NCBI RefSeq assembly: GCF_026151205.1
Contig: NC_087072.1
Location: 19,498,103-19,562,102 of the forward strand
Source of the DNA: Bolinopsis microptera
Taxonomy: Eukaryota; Ctenophora; Tentaculata; Lobata; Bolinopsidae
Reading direction: 5' to 3'
Length of the DNA: 64,000 nt
Every line of letters starts with the position of its first letter. The first letter of the stretch is position 1. A program made the translations under genes and the position numbers. Shown one piece after another: positions 1 through 64,000 of the stretch. The notes beneath the pieces were generated by a model, which did no database searches, was not told the origin of the DNA, and worked only from the letters and a program-made list of their open reading frames with translations.

Positions 1-94
1 TAATGTGGTGATGCTTTCAAAGTTTCGTACACGTCCAATTATGACTCATAATTTATGAGTAAAGCGTATATTTGAACGATGGATTATATCGTAG

Positions 95-3000
95 GAAAGT
101 GCGGTGGTTTGACGGAGGTAAACAATAAAGGATCATACATTTGGAACGGTACTAACCAGACACTCCCCTGTGATTTCAACAAAGAGGTAGTTGCTCATGC
201 TGTGTCGAAATGTACCTGCGATGATGATACGGTAAGTATGCTCTTACTTCTTCCTTCATTTCTCGCTAATACTAACCAGCATTCAGCAACCTGTCAATTT
301 CTCTATTAAACTACTGATGACTTTGGATTTGGCGTACATATCGTTAAGTACGAATAAATTTTCCTTCGTAGGGGCTTTGTGTTCTGGATACCACTGGTGC
401 GTATGATAACTGCTCTTACAAATCAAACAAGACCAAAGGCCTTGACGAATTAAATAAAGAGGTAATACAATCTATCTGCAGTAATTTTTTCGTAATTCAA
501 AATTGCGTCATTTCATAATTTTAGTAGCTTGAGTTTTAACTACGTCACAAGTTCACGCGATCAACTGTTCAGGATATATCTCCAGTGGAAAAGGCTGACA
601 AGCTGAAAGATATGACGGAAGATTTAAGTGAGGAGGACATTGACGAGGATGGGTGTGTACTTTCAATTTTAATTTAATTTTGAAATGATAAATTTTGTTC
701 TGATTTCTGAATGATACTTGACGTAGCTAATAATCGACAATTCTACACATAATTTATCTCGCAATAATAATGGGAATTAAGATAACAGTGAGAATAAATA
801 TAACACGGCTGTTTCCATACCAGATATGATATAGGAGCTAACACGATATCTGACATCCTGGAAGCTGATACGGAAAGTTTGAGAGTGGACAAGGTTCAGA
901 GGATGAATGAGAACGTTCTGGACGTCATTGATAAGTTTGCTAATGCCGGCGGTGTGGTGGCCTACAAGGAGGCTGTTGCTACTGACAAGTTAGTGATTTT
1001 CTGAGGAAATTTATTGTGTGCTTTTGAGCTTTCATGATCGTTTTTCTTTTTACAATTCTACAAATTCTTTTTGATAATTTTGTTGGGTTTTTAAAATAAT
1101 TGTAGATTGATTGAATTTTCCTGTGAGAATTTATAGCTTTGTTTTATGTTTATGATTGATATTATAAAAGTCTCATATTGTGATACATTTTTTGTAAGGT
1201 TCTTTGAATAATTGTTAAATTACTAGAAGTTTTCCTGTGAGAATTATCTCGCTTTGTTTATGTTATTGATTCTTCTATTGTGATTGATTTTTGTGACTTA
1301 ATGAGCTTTGTTTACATTCATGATTATTTTTCGATCAGTTGCACATGAAACATTAGATAATTCACAGCCACCTAAAGCTATTGTGAAAATCAACACTTTT
1401 TACAATCTAGCTCTAATAGTTATATGACAAGTAATCAATTGCAATTGTAAATATTTGTGTTGACAAGGATTATGTAATTGTTCTTCACTTTTAGTCATTT
1501 GATTTTAACACCTCTGCTGCCCAGGTATCTGAAAGCGCTGGACAAAGTGCTGTTGAACACAGACGCACCGACTGGAGGCAGTAAGGAGATTAGTAAAAGT
1601 AACATGAGGATGGCTCTGTTGAGTGTACCTAAAGATACTGACAAACAGTTGACCTTATCTTGCTCTAGTAAGTTCGCTGTTCTATAAACACTGACGTCCT
1701 AGGAGGACCATTCTGGAACTTTTTCTGCAATAACCTGAGAGAAAAAACAGAGCTTCTTAGGTAAAATGGTGTTACATGTTTATAGCATCCTTCTGAGTTT
1801 ATTCCAATACACCATGTCAGGTAAAAAGTCGGATGGTGGGGTTCATATTACAGCTGGTGGTTCTGCTGAAGTCGGTGATGATCTGGAGATAGTGATGGAG
1901 ATTCCTAAGGGCATAAGAAAATCCTTAAAAGACAACAATAAGTATGTTCTCAATTGAGATAGGCAATCCGTAATATTGAACTGCTTTTCAGTATTTTGAA
2001 TTTGAGATGATGAGGTTTTATCGTGCATCTATTTGACAAATTTTATTTTACAGGTTTTATTTCGTGGTGTTTGAAAAGTCCACATTTTTCACAACAGAAG
2101 AATTGTTCACGGGAAAGAAGAAACTGCAGAGTAAAGTCTTCTCTGCTGGTGTTGCGGGAATTCCTGATATCAGACGTTAGTGATTGATCATATTATTCTT
2201 AAAGACTTTGCATAATCATCGCAAATCTTTATGTTGCATTCAGCGAAACGTTTTAGAAAATATCTTGAAATAGACATCCAAAAACTGGAAATACTTTTCA
2301 AATAATTTTAAAATGATTTAGATGCACTATCGATCAGGATGCAACCTTTAAATTTCAACCCTGTATCCTGTAGGGATAAGCCCTCCGATAAACTTCAAGA
2401 TGAGAACACAGAATAGTTCGGCGGAGTACAAGTCGGAGTGTGTATACTGGAGAGATACTGGAGGAGGGGTCAGGGAACGTACGTGCTCTTCTCTGGATGT
2501 TACTTCAGCTCTATAGATTATACCCATTCAGCTGAAATAAAAACGGATTCAGTTTGATTAGAAATCATACAACTATCATGTCTGAACCCGTTCTGTTTCA
2601 TAGCTCAAGAGTCAAGACCATAGATTATTGTAAAATCTTCTGACGTCTTGTTGATTATCACCTCTGACCACACCCTTCTCTTAACAGGAGAGATTAAAAA
2701 AGTTACGACGCTGGAGAGCAGTACAAAAGAGATTATCCACTGCCAAACTGATCATTTGACAAGTTTTGCTATCCTGATGAGCAGCACACCTCTTGCCGAG
2801 ATCCACGAGGAGATACTAAATGTTATCACTTATCTGGGATGTAGTTTATCTATCATCGGTCTTATCTTATCTCTCGTCGGTCTATCCGTTTTCAGGTTTG
2901 TAGTCAGAAGTTTTTATAGCTCGCTGAAACATTTTACTCGAATAAGTGCAATAATTGTACAAGAAAATTATATATTTTCTAATTGGTCAATCGTGTTGAA

Positions 3001-5346
3001 TGGATCTAATGATGGATTGTGGATTCAATATATTGAGGAATGAAAATAATCGACTTATTCTCGCTAGACTGCTCAGTTATACAATTAATTCTGACTACAA
3101 CTCCCTTAGAGTAATCCGGAAACCTATGGCAACTAAAGTTCATATCAACATGAGTGCTGCTCTGTTGTTAGCTAATGTGACATTCATGGTCGGGATTGAT
3201 GAGGTCAGAACTCTATTTTCCTATTTTTCATTGTACCTCTAAACTGTTGATCTTTGTTATAAACTCCGAAAAGAAACCTAAGTGTAAACACGATTTATAC
3301 TATGAAACACTTTACCACTCCAATTTTCCCTATATTTAATCCCAACAATTATCCCAATTGAGCTTTGTTCCTCTCAGGTTGGAAGCCCGATTGCGTGTTT
3401 AATATGTGGTCTCCTGTGCCACTACTTCTTTCTGGCTGCTATCCTCTGGATGGGAGTAGAAGGGTTTCACCTCTACGTCATGATCGTGCGAGTGTTTGGT
3501 CATCTCAGCAACCGCTTCCTCCTCAAATGTGCTGCCTTTGCATGGGGTTGGTTCATTACTGCAAGATGGTGTTTCTATTATCTTGTAATTTTGATTACTT
3601 ACGCTGTTCCCGCTGTACTTATCTCGGATGCTATGATGGCGATACAACCTCTAGCAAACTTTGTTTCTCTGCACCAGTAAGTTCTGCGCTCTCTTACTAA
3701 TATAACTCCGCAGGTTTTCCAGCAGTAATGGTAGCTGCTACTCTAGGATGGGATGTCAACAACTACGAAACTATCAAATTGTTAGTCCCTTCTAGAACTT
3801 TTGACTCGGGCGATGGGCTGTGTTCCGTAGATCGAAATTTGACTATTTTCCAAAAACACTATATAATAATCTCTACTATGACTTACGGTATCTTACTGTA
3901 CATAAGTAATAAGTATTACTTATGAATCAGTCTTCGACCGAAAAAATGTAATCCTGCCGGCTCGTCCAAGATCGAGCACCGTTATAATTAGACCTAACAA
4001 CTATGAAATCTAACAATTTTTCAGTTGCTGGCTAACAAAGACACCGATGATTTGTTTCTTCATGGCTCCAGTTATGATTGTTATCCTTATAAACACCTAC
4101 ATGTTCATCAGAGTCACTCAAGAAGTAAGACTTATCTCTGCTTAAACTGACTGCAAATGCTCAACTAATAGAACACAGTACTATTCTAAAATATCTCTTC
4201 AATAATGTGGTGAAACTAAACCTTAACCCTCCCCTCAGATAACAAAGTCACAGAACAGGAAGACGGACAACCTCCCCTCAAACCAGCAGTCGGGCCTTAG
4301 TGATGTTCGAGACAAGTTGGTCCAGGTTAGGGCCTCAGTTTCAGTGATGGTGCTGCTGGGTCTGGCTTGGATCCTGGGTCCTCTCATGCTGCTAGACATG
4401 GTTCCTGCCCTCACCACCTCTATATCTTACCTCTTTACTGTCTGCAACTCTCTTCAGGTATTGTTTAATGTCTTACTTATAAAGATTTGACGAGCCCATC
4501 ATTAGATTTTAGAACTCAGATAAAACTGGCACCTTTAATCGCAAGCTCCATCCCTGCAGTTAATCAGTCTATTTATACATAATTTTAATTACATTAACTT
4601 ATTTTCAGGGTTTCCTCTTTTTCTTCTTCCACTGTGCAATCAAGACGGACGTTAAGGAACGTTGGAAGACCTATCTAGGTAAATATGATCTCAATATGAC
4701 CTGATCAGATACTGATTTAAAGCACTCCGACCACCTGAGAATTTTAATTTCATCTCATATGGTTGAGTGGTTGTAATTCAAGACAATGGGATTAAAATAG
4801 GTCTAATGGGAATTGTGTTGTCGATTCAATTTAGGGCAGTAAATCCGTACTAATGCTTATTGGCTAATGTCTGGTCTGGCCTAATGTTGTTGGCCCAATC
4901 TCACTTATTACGGAAATTCTTTATAATTCAACTGATATTTTCAGGTTTGGAGATGAGCCATTCGCAGATGTCAGATTTCAGTAAAACGTACAACAAACAG
5001 AACTCAAAGCCTCAGCTTACCAATCAGAAGACTACCGAGTTTTCTAAGCTGGGTAAGCGTTTACTTACATATAATATGTTTTAAGAACATCATGTCAAAT
5101 CACTTTTATTTCTGACATAATTATAATAATTCTTAATAATTATTATTATTTCTGACATAATTAATTTTGACAATATGAAACTATAAAAATTTGCTGTGAT
5201 TGATGTTTTAGAATTTTCTCATTTCAGGAGACAGCGCGGCTTCGCTCAACAAGTCACTGCTCTCTTTCAAACCAAAAAACAAAATAAAACCTGGGCGACC
5301 AGACTCACCAGAGGATGACAGCGAACTTGCTATCGTGGACTTCTAA
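95..5346 (+). CDS. Adhesion G-protein-coupled receptor (GAIN/GPS plus 7TM), 5' partial, 17 exons
   Basis: Exons by eye: 95-231, 372-461, 573-652, 824-988, 1525-1667, 1821-1941, 2054-2175, 2374-2478, 2688-2895, 3110-3203, 3378-3546, 3714-3780, 4025-4124, 4239-4457, 4609-4678, 4945-5052, 5228-5346 (TAA). All junctions are GT/AG and the phases sum to 705 codons after a partial first codon. Exons 1-8 give a cysteine-rich, HormR-like start and a GAIN-type region. Exon 8 has CVYW and exon 9 has HLTSFAIL, the GPS autocleavage motif (cleavage between L and T). TM1 follows in exon 9 and TM2 in exon 10. TM3 is in exon 11 with the family signature HYFFLAAILWMGVEGFHLY. Exon 13 starts CWLT (end of extracellular loop 2). 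TM6/7 carry LLGLAW and YLFTVCNSLQGFLFF. A hydrophilic tail of about 75 residues follows. The second GPS disulfide pair seems missing. The role is surface adhesion signalling; the ligand is unknown. The N-terminal extracellular region lies upstream of the window. Confidence 0.9.
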
Positions 5347-5439
5347 TAATTACTGCAGACTTTTCAATTATTTAGCATAGCGACGAATCGTGTAAATTCT
5401 AAAAATAATTAATTGATATCTGATGTATTGTTTATTTTA

Positions 5440-5445
5440 ATTAAA
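5440..5445 (+). terminator. Candidate poly(A) signal of the adhesion GPCR
   Basis: ATTAAA lies 94 bases after the stop codon in AT-rich sequence, in the expected position and orientation. It is a common variant of AATAAA. No transcript evidence is available. The stretch from here to 5744 shows nothing else recognisable. Confidence 0.4.
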
Positions 5446-5744
5446 GACACTGATTAAGACAACTATTAAGACTTGATTTCTTTGACGTTTGTCTCGATCA
5501 TGGTAGTTCGTTCAATACGAGATCGATTCTTAACAGTTATTTGATTTTGAAGTTTTAGTTGATTTTGAAATGTTATTGAATTTATAGATCCAGTAAAGGC
5601 GGAGGCATCAATACTAATTAATGGAATAGATCATTCTGATATCAGTTTTTTTATCTCACACTTATTTTACTTCGGAGTATTCCAACAGCCACATTGTTAC
5701 ACAAGTGTAACTAGCCAATTACAGGAAGCCGAAGGATTTAATTA

Positions 5745-6000
5745 GGCCAGTGACGGTTAAGGTAGTGTGTACCATACTTTCTTCGCCCGAGACTTCGCTG
5801 CAATGGACAGCTTCTCATTTAACCCTCACACACGATTTCTCGAATATTCGGCTGAGTAGACCGGGGGGCTGCATAGACCACTCAGGATCTTTAGCTGAAT
5901 GCCGACGACACTCACCCCACGACTAGGCAGGCAGTGGGTTTCGAACTCGCAATCTCACGATTACAAATCCGATGATTAACCAACTACGCTACCTGGCCGT
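5745..6000 (-). mobile_element. tRNA-derived SINE
   Basis: Read on the minus strand from 6000 downward, the first 75 bases look like a tRNA gene. TAGCGTAGTTGG matches the pol III box A consensus, and GAGTTCGAAACCC about 35 bases on resembles box B. A non-tRNA body of about 180 bases follows, to about 5745. The element sits between the adhesion GPCR and a MITE. The box A match is good and box B is slightly off. No second copy was found here, so the family is not named and the 3' boundary is approximate. Confidence 0.65.
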
Positions 6001-6067
6001 TGAAAATTAATTAAAATAAAATTTAAATTACTGGTAATCTTCAATCTTGTCAAAAGATTTCAACTTA

Positions 6068-6131
6068 GGGGTCGTTCACATATAATTACGTAATCAGCCG
6101 AGGGGGGGTTTCAAATGCTTACGGTTGTTAA

Positions 6132-6195
<64 letters not shown>

Positions 6196-6558
6196 GTTCG
6201 TTGATTACGTAATCAAAAATTTTTACCGATTTTCGAAATACCAATTGGACAATTTTCGTTAATTATGTAATCGAAATTTTCGTTTTTTAAACCAATTTTC
6301 GTTTAGTAAGTGCTTTGCGATTGTTTCATTCACTAATCCGTTGTGATAGCTTTTAATAAATAAATGGCTTAACATGTAATAGATAGTAATAAAATTAAAT
6401 CAGTATTATAAAATAAATTGATTACGCGGGGGGGGGGGGGGTCAAACCTTGATTACGTAATATAGGGGGTGGGGTTCGGACTTGATTATGGTTGATTACG
6501 GAGGGGGGGGGGGGTAAAAATTGCCAAAATATTGATTACGTAATATGTGAACGACCCC
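6068..6558. mobile_element. MITE with TA target duplication and inverted termini
   Basis: The left end GGGGTCGTTCACATATAATT and the right end, whose reverse complement begins GGGGTCGTTCACATATTACG, form terminal inverted repeats of about 27 bp with one indel. Both ends are flanked by TA (6066-6067 and 6559-6560). The 491-bp interior has no coding potential. It repeats the palindromic motif GATTACGTAATC and four runs of G. A TA duplication fits Tc1/mariner or related superfamilies; the exact superfamily is not determined. Confidence 0.8.
6133..6193 (+). repeat. Uninterrupted run of 61 G inside the MITE
   Basis: A homopolymer of 61 guanines with no interruption. Shorter G runs occur at about 6428-6441 and 6503-6514 in the same element, so G runs seem to be a native part that has expanded. 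The length may be affected by sequencing or assembly. Confidence 0.9.
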
Positions 6559-6751
6559 TAATAATATCTTAGATTTGAATATTCAGTACTGATCAGGCTC
6601 AACTTTGAATACAACTTTTGTCCCCGGTTGATACGTACTAGTAGCTACTGATATAGAATCAGATAATCAGCGTTAGATTCAAATTTTGTATTTTGGCTTC
6701 AAAGAGTTATTTGTGCAAGCCCCAGTATATTTTAGGTACTATAAGTATACA

Positions 6752-6845
6752 CTTGATACATGTTTCGTATCCAATATCAGAGATAATATGATATTGGATA
6801 TATATATAAAATTTTCCGCGAAAAGTGGCATGCAACGTATGTCAA
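6752..6845. mobile_element. 94-bp MITE with 7-bp target duplication, copy 1
   Basis: Starts CTTGATACATG and ends CGTATGTCAA, with imperfect inverted termini. It is flanked by the 7-bp duplication GTATACA (6745-6751 and 6846-6852). Its two ends, about 40 bases on the left and 30 on the right, match a second copy at 45070-45180, while the middles differ. Two copies with separate 7-bp duplications fix both boundaries. No coding capacity. Confidence 0.85.
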
Positions 6846-6852
6846 GTATACA

Positions 6853-7810
6853 CTAGTGACTAAGACTAGTGAGTAGTGAGCAGACAATCAACCACTAAAC
6901 CTGATTTAAATTAAAATCGAGTGATAAACCGGTCATGTCTGATATTTACCACTGAGTTGTATTCGGCATTAAATACAATTGCAGATTTGTTCGTGGAAAT
7001 GGCGACCCCGAAGAATCGGACGTTTTTCATTCTTACTGTGCGCACTGCGCTGTCAGTGTCACGTATCAGATTCGAGAAATGTTTCTAATTTTCTGTAATG
7101 AAAAAATTGTGCCAATTATTTAGGATATTGATCCGCTGTAGAATTAGATGACCAGTGACCACGTCCTCAATGAAGTATAAGTACCTTATCGGACTTTATT
7201 TGAACGGACATTTTGATTTAATGTTCGTTCACGAAATGTACGGTCAAATAACGTCCGATCAAGTAACTTTTATTTGTCTATATGCTGTATGCTCGTTTGT
7301 TAACTAAGTGGCAGATCATTTGCAGTTATGTTACTGCATACTTGATACTGGAGCCAGCGATCTGGAAGTGGAAGAAGCTTTAAAAATTACATAATACGTG
7401 CATGTGATCTGTTTAAACTTATCATTACATAGTTTCTGATGAGCTTTTTAAGCTGATTGACCGATTGTTTTAACGCAGGTAAAAATATTGGCAATTACCA
7501 ATCGATAGTGTATGCAATGGTGCAGGCTCGAATCAAGAAATCGACAAACTGAAATAAATTGTGATGTTAGATCAGAAGTTGCCAGCTTTCAATTGATACC
7601 GGTTATAAAACCTTGCTAGAACCGCTCTCGTTCTCAGTTCTCACTGCTCATGAAATACTTTGATATCATTGGGCTTGGAGGATCGTGGCCAATTAAAAAA
7701 TCTGCTTTATTTATAAAACCATGGTTTCCACTTTGACTCATTATTTCAGGCAGAAAATTAATTTTAGGGAAATTCATACTCTGGCCTCGATAATACAAAA
7801 ACGCTGTAAC
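6853..7810. other. Intergenic stretch with no recognised gene
   Basis: AT-rich sequence between two MITEs. I see no splice-consistent coding exon, tRNA or repeat unit here. Confidence 0.5.
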
Positions 7811-8111
7811 CAGTGGCGTAACGTTGCCTGTTGGCCCCCCCCCCCCCCGCCGAAAAAGCGCCCCCAGCCCCCCTGTTGGCGCCCCCTTTCCTTTTGGTGC
7901 CCCTCCCTAAAATTGAACAAATTAGGTGATTTTAGAGGATACGCCGGTAAAATCTCTAAAAAAGTGTGTATCTAGAGCAAAACGCGCAGTTTTGCTAGTA
8001 CTTTAGTTAAGTTTTCGAAATTGTCCCACATTCAAACGACGATTTGGCACCCCCTAAGACGGCGCCCCCCCCCCCCTGTGCGGGGTCAACGGGGCCCTTA
8101 CGTTACCGTTG
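7811..8111. mobile_element. hAT-like MITE, copy 1
   Basis: The left end CAGTGGCGTAACG is typical of hAT-type termini; the right end ACGTTACCGTTG is a decayed reverse complement. The interior from about 7910 to 8100 matches 54731-54937 closely, including the AATTGAACAAATTAGGTGAT block and C-rich tracts. The other copy ends in the clean terminus CGTTACGCCACTG. The expected 8-bp duplication is not clear, so hAT is a likely but unproven assignment. The translated interior has no transposase similarity. Confidence 0.65.
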
Positions 8112-8652
8112 GTAGATGACTGGAACAATGGTCGATGAGTCCTGCCATCATCAATTATACCACTGTCATCATTTTGATTTGGGTCACGCTAGAGTCAATT
8201 GTTTTAACCATTAACACTAACGGTATTTGGTGTCTTATCTTAGAGAATAAACAAATTGACCTGCAAAGAGATCGCAATTTGAGAAGATCTAGGCAACTAA
8301 TAATAAACCTTATCGGTATCCGAGAAGATTTACCAGGCGTACATTCATCTAGAACTTGAGGTGTCACGTACTGCATGGTGAGTCCTCACGGTAGTTAGTG
8401 TAATAAGCGCCAAGCGCGAGCACAGAACGAGCGTGCTAAATCACTCTACAGTCGATCTTCGAGATTGTTCTAAACCATAAACACTAAAAGGGCCCCCGAC
8501 GGTTGTAACCAACTTCAATGGATGTATTTTCGGACGCTGATTCCGAATCACCCCCCATGACATAGGGTTAAAATGCTCCCCTGACGAGATATTGGCGAAA
8601 AACTGTCTCGATCACGTGATATGACCGTATAAGGAAGTTAGTCTAATTTCGT

Positions 8653-8736
8653 GTTAGGGTTAGGGTTTCAGCATATATGTTTTTGTTAAGGATTGGGTTA
8701 GGGTTAGGGTTGGGATCAGATTAGAGGGTTAGGGTT
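8653..8736 (+). repeat. Interstitial telomere-like TTAGGG repeats
   Basis: Several clusters of GTTAGGGTTAGGG, with degenerate copies between them, span about 85 bases. TTAGGG is the ancestral animal telomere unit. The copies are imperfect and internal, so this is an old interstitial patch and not a chromosome end. Confidence 0.75.
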
Positions 8737-8824
8737 TCGAAAAGTCGTTCAGAACCAGCTAGAGAACGGGTTGAAAAAGTCACGTGACAGTCGAGTGTAG
8801 ACTTAGAGTGATTAATCATCATCC

Positions 8825-9438
8825 AGAACTTTTTTTTCTCCGATTTCAATAAATTTGGTACCAAAAGTTGTCTAAAAATGTGAATAAAATAAATCCACCG
8901 TGTAGCAATTTTCGCTAAAAATGCTACACGGCGCTTGTTGTTGTTCGCCGCGCGTGCTTTTTTCGCGCAAATTTATAGTTTTTGGCCTATAACTTTCACA
9001 TTTTCAATTATTATCACATAGTTATTATGGTATCGTAATCAGCTCATCGAGGCAAAACTTTTAGTACTAATATTTTAAGATTTAAAGGAATTTTTTTCAA
9101 AAGTTTTTAATCTGAACACAAGGGTCCCTGTAAAATTTGGAACAAATTTTCGAAAAATTTGGTGCTTTAAATATTATAATTTTGGTACCAAAAGTTGCGT
9201 CTGATTAATATAAGCTCATTACGATTCTGTAAGAATTATTTCAAAATATTCAATATTTTAGGAGTTATAGGCATTTTAAGCAATAAATTAACCATTTTTC
9301 GTCCTTTGTACACTTTTGTAATGCACAGGAGGCCCATATACATCTCGACGTTATCGTGCTACACGGTGAATTTTCATTATTCACAGTTAAAGGCAACTTT
9401 TGGTACCAAATTTATCAAAATCAGAGACAAAAAATTCT
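8825..9438. mobile_element. Foldback/MITE-like element with diverged 83-bp inverted arms
   Basis: The left arm 8825-8907 and right arm 9357-9438 are inverted copies at roughly 80% identity. Both share the palindrome TTTGGTACCAAA and a GCTACACGG block. A further TTGGTACCAAAAGTTG copy lies at 9182. The enclosed 450 bases are AT-rich and non-coding. Target duplications were not resolved, so the limits may extend slightly. Confidence 0.6.
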
Positions 9439-11182
9439 GTGCCAACTCATGGCGCTTATTACATAGACTACGGGGCTTAAGGCGGGAGCTTGGAGAGTGG
9501 GGACCATTAATTTGATAAACAATTTTGAATTTGTTAATCGTTTCGAGAGTATGAATTTTGTTAGTGACTATTGATGAGGAAGAGGTATGGTGCGAAGCGT
9601 TGAAAGATTTGACAGCAGAGGAAGAGAATGGCGATCGGAAGAAATTGCAGCTTTGGTCTAGTGGGATGCCAACACGGCAAATGATCGCTACAAAGAAAAT
9701 TTCTTTGCGATTATAAACCCGGGTATCCGTATAAGTCGTTTGTTGCAGAAAGTATGACGATCACGATGGATCACAGGTATAACTATAGTGGATTCACAAT
9801 TGTCATATCAAAGAGATACGGAGTAAGCAGAGGACATTTGGAGAATTTCAGGCAACACAGAGCAAACGGAATTCTGTTCCAACCCAAGCCTAGGAAAGTA
9901 GGAATACAGAGGAGTTGTTGAAAGTGTTAGGAGATCTGGTAGCGGCTACCTAGCCAGAGGGAATTCCCTCTAAGGCAAGGAACTTGATCTCGGAGATGAG
10001 CACGGAATTACTGGGCCGCGCTCAGCCTGTCATTCCGCCAAATCTATATTCTATGTTAATGAACATAATAGCCTGGGGTCCTCAGGTAAGCACGGAACTG
10101 AAGGTGTTTGTTCAGGACAAGGATGAACTCCTCCGAGTCCTGAAACGATTGGTGTGGAGAGTGACAGAGTAACATTGTTACGGGATCACGGAAAAGTTAA
10201 GCAGCGGGCTGCAATCGAATAGATGGACAGGAAAAGTGACACGAGAACGCGAAGATGGAGGAGGATAGAATTTTATATGAATTCTCCATCACGCAAACAT
10301 TCCCCTTTTCGTCATAAACCATATTGTGCAAATGTATGTAAAAGATTTTGATTTTGCATTCATATTTCAGTAAAAGTCGACGATTATATGTATTTATCTG
10401 TAGTTCTTATTCCTTCGAACTTGAAATAATTGATTTAAAAAAGAAAACAATATTTTAATGTTAGTTTTACATAAAAACATCGACTAATACAAAACATCTA
10501 TAACCCTTGTTTTATTTTTGAAAACGAATGATCAAATTAATTGCCAGTTTATCAAAAGAAACTAGGCGGTAACCAAATTCATTATAAATATAATACACAA
10601 CTGAGCGTTGGTACCCAAAACATACCATCAAACAGAGCCGTCTAGTTTTGCATTCGTCGGAGATTAGACTTCGTTCCAGTAGACTTTCGTTTTATTAACA
10701 AACATAAAATATATAATATTATCACGGTTTTTACACAACATTGCATAACATCTCTTACAATCCCTGAAGTCGTAGTTTTAGGTACTGAAACGTAGGAGTA
10801 TAAAAACAAAGGGAAAACATATTCCTTCTCTCATCAACATTTTAAATAGGTTTCAACGGAACAATCTTATGTTCACTTCAATCTTTGACTATCTCACGCA
10901 ATCTCTTATCATCACAAGAACAAAACTCTAGAAAAGTGGCTTAAATGTTTGCCGGGCAAAGAAATAATTGACAAAAATTCAAAATGTCATTAACGAACAC
11001 GATTATAATAACGGTAAGGAAAGCGAGATTGTGAAGAGAGTTGATAGCGTGGTGGGTACTGAGTGGCAGCTCACGTGGGCTGCTCACGTGGGCAGCTCAC
11101 GTGGTACTGGGTGGCAGCTCACGGGTCGCAGAACAGCACACAACTATTAACAAGGAAAGGGGAAAGCAGTTCTGAGAAGGTT
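9439..11182. other. Intergenic and 3' flank of the ZNRF gene
   Basis: Only short open frames occur, without recognisable domains. The last ZNRF exon ends its coding part at 11183, so the lower part probably holds that gene's 3' UTR. On the minus strand an AATAAA-like hexamer lies near 10683-10690, but the UTR end cannot be fixed. A small GTGGCAGCTCACGTG tandem cluster lies at 11050-11130. Confidence 0.45.
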
Positions 11183-27945
<16,763 letters not shown>

Positions 27946-28151
27946 ATGGCCGAGATGATTCCATTCCTACTGATCAGTTAATAAGATTAAGAAAAACTGT
28001 AATAAAAATTAAAACCTGTCACATGGGTTGAAAAACCTTAACCTGGTAACCTTGTTGCCTGCACAAGAGCAATTATAACTGCACATATGAATCATATCTG
28101 CACAAAAAACTTTTCTCAAGGCATGACCTATCAGAATAATTTTGTAATTTT

Positions 28152-29447
28152 TTGTCAAAGAGGGATTCTGTTAAATGCGAGGACTTCTTGGAGTTGCATT
28201 CAGATTTTGTTCAGAACAAGAGTGTTCAACATGACACGTTGATGTCTGAACTTGAAACACTTATGGCCAAGCAAACTGCTGTGAAAACTGCCACAAAGTG
28301 GCTCACTTCCACTGGAGAAGAATATGTATGGTCTTCCTCAAATGGACACACCACGACTAAGGAGCCAATCGATATTTTAAATTATCCTGGGATATCAGAG
28401 CTTATGCATGATATCAACTCCAAGTTTGGCTGCAAGCTAAACTCATGCCTAGCAAGCATGTACAAGTCTGGTTCTTGTGCAACTAGGTACCACAACGACG
28501 ACGAGGTGGCTCTTGACCAGTCGCAAGGTATTTATGTAGTTTCATTTGGAGCTGAGAGGACCCTCGACATAATTCCAGAAAATGGGGATAAGCGATGTAA
28601 CAGTAAATGCTATATCACCCCAAAGGACTGTAGTTTGTATATTATGAAACCGGGGTGTCAGGAATATTGTCTTCACAAGGTTCGTGCAGAGAGCTCAGTT
28701 AAGGGGACTCGGTATAGCTTATCTTTTCGCTGTCAGATACCGAAGACAGATACAAATGTAGTCAGAGAGCAGATTGTCCTCCCTACAATTCCTATGCCGC
28801 CCACCACCACCTCAACACCAACCCTTTACTACCGAAATGCTCCAAGAAAACCGAAGAGCAGGAAAACCACTGTCCTGTTTGGTACGTCAATGACAAAATT
28901 CGTACGGACAAATAAGTTGGGATTCCGGGGAAGGAAAGTAATCAATGTGTCTCAAAGTGGTGCAAAAATTAGAGACATCACTGAAAATATTCATCATTTT
29001 CATAAAACTCATGCAGCTGCAGAAGCTGACGATATTGAAAAGATTATATTGAGTGTTGGTACAAATGACATTAAACATTCTAAGTATGGGGTTCAGTTCC
29101 TTAGGAAGTATCTTACTGAATTAATTGACACCACTAAGCAGTTATTTCCCGCTGCAATTATAATTATCCAATGTTGTCTTCCTATTAAGTGTTTATATTC
29201 CTACATAGCAAAGAATGTTCTAGATTTTAACAATCTACTTAAAGACTTATGCCTAAAGAATAATTGCGTGTTCCTAGACTGTTTCTCAGACTTTTTAACC
29301 CGAGACTTTAGATCATGTAATGAACTTCTATACCATGATTGGCTTCATCTCAACATGAGAGGAGTAGGTTTACTGTCCACTTGGCTTAAGTTTGTTGTAA
29401 ACGAACACAGTTTTGACAGGGTTGTAAATAATCTTCTGAGAATTTAA
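28152..29447 (+). CDS. LINE-A ORF1: AlkB-like 2OG-Fe(II) dioxygenase fused to SGNH hydrolase
   Basis: The open frame has 431 codons. Its first codon here is TTG and the first ATG is at 28242 (codon 31), so the true start is uncertain. Residues about 75-197 match the AlkB pattern. Y-x-x-G is followed by H114-N-D116-D-E (iron ligands), a strand with SFGAER, H175 in CLHKV (third iron ligand) and R187-Y-S-L-S-F-R193, the RxNxTFR-type 2-oxoglutarate motif. A Pro/Thr linker (210-235) follows. Residues about 238-420 look like an SGNH esterase: FGTS with nucleophile S246, SVGTNDI (block III, 301-307) and HDWLHLN with D396 and H399. Esterase domains are known in CR1-type ORF1 proteins. I do not know an AlkB domain as a standard ORF1 part; AlkB enzymes reverse alkylation damage or methylation in nucleic acids and occur in some plant RNA viruses. 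The domain could protect or demethylate the element RNA. Confidence 0.88.
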   Translation: MSKRDSVKCEDFLELHSDFVQNKSVQHDTLMSELETLMAKQTAVKTATKWLTSTGEEYVWSSSNGHTTTKEPIDILNYPGISELMHDINSKFGCKLNSCLASMYKSGSCATRYHNDDEVALDQSQGIYVVSFGAERTLDIIPENGDKRCNSKCYITPKDCSLYIMKPGCQEYCLHKVRAESSVKGTRYSLSFRCQIPKTDTNVVREQIVLPTIPMPPTTTSTPTLYYRNAPRKPKSRKTTVLFGTSMTKFVRTNKLGFRGRKVINVSQSGAKIRDITENIHHFHKTHAAAEADDIEKIILSVGTNDIKHSKYGVQFLRKYLTELIDTTKQLFPAAIIIIQCCLPIKCLYSYIAKNVLDFNNLLKDLCLKNNCVFLDCFSDFLTRDFRSCNELLYHDWLHLNMRGVGLLSTWLKFVVNEHSFDRVVNNLLRI

Positions 29448-29544
29448 ATCTTTGATCTTTTCTTCCATTTAATATTTTGATTAAGACGTTGCGCCTAAAA
29501 TTAAAACTCAAACAAATCTCTGATTTAATCTTTTTCACAATTTT

Positions 29545-32500
29545 ATGCCTCCCATTTCAGGTATATTCGGTCACTGTCCATTTTCCAACATGTTAGACAA
29601 TGAATCGTTTAGACTTAGAATAGGTCTTTTTGCATGCAAAAGGCCTCGTACACAGTCAAGAAATGCACTTTTACATATCAACACGTGTATACCTAACAAA
29701 ATTTACACATTTAAGTCTCCATACACCCCACACATCAACTACAATTATCATAATCATATGTTTCTCTTCTATTCTCTCATCATGACTTACTTTCTCCCAA
29801 TTCTTCTCTCCACGGTTAGGTCCATGAACACCGTATTCCCCCTAGATTCTGATATTCATTCCTCTCTACTCCTTGACAGCCCACGTTATCTTATACCATT
29901 TCTTGCTTGCTCCCACATCAAACTTTTCTTTGTAATTATCTCCTCATGGTTTATAAGAAATGTTCTTCTCCCTGGTAAGATTAATAGAGTCAAGTATTCC
30001 AGCCGCCTCAGGCGTCTAGTCTCTTTATTCATTCTTTGGGTTTTCTCTCTTAACTTTCTTTTGATAACTCTTGTTAATCCTTCTATGCTTAATCCAGGTC
30101 CCAACTCCCTATCTGTACTATACCAAAATGTCCAAGGTCTTATTCCTTTCAGTAACATAAGCTCCTCCCATCCCCTTCTTGATAGTAATAAGATTTCCGA
30201 ACTTCAATCCTTTGCTAACATAGAGCAGCCTGACATAATTGCCCTAAATGAGACTTGGCTCAAAAAGTCTATTTCTAGCAACGAAATCTTTCCTTCTTCT
30301 CAATATGAAATCTTCCGCAATGACCGCACGAGAAAGACTCATCCTCAAGATCCTAATAACCCTAAAAAGTTTAGGGAAAATGGAGGTGGTGTTCTTTTGG
30401 CTGTTCGGTCTGATCTCGATGCCACTACAACCCGACTACCAGTTAGCCTAGGTGCAGAAATGCTTGCCGTTAAAATTGCTTTTCCTAACAAAGAGAGTAA
30501 TGTAATCTGTACTTGTTATAGAGTAGGAACTCTTGGGTTACCTAATCATGATGTCATAGTTAGTTATATTCGCAAGCTAGTTTCCAAAAAGAATCCCCCT
30601 AAAATCTATGTTATTGGTGATTTTAATCTCCCCCATACAGACTGGCTATCTTCATCCAGTACCGTACCTATTGAGCAATCCTTCATAGATTCTTTCAGTA
30701 ATCTTTCTCTCTCCCAGTTGATCACATCACCCACCCATAAAAGTGGTAATACATTAGACATTCTTCTCAGTAATTATGATAACACAATCGATAACTTGAA
30801 TGTCTGTGATCCTCATTCCGTGTGCAAATCTGATCATTTTCCTGTCACTTTTTCAATTAAAAGCTCCTTTTCCCGCAAGAAAACTCCTAAACGTAAAATC
30901 TATAATTATAAGAAAGCAAACTGGGACATGATTAATCGTGAATTATGCTCGATTAATTGGCAAGTCCTAGAATGCCTAGATCCTGATTCGTCTTGGAAGT
31001 TAGTTAAAGACTGCATTATGAATTTAGTTGATATACATATTCCTAAAGTAACTATTAAATCAGAGTTTCAACCCCCGTGGTTCGATAGTGAACTTTTTTC
31101 TTCATGCCGTAAAAAAGATAGACTCAGAGCTAAATTTAAAATTTCTGGTTCTATTTCTGATGAGTTAAAGTTTGTTACTAGCCGTAAAGATTTTAAGAGG
31201 CTTTCATCAGCCAAAATAAGAGACAATCTTTTCAATAGTGATGATCCAGCGCTTATAACTAAGAAGTTTTGGTCACATGTTAAGTATAAATCTAACTCCT
31301 GCCGTATTCCTAATTGTGTTAGTTATTCTGGACAGCTTCGGTTCAAACCCAAAGCTCAAGCTGAACTTTTCAATTCTTTCTTTTATAACCAGTTTTCGGA
31401 TCCTTCACTTTATGACACTGACATCTCCTATGTCAATGATGTTGATTTTGATATTGACTTTGATCATCGGGATGTTCGTAAGCTTCTTTCAAATATTAAT
31501 TCAAATAAAGCCCAGGGACCAGATGGCATACACGGTAAAATTCTCAAAAATTGTTCCGTAGGTTTAGCTTACCCTCTAACATGCATTTTTCGTGGATCTT
31601 ACAACAGCGGCTACATTCCACAAGAATGGAAACTTGCAAATGTTGTCCCAATATTTAAGAAAGGTAAGAAAAGTGAGGTTGAAAACTATAGACCAATATC
31701 CCTTACTTGTTTAGTCATGAAAGTTTTTGAGCGCATTGTTAAACGTAAACTGCTTTCTTTGACAAGTACCCTTCTTGATCCCAGGCAGCATGGTTTTCTA
31801 GAGCACAAGTCATGCACAACCAATATGGTTGACTTTTGTGATAGCCTGGCATTGTCTCTTAACGAAAACATTATCAATCATGTTGTGTATTTTGATTTTG
31901 CTAAGGCATTTGATTCTGTAAATCATGATATCCTTCTTCATAAGCTAAAGACCTTATATAACATTGATGGTACACTTCTCAAATTTCTTACCAATTACCT
32001 TCAAGGCCGTTACCAAAGAGTGGTTATTGGTAATGAGATGTCATCTACCCTCTCAGTTAATTCTGGTGTCCCCCAGGGCTCTATTCTTGGTCCCTTACTT
32101 TTTGTATTGTTTATCAATGATATTCCTCTTGGCCTTTCGGATAATACTGATATTGTTTTATATGCCGATGATACAAAAATCTGGCGTAAAATACATTCAT
32201 CTTCTGATAATACTAATTTACAAATGGATATAGACTATCTCTCTGACTGGGCACTAAGAAACAAAATGCGATTCCATCCAGCAAAATGTAAAGTGCTTAT
32301 TGTTTCAGGAAAACCATCTTTATCTCCTCCGTTCGCATATGATCTTGATGGCTCTCCTCTTGTGTATGTAGAGTTAGAAAAAGATCTTGGAGTCGATGTT
32401 ACTCCTAAGCTAAGTTGGAATAGTCAGTGCGACAGAATTTATACTAAGGCCTGCCAACAACTTGGTATGGTCAGAAGAGATGGCCATATTGTCATTGATC

Positions 32501-33060
32501 AGAAACGTCGCCGGGCGCTTTACCTCTCCCTGGTTCGTAGCCAATTCGAAAATTGTTCCATAATCTGGCGCCCTTGTAATAAATCACTTAGTGATAAATT
32601 AGAAAGTCTCCAAAAGAGAGCTATTAAATGGATTCTGTCTGAAGAGGGCCGCAGTTATCCACCTGAGCAATATGTCAAAAAGTGCAAGCTTGTCGACATT
32701 CTCCCTTTGTCTCAAAAGTTTGACTTGAATGATCTTATTTTTTTCCACAAAGTTCTTAACAATTTAATTCCTGTATCGCTGCCTCACTATCTCTCTTTAT
32801 ATCAGGGCACTTCTCGACTAAGACGTTGCCACCTCGACAGTCTGTCTATTGTGTCATCAATTTTACCTAAGTTAAGTCAGAATTCACACACCACATGTAC
32901 CTCAAATAGCCCACTGGCAAAATCATTTTTCTACAGAACCCATATACTGTGGAATGGACTCCCTTTACAGGTAAGACAGATTGTGTCTACTAGTCTTTTC
33001 AAAGCTGAGGTCACTAAGCATCTATGGAAATGTTTATTGGATAGTGAAACAACAGTCTAG
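29545..33060 (+). CDS. LINE-A ORF2: APE endonuclease and reverse transcriptase (CR1-like)
   Basis: Open frame of 1171 codons, uninterrupted. Residues 1-180 are unusual: three hydrophobic stretches, then MLNPGPN at 181-187, a worn 2A-like NPGP end. The endonuclease follows with YQNVQGL (about 193), ALNETWL, GDFNLP and SDHFPVTF (429-436, intact Asp-His). The reverse transcriptase shows NKAQGPDGI, NYRPISL, FDFAKAFDSV, SGVPQGSILGPLLF and LYADDTKIW (catalytic YADD at 873-876). A CR1-type C-terminal region follows, ending ...LLDSETTV. The enzyme nicks DNA and copies its RNA by target-primed reverse transcription. It lies 97 bases after ORF1, so reinitiation or a separate start is needed. All key motifs are present, so it may be active. 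Confidence 0.95.
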   Translation: MPPISGIFGHCPFSNMLDNESFRLRIGLFACKRPRTQSRNALLHINTCIPNKIYTFKSPYTPHINYNYHNHMFLFYSLIMTYFLPILLSTVRSMNTVFPLDSDIHSSLLLDSPRYLIPFLACSHIKLFFVIISSWFIRNVLLPGKINRVKYSSRLRRLVSLFILWVFSLNFLLITLVNPSMLNPGPNSLSVLYQNVQGLIPFSNISSSHPLLDSNKISELQSFANIEQPDIIALNETWLKKSISSNEIFPSSQYEIFRNDRTRKTHPQDPNNPKKFRENGGGVLLAVRSDLDATTTRLPVSLGAEMLAVKIAFPNKESNVICTCYRVGTLGLPNHDVIVSYIRKLVSKKNPPKIYVIGDFNLPHTDWLSSSSTVPIEQSFIDSFSNLSLSQLITSPTHKSGNTLDILLSNYDNTIDNLNVCDPHSVCKSDHFPVTFSIKSSFSRKKTPKRKIYNYKKANWDMINRELCSINWQVLECLDPDSSWKLVKDCIMNLVDIHIPKVTIKSEFQPPWFDSELFSSCRKKDRLRAKFKISGSISDELKFVTSRKDFKRLSSAKIRDNLFNSDDPALITKKFWSHVKYKSNSCRIPNCVSYSGQLRFKPKAQAELFNSFFYNQFSDPSLYDTDISYVNDVDFDIDFDHRDVRKLLSNINSNKAQGPDGIHGKILKNCSVGLAYPLTCIFRGSYNSGYIPQEWKLANVVPIFKKGKKSEVENYRPISLTCLVMKVFERIVKRKLLSLTSTLLDPRQHGFLEHKSCTTNMVDFCDSLALSLNENIINHVVYFDFAKAFDSVNHDILLHKLKTLYNIDGTLLKFLTNYLQGRYQRVVIGNEMSSTLSVNSGVPQGSILGPLLFVLFINDIPLGLSDNTDIVLYADDTKIWRKIHSSSDNTNLQMDIDYLSDWALRNKMRFHPAKCKVLIVSGKPSLSPPFAYDLDGSPLVYVELEKDLGVDVTPKLSWNSQCDRIYTKACQQLGMVRRDGHIVIDQKRRRALYLSLVRSQFENCSIIWRPCNKSLSDKLESLQKRAIKWILSEEGRSYPPEQYVKKCKLVDILPLSQKFDLNDLIFFHKVLNNLIPVSLPHYLSLYQGTSRLRRCHLDSLSIVSSILPKLSQNSHTTCTSNSPLAKSFFYRTHILWNGLPLQVRQIVSTSLFKAEVTKHLWKCLLDSETTV

Positions 33061-33478
33061 CCTAGTCTCTTTGCTCCCCATATTATTATTATTTTTGTTT
33101 TATTAATTTTTTTATCTACCTTCCCATACTTTCAACATCATATCACACTTCACCCGCACACCTTCTCACACATTAATGACCATTTCAGACCTGTATCTAA
33201 TGTATCTGGAATTTGACGTATTGAAATACCAATTTTGACTCTATATCCACAGTTACTCACCATGGATTTGTTTGTTATTAAATAGTTTTTCATAAATTTT
33301 TGGATTTAGATTAATTCGATGTAATGGGTCCAAGTTACTGCGGACATAGTTCACTATGTGTTTACCGTGTTTGGGTGCCCATCATATTTTACAGATGGGG
33401 GCGAGATTTTGAACGATTCTATTTTATATTCATCTATTGCTGTACTCTGTAAAATTTGAAAAGTATTTAATAAAAAAA

Positions 33479-35437
33479 TATAACGATAGCAGCATCTGCA
33501 GAAAGATATGAAAATTGTCTTCCAAAGAAGTTGGTATAATCAACATAGAGGTTAAATTAAACAGGAATCAGAAGGGTTGCAAGGTTATTACAAGATTTTT
33601 TCTGCATTTTTGCCACCTCACATTATCTAGTCAGTCCCAGCTGTTACTGGGGAAGACAAGATCAGATATGGATGTGAAAATAAACATCTTTAATTTATGT
33701 AAGATGTGGAGAATATGTTAATTGCTTACAAATTTTCAAAATGTTTTAAAACTAAAATAAAAAATAAGGTATGATTTCAATTCGACCAAGTTTAAAACAT
33801 ATATGATATAATAACATCAGATTAAGAATTTTTTTAGTTCATTTGTAATAACCAATCTTTGATTAAACTATCTAATATTATGTTTTTGGCTGAATATAAT
33901 TAAGGATATGTAAGCATATTGAATATCCAAGACCAAATCGGAGAACACTATACAGTACACGTTAGTCTTCCTGATTTTACGTGACATGTTTTATTAATGT
34001 TGCTTCCTCTGTCAAGGTTACATTACAGATGTAGATTGTAGGGCAAAGGTAACCATGTTATCTGAGATAGGTTCACTAACCAGAGGACCTGCTAGGTCTA
34101 TTTCCGAGGAAACACTACATATTGTCTGCACAGTTATGTGAATCTTTCCTTACTTGGACATCATGTTTTGGGATGTGTCCTACTGCACTGTTAATGCAAA
34201 TTTAATTAAAAGGCTATTGATGTCAAATAACTTGTTTGTTTGGAGCAATTGGGTTGTAACAATACTGTTTTCTAATTTCAAACAAAGCAACATTATATTT
34301 GTTTTAACCTATATTTTTATTGGTTTAGTTAGATTGTATTACCATGAAGCCTCCTGAGGGAGTGAGCAGGAGACCCAAGTTTTCACTCCTGATGATAACG
34401 TTTGAGAATTATTGGCTTCTTATCACATTTTCTCATTGGGGCAACCCCAGCTCAGCCAGGATATGAGTACTGAATTCTCTTTAATAGCATAATTTATGTA
34501 ATTTGATTTATATCTCATTATTCAGAATGATGAGGCTCATGTATGTAAGGACAACAAAATACTTTACTGTCGCATTTAATTGTACACCAGATATTGCCTC
34601 AATCAAAAGCTAACAAGTGATGTTGTTGGTGTCATTGTTATTGTTATGCGTTTTGATTAGATTTGATAAACCCCATTACCAATTATATAGCAACTCAACT
34701 TATGGTGTGAATAACAGCACCTGAATGAAAGTATCAAACACCATGACTAGGTCGAAGAGACCTGGTGACCATCTCATGCTCAAGGTACCAAAGAATAAAA
34801 AGTCCTAAGTTGATGACAGACGTTTCTCATATATATATATATAACTCTAAAACTCTGGTCACAAGAGCAACTGCCTAAACGTGCAGAAGTGAAAACAAAT
34901 AAATAAAATACTAGCAATCCTTTAAATTCGCAATAAATAAGTTCGTTCAATGTCATTATATAATTCTAAAACCACATATATGTGACCAGTAAATAATTTA
35001 ATTGGTCTATAGACTACTGTATAAAATTCTCAATATAAACTTTTAAACAATAATAAATTAATTAAAAAACACACAACAACCTTTGGTGTGTAAGAATGAT
35101 TAAACAGCCTCATTTTGACACAAAATATCTTCATAATATTATAGTATATGCTATAATATTAGAACTGTTAAGTTGAGTTCAGGTAACAGAATTTAACTGT
35201 AATAGAACCTCTGCTGTGTTATCCACTGTTGAGATGTAGCCATATCTTCGTCCGGTCTAACATTGACCCCGGCTCATGAAATATATGCTTCGTCCGGTCT
35301 AACATTGAACCCGGCTCACTAATCATAGGGATGGTGTAGTTATGGTAGTTGGAATATAATCAACTGTTTAAAGTTTTATCTCTATTCGAAGGAATTCTTC
35401 TGCATCCTTTGTTATTTCCAGTGCTAGATCAAAGAAC
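33479..35437. other. Intergenic stretch and 3' end of LINE-B
   Basis: AT-rich with no credible gene. A short (AT)n tract lies at 34832-34843. At 35248-35317 a 41-bp unit containing CTTCGTCCGGTCTAACATTG is repeated twice; it lies downstream of the LINE-B coding end on the minus strand and probably belongs to its 3' UTR. Confidence 0.55.
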
Positions 35438-36739
35438 TCACGAAGTCTGCTCCATCAAGTCTGCTCCATCAAATTTACTGCTTTTGAAGCGGTGAAGAAA
35501 TTCATTCATTATGTTGTTCGGATAGAACAAGCTTAGAAACAAGGTTTCAAGTTGCCTTGATGTTTTGGGCGGAAACTTGAGCTTTGTGGCGCTCACTGTA
35601 GGTGCCTCTGTATACCCTTCCAGCTGGTACTGGCTGTTTATGGACGATTGCCAAAGCTGTTCACTGTAATGTTTCATCACTGATTTACTGTAGCTGCATC
35701 CTTTTATTGATAGACTGGTGAGTTTTTCTAGATCATGGTTATTTATGATTTTTAGATCCTCATTAGTGAAGTGTTCAGGAAGTATCGAAGATTTCCACAA
35801 TAGAAACTGAAATACATCTTTTACTTTTCCAGTTAGTGCGCTGTAACTGCCTGATTTCATTTGGTCATCAATAAGGTGTTTCAGTGGATCCTCTTTATTC
35901 GGGAATATATTCAGTTTAAGGATGTGCTTCACTGAGTTCACTTTGTTTGATATGTTGAGTGGCAACACACCAAGTATCATTTCAGCTGTAGTTAGTCTTA
36001 CATTGAACACTGCACCCAAAGCTGCTTTTATAGTCCTATACCAAGCGCTTTCAATTTCTTTGATACTTCTATTATTGATCCAGACAGTTCCAGCATAGTG
36101 GATCCGTGAATATATGAGAACTTCAATTAGCCTTACAATGACATGTTGTCTGAATCCCCAGTTGCGGTTTGTATACTTGCATATTGTAGCCCACCGGCCA
36201 AGTATCTTTCTGTTAATATCCTTTGCGTGCTCGATGTAGGTGAGCTTTCTATCCATTATCAAGCCTAGTACTTTGGTCTTTTCGACGAATTTGATCTCGT
36301 TGCTACCAAGACGAAATGACAATGGAAGAAGCGTTTCATCGTTTTCTGCAGTTCCGAATCCAATTAGTTCAGTTTTTCCGGGATCACAGTTTATTATCAT
36401 TCTCCATGTTATACTCCATTTATAGATAGCATAACATGTCATCTGTAGATTGAGAAGACACTGGTGTGTTGTTTCACCTCTGACCCTTAATGTTCCATCA
36501 TCCGCAAACTTGAAAACCCCTATATCTGGGTTGAGGGTGAGATCCTGTGCAAGGTCATGCAAAAAGAATTTGAATAGAATTGGAGACAATGCTGAACCTT
36601 GTGGTAGTCCAAATTCTCTACATGCTCTAATGAAGCCAGTATAGTTGTTGAATACAAGACGAACTTTTCTGTTGAAGAGAAAGCTGTTTATAAGTCTCCA
36701 CATACTTCCGGATACTCCAAAGTCGGACAGCACCTTTGC
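35438..36739 (-). pseudogene. LINE-B reverse transcriptase, 3' half (interrupted copy)
   Basis: Minus-strand open frame of about 431 codons with late RT motifs: FGLPQGSALSPILF, then FKFADDGTL (catalytic FADD), then KTKVLGLIMDRKL and a long C-terminal domain. It begins mid-domain because LINE-C has inserted at 36740-36743. Its 5' half continues at 41051 in the same frame (...GLMKKL joined to AKVLSDFGV). Apart from the insertion this half has no stop, so the copy was fairly young when hit. The clade is not resolved. Confidence 0.88.
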
Positions 36740-36743
36740 TAAC

Positions 36744-37610
36744 GAATTACAAGTGCAAAACTCACTAATATTTCAAAATCTTGATGGCAACAAATCAAAC
36801 TTTGACTCGCTGGCAATTGAAATAGCTAGGTTTACTAACAAATTCTCTGTAATTGGTCTTGCTGAAACGAATGTAGGCCCTGAAATGAAAAACTTGTACG
36901 AACTCACAGGCTATGAGAGCTTCTATCAAGATACCTTCGACTCGAAAGTAAAAGGCTCAGGAGTAGCTCTATATGTCCTGAACTCCTTCAATGCTGTCAA
37001 AAATAACAACCTTTCACAAGTGACAGAAAATCTAGAAACCCTCTTTGTAACTATAGGTAGTCTAGGAAATTCTACTTCTATAGGAGTAATATATCGCCCT
37101 CCAAGTGGCAATGCTGAGCAAGCTCTCCAAGAACTGTCGTCAATACTTGATAAAGCACCAAAACATACACACATTGCAGGTGATTTTAACATTAATCTCC
37201 ATAGTAACCACAGTAGCATTATTGCACAGTATGAAGATGTCCTATTTAGTAGAGGCTTCTTTCCATTGATATCATTAGCAACTCATGAAAAGCCTGGATG
37301 TAATGCCTCGTGCATCGACAACATCATTACAAATGACCTAGACTCTGTTACTGCCTCTGGAGTCATAACTGATCACATATCTCATCACCTCCCTATATTT
37401 ACAATATTTGACTGGGAAATTAGCAAGACCAAAAATATTCACAAGCACACTCAATATTATGACTATTGTAAATCAAACACTGATAAATTTGCTGAAGTCT
37501 TGGGTAACAAACTAGACAATGAACCAATTATAGATTTTACTAACTTTCATGATATCTTTAAAAACAGCATTTATTATAGCCTCAGTAAACCACTGCCATG
37601 GGCTGTATGA
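36744..37610 (+). pseudogene. LINE-C endonuclease domain, 5'-truncated
   Basis: The real LINE-C reading begins about NELQVQNSLIFQNLDGN at the insertion boundary; codons upstream in this frame are antisense LINE-B. Endonuclease motifs seen: GLAETNV, GVIYRPPSG, AGDFNINL, IDNIITNDL and HHLPI. The frame stops at 37610, where the reverse transcriptase resumes in a different frame, so a one-base indel near 37590-37610 splits the protein. Not expected to work as a whole. Confidence 0.85.
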
Positions 37611-37611
37611 T

Positions 37612-39735
37612 GACTGGGCGAAAGTCAGGAAAGTTAAGTGTAAACAAGGCGAAACTGACACAAAAGGGGGCACATGCCTGTGTTCTATCTGCTGTAATAA
37701 AAGAAACCGTTATGATGACTACAAAGAATATAGAAAGGCTCTAAAAAAGGTTCGTAAAAAAGCTGTATCTGAATATTATTCTGACAAGTTTCTTGAAACT
37801 CAGGGAAATTCCAAGAAAACCTGGGAACTGATAAATAAAATTCGTGGCAAACAGAAACGTGATATCAGACCTATATTTACCATAGACAATGAAAAGATAA
37901 CTGATCGCAGAGTTATAGCTAATGAATTCAATAAGTATTTTGTATCCCTAGCATCTAACCTTAATGCAGCCTACACAGAACTAGGAGAGATACAAATAAA
38001 TCAGCTTCCAAGTTTCTGTGACTTCTTACCTAAATCGAATACAGCTAATATATATCTACATGACTGCTCACCTGAGGAGGTGGCTAAGATCATATCGGAA
38101 CTTAAGAATGGCAAGGCTAGCGACATACCAGTACATATAGTAAAGGCAGTATCAGGCAAAATTAGCCCACTACTATCGGTATTGTACAACGAATGTATGC
38201 AACAGGGATTTTTTCCAGACGACCTAAAAGTAGGTAAAATAAGTCCAATATATAAGAAAGAAAATGCTGAGCTTCTTGAAAATTACAGGCCTATCTCAAC
38301 CTTAGCGATATTCGGTAAAATACTTGAAAAAATCATATTCTCCAGGCTTTACAGTTTCTTTCAGTCGCAAGGATTATTATATGAAAATCAATATGGCTTT
38401 AGAAAAAATCACTCGACAAGCCATGCACTCAACTTCTCTGTCGACTACATTGAAAAATCTTTAAGAGATAAAAATCACGTACTAGGCATCTTCATTGATT
38501 TAAGTAAAGCTTTTGACACAATCTGTCATGATAAACTGCTTAAAAAACTGAATGATTATGGAATTCGAGGGACTGCAAATAAATTGATAGCCAGTTACCT
38601 TTCTAATAGACAGCAATATGTTTCAGTACTTGGAGAAGAATCCGAAAAACTGTCTGTAATATTTGGTGTTCCTCAGGGGTCAGTATTAGGTCCCTTGCTT
38701 TTCATTATCTACATCAATGAAATATATAGAGTATCAGACCTAGGTAAGTTTATACTTTTTGCCGATGACACCAACATATTTGTTGTAGATAAATGTATAA
38801 AAACACTTTACTGCAAAGCTAATAAAATTCTTAAACTTGTTCATCAGTATATGAAGAGTAACTTGCTGCATATCAACATAAAGAAATGTTGTTATATCCA
38901 CTTTAAGCCGAACTGTAGAAATGAACCAGATTCAAACACCAATGAATTAGAACTGACACTAAATAATATAGTAATTAAAAAGGTGGAGGAAACTAAGTTT
39001 CTTGGAGTCATTATTGACCAAAAACTGAACTGGGATGCTCACTTAAGAGCGTTAAACCGTAAATTGAAATGTGAGATAGGTAGACTATGTGGAATTAGAC
39101 GCTGTGTACCTAAAAAACTATATAAGGACCTGTACCACACCCTTTTTGAATCACACCTATGTTATGGAATATCTGTTTGGGGAGGTGTATCAAATAATAA
39201 ACTAGAAGCCATATTTAAAACACAAAAGAAATGCATAAGAATTCTCTTTGGTGATAATGATGCATACTTCAATAAGTTCAAAACATGTGCCAGAGTAAGG
39301 CCTATCACTAGGGATAAGACCGGTAAAGTTATCAAGCAGATGTTAGGCAAAGATTTCTTTGAACTAGAACACAGTAAACCAATCTGTAACGAGTATAACT
39401 TCCTGACTGTCCACAATCTTCATAAGTTGCACTGTTTACTGGAAATGTTTAAAATTAATAAGTTCCAATCACCAGTCTCAATGTTCTCTTTATTCAACAG
39501 GTCACCAAGACGAGACAACTACTTCATCCCACCCACTCCATCCTCACTATTCATCTATCAATCAACTAGTATTTGGAATCACTGCCGTAAGTCAACAAGT
39601 GAAATAGACTTCTCCACTCCCATCAGTATATTCAAGAATAATCTTAAGAAAGCTTTGTTAGAACTACAATCTAAATATGACCGACAACTTTGGTGCAGTT
39701 ACAACTTTGATGCAAATGAATTATCATTGAAATAG
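37612..39735 (+). pseudogene. LINE-C reverse transcriptase, frameshifted from its endonuclease
   Basis: Long open frame (codons open from 37549; true homology begins about YDDWAKVRK). RT motifs in order: ELKNGKASDIPVHI, KISPIYKK, NYRPISTLAIF, QYGFRKNHSTSHAL, IFIDLSKAFDTI, FGVPQGSVLGPLLFIIYIN and ILFADDTNIF (FADD catalytic). A C-terminal region with SPRRDNYF follows. Uninterrupted to its stop. The close minus-strand paralogue at 51.7-53.4 kb shares these motifs almost word for word. Confidence 0.92.
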
Positions 39736-41050
39736 GTTGATTTAGTAAACATAATCATATGAGTAAAAAAAAACCATGACAAGGGTATCAGACCTATATT
39801 AATCTAAGAGACGACACAAAACGAATCATCATACAACAAATTTTAAAATCCTGCGGCACAGGATCCTGTTGTTTTCCTACTCTACCTCTCCCAAACCCCT
39901 CTCTCCTTCTCCTCTCTTCAGGTTTATTCTTCAATTTTTTTAAATTAGATAGCAGATATATTTTCTTTTAAATGAAGTAATGGCATTATACATTGTTTGT
40001 TATCGTATGTATGTTGTGTATAGTGTTTGCTGACTGGGTATATGCTATATATTTTGAGGCTCACGACGTCTCGTCCCATGGGTGGAGTTGTAGGCTGAGT
40101 ATGTGTTCAAATCTCCTTACTTCGTATGGTGAAACATTGAAAGGTTTGCCTTAGCCTTTGGGACGAGTGTTTGCCCACCGGGGATCCAAATATATGATTA
40201 TCATGGACATTACTTTGACACATAAACTAATCAAACGACTTTAATGATTCCAGAAAATTTTACTAACTGCATTTAGCTAGTTTATAGTAAATACACACGA
40301 TCGCAGAATAGAGGAGCACAATTGGGTTCCTTGTTCTGCGACTGTGTTTCCTCGGTGGGCCGACAGGTTTTTGTTGTGTAGTAGTGCTGGGGAAAAAAAC
40401 GCTTTAACTATCAATGAGAGTACAAATTTTTAATTCTTGACCTTAGTGCCACAGTTTCTGTGGTAAAAACAAATTTATAGTTAAACGTTATATATTGTAG
40501 AAGGGCATGATTTACTCACATCACTAAGCATCTGGATGGATAATTAGCACACAAAGATAAACTGACCTTTAAACATGACCACCAGCTATACCACGTAACC
40601 ATAGCTCCGAAATAAATAAATTGCTCTACATAGAAACATCTGGCCTGATCCTATCACATTGTGGTCCCCAGGGGTTCGGTAAAGCCCTTACAGGCAACTG
40701 GGTCCTTTTACCAGCCACAATAAAATTGATCATGCCAGTACTGTCATAAACTGTAACCAACTATTTAAAAATTAGATATCTTTTGCTAAATTTTAAATTT
40801 TAAGTCATAGAGCAATCTTCTCAATTTTAAAATTTTTAAGAATTATATTTTACCCTAACTATGATGTGGTGGCATTTCATACTTAACTAAATTTCAACTT
40901 TGAAAGTAAATAGATTATTAGTGACAACAAAATTATAGTTTAAGACATCCATTCTGCATTGTGTTTCCAATATTAGAATTTATGATATGTATTGATTGAA
41001 TAATTGGTAATAAATTTAACTTTTGTTTTATTAACTTTTGTTTTATTAAC
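39736..41050 (+). other. LINE-C 3' UTR
   Basis: No open frame of note. It ends at the tandem tail 41026-41050 and the right TAAC duplication. It is long for such an element, so a hidden second insertion cannot be excluded. Confidence 0.6.
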
Positions 41051-42540
41051 TTTTTCATGAGACCTTTTTTCCAAACACTATCAAAAGCTTTTTCAAAATC
41101 TATAAAGAGACAGATGACCGTGTATTTCTTCTGAAGATGACTACGAACATCATTATCCAGTCTGTTTAGATAACGAACAGTGTTGCGCTTTTTTGTGAAC
41201 CCTTCTTGATACTCATCGCTTAGGCCCTTCTTTCTAAGGTGCTCTTCTAATCTATTAGCAATTATTTGTTCAAATACCTTACCAATATAGGATGTTATAG
41301 AGATCGGTCGATATGATCCTGCCTTGCTGTAGTCAGTTTTGCCTTCCTTCTTGAGAAATATTACATCAGCAATATCCCAAACCCAGTGGCCAGTCTTCAA
41401 ACATGAATTCAACAATGCAAGAATACATTCACAGGCAGTTCCTCCCAATTTTTTAAACATTACGGGATGGAATTCAAAGTTATCAAAGCTTTTTCCTGCT
41501 GCTTGATAATTTTTGAAGAAGTGTTGAAGTTCAGCTTTAGTAATCTCCCCATTTAGCATATCCTCTTCATCATTGGTTGTGTAGGTAGAGTCTTGGGGCT
41601 CACTTTCATTAGATTCAAGACATTCCTTATAGATTCTGTTGACATCTTCATAGAACTTTGCATCAAAATCTGTTCCTTTTTCCAGCAAATGTTTACCTGC
41701 AAAGAGGCTATCAAATAGTATTTCTTCAATGTCTTTAGAATCTGTGATAAGATCACCACTTGCTTCCTTGAAGGGCTCTACCTTGTTGTCACGTTTTTTA
41801 GAAAACATCCGATTGAATTCTTTCCAAAACTTTGTACATTGGGAGGCATTGAGATTGTTAGTCTTCGTTAAAATGAACTTTTGACACTCTTTTTTCCTAG
41901 TTTCATCAAACAAACCTTTGGCATGATCTAGGGCAGCTTTGTTCGACAAGGTGTTACGTTTCATATATAATCTCTTTGCGTCTCTAAGTGCTTTAGACAT
42001 TTGAGTAAGTCTATCTGTCCAGTAAGGTTTGCTATGTGGGGTGGATTTCTTGTGTGTTGCAAACTTAGATGTTGCTGCATGGATTGTTGAGTTGATGGTG
42101 TCCCATTGAGATGTAGCATCACTGTCAAAGAAGTCTGCTTTCTTTGCTATTAGATCATCCTCAATATAATCTGACCATTTTGCCCAGTCGATTGAGCTTA
42201 AGTCGATTTTCATCTTAGGGGGTGCTGGTGAGTTTTCAGCACATGCTGTTTTTATTGATGATAAAATAGGCACATGCCCACGTATTGGAGCACCTGAGAA
42301 TAGTTCTGCATCGATATCTGTTTTCATATCAGTAAATAGATGCTCAGTTGCTGTGGATGTAATCATAAAGTCTATTAAACTATTTCCATTGTCAGATAGG
42401 AATGTTGGTTCTGCACTACTAATAATGGTATAGTCTTGAAACTTCAGTTCAGTTGCAATCTGCTTACCGTAAGAGTTTTCAGTATTATCACCCTTGACGT
42501 TTCTCAAGCCATGCACCAATTGCATGGAACTCTCTTCCAT
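41051..42540 (-). pseudogene. LINE-B 5' half: endonuclease end and RT fingers/palm
   Basis: Minus-strand open frame of about 500 codons, read from 42540 down. It has the end of an endonuclease (LIDFMITS, then GHVPILSSI in place of the usual SDH). A charged linker follows, then RT motifs ITKAELQHFF, ADVIFLKKEG, SYRPISITSYIGKVFEQI, EGFTKKRNTV and CLFIDFEKAFDSVWKKGL. The frame runs to 40933, but codons beyond MKKL come from the LINE-C tail. The endonuclease N-terminal half is absent, so LINE-B is 5'-truncated near 42.6 kb. Confidence 0.88.
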
Positions 42541-42784
42541 TGACGTTGAGATGTATTACTGATACCAACTGCTTCAAGCGAATGTTAAATAACCACTTAT
42601 ATAATCAGTTTTGATGTTTTATCTTTCCAGTTGTCTTCACTTTACAAGACACCTTGGCTTTTATTTCTTACCACACTCCATTTTATGTCTAGATCTCAAC
42701 TTTTTAGGATCTGTTTCTCTTTTTGGTTGATTATGTCACTGTACTACCTTTATTTATACTACCTTTATTTATAAATTCTGATAT

Positions 42785-42955
42785 TTTTATGGAAGGGAGA
42801 CGGGGTAGACCATGTTTAAACTTATTAGATGTTATTAGAAAAGACTTGACTAGTAGAAATCTTGATATTAGACTTAAGAATTTGACTGATTTCGAAGACC
42901 TTAGATTTTTAGCTTTAGATAGGGAGGAGTGGAAGAAGTTAGAAGATGGTTGATG
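42785..42955 (+). pseudogene. C-terminal LINE fragment
   Basis: The frame ending TGA at 42953-42955 reads GRRGRPCLNLLDVIRKDLTS then LDREEWKKLEDG. This GRPxxxWLDxVxxDL ... DRxxWxxL pattern is the typical tail of LINE ORF2 proteins that are often annotated as host genes. Only about 55 residues remain, followed by AT-rich 3' sequence. Confidence 0.7.
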
Positions 42956-43496
42956 TTTTTGTTTTCTTTTTTATGCGTTTTGATATCTATAAGGTGCCTA
43001 GGATGCTCTTTTAAAGAGATATTTCGTACTTTGAAAGATTTACTACTACTACTACCTTTAATATACCTACATGCATTGTATGGTTTCTGCTTCTTGTAAG
43101 TTTAGTGTGGTCTACAATTTTTTTATGAAAAATGTGTCAAACAGTATATATACATTCAATTTAATCAAGTGATGCAATTGGCAGAGCACAATCAAATTTT
43201 AAGTGTTGCAATTGGCAGAGCACAATACATTGCTACCAATAATTATTTTAAATTTTTTATTTAGATTTTTAAATTTTTTGGTTTACAATAAAAGATGTTT
43301 TAATTTTGTTTAAGCCTTATATTGAGGCTATGTTCTGTGTACATACTTATTGCATATTCGTTTTCGTTATATGAGTAAGCTGTGTGATTGTGAAACAAAG
43401 TAAGCTTTACCAGTGTATTTTTACACTGATTTCGAATAAGACCAATTAAGTAGTATAAGATGAAAATTATTTATTGACAAATTAAAAACAAATTAA

Positions 43497-43724
43497 TTGA
43501 CGATGTCAATTCATCGCAACTCGGCGAGGCCAGTAGCGCATTTCGCCGATCTATCGTTGACACACGCTGCAACCCCTTTTGATCGCGCGCGAAGCACGCG
43601 CGGCCGGCCGGCTGGCACGCTTCGCATGCACGAGAGGTATACAACGTGTAGCAAATCTAGCGAGGTGGTTGCGAGAAGCATAATTGAGTGCGCGGCGCGG
43701 CCCAGTAATGCATAGCGTTACAAC
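43497..43724 (+). repeat. GC-rich repeat family with 9-bp duplications, copy A
   Basis: Begins TTGACGATGTCAATTCATCG and ends GCATAGCGTTACAA, matching copies at 45384 and 46907, with about 100 extra GC-rich bases (GCGCGCGAAGCACGCGCGG) in the middle. A related, more diverged copy lies at 43770-43877. A 9-bp duplication is not visible for this copy. Confidence 0.7.
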
Positions 43725-43769
43725 ATTCGGATTATGAACATAAATATAATATAGCCTGGGGTCCCTGGG

Positions 43770-43877
43770 TAATCGCGCAGCTTGGCGTGGCCCAGTGATG
43801 CATTTTGCCGATCTATACCGCGAAGAAAAATATTATTTGATGCGAGCAGCGCGGCCCAGTAGTACATCACACTACAA
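43770..43877 (+). repeat. GC-rich repeat family, diverged copy B
   Basis: Shares AATCGCGCAGCTTGGCG, CCCAGTGATGCATTTTGCC and GCGGCCCAGTAGTACATC with the family; its left end is missing. It lies just 45 bases from copy A. Confidence 0.65.
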
Positions 43878-43966
43878 ATCTAAAATATAGTATTTATTGT
43901 TAATAAAATGCTCAATGTAGCCAGTTATTTTTAAATATTTTCATCATACGGGCCCGAATTGTTTAA

Positions 43967-44199
43967 CCCATTAGGGACGATAGGGTCGTTTTTATGACCT
44001 ACCTTTTCTAGACGAAAAACCAAATTACTAAACGCTATAACGAATCTATAGCACATATACTCAAAATTTATTGGGCTTCATTATATGTAGCCCAATAAAT
44101 TTTGAGCATATATGCTATAGATTCGTTATAGCGTTTAGTAATTTGGTTTTTCCTCTAGAAAAGGTGGGTCATAAAAACGACCCTATCGTCCCTAATGGG
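43967..44199. mobile_element. Palindromic piggyBac-like MITE
   Basis: The 233-bp element is almost a complete inverted repeat: arms of about 110 bp pair with few mismatches around a short AT loop near 44083. The ends read CCCATTAGGGACGATAGGGT on both strands, and TTAA is duplicated at 43963-43966 and 44200-44203. TTAA plus CCC termini are the piggyBac hallmark. It has no coding capacity and would need transposase from elsewhere. Confidence 0.88.
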
Positions 44200-45069
44200 T
44201 TAAACATCAAAAATTATATATAATTTAATTACAAAACACAGAAGGACTTTACATTTTTTTGTATCACGTGGTGACCCCCACTGTCGCTTCACTGTAGAGT
44301 TTTGACGATACAGGGGGAGCCGCGCACTCGTGCGCAGCGGGTCATACAACGTATGACAAACATTTTTTATTCATAAACATGAACACATTTTCAAATGAAG
44401 CTGCGAACTGCTCAGTCATGATATTGAAATGAAATGAAATGAATTGTGTGTAGTTTTGTTACGCGTTGATTATTGAGCTCTCTTATCTCATCTCTTATCG
44501 CTACAATTTAACGACGACTTAGCTGCTAGTTTGTGTCTGGTGCTATACAATTCTGAGTACATTATGGGAAATGTGGACTTTCACTCTACAATGTGGTCAT
44601 GTAAATATATGGACATGTTTGCCTTTGCTGATTCTGCTAATGATCTTGGTTGTTGGGCTGAGGAAGTGATGAAGACAATAAACTGTGATGAAGATAGTCA
44701 TATTACATTAGACAAGTTCAAGAAACCAAACAAGGACGTTGTGGTAAAGCACCTTTTTGATGCCTTTAAGGGAATTGTTGGATATAAGGAATGCTTTCGA
44801 AAAGCGACAATAAGACTGGAGGAAATGAGAAGCGACATGATTAATACTCAGAAATCAGTTATTCAGTTGCAAGGGGAACTCTTGGACATAAAGACTAAAG
44901 AGCTAGATTCAGTCCAGAGAACTGTTAAAACTGCTGTAGAAAATACTGTTCAAGCTGAGATTAAGTCTTACAGTGCTGCTGTGTCAAAACATTCCCACAG
45001 CTCTGCCTCCACTTTCACGGCAGAGAACTTTAAGAAAGTAGTTCAGAATGTGGTAGCTGAAGAGGATCG

Positions 45070-45180
45070 CTTGATACATGTTTCGTATCCCAATATCAGA
45101 GATAATATGATTAGACCACCAGAATATGCCTTCGGCGGCGCGCGCTTCGCGCGCGAAAAGTGGCATGCAACGTATGTCAA
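45070..45180. mobile_element. 7-bp-duplication MITE, copy 2, inside a LINE ORF1
   Basis: Begins CTTGATACATG, ends CGTATGTCAA, with AGGATCG duplicated at 45063-45069 and 45181-45187. The ends match copy 1 (6752-6845), but the middle holds a GC-rich stretch, GGCGCGCGCTTCGCGCGCGA, absent from copy 1. Its insertion adds sequence to the host ORF1 and then shifts its frame. Confidence 0.9.
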
Positions 45181-45383
45181 AGGATCGCAGCAGAAATGTG
45201 TTGATTTTTGGTCTCAAGGAGGATGCAGGTGAGAAACTTGCTGATAAAATTTGCGACGTGTTTGAACAAATGGCAGAGAAGCCACGTTTTGAAGCTGCTC
45301 GAATTGGGAATAAAGCTGCTGACAAACATAAAGCTGTTAAAGTATCATTTGGAAGCTCCAGCACCGTTCATCAGATACTGATT

Positions 45384-45486
45384 TGATTCACGATGTCAAT
45401 CCTTCGCATCTCGCCGATCTGCATACGTGGTTGCGAGAAGCATTATTGGATGCGCGCGCGCGACCCAGTAGTGCATCGCGCTACAA
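45384..45486. mobile_element. GC-rich MITE with 9-bp duplication, copy C
   Basis: Begins TGATTCACGATGTCAATCC and ends GCATCGCGCTACAA. Flanks are ATACTGATT (45375-45383) and ATACTGATC (45487-45495), a 9-bp duplication with one difference. It interrupts the LINE ORF1 frame. The termini are not inverted repeats of each other. A 9-bp duplication would fit Mutator-like elements, but this is tentative. Confidence 0.8.
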
Positions 45487-45524
45487 ATACTGATCAAAGC
45501 TAAAGAACTTAGACTGTCTCAGTG

Positions 45525-46115
45525 TTCATTTCATTTCATTTCATTTCATTTCATTTCATTTCATTTCATTTCATTTCATTTCATTTCATTTCATTTCATT
45601 TCATTTCATTTCATTTCATTTCATTTCATTTCATTTCATTTCATTTCATTTCATTTCATTTCATTTCATTTCATTTCATTTCATTTCATTTCATTTCATT
45701 TCATTTCATTTCATTTCATTTCATTTCATTTCATTTCATTTCATTTCATTTCATTTCATTTCATTTCATTTCATTTCATTTCATTTCATTTCATTTCATT
45801 TCATTTCATTTCATTTCATTTCATTTCATTTCATTTCATTTCATTTCATTTCATTTCATTTCATTTCATTTCATTTCATTTCATTTCATTTCATTTCATT
45901 TCATTTCATTTCATTTCATTTCATTTCATTTCATTTCATTTCATTTCATTTCATTTCATTTCATTTCATTTCATTTCATTTCATTTCATTTCATTTCATT
46001 TCATTTCATTTCATTTCATTTCATTTCATTTCATTTCATTTCATTTCATTTCATTTCATTTCATTTCATTTCATTTCATTTCATTTCATTTCATTTCATT
46101 TCATTTCATTTCATT
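45525..46115 (+). repeat. (TTCAT)118 microsatellite
   Basis: 591 bases of uninterrupted five-base unit. The open frame in it (Phe-His-Phe-Ile-Ser repeated) is an artefact of a five-base unit read in three frames. It starts right after the last recognisable LINE ORF1 codons. Confidence 0.98.
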
Positions 46116-46305
46116 GAAAAAATCATTCACATTTAATTCATTAAAATTTTAATTCAAACGTTTGAACCATTAAATAACCTAGGAAATTCAATCCTTAACT
46201 TAACTATTACTGTTTTGCGTTTTAAACTGATATGATGATATTAACTTTGGAGGACTTCGCCGCTTCGACGCGCCGCGCGAACTAGCATTCTTGCTTCGCA
46301 TCGTC

Positions 46306-46336
46306 GATCGTTGCTTTGCTTCGCAAAGCAACGATC
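46306..46336. repeat. Perfect 14-bp hairpin next to a fragment of the GC-rich family
   Basis: GATCGTTGCTTTGC and GCAAAGCAACGATC flank a TTC loop. Directly after it, GACGGATTGACATCGTCAATCAA (46339 on) is the inverted end of the GC-rich family, so this is a minus-oriented remnant. Confidence 0.75.
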
Positions 46337-46906
46337 TCGACGGATTGACATCGTCAATCAAATATTAACTTAACTTAACTTATTATTATTTTTACATAAG
46401 CTCCTTCTTAGTGTGGTGACTTGGGGTCCATAAATATAACAATGCAAGCTGATAAACCAAAAAGAACAACTGGGGTAGGTAGGTAGCCCTGGTGGGTGTG
46501 TAAACTTTACGGTCTGCTCTCTCCAAGATCAGCCTGCTTCTCCATTTTACCGTGAAGCCTAATTTATAGTTTTTTATAAATACATGAGTGCAAGTGCAGG
46601 TTTACTAATCTTAATCTACTTAACAACTCAATAGCCCAAGGGCCAAGTCACCATACCGCAGTATATTCCATGGTAATAGAAGAACTTTAAAGTTTTTCAA
46701 ATTGTTACTATAATTGATTTAATTAAAAATTTGTTGTTTTCTTGAATTCATAATTGCACCATGAATCACTGTAAAACAAGTTAAGCACCAAGCTCGCGAA
46801 AAATACCAAATACAATGTGCATTAAACATAAACATTACCTAGCTTGCCTAGGTTTCTTGCTTGGTTCTTTTTGCATTGAAGAAATCAATGCAAGCAGCTT
46901 TGTTCT

Positions 46907-47031
46907 TGATTCACGATGTCAATCCTTCGCAGCTCGGTGAGGCACAGTGGTGCATCTCGCCGATCTACCGAAGTGGTTGCGAGAAGAATTATTTGATGCG
47001 CGGCGCGACCCAGTAGTGCATCGCGCTACAA
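46907..47031. mobile_element. GC-rich MITE with 9-bp duplication, copy D
   Basis: Begins TGATTCACGATGTCAATCC and ends GCATCGCGCTACAA. CTTTGTTCT is perfectly duplicated on both sides (46898-46906 and 47032-47040). Internally it has two related sub-repeats, each with CCAGTRGTGCATC. It defines the full-length element at 125 bp. Confidence 0.88.
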
Positions 47032-47040
47032 CTTTGTTCT

Positions 47041-48391
47041 AACCAGAGCGAGCGACCGGCGGCATATTGTACTTGTGAAACAAGCGCGTCACGCAGCACA
47101 CGTATACACATGGCTATGTGAACAAGCAGCTCAAAAAGAACGCCGCGCACATATGGATTTGAGTGCCTGGTACATGGTAAGTGAGTGCACATGGGTAGTT
47201 ATAGTTTATGCTAGCTTAGATTGGACGTCATGTAAATATCATGTAAATATTAGCGCCACGTAGGCGTGCAGCGACCGCTCATATTCCTTGAGCTAGGCTC
47301 GCGCACAAAGTAATATTATATACTGGTTTAGCGCAATTCAAATTTTTAATCAATTTTCTGCTACGCGCTTGTATTATTAGCTTTTGTTTTATTGGCGGTG
47401 CTGATGTTATTAAACATTATATATAGCCTCAAGCCTGGGTAACCTTCGTTTTAGATGCATTTTTTAAAGGAATAAGTAAAACAAAATTTTAAGTTTTTTT
47501 CAATTTGTTGAGCCCAGCAGCTTACTTCCTTTCTCTCTTCCCCCGTCGTCTTGAGTGTGTGATTTTTGTTGATATCCGAGCTCTTTTTTTAATCTTTTGG
47601 TTAACTTTCTGTGATTGGACTCGGTATTTTCGTCCCGGCCGAGTGGGACGATGCTTGCTCGCCAGTTAAGCTATACTGTAGATAACACTAATTTCTACAA
47701 ACCAAAATATTAAATATAAAATGTGTCCAGTATGGCGCAAATGCATAATTTGATAATTTCTCGACCCCATCGTCGGGGTGAGAGTTATCTGAACCAACTG
47801 CATGCCCCTACGATTGCGTCACCACTGGTGAGCAAGCATTTGTTTGTTGTTTAGTTGTGTTGAAAGGGAACATTACTTAATTAATTCATCCATTCGGATT
47901 TTAATAACGATGAGCTATGATATACCGTTCATCTTAGATTGTTGGATCAATCTTATTATATGATTAGATTTTATAAACGAACTTGGCACACAAAAGATTA
48001 TAATGCGGAGGTTGGCTGGCTCTTCTATGATAAATACGACACTTCAATTTACAGAATGCTTGCTAGAGATAAGACAAAATATTATCAGACTATTCATGCA
48101 GCATGAGTAACTGGTGGATAAGCCTTCGGTAAAAACGGATCCGGAAAAGTCAATGCGGCACTCGGGTCCTTGGTATTGACGTCGGTATATTGTCCATTAT
48201 CTACGTTCTGCTTTCGTAGTTTAAACAATAGTGAGTTCTAAATATACAGCTTTAAACCGATTAAGTATGAATGAATGAAATACCTGACAATCCACACTCT
48301 TATAATCCAAAAGCATGAGTAACTCGTAGTGATGTATGATTTCTAGAAACTTTAAATTAAATTTGGCCAAAGTACAATCCTTAACTACGAT
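47041..48391. other. Non-coding stretch with one unidentified open piece
   Basis: Mostly AT-rich. Around 47960-48110 one plus frame reads IRFYKRTWHTKDYNAEVGWL and ...YDKYDTSIYRMLARDKTKYY before a TGA. It looks like a piece of real coding sequence, perhaps of a transposon, but I do not recognise it. Confidence 0.4.
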
Positions 48392-49135
48392 ATGTTCATT
48401 AACAAGTGGGAGTTGTCTCCAAATACTATTTCCAAAACTGAGTACTGTAACATTATCATGGGGATACGGAGATATAACTGCCCCACTATTAACTCAAGGA
48501 ATATTGAGTTTGTTGACTCAAATATAAAACTTAAATTTCTACATTCTGTAACTGGACAGGTGAAGGGAAGTAAAATTCGGGATAAAATGTACGACTCTAT
48601 CTGCCCAAACGAGCTGTCATCATTACGTCAATGGGTTATTGACCTAAATAATCAACCAATAGATTGGGCGGTCGTTCTTAGCAACCTATTTTTCTTAGTA
48701 TCTAAAAATTTTAAGTTGATTCAATTTCAGTACAAGCTTTTAATGAGGATCACGACGTGTAGATACATGAGACACAAAATGAAAATTGTTACAGATACTC
48801 CCATGTGTAGCCTGTGTAACACATACTTAGAAACAATTCCTCATATCTATCTCCATTGTATCCACACAAATAGCTTCATCACAATACTTGAAGACTTTAT
48901 AAAAAGGAAAATCGATAGAAATTACAAAGACCCCAATAAAATTAATTTTATAGTTTGTAATCACACTTCACAAATTATAAATTATTTTAATATTGTTGCC
49001 AAATGGTACATTAGCAAAAGATTTCAGGCAGGGGACATGCCGATCTGGCAGGGATATATCAAACTTCTTAAACTTTCACTTACTGGAGACAAAATAGGCC
49101 ACAAAAGTTCTATTGTGTCGATCTTGGCCGATTAG
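48392..49135 (+). pseudogene. L1/Tx1-like LINE ORF2 C-terminus, 5'-truncated
   Basis: 247-codon frame with a zinc-knuckle pattern MCSLCNTYLETIPHIYLHC (CxxC...H...C) preceded by KLIQFQYKLLMRITTCRYM, the usual layout of the L1/Tx1 clade C-terminal region. No RT motifs remain, so it is a dead 5'-truncated insertion. An A-rich stretch at 49830-49900 may be the tail of this or another insertion. Confidence 0.78.
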
Positions 49136-51678
49136 GGCAAATTGTCCACCCCATTTATATTGCTGTCTTTGTTATTTTATTATCAATTTTTATTTGAAAA
49201 TTCAATTAATTATTATATATACAAATCAAGCGTTACATTTCAGCCATGCAAAATTACAATGACATATTTTAATATTCTAATTGAAAAATGGTGCTGCAAT
49301 ATAAGTTGCTTAATGTTTGGCCGGATGACAACTAACTAAAAGAGAAAAATAAACTTGATTACATAATAATTAATTCGGCTGAACCAACACATAGCAAAAG
49401 CCACATTAACGTTGGGGCCGTAAATGGTTATTGTTACTATCTTACAGTACTACTAACTGTTTTTTGTAGTACTTGCCCTGCTTCCTTCCATTCATAAACT
49501 ACCTTACAAGCTCTTCCTCTTTTACACCCTTTTCAATCACTTCATTTCACTCATTTACTTCATATCTTATTACCACAGTATCTGCCAAAACCAACATGGC
49601 CCATGTGGACGGGGGCCTGGACGTTGTTGACCACTTGGCCCTGCATCCCAAGCTGACGGTCGACCTCCACTCTCTAAAAACATACCTTCAGTGAAGGCAG
49701 ATGGTCAGCAAATAGCGATGCTAGGGCTTGGTGTGAACAAATCTTGACCTACTTTTACACCTTTGGGACGACTCTCACAAATGCGAGAGTAATGACCCCG
49801 GGGAGGGCCCCATTGGTTTTAGTAGGTTGCATATTTAAAATTAAAAAATAAATAAATTAAAAAAAAAATAAAAAAAAAATAATAATAAAAAAAAAAAATT
49901 AAATTTGGCGCTCACAGGTCCTCATGAATATGTGATCGCCGCATATATAAGGTTCTGGAAATGCGCAGGGCACCTTCAAGCTTAAATTATTCACCTTACT
50001 GAGGCAGTCAACCAACGCGCGGCTTTATTTTTATGATATGATATGTTTTGATTGTTATTAATAAATACCAAAATTTAAATTTGTTTTCCTAAAATTTGTT
50101 TTCCTAAGTAAAACAAAATTTAAATTTTATTGCCATTACAATGAATAATAATATCATAATAAATATAAGTAGACATCCGATAATATAATAAACTTGTTAC
50201 ATCCAGTACAACCCAAGATGTCAGCCGACGAAAAAGAAAAGCTAGCATGTTCATTGTTAATAGTTTTTCTAACGAGCATACTTAGGCTGTACGGAAATAG
50301 CTTTAATGTTTAATTCTACGTCATGTTAAAAACATTACATCATTTTTGCTAGATACAAAAATAAATTTTAAAACAAATAACTCTTTTGCTGCTAAGGCGC
50401 GGCACCGCGCTGGGTCCACATGTTATATACAGCGTGTAGCAACACAGCGCTGAAAATATAAGATGATTGAGCTATAACATATAAGCGGTGCGCCGCGCCT
50501 AAACCTAAAAGCATAAACTTTAAATTGTAAATATTGTCAAAATATTTAAACGAGTTTTGCGAAATAATATGACATGCTGACTTCGTAGGATATTACAATT
50601 ATACCCGTGCCAGTTCCAAATGTGAGTCAGCGCTTAAACCAAAAGCAGTTGGCAAAAGGAGCCAGTTGCCTGCAATAGCTTTACTAGCACCCGATTTACC
50701 ACTTTTGGAGCACAAACTCAAACCTAAAACCGGCCAAGCACAAAAGTATGTTATCGCCACGATTGGGTGGATTGATTCCCAAAATATTTATCAGCACGCG
50801 GCACTAATAATATGAAGTTCATTATCGAATTTTAGATATGCCATGGATCGTTTAACACATATATAAAAGGTTATTATAAAGAATAATTAATGTTTGGTTG
50901 TTGGTATAAATCGATATTAATCAATTATTTAAAATAGTATTTGTGTTTGTTATTATTAACTATTGAGTTACGTTCGATTTAAATATTAAAACACTACTAC
51001 AATACATTTCACAAAACAAAACGACGGGGACACAGAAAGGAGAAGGACAACACATCACACGGACGGAAACTGCTGCTGTTGACGAGTATCTGATTATATT
51101 AATTATGGGTCTCTTGTTCATTAAAATAGGTGTGATCATACTTCTAGAGTATATTGGGCTGACACAGTTGCTGCAAGGTTAACATTGGGGTCCAAAACGG
51201 GGAGTGTGATACAAGTTATTTTCGCGTTACGTAGTAAGAGATATAAAATATAAGATATAAATGACTGCAAGTTTACGGATATAGCGCGGCGCCATTTCAT
51301 TATTCTGGCGCGGTAAATCACGCTGGGTAATGAAATGATAAAGTTATACAATGTTTAAGTTTCGCGCGCTACGTTTACACAATATATTTGTGAGTCCGTC
51401 CCACGTTCCAGACGAACACTCCAGACAAGTCCAGACACCAGTGTAAAGCGGATGAGCTGATCAGTGTTATGTGTTATATGCCAACTGCACTCTACGCTAT
51501 TGCAGTTCGCACAATATTATCAAAAAGAAAAATGTTCCTATCCGGAACATTTAATAACAATCAAGAAACATTGATTCCTCGTGAATATATAGTTTCTATG
51601 TTTGAATGTGGTGTGTATTGTGTGTGTTATTTTGTGTGTGTAGTATGAAATCTATATGGACTAGTTTGTGTGTTCTTA
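49136..51678. other. AT-rich stretch with small repeats, no gene seen
   Basis: Contains an A-rich tail-like tract (49830-49900), a small GC-ended foldback (50393-50502), an ATTTCATTA/TAATGAAAT hairpin near 51292-51340, and the LINE-C copy-2 3' region near 51.6 kb. Short open frames are not convincing. Confidence 0.55.
50393..50502. mobile_element. Small foldback element with GC-rich ends
   Basis: TAAGGCGCGGCACCGC at the left and GCGGTGCGCCGCGCCTAA at the right are inverted copies with one two-base gap. The 75 bases between are AT-rich. It resembles a MITE, but no target duplication was resolved. Confidence 0.55.
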
Positions 51679-53500
51679 TTATAGGCACATGTCATTTCCA
51701 TCAAAGTTGAGTTCTGACCATTCATTAGTGTTTCCAGCTTTTTGAGCATTGAGTAGCATAGTTTTAATGCGACCTTTAACAAGTGCAATTGGGGACGAGA
51801 AGTCAATCTTACTAGAAGGTTTAAGGAATTTATTCCACATATTCGAGGTTTTATATACAAACAAATTGGTTGCAGCGGGGTTAATAAAGTAGTTATCACG
51901 TCGGGGTGACTTTTGAAATAAATTGTACATCGGTATTGGAGTGTGAAGTTTGATTATTTTAAACATTTCAAGTAGACAGTGGTACTTATACAAATTATGC
52001 ACGCAGAGTATTTTGTTTCTGCTGAGAAGGGGTTTACTTGATTCTCGTTTATAGAAGTCCGCTCCAAGTTTTTGGGATCCAATTGGGCGGGTTCTAGCAC
52101 ATGTTTTGAATTTATTACTGTATGCCTCTTGATCACCAAATAGAATACGAGTGCACTTTTTTTGAATTTTAAATATTGGTTCAAGCCTATTGTTCGATAT
52201 GCCTTCCCACACTGAGATCCCATATCCTAGATGAGATTCGAAGAGGGTGTGGTAGAGGTCATTATACAGCTCTTTAGGTATAAATCTTCTCATACGGCAG
52301 AGTTTACCGACTTCACACTTTAATTTAGAACTAAGATATGCAGTATGAGGTTTCCAGTTAAGGTTTTTATCTATAATAACGCCGAGGAATTTAGTTTCAT
52401 CAACACGTTTAATGACTGTGTTATTTAACGTTAAAATAAGATCATTACTATTACTACTACTACTAGTTACATCCTTCTTTTCTGGTGTAAAGTGAATGTA
52501 ACAGCATTTCTTGATGTTAATGTGGAGAAGATTGCATTTCATATAATTGTAAACAGAATTCATTATAGTATTAGCTTTTTGGTAGAGATTCTGGACAGAT
52601 TTGTCGACTACAAATATATTGGTGTCATCAGCGAAAAGTATAAATTTTCCTAGGTCTGATGAGTTATAGATATCGTTTATGTAAATTATAAACAGTAGCG
52701 GTCCTAAAACACTACCTTGTGGTACTCCACAAATAACAGGGAGTTTATCAGATTCCTCACCTAAAACTGAAACGTACTGCTGTCTGTTAGATAGGTAACT
52801 TCCAATAAGCTCGTTTGCGTTACCTCTTATACCACATTTGTCAAGTTTTATGAGAAGTTTATCGTGACTGATAGTGTCAAATGCCTTTGATAAGTCGATA
52901 AAGATACCTAATACATGTTGCTTTTCCTTTATATGGGAGTTTACATAGTCAACTGAGTAATTAAGGGCGTGGTTAGTTGAGTGACTCTTCCTAAAACCAA
53001 ACTGGTTCTCAAACAAAACGTTCTGCGACACAAGAAAACTGTACAAACGGGAGTAGATTACTTTCTCAAATAACTTTCCGAACACAGCTTACAGCTAGGG
53101 TAGATACTGGCCTATAGTTTTCGAGATATTCTGTACCGTCTTTTTTGTATATAGGGCTAATTTTACCAATTTTCAGTCGGTCTGGAAAAGTTCCATTTCT
53201 CATGTGTTCATTAAATAATACTGACAGGAGTGGGCTTATAATCTTAGACGTTCGTTTGATGACGTGAATAGGGATGTCACTAGCTTTTCCATTCTTGAGT
53301 TCGCTAATGATTTTCTCTATTTCTTCTGGTGTACAATCGCTGAGAAATATACTTGAGGTATTTGGCCTTGGTAAGTAGTCCGTAAAGCATTGAATTGGAC
53401 TTAGTCTAATTTGACCGGTTGTACTGTATGATTCATTCAACTTAGGGGCAAGAGATACAAAGTAATTGTTAAATTCGTTAGCTATAATATTATCAATTCA
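51679..53500 (-). pseudogene. LINE-C copy 2, reverse transcriptase, 5'-truncated and frameshifted
   Basis: Minus strand. The upstream piece (53440-53066 and a little above) has ELKNGKASDIPIHVI, KISPIYKK and NYRPVSTLAV. The downstream piece (53085-51679) has FGKLFEKVIYSRLYSF, IFIDLSKAFDTI, CGVPQGSVLGPLLFIIYIND and ILFADDTNIF, then runs to the C-terminal SPRRDNYF region. The two pieces are in different frames, so a small indel near 53085 breaks the gene. The endonuclease is missing. It is very similar to the LINE-C at 36744-41046. Confidence 0.92.
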
Positions 53501-53634
53501 TGAAACATGTAGCGGTTCAAACTTGATATCACGACTTAATTAAAAAATTATATATTATAAGAAAAGAAAACTTTTATATGTTATAGTCTTACCAGAAAAC
53601 TTTTATTTTGTGGCCCTTGAACCAAGTTCCTGCC

Positions 53635-54005
53635 CACAGGAGGGGCTAAGTGCAAAGAAACTGCTGCTAACTGCTGCTCACTGCTACTCACTGCTGCTCA
53701 CTGCTGCTCACTGCTACTAACTGCTGCTCACTGCTGCTCACTGCTGCTGTCAGTGAGCAGCAGTGAGCAGCAGTGAGCAGCAGTGAGCAGCAGTGAGCAG
53801 CAGTTACCAGCAGTTACCAGCAGTTATATTCGTGTCTTTACTGCACAACGCACGCTGCGACAGCAGCAGTGAGCAGCAGTGAGCAGCAGTGAGCAGCAGT
53901 TAGTAGCAGTGAGCAGCAGTGAGCAGCAGTGAGCAGCAGTTAGTAGCAGTGAGCAGCAGTGAGCAGCAGTTAGCAGCAGTTTCTTTGCACTTAGCCCCTC
54001 CTGTG
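53635..54005. mobile_element. Foldback element with inverted CTGCTGCTCA minisatellite arms
   Basis: The ends CACAGGAGGGGCTAAGTGCA and its reverse complement are perfect over at least 44 bp. Inside, the left arm is (ACTGCTGCTC)n and the right arm is its inverse (GAGCAGCAGT)n, meeting near 53752 with a short unique stretch about 53825-53865. TGCC is repeated at both flanks (53631-53634 and 54006-54009), a likely target duplication. The open frames inside are repeat artefacts. Confidence 0.85.
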
Positions 54006-54174
54006 TGCCGTGTGGTATATGGGGTATATGCATGGGGCATGCGAGTTAATTGGTTCAAATTCCATAATATTTATAATTGGGATAATTTTTATATCTTAAA
54101 TTTGTAATTACGTACATCACTAATGACTAAGTGTGTGCACAGAAAGGTTTAAACTTTTTGATTATTCATGATAC

Positions 54175-54240
54175 ATTTAATAAATTATTCATGATACATT
54201 TAATAAATTTAATTCATTAATACATTTAATATTAATAAAT
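54175..54240 (+). repeat. Short tandem duplication
   Basis: ATTATTCATGATACATTTAATAAA-type unit of about 24 bp, twice in a row, plus a partial third copy. Confidence 0.7.
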
Positions 54241-54315
54241 CGAATTTCAAGGAGTCAGAAGTGTAGGCAATTTACTTTCTTTTAATTGAAAACTTTACTT
54301 TTGGGCGCAGGTTGT

Positions 54316-54732
54316 ATCTCCACCGAAAGCACAACCAGTGAACCCACTTTGAATTGCATAATTCCACAATCTTACATTAAACATCAAAATCCTGAGCAAG
54401 TCACTAGACTAAATCAGGAAACCTGGTTAACTGATGGTCCCAGACACACCAAACTGACACTCCGTCACAAACACATCAATGTCATCAAAAATCTTAACAG
54501 TACGCTCAACAACAACAGACAAAATTTCAGAATTGCTGTGCACCTCATCACGGCCACGGGACATTGTGGCCTAAACAAACACCCCCATACCATTCGCAAA
54601 TCAAGGACCAGTGCTTGTCCTATGTGCGGCGACGGAGAGGAGACTGTCTCACACTTTCTAGGACAGTGTCTGGCTATTGCCCAAATAAGAGGTCAATATT
54701 TCCAGGACTATTATCTCTCCCTCAACGACATA
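54316..54732 (+). pseudogene. LINE ORF2 C-terminal fragment with zinc knuckle
   Basis: The plus frame reads ...NFRIAVHLITATGHCGLNKH, then ACPMCGDGEETVSHFLGQC, a pattern found after the RNase H region of I/Jockey-type LINEs. The RT part is gone. At about 54732 the frame runs straight into a hAT-like MITE remnant, so the last residues (KLNKLGDF... to KKVCF) are not LINE-derived. Confidence 0.75.
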
Positions 54733-54937
54733 AAATTGAACAAATTAGGTGATTTTAGAGAAAAAGCTGGTGAAATCTCTAAAAAAGTGTGTTTCTAGAT
54801 CAAAACACGCAGTTTTGCTAGTACCTCAGTTAAGTTTTTCAAAATTGTCCCACATTCAAACGACGATTTTGCGCCCCCTAAGATGGCGCCCCCCGCACAG
54901 CGGGGTCAGCGCGGTGGGGCCCTTCGTTACGCCACTG
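54731..54937. mobile_element. hAT-like MITE, copy 2 (right part)
   Basis: Matches the interior and right end of copy 1 at 7811-8111 and ends in the clean terminus CGTTACGCCACTG. The left end is missing where it joins the LINE fragment. Confidence 0.7.
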
Positions 54938-54948
54938 TCCTACATAAC

Positions 54949-57608
54949 GGGGGGGGGGGGGGGGGGGGTGACATGTCTCCAATGTCTCCCACACCTTAGA
55001 CAAAGACATTGGAGACATTGGAGACATTGGAGACACAGCTTTTGGAGACATTGGAGACATTGGGGACATTGGGGACATTAGGGACATTAGAGACACAGCT
55101 TTTGGAGACATTGGAGACATTGGAGACATTGGGGACATTGGGGACATTGGAGAAATTGGGGACATTAGGGACATAAAATGGATATTAGGGGCATTGGAGA
55201 CATTGGAGACACAGCTTTTGGAGACTCCTCCTCCTCCTCCTCCTCCTCCTCCTCCTCCTCCTCCTCCTCCTCCTCCTCCTCCTCCTCCTCCTCCTCAGTC
55301 CTCCTCAGTCGTTCTCCTCCTCCTTCTGAGTCGTCCTCCTGGGACCTGGGTCCTCCTCCTGGGTCCTCCTCCTGGGTCCTCCTCCGGACCTCCTGGGTCC
55401 TCCTCCTCCTGGGTCCTCCTCCTCCTGGGTCCTCCTCCTCTTCATCCTCCTCCTCTTCCTCCTCAATCATCAGTCCTCCTCCTCAATCCTCCTCCTCATC
55501 CTCCTCCTCAATCCTCCTCCTCATCCTTCTCGTCAGTCCTCCTCCTCCTCAGTCCTCCCAAGTCCCCCTCCTCCTCAGTCCTCCCCCAGTCCCCCTCCTC
55601 CTCCTATTCAGTCCTCCTCCTCCTCCTCCTCAGTCCTCCTCCTTCTCAGTCCTCCTCCTGAGGGCTGAGTCCTCTTCCTGAGTCCTCCTTCTGAATCCTC
55701 CTCCTCTTCCTGAGTCCTCCTCCTCCTAGAGTCCTAGGTCCTCCTCCTTCTCCTCCTCCTTCTCCTCAGTCCTTCTCCTCCTCCTCCTCCTCCCTCTCAG
55801 TCATCCTCCTCAGTCATCCTCCTCAGCCATCCTCCTCAGCCATCCTCCTCAGCCATCCTCCTCAGCCATCGCCCATCATCCTCAGTACTCCTCAGTCCTC
55901 CTCCTCAGTCCTCATCCTCCTCCTCAGTCCTCCTCCTCATCCTTCTCCTTATTCCTCCTCCTTCTCAGTCCTCCCCAGTCCCCCTCCTCCTCCTATTCAC
56001 TCCTCCTCCTCCTGGCTCCTCCTCCTCAGTCTTCCTCCTCCTCCTATTCAGTCCTCCTCCTTCTCATTCCTCCTAAGTCCTCCTGAGTCCTCCTCCTCTT
56101 CCTCCTGAGTCCTCCTCCTGGTTCATCCTCCTCCTAGTTCCTCCACCTTCTCCTTCTCCTCCTCAGTCCTTCTCATCCTGCTCCTCCTCCTCAGTCATCC
56201 TCTTCAGTACTCCTCAGTCCTCCTCCTTCTCAGTCTTCCTCAGTACTCTTCCTGAGTTCTCCTCCTCCTTCTGGGTCCTCCTCCTCCTAGGTCCTCCTCC
56301 TTCTCCTCCTCAGTCCTACTCCTCCTCCTCAGTCCTCTTCCTCCTCCTCCTCCTCCCTCTCAGTCATCCTCCTCAGCAATTCTCCTCAGCCATCCTCCTC
56401 AGTCCTCAGCCCTCCTCCTCAGCCCTCCTCCTCCTGGGTCTTCCTCCTCTTCATCCTCCTCAGTCCTCCTCCTCATCCTTCTCGCCAGTCTTCTTCATCC
56501 TCAGTCCTCTCCAGTCCCCCTCCTCCTCCTCCTCCTATTCAGTCCTCCTCCTCCTCAGTTCTCCTCAGTCCTCTTCCTTTTCAGTCCTCCTGAATCCTCC
56601 TCCTCCTCTTCCTCTTGAGTCCTCCTCCTGGGTCCTCATCCTCCTAGGTCCTCCTCCTTCTCCTTCTCCTCAGTCCTTCTTCTCCTCCTCCTCCCTCTCA
56701 GTCATCCTCCTCAGTCATCCTATTCACCCATCCTCCTCAGTACTCCTCAGTCCTCCTCCTTCTCTGTCCTCCCCAGTCCTCTTCCTGAGTTCTCCTCCTA
56801 GGTCTTCTTCATCTTCCTCAGTCCTCCTCCTCAGTCCTCCTCCTCATCCTTCTCGTCAGTCTTCTTCATCCTCAGTCCTCCCCCAGTCCCCCTCCTCCTA
56901 TTCAGTCCTCCTCCTCCTCAGTTCTCCTCAGTCCTCTTCCTTTTCAGTCCTCCTGAGTCCTCCTCCTCCTCTTCCTCCTGAGTCCTCCTCCTGGGTCCTC
57001 ATCCTCCTAGGTCTTCCTCCTTCTCCTTCTCCTCAGTCCTTCTTCTCCTCCTCCTCCCTATCAGTCATCCTCCTCAGTCATCCTCCTCAGCTATCCTCCT
57101 CAGTACTCCTCAGTTTTCCTCCTTGTCTGTCCTCCTGAGTCCTCCTCCTCCTGCTCCTGAGTCCTCCTCCTGGGTCCTCCTCCTCCTGAGTCCTCCTCCT
57201 CCTAGGTCCTCCTCCTCAGTCATCCTCCTCAGCCATCCTCCTCAGCCATCCTCCACAGCCATCCTCCTCAGCCATCCTCCTCAGTACTCCTCAGTCCTTT
57301 TCCTTCTCAGTCCTCCTCAGTCCTCTTCCTGAGTCCTCCTCCTCAGTCCTCATACTCCTCCTTCTCCTCCTGAGTCCTCCTCCTGGGTCATCCTTCTCCT
57401 AGATCCTCCTCCTTCTCCAATCATACATCTACGTCTCCAGTGTCTCCAATGTCTCCAATGTCTCCAAAAGCTTTGTCTCCAATGTCTCCAATATCCCCAA
57501 TGTCTCCAATGTCTCCAAAAGCTGTGTCTCCAATGTCTCCAGGACATGTCTCTGCACCCTATCTTTTCAAAAAAGACAAAAGACATTGGAGACATGTCAC
57601 CCCCCCCC
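54949..57608. mobile_element. 2.66-kb foldback element with minisatellite arms and CTC-rich core
   Basis: Both ends read inward as a G run followed by TGACATGTCTCCAATGTCT, in inverse orientation. ATAAC is duplicated at 54944-54948 and 57609-57613. The left arm (54995-55215) is a 9-bp minisatellite, ACATTGGAG, with periodic CAGCTTTTGG spacers; the right arm (57430-57599) is the same repeat inverted. Between them about 2.2 kb is an imperfect TCCTCCTCAGTCC array with strong strand bias (pyrimidine-rich plus strand). Long Ser/Pro or Glu frames are artefacts. No transposase gene, so it is non-autonomous. Confidence 0.88.
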
Positions 57609-58692
57609 ATAACACATTCTGATTCCTCCCGCATCCTCCCATAGGACTGTCAATGGCATACCCCAGAGGTAGGCAAAGCATCCACATGCTATCCTCTCGT
57701 GGGCCACCCAGGCCCAGCCTCTCTTCAAAAAAAACAAAAACATCCTATTTGATACATATGAAATATGTTTATAACTTGCTTGATTCTGCACTAAGTTGGC
57801 GTTAGAAGACCAATATTGAACAAGGAATCGTTTTAGATCACTTTCGAGGCACCTCAACAAAAGCTACTCACGCTATTGTACTTTTCACGGAGAAATACGT
57901 CAGTAGCGTTTTTGAGCTTGTTATTCTCTTTCTAAAGTATTCCAAGTAATTTTTATAAGTGCATATATTAATTCTGAATACATTGAAAAAGATTTTATCT
58001 CAATTCATGAAAAAAGTTACAGCAATGCGCACAATTTGGGGAGTGTGCTTTCGGTGGAGATTTAACCTGCGCCTTACTTTTGTGGGGCACCTTGCTTCTG
58101 TGGGGCACAAGTATCCTCAACTTCAAATGAACAATGAACATGCAACATGTCCATCTAGTTTTGTCGTCTAAACCATTGATCAGTTGTTTTATACCAAGTC
58201 ATCTCATTTAGTCAGCAGACACTAATAACTCTTGCCATATTTCAGTCCAGTAAGAAATAAGGGCAGATTTAAGTTAAGTTTTGGACTGGTTAGTCTATTC
58301 TTGTTGAGTTGAATCTATCCACATGCTCGCTCAATTGTATCTTGCAAATAGTTAGTCAATAGTGATGATATACATTGATGTTAACCATTTGCTTGCTCAA
58401 ATTTAGATATTTCCAATCAATTTGATATAACAAGGATCTGGAGTTGTTAAAGCATTTTATTTTTGAGCAAACCAGTTAAGAGGTAAAGAAGTAAAAAGGT
58501 AAAGAGGTAAAGGTAAAGAGGTCACATGTGTGTGCATGTTGAACATTTCATCAAGATATAAAACAGAAATTATGGATTTTAATTTTACGTATTTGTTAAG
58601 TAACTGTAATAACTAATATCATACTCACAGGATGTAATCTGATGGTTATCACAGATAATGAGATAGTATGAATCAGGTTTGGAGCAGGTGGG
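57609..58692. other. Intergenic stretch before the UBE2W-like gene
   Basis: No recognisable gene. A purine-rich GGTAAAGAGGTAAA tract lies at 58478-58522. A possible splice acceptor (AATCAG) at 58671-58676, upstream of the E2 start, suggests a 5' UTR exon. Confidence 0.45.
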
Positions 58693-59047
58693 ATGGACTT
58701 TGCACAAAAGCGTTTAACACGTGAACTGAAACTCTTACAATCAGACCCTCCCGCTGGGATTGTGCTTGATACTGATAGCGTGACATGTGTCACTAACTGG
58801 TTAGTGACACTTTGTAATCACATTCTTCTTGTCCTATAATTTAGTGATGAAATTTTTGCTTATAGTTTATTCTGGAAATCACAAAATAAAATTATTATGA
58901 ATTTATTGTTTGTTTAATGTTTGGATGACAGTTGTTTATTTCAGCTGGACAATCATGATCAATGGAGCTAAGAACACTGTATTTGCTGGGGAGGAGTTTA
59001 AACTCCAAATCAAATTCACACCCAGATACCCATTTGAAGCACCCATA
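58693..59047 (+). CDS. UBE2W-like ubiquitin-conjugating enzyme, first two coding exons only
   Basis: Exons 58693-58799 and 58945-59047 join in frame: MDFAQKRLTRELKLLQSDPP, then AGIVLDTDSV...NCWTIMINGAKNTVF, AGEEFKLQIKFTPRYPFEAP and I. This is the N-terminal helix and beta-sheet of an E2 fold. QKRL.xEL, DPPxG and the SRYPFxxP-like turn most resemble UBE2W, which ubiquitinates protein N-termini. The catalytic HPN/cysteine half should follow a phase-0 donor at 59048 (GTAAGT) but was not found up to 64000. Either the intron is long and encloses the opposite-strand DNase II gene, or this is a truncated copy. Confidence 0.82.
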
Positions 59048-59555
59048 GTAAGTTTTTTAACTGTATACTTATTACATACCTTTTTAGATTGAAATACTGT
59101 AAATTTCTCTTTTTTCTCTGTTTGCATGTCTCGTTGTATGATGGAAGTTACAGTGAAGTTCTGTGGCATACTGCATATTATCCAGGGAATCGCCCACCCT
59201 TTTTCACACAAACACACCCGACACCGTTTATAATGATATGTGACTGTCCACAGTTCAAATCATCACTTTATAATTAGTGTCAAAATTATAACTGTAGTAA
59301 ATTAAGTATTCTGATATCTTTAACCTGTACCTTATTTTTCTGAATCGGCTGATAATTTTCTAAACTGTCAATTTTCAAGCTGTGTTAATCAATGTTATGA
59401 TAATAGTAGCTGGCATGTTTAAGAAGCTGGTGATTGTTTATGTTATCAAACAAAAATAAATAGTATGTATATTGTTTATATACAGAACTACATACATAAT
59501 AATCTTACCCTGGAACTATCTCACCACATGGTATAGCTGAGATTCCAGAAACCTA

Positions 59556-59738
59556 AACACTACACACTACACACTACACACTACACACTACACACTACAC
59601 ACTACACACTACACACTACACACTACACACTACACACTACACACTACACACTACACACTACACACTACACACTACACACTACACACTACACACTACATAC
59701 TACACACTACACACTACACACTACACACTACACACTAC
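59556..59738 (+). repeat. (ACACTAC)26 microsatellite
   Basis: About 183 bases of a seven-base unit with one variant unit (ACATACT) near 59695. It lies downstream of the second E2 exon. Confidence 0.95.
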
Positions 59739-61154
59739 TCGCTGTACTGAGAGCATGAATATCGTGAGATGCGATTAGTCCAAAAGAAAGATGAGTGTTT
59801 TGTTAAGTGATTTACATGACAATGTGATACCAAGTGTCTAAGATTAGTATTTCGTTTCTCTGAGCAGTGAGGTGATATCCAATATCCAATATCCGTATTG
59901 GAACTGGTCATTCAGTAGTGTTTATCTGGCTTATATTATTTATTGTATCATCACATCAGAGGTATCGAATAGAAATGTTAAACTGTTGTCATATTATACA
60001 GACTGAGAGTTCAATGTTATTATGTTATGTTATATTATGTCTTATTATGTTTTATTATTGTGAAACATAATGTCAATTATTATTTCTTCATTAGGCGTAA
60101 GAGAAAATTTATTAAAGATTTGTTTAATATACTGGAGAACGCTGTAAAGCTTGATTTTTGTAAAGAAAAGTAAATTATAGACACCTAACATTCTGAGTAG
60201 ATACATTCTCTCACAGTATCAACTACAGGCAGAAATCTTTTCATACTTAACACACACAATTTAAAACATATAACTCTGTGACCTGGATTGTTTTTAATTG
60301 GTGTGTAAGCTAAACACTAGCTGCTTGCTCTGCCATTACGTCATTATACTCATTTAGTAGGTGACTCTGGTATGTGACACCAACACAAAAGAATGTTGTT
60401 TCTAGAATGATCCATTCAACTGTGCCTCTGTGTATCTAATGAATGTATCGTGTCGGGGTACCATTGTTGGGATCACGGTTAATCAGAACAGATGATGTTT
60501 CTGAAGGAAGCTGTGAGCTAAAGAGTTTGGTTTTGTGGTTGATTTTGAAGTGTGAGATCACTAGGACTAGGACTAGGCTTTACTATTATCTTAGATGATG
60601 AGTAGTAGAGTTAGTATGCATACATACATGCAAATTAGATTATCAGTTTTGTCGAAATTTAATCAGTCCCTTTGCTTCACTTGTAGGGCTGAAAGCTTTA
60701 CACAACCATCATTATAAATCAATAAAACATTTTATTTCATTAAAACATTTTGTAAAAGAAAATACATGAGTAAAATGTTGTGACATGACAACTTAAATAA
60801 TGGTTTTAATTGATAGCAAATCTCAAAATAGCTCTTAAATTAGTCTTCTTAATCGATTTATGCCATTAAAGGCCTCAGCCAACCCATCACAGACAATGCA
60901 ACATAATAACAATTAACAATCCACCATTCACGCTTCGAAAATATGACCAGAGAATTCCATATTACAATGTACTAGGGATTGTATAGAGTTCCCTGATATA
61001 AATTACTTGACGAAGTTTAATGTGGATTAATGAATATTGAAGAGTGTGTAACGTGTAACCGTGTAACGTGCACAAGTTAAATAGTATAATAACCACATTG
61101 TCCAAACTTCAGAGTGTAAACTTTATGTAATGTTCCTAAAATTCCTGTAAACAT
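59739..61154. other. Non-coding stretch between the E2 exons and DNase II
   Basis: No exon with E2-type motifs was found here. Its upper end probably holds the DNase II 3' UTR; AATAAA on the minus strand is possible near 60730-60737. A second ATATCC triplet repeat sits near 59876-59893. Confidence 0.5.
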
Positions 61155-61262
61155 GTTCCTGGCACTCCTCTACATGTGTTCCTGGCACTCCTCTACATGT
61201 GTTCCTGGCACTCCTCTACATGTGTTCCTGGCACTCCTCTACATGTGTTCCTGGCACTCCTC
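61155..61262 (+). repeat. 23-bp minisatellite overlapping the DNase II stop
   Basis: Four full copies and one partial copy of a 23-base unit (GTTCCTGGCACTCCTCTACA plus TGT) at 61155-61177, 61178-61200, 61201-61223, 61224-61246 and 61247-61262. The DNase II stop codon (61239-61241) lies in the fourth copy. Confidence 0.95.
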
Positions 61263-63235
61263 GTAGAGCTGTATACCATGCAGCATCTGTTTCCACACCT
61301 CCCCAGCCTTAAAGCACAAGCTACCTCCGCCTCTGGTAAACTGACTGCTCATCCTGTTGATGCCCCCTACACAGAGGTGTCCCTGATCTGTTACAGCCCA
61401 CTTACTGTGGTCCTGTGTCTCTGTGTACTCCCGGTCTAGCAGCTTCATCTTCACGTTGTTGTACACAGCTGTGTCTCCGCTACAGTTGGATGGGATCCTC
61501 CCTCTCCCGTTCTGCCATGTCTCTGTGTACATGTTCTCCTGGAGGTGCGGTGCTATCACGTCCTTGTACAGATCAGAACCAAACTCTCCCGTTTTAGCGA
61601 ACGCTGTGAACTTCATGTCTTGTTCTGCTGTCTCGAACTCTTGTATCTTGACCCAGGGAGCTCCCTTGACATGTTTACCGTGTAGTACCAGATCTAAGTA
61701 CTGTATGTTGTCAGTGTACTTCTCACTGACACTAGAGTTGTAGATCATGGGCCACGTGTAGTACAAGTGTTCTGTGATCAGACCCAGTGCTTTCTCCTCC
61801 ATGTCAATACACAAGATAGACTGTCCAAATCTCTCTGCTGTCGCCGGGAACGAGTATCCTTTCTCTTTTTGGGGAGGGAAGTTAGGAACACTGTGTATCA
61901 GCCACTGTATACTGCTGTCGTCGTTCCAGATCACCGCACCTGTGAGTGTGTGTGTTCTTGTCTCAGTACAGAGTGTACATAGTTATGCTTCACAATGTTA
62001 TACCATAGGAATGTAAATATTTGGATCTATCATACATTCCACTTGTCATGTATCGTGCTCAGTATAATAGAGAAGTCTTATTTTGTGTGCCGGAATCAAA
62101 TTGGTGGATTAGAGAACAGGTACAGAATCCATTTAAGTATTCCCAAATTGAAACGACACAATCGGACGCCAAATAAAATTCCCCGATTTACCATAGAGTC
62201 TGGGGAAAATGAAAATAGTACAGTAAATTGGGGTTTTGATTTCGGAATTCCAGGTGAAACACATGATATTTCTCAGCACAATATTGGTTCCAAATCTGGG
62301 CTTATGGTTGACAAGCACTCAAGTAAGCGTAGTTAGGGGGAAAACTAGCCTGACAACTCATGACAAGCTTGCTTGAATTGACGGTCCGTGTATAGAGCGT
62401 AAAGGATCACGTGATGTCAAACTAAAATATTTATATTTTTTCAAAAATTTTGGGGGAACCCGAAGAGGTACAGTAAATCGGGGTTTGATGGTTAAAATCA
62501 TGGTTTTACTGTAATAAACAAACCTTTAGTGTGTCCCCTACAAGTTGTGACTGATCCATCAGGAACCTGATCGTTGTACACGATAAAGTTAGTACCGTGA
62601 TCAGCGTCAGAGTAGATCGGTTCTAAAACTCGACCTGCTGGATTCTCTTTATCTGTCAGCTTGTAAGACCCTTTCTTCAGCTCACCTTCTACATTATCTG
62701 AAATAATACAGTGTTATTGGAATTAAGCTTTAATGTTATAAGCTGTAATGACGTGAACTATTTAATAAAACACAAATGTAGATTATTGTACTGATAACAC
62801 TAGTGTATATTTCTCTCGCTCTCTGATAATGTGCAGTCTACGACCCATCTGATAGCAGGCTTCAATGATCACTCCAGTAATATAAACCTTGGCAAATGTC
62901 CAAAAGTAAATCTTGTACTGAAGTATTTATAAAACTTGGCAGATAAAAGGACGATAAATCTAGTCAGATAAATATAAACTGAGAGTTGACAGTTTGCAAA
63001 TTATCGGTAATCAGAGGATACAATTTACAGAACATTATCGTGTTTTGTACGAATGCGTTATAGTCGGGGGTTAAACATAAGACAGTGATTATAAAGGAGT
63101 AATACCTGCGTACAAGTAGTCGTAACCACCAGGCATCTTGAGCATGAGGAACCATGACCTCGCCTCCCCCTCTTCATTAACACATTTAGCAACAACCCCT
63201 GACGAGAGAACTAGCAAAACAAACAATCTCAACAT
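61239..63235 (-). CDS. Deoxyribonuclease II, three exons
   Basis: Exons 63235-63106, 62697-62524 and 61939-61239 (TAG) join in frame to 334 residues, near the usual length of 340-360. MLRLFVLLVLSSGVVAKC is a signal peptide. Then follow KMPGGYDYLY, YNDQVPDG and RGHTKG (first catalytic His region). Then come WLIHSVPNFPP, FGSDLYKDV, LPSNCS-like IPSNCSGDTAVYN, EDHSKW-like QDHSKWAV (second catalytic His, HxK) and RGGGSLCF. Several Cys and N-glycosylation sites fit a secreted or lysosomal protein. DNase II cuts DNA at acid pH in lysosomes without metal, degrading engulfed or apoptotic DNA. The last eight residues (ECQEHM region) come from a 23-bp minisatellite. It lies on the opposite strand downstream of the UBE2W-like exons and may be nested in that gene. 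Confidence 0.95.
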
Positions 63236-64000
63236 GACACTGTTGATTTGTAGGACTGTTCGAAAGTGTACAATGTAAGAAATGGTGCTCTGAGTACTGT
63301 GGTTTGTGTGTATCTGTGTGTATCTGTGGTTTATCGTGTACTGCGTTTTTTGCTTCCTTGTTAATCTAGCTCACGTTTTTTCCATTTGTAACACGATGCT
63401 TGGAGATATGACAGAGTTTTTCGTCAAGTGCGTCTCCTTTTATGGGATAAATTGTGATTTATGACGGGTTTTAAAGGTTATCATAGAACTGTTTCTGTGT
63501 TGACTGTTGTAACATTTTGCCATCAACACATAAAAATCACATTTTAAGCGGCGAACATAAAACTTAGCCTTGTCTGTGTGGTCTGGTCAATGAACACGAC
63601 AACTTATGTTAAAACTAAAGGTATAGGTTTAACTTAAAACTATACCTTTAGCTATACTACGTACCAAATACCTGGTACTCGTAACCACAGCTGGTAAATC
63701 ACATACAGTGGATGTTAAGTGTGCTATACTGAATACACTTAGCTTAGCAAGTGGTGTAATAGTTTTACAAACATCATGCATGGGAACAATACGCTTTAAA
63801 CCACATACTCGTAATATGAGACTTCCAATCTAACACTACTTCCAATCTAACACTACTTTACTATTACAGTAGTTATACTACTCGTAAAATGTACATACAC
63901 GTCTTATCGTGGGTGTCTAATGTGTATTTCCTATTATAATCATCATAAATTGGTTGCGTTTAAAGATATTAACTTTGTTATGATGTATTTGTGGATACTA
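63236..64000. other. Upstream region of DNase II, no gene seen
   Basis: Presumed promoter and 5' UTR side of DNase II. An 11-bp hairpin, TAAAGGTATAG (63616-63626) with CTATACCTTTA (63640-63650), and a direct repeat of CTTCCAATCTAACACTACT (63826-63858) are present. No E2 exon was found here. Confidence 0.5.

Follow-up and report, generated by a model that had tools for sequence, protein, structure and literature searches.

The window, which is the whole stretch of 64,000 nucleotides of Bolinopsis microptera DNA analysed here, contains on its forward strand a LINE-type retrotransposon with two open reading frames. By sequence matches, ORF1 joins an AlkB-type dioxygenase domain to an SGNH esterase, and ORF2 encodes an endonuclease and a reverse transcriptase (RT). 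The features are listed below.

28158..29447, forward strand: ORF1, 5'-truncated; the first residue with homology is the K of KRDSVKCEDF, placed by tblastn of the relatives P0002 and P0003
28287..28742, forward strand: AlkB-type 2OG/Fe(II) dioxygenase domain, residues ~46-197, identified by phmmer match to ALKBH3, family profile and column counts; key residues H114, D116 and H175 (iron), R187 and R193 (R-x5-R) and E118 (acidic active-site position)
28743..28862, forward strand: variable linker rich in Pro, Ser and Thr, residues 198-237, ending in a basic RKPKSRK before the esterase
28863..29426, forward strand: SGNH/GDSL esterase domain, residues 238-425, with S246 (GTS), G270, N305 (GTND) and D396-W-L-H399
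29545..33060, forward strand: ORF2, with hydrophobic N-terminal segments, NPSMLNPGP, APE endonuclease and reverse transcriptase, free of stops and frameshifts
33061..33560, forward strand: probable 3' UTR region after the ORF2 stop; its right boundary is the extent searched

On the forward strand, the ORF1 reading frame is uninterrupted between 28140 and its stop (29447). The original prediction started ORF1 at 28152, but the TTG at this position is merely the first start codon called: the closest two relatives, P0002 (460 aa, 96% identical) and P0003 (458 aa, 86%), start with Met and carry 31 extra N-terminal residues. In tblastn, P0002 (95.6%) and P0003 (86.2%) align with the window from 28158, which is residue 32 of each. 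Thus, the window copy is 5'-truncated and otherwise open through ORF1 and ORF2. LINE insertions are commonly truncated at the 5' end. No match to the missing N-terminus was seen by eye in the upstream frames, and tblastn gave no further piece of it in the window.

ORF2 follows ORF1 on the same strand after a gap of 97 bp, and each is a single open frame, confirming the claim that ORF1 lies just before an APE-RT ORF2. The ORF2 product matches PF14529 (Exo_endo_phos_2), PF03372 (Exo_endo_phos) and PF00078 (RVT_1) in Pfam, and its strongest RT matches among solved structures are R2 and L1. A homologous protein, P0117, is 95% identical to it over residues 185-1171 and 92% over its own length. By its position and its esterase match, ORF1 is the LINE ORF1 in the window, and the element is an APE-type LINE whose ORF1 is of the esterase type, putatively CR1/L2/RTEX-like. 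No second copy of the element was found within the window, and scanning the window for tRNAs and Rfam families gave no matches. As a candidate target-site duplication, the best flank repeat was a 9-bp string of A and T only; 30 of 400 random stretches gave a repeat as good, and we rejected it.

The beginning of ORF2 (29545-30110, residues ~70-190) encodes roughly three segments of strong hydrophobicity, then NPSMLNPGP and the endonuclease. Among the matches listed, 92 ORF2 relatives are longer than 1100 aa; at least two hydrophobic segments are present in 87 of them, and NPGP occurs within 260 residues in 90. Given these segments, ORF2p may associate with membranes, in keeping with an ORF1 esterase that would bind lipids. 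We considered a 2A peptide at the NPGP and rejected it: of 110 relatives whose NPGP lies close to the start, none has the canonical D[VI]ExNPGP.

Elsewhere in the window, other, more distant RT fragments lie at 38050-39267 on the forward strand and at 36742-35438, 41433-41074 and 53482-52111 on the reverse strand. They are ~24-33% identical to ORF2 relatives and belong to other retroelements. Upstream of ORF1, the forward strand at ~25270-26595 reads like an intron-containing gene for a rhodopsin-type GPCR, judged from translation and sequence.

To characterize ORF1, we searched its protein against solved structures and domain models. All residues named in the original prediction are at their assigned positions (H114-N-D116, H175, RYSLSFR at 187-193, S246 in GTS, N305 in GTND, and D396 and H399 in DWLH), and matches to ALKBH3 and to the LINE esterase structure 4c1b by phmmer and by profile bear out the proposed fusion of the two domains in one frame. 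In a single-sequence phmmer search of PDB sequences, ALKBH3 matched residues 78-197 at 1.6e-7, covering the whole HxD...H...RxxxxxR set. The profile built from a 106-row family alignment reached ALKBH3 at 1.8e-18 and ALKBH2 at 7.4e-18. An AlkB-only profile made from ten sequences matched 16 ALKBH3/2 sequences at 2.6e-16 to 2.3e-13, followed by bacterial AlkB (0.053), the putative 2OG-Fe oxygenase 5xeg (0.32), an unrelated ubiquitin ligase (0.74) and ALKBH1 (1.1); no solved structure of ALKBH5 or FTO appeared among its matches at E<=10.

The general domain models were less sensitive to the window protein. Pfam gave PF03171 at E 0.0019 with 18.9 bits, below the cutoff of 23, and no PF13532 match; NCBIfam gave no match. 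However, PF13532 was found at E<=0.001 in 76 of the 99 family members scanned. Among five family proteins tested with the NCBIfam AlkB equivalog model, one (P0028) matched, at 4.6e-8 with a score far under the cutoff. The assignment to AlkB thus holds through ALKBH3/2 and through the relatives, whereas Pfam on the window protein alone stayed sub-threshold. A chance origin of the resemblance is very unlikely, and judged by these matches the domain is AlkB-type and, among solved structures, ALKBH3/ALKBH2-like.

The pocket for 2OG shows a departure from these enzymes. The Asn that contacts 2OG, Asn159 in ALKBH2 (described in parts of PMC12295762) and Asn193 in ALKBH5 (likewise in PMC3985658), is Ser in the window; Ser or Thr occupies this column in 83 of 106 rows and Asn in 4. 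In the R-x-N-x-T-x-R motif, the Asn is replaced by Ser or Cys in 104 of 106 rows. We treated the 2OG-contact Asn as a secondary residue that does not define membership of the AlkB family. Because of these changes, 2OG binding may differ, and AlkB activity should not be assumed. The acidic residue E118, kept in 98 of 106 rows, aligns with ALKBH2 Glu175, which contacted the amino group of m1A and m3C in simulations; changing this Glu to Ala abolished activity, according to portions of PMC12295762. Counterparts named in passages of PMC3985658 are ALKBH3 Glu195, AlkB Asp135, FTO Glu234 and ALKBH5 Glu153. Since FTO and ALKBH5 have such counterparts, E118 alone cannot separate an m1A/m3C substrate from m6A. 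We also considered a nucleotide-recognition lid, with Y58-x-W60 resembling ALKBH2 Y122-x-F124 by eye, but set it aside, as the HMM alignment leaves these segments unpaired.

The linker between the two domains has a mean conservation of 0.20, the lowest among the four segments compared. The 12 residues preceding the esterase carry a net charge of at least +3 in 70 of 106 rows, with 36 rows having no basic stretch, and in 70 of 106 their charge reaches or exceeds the 95th percentile for the same protein. The esterase itself matched PF13472 at 1.3e-12 in the window and in 99 of 99 family members scanned. With the Ser, Gly, Asn and His blocks kept, this agrees with the earlier call of an SGNH hydrolase. 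The esterase of ZfL2-1 ORF1p (4c1b) matched at 4.6e-5 with the single sequence and at 1.7e-12 with the family profile, and two further SGNH hydrolases scored somewhat better. The Pfam model OSK, the SGNH-like domain of Oskar, was matched by 10 of 99 family members (best 9.3e-8), an observation that may bear on the origin of the OSK domain.

To assess conservation, we searched proteins with the window ORF1 and found 115 homologous clusters (E<=1e-3), picked by shared words and E-value, a procedure biased toward conserved proteins. The 106-row alignment comprises the window and 105 clusters, with ten short clusters left out; the Pfam scan covered 99 members, leaving out seven long members of this alignment. 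H114, D116, H175, S191 and R193 are kept in 106 of 106 rows and R187 in 105, the sole change among the iron and arginine residues being R187 to L in P0085. The original prediction had named loss of H114, D116 or H175 in other intact copies as evidence against it; among the aligned relatives, no row has lost any of the three. The iron ligands make up 3 of the 11 invariant columns among 431, and together with the arginines they are kept down to ~27-29% identity with the window. Where the ten left-out clusters reach these regions, HxD is kept in 3 of 3 and H175, R187 and R193 in 8 of 8. In the esterase, N305 is kept in all 106 rows, S246 in 105 (A in P0049, the sole changed nucleophile), G270 in 104 (lost in P0112 and P0114) and H399 in 103 (two gaps; lost in P0112). 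D396 is kept in 90 rows; two rows have gaps there and 14 of the other 104 have another residue.

The two domains appear to have diverged together. Pairwise distances in the AlkB and esterase halves correlate (Spearman 0.81, 5565 pairs), and 0 of 500 permutations gave a value as high. In a 42-row tree, which takes in 23 of the 106 proteins (24 domains, P0096 being represented twice) and was built without ALKBH1, 5, 8 and FTO, the AlkB domains of the family form one group with support 95/94. P0263, judged from its sequence to be a partial member of the family, also falls inside this group. ALKBH2/3, similar stand-alone AlkB proteins and P0266 are on the opposite side. In six of 106 rows (P0092 and P0094-P0098), the complete AlkB motif set occurs twice, in tandem, before the esterase, which would be consistent with ongoing selection on the template repair proposed below.

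Outside the family group, P0266 (317 aa) has an AlkB domain and then an SGNH-like stretch containing GDS, as seen by eye; it is perhaps a separate or early-branching fusion. Ten of P0269-P0280 (all except P0271 and P0275) are stand-alone AlkB proteins in a group of their own with support 97/99, and most of them have RYSLTFR and NSCLINK motifs that resemble those in the LINE domain.

We also examined whether the relatives sit next to an ORF2. Comparing 94 of the 115 ORF1 clusters with the best 120 of 2907 ORF2 matches (8000 candidates scored), we found five coinciding longest-contig sizes (5531, 5975, 5962, 6070 and 3717 bases), against a mean of 1.5 under shifts of 1-60; 2 of 120 shifts reached five. 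For the pair P0014/P0135, the source set is also identical. Scans of viral and prokaryote contig collections did not find the relatives' locus. The same order of AlkB and esterase, which the original prediction proposed to look for in other LINEs, recurs in the aligned relatives; their linkage to ORF2 is suggestive only.

Based on these features, we tentatively propose, at just short of an even chance, that an ALKBH2/3-like AlkB dioxygenase in the LINE ORF1p strips m1A and m3C from the element's RNA or cDNA and thereby aids its own reverse transcription. ORF1p would bind the element RNA through the basic stretch. The esterase would take it to membranes or to sites of RNP assembly, as has been proposed for ZfL2-1. 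The AlkB domain, N-terminal of the esterase, would take Watson-Crick-face methyls (m1A, m3C) off the RNA of the element or, as an alternative substrate, off the single-stranded cDNA made in target-primed reverse transcription. The demethylated template could then be read through by the element's own RT. We hold slightly more tentatively the wider claim that a dealkylation-repair enzyme for RNA/cDNA is built into the RNP protein of a widespread LINE lineage, with the template repaired before or during reverse transcription.

The suggested preference for m1A and m3C follows mainly from the kinship with ALKBH3/2 and not with ALKBH5 or FTO. In the sections of a review that we drew on, a table assigns m1A and m3C to ALKBH2/3 and m6A to AlkB, ALKBH5 and FTO; ALKBH3 prefers single-stranded substrates and can use RNA, and ALKBH2/3 also show weak 5mC oxidation in vitro (PMC8508711). 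Passages of PMC12140624 state that m1A and m3C hinder reverse transcriptases. In the OTTR method described there, the R2 non-LTR RT is impeded by m1A, and AlkB treatment increased most 3' tRNA halves, with a modest effect on intact tRNAs. Because these lesions hinder RTs and ALKBH3 acts on single strands and RNA, we prefer the reading in which ORF1p would keep its template readable. The kinship would likewise favour the RNA-repair half of the original prediction over its other half, evasion of silencing based on m6A or 5mC.

This latter possibility, an eraser of m6A in RNA or of 6mA/5mC in DNA that evades epitranscriptomic or chromatin silencing, is unlikely in our estimate, although several reports lend it some plausibility. 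According to parts of the respective texts, the AlkB domain of orchid Ty3/Gypsy elements binds and demethylates RNA in vitro, with epitranscriptomic control proposed (PMC9289625), loss of mouse ALKBH1 leads to more 6mA and repressive marks on young L1s (PMC4982230), m6A on L1 RNA is said to bring silencing (PMC8535693), and ALKBH2/3 have the weak in vitro 5mC activity mentioned above (PMC8508711). Against this stand the AlkB-only profile matches, which reach ALKBH1 at just 1.1 and include no structure of ALKBH5 or FTO at E<=10, and a report, seen in excerpts of PMC7873242, that ALKBH5 suppresses human L1 retrotransposition; because of this report, m6A erasure would not obviously help the element. 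The domain might instead serve ORF1p as a nucleic-acid-binding or structural module that catalyses no demethylation, a reading we rate a shade below the eraser. The replaced Asn residues in the 2OG pocket and in R-x-N point this way, but the iron ligands and R193 in every row, and R187 in all rows except one, persist down to the lowest identities in the family. We know of no use for this set of iron ligands and arginines except Fe/2OG chemistry.

The substrate could also differ from the one we propose. LINE ORF1 proteins bind RNA and form RNPs, a nature that favours the element's own RNA over host nucleic acid or protein, or over DNMT-derived m3C in the element's DNA, and we regard these other targets as somewhat less probable again than a domain devoid of catalysis. 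They gain some weight from the activity of certain ALKBH proteins on tRNA or proteins (sections of PMC8508711) and from nematodes, where 5mC and ALKB2 are lost together, ALKB2 being the enzyme that clears m3C, a toxic by-product of 5mC methylation (parts of PMC9071541). A very different explanation, that ORF1 is a host AlkB-esterase gene adjoining a LINE ORF2 by chance, could draw on the fact that a single DNA copy was read and that the linkage in relatives is a coincidence of longest-contig sizes. We consider it highly improbable: the esterase half matches a solved LINE ORF1 esterase, the two frames lie 97 bp apart on one strand and are each open, homology begins abruptly within the ORF in the fashion of a 5'-truncated LINE, and in 20 of 115 clusters the longest contig measures 5.5-6.5 kb, roughly the length of a LINE of this kind.

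An active domain would make the element a non-LTR retrotransposon with a nucleic-acid demethylase of its own. One could then test whether methyl lesions such as m1A and m3C in its RNA or cDNA restrict the movement of a retrotransposon, and whether enzymes that repair or erase such lesions evolve in mobile elements. The finding also adds an ORF1 type at a time when little is understood of what ORF1 does. A demethylase and a non-LTR RT would here be paired naturally, as they have been paired artificially for tRNA sequencing with the R2 RT and AlkB (described in sections of PMC12140624).

The closest known relative in architecture is ZfL2-1 ORF1p (PDB 4c1b, PMC3905857), an esterase-type (type IV) ORF1 of the CR1/L2/RTEX elements, which shares the SGNH esterase upstream of an APE-RT ORF2. 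Its arginine-rich RNA-contacting motif, as presented in portions of that paper, is comparable to the basic pre-esterase stretch found here in 70 of 106 rows. In contrast to the ZfL2-1 type, the window ORF1 has an AlkB domain added N-terminal to the esterase. Esterase-type ORF1s have been described before (passages of PMC3905857, PMC4120745 and PMC5408684), and the relevant part of an ORF1 survey places them in vertebrate L2/CR1 subgroups only (PMC4120745). AlkB, oxygenase or demethyl- wording is absent from the main texts of these three papers and of a gastropod non-LTR survey (PMC11203168). Compared with human ALKBH3 and ALKBH2, the LINE domain has the same H-x-D-x-E...H...R-x5-R arrangement; it differs in being fused to an esterase in a retrotransposon, in the 2OG-pocket Asn, mostly Ser/Thr here, and in having RYSLSFR (window) in place of R-x-NLTFR.

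AlkB-family domains in retroelements have a precedent in orchid Ty3/Gypsy LTR retrotransposons, as excerpts of PMC9289625 report. Those are LTR elements with a recent acquisition, as its title has it, whereas here the domain is in a LINE ORF1, in a diverse family and fused to an SGNH domain; 12 of the 17 passages there with LINE, non-LTR and other such terms were covered, and they make no mention of an AlkB-bearing LINE. Plant RNA viruses (Alphaflexi-, Betaflexi- and Closteroviridae) carry AlkB domains with proposed genomic RNA upkeep and in vitro RNA demethylation, again from excerpts of PMC9289625; these are viral proteins, which we liken to the LINE domain by description. The capture of viral helicase domains by TRAS ORF2 and Jockey ORF1, reported in sections of PMC5563155, is a precedent for the uptake of enzymes by LINEs, but it involves another enzyme from another source. 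Fungal DNA transposons with TET/JBP (PMC12730594) also carry a 2OG/Fe(II) dioxygenase, of another family and on DNA transposons. In the parts of PMC12140624, PMC4982230, PMC9406493, PMC8535693 and PMC9071541 that we considered, AlkB appears only as host enzymes or reagents. Among the titles and abstract beginnings listed from the open literature, a set outside Repbase, preprints and subscription papers, we found no description of AlkB in a LINE ORF1. Taken together, esterase ORF1s and AlkB domains in LTR retroelements are known, and what is apparently new, priority permitting, is an esterase-type LINE ORF1 with a predicted ALKBH2/3-like dioxygenase.
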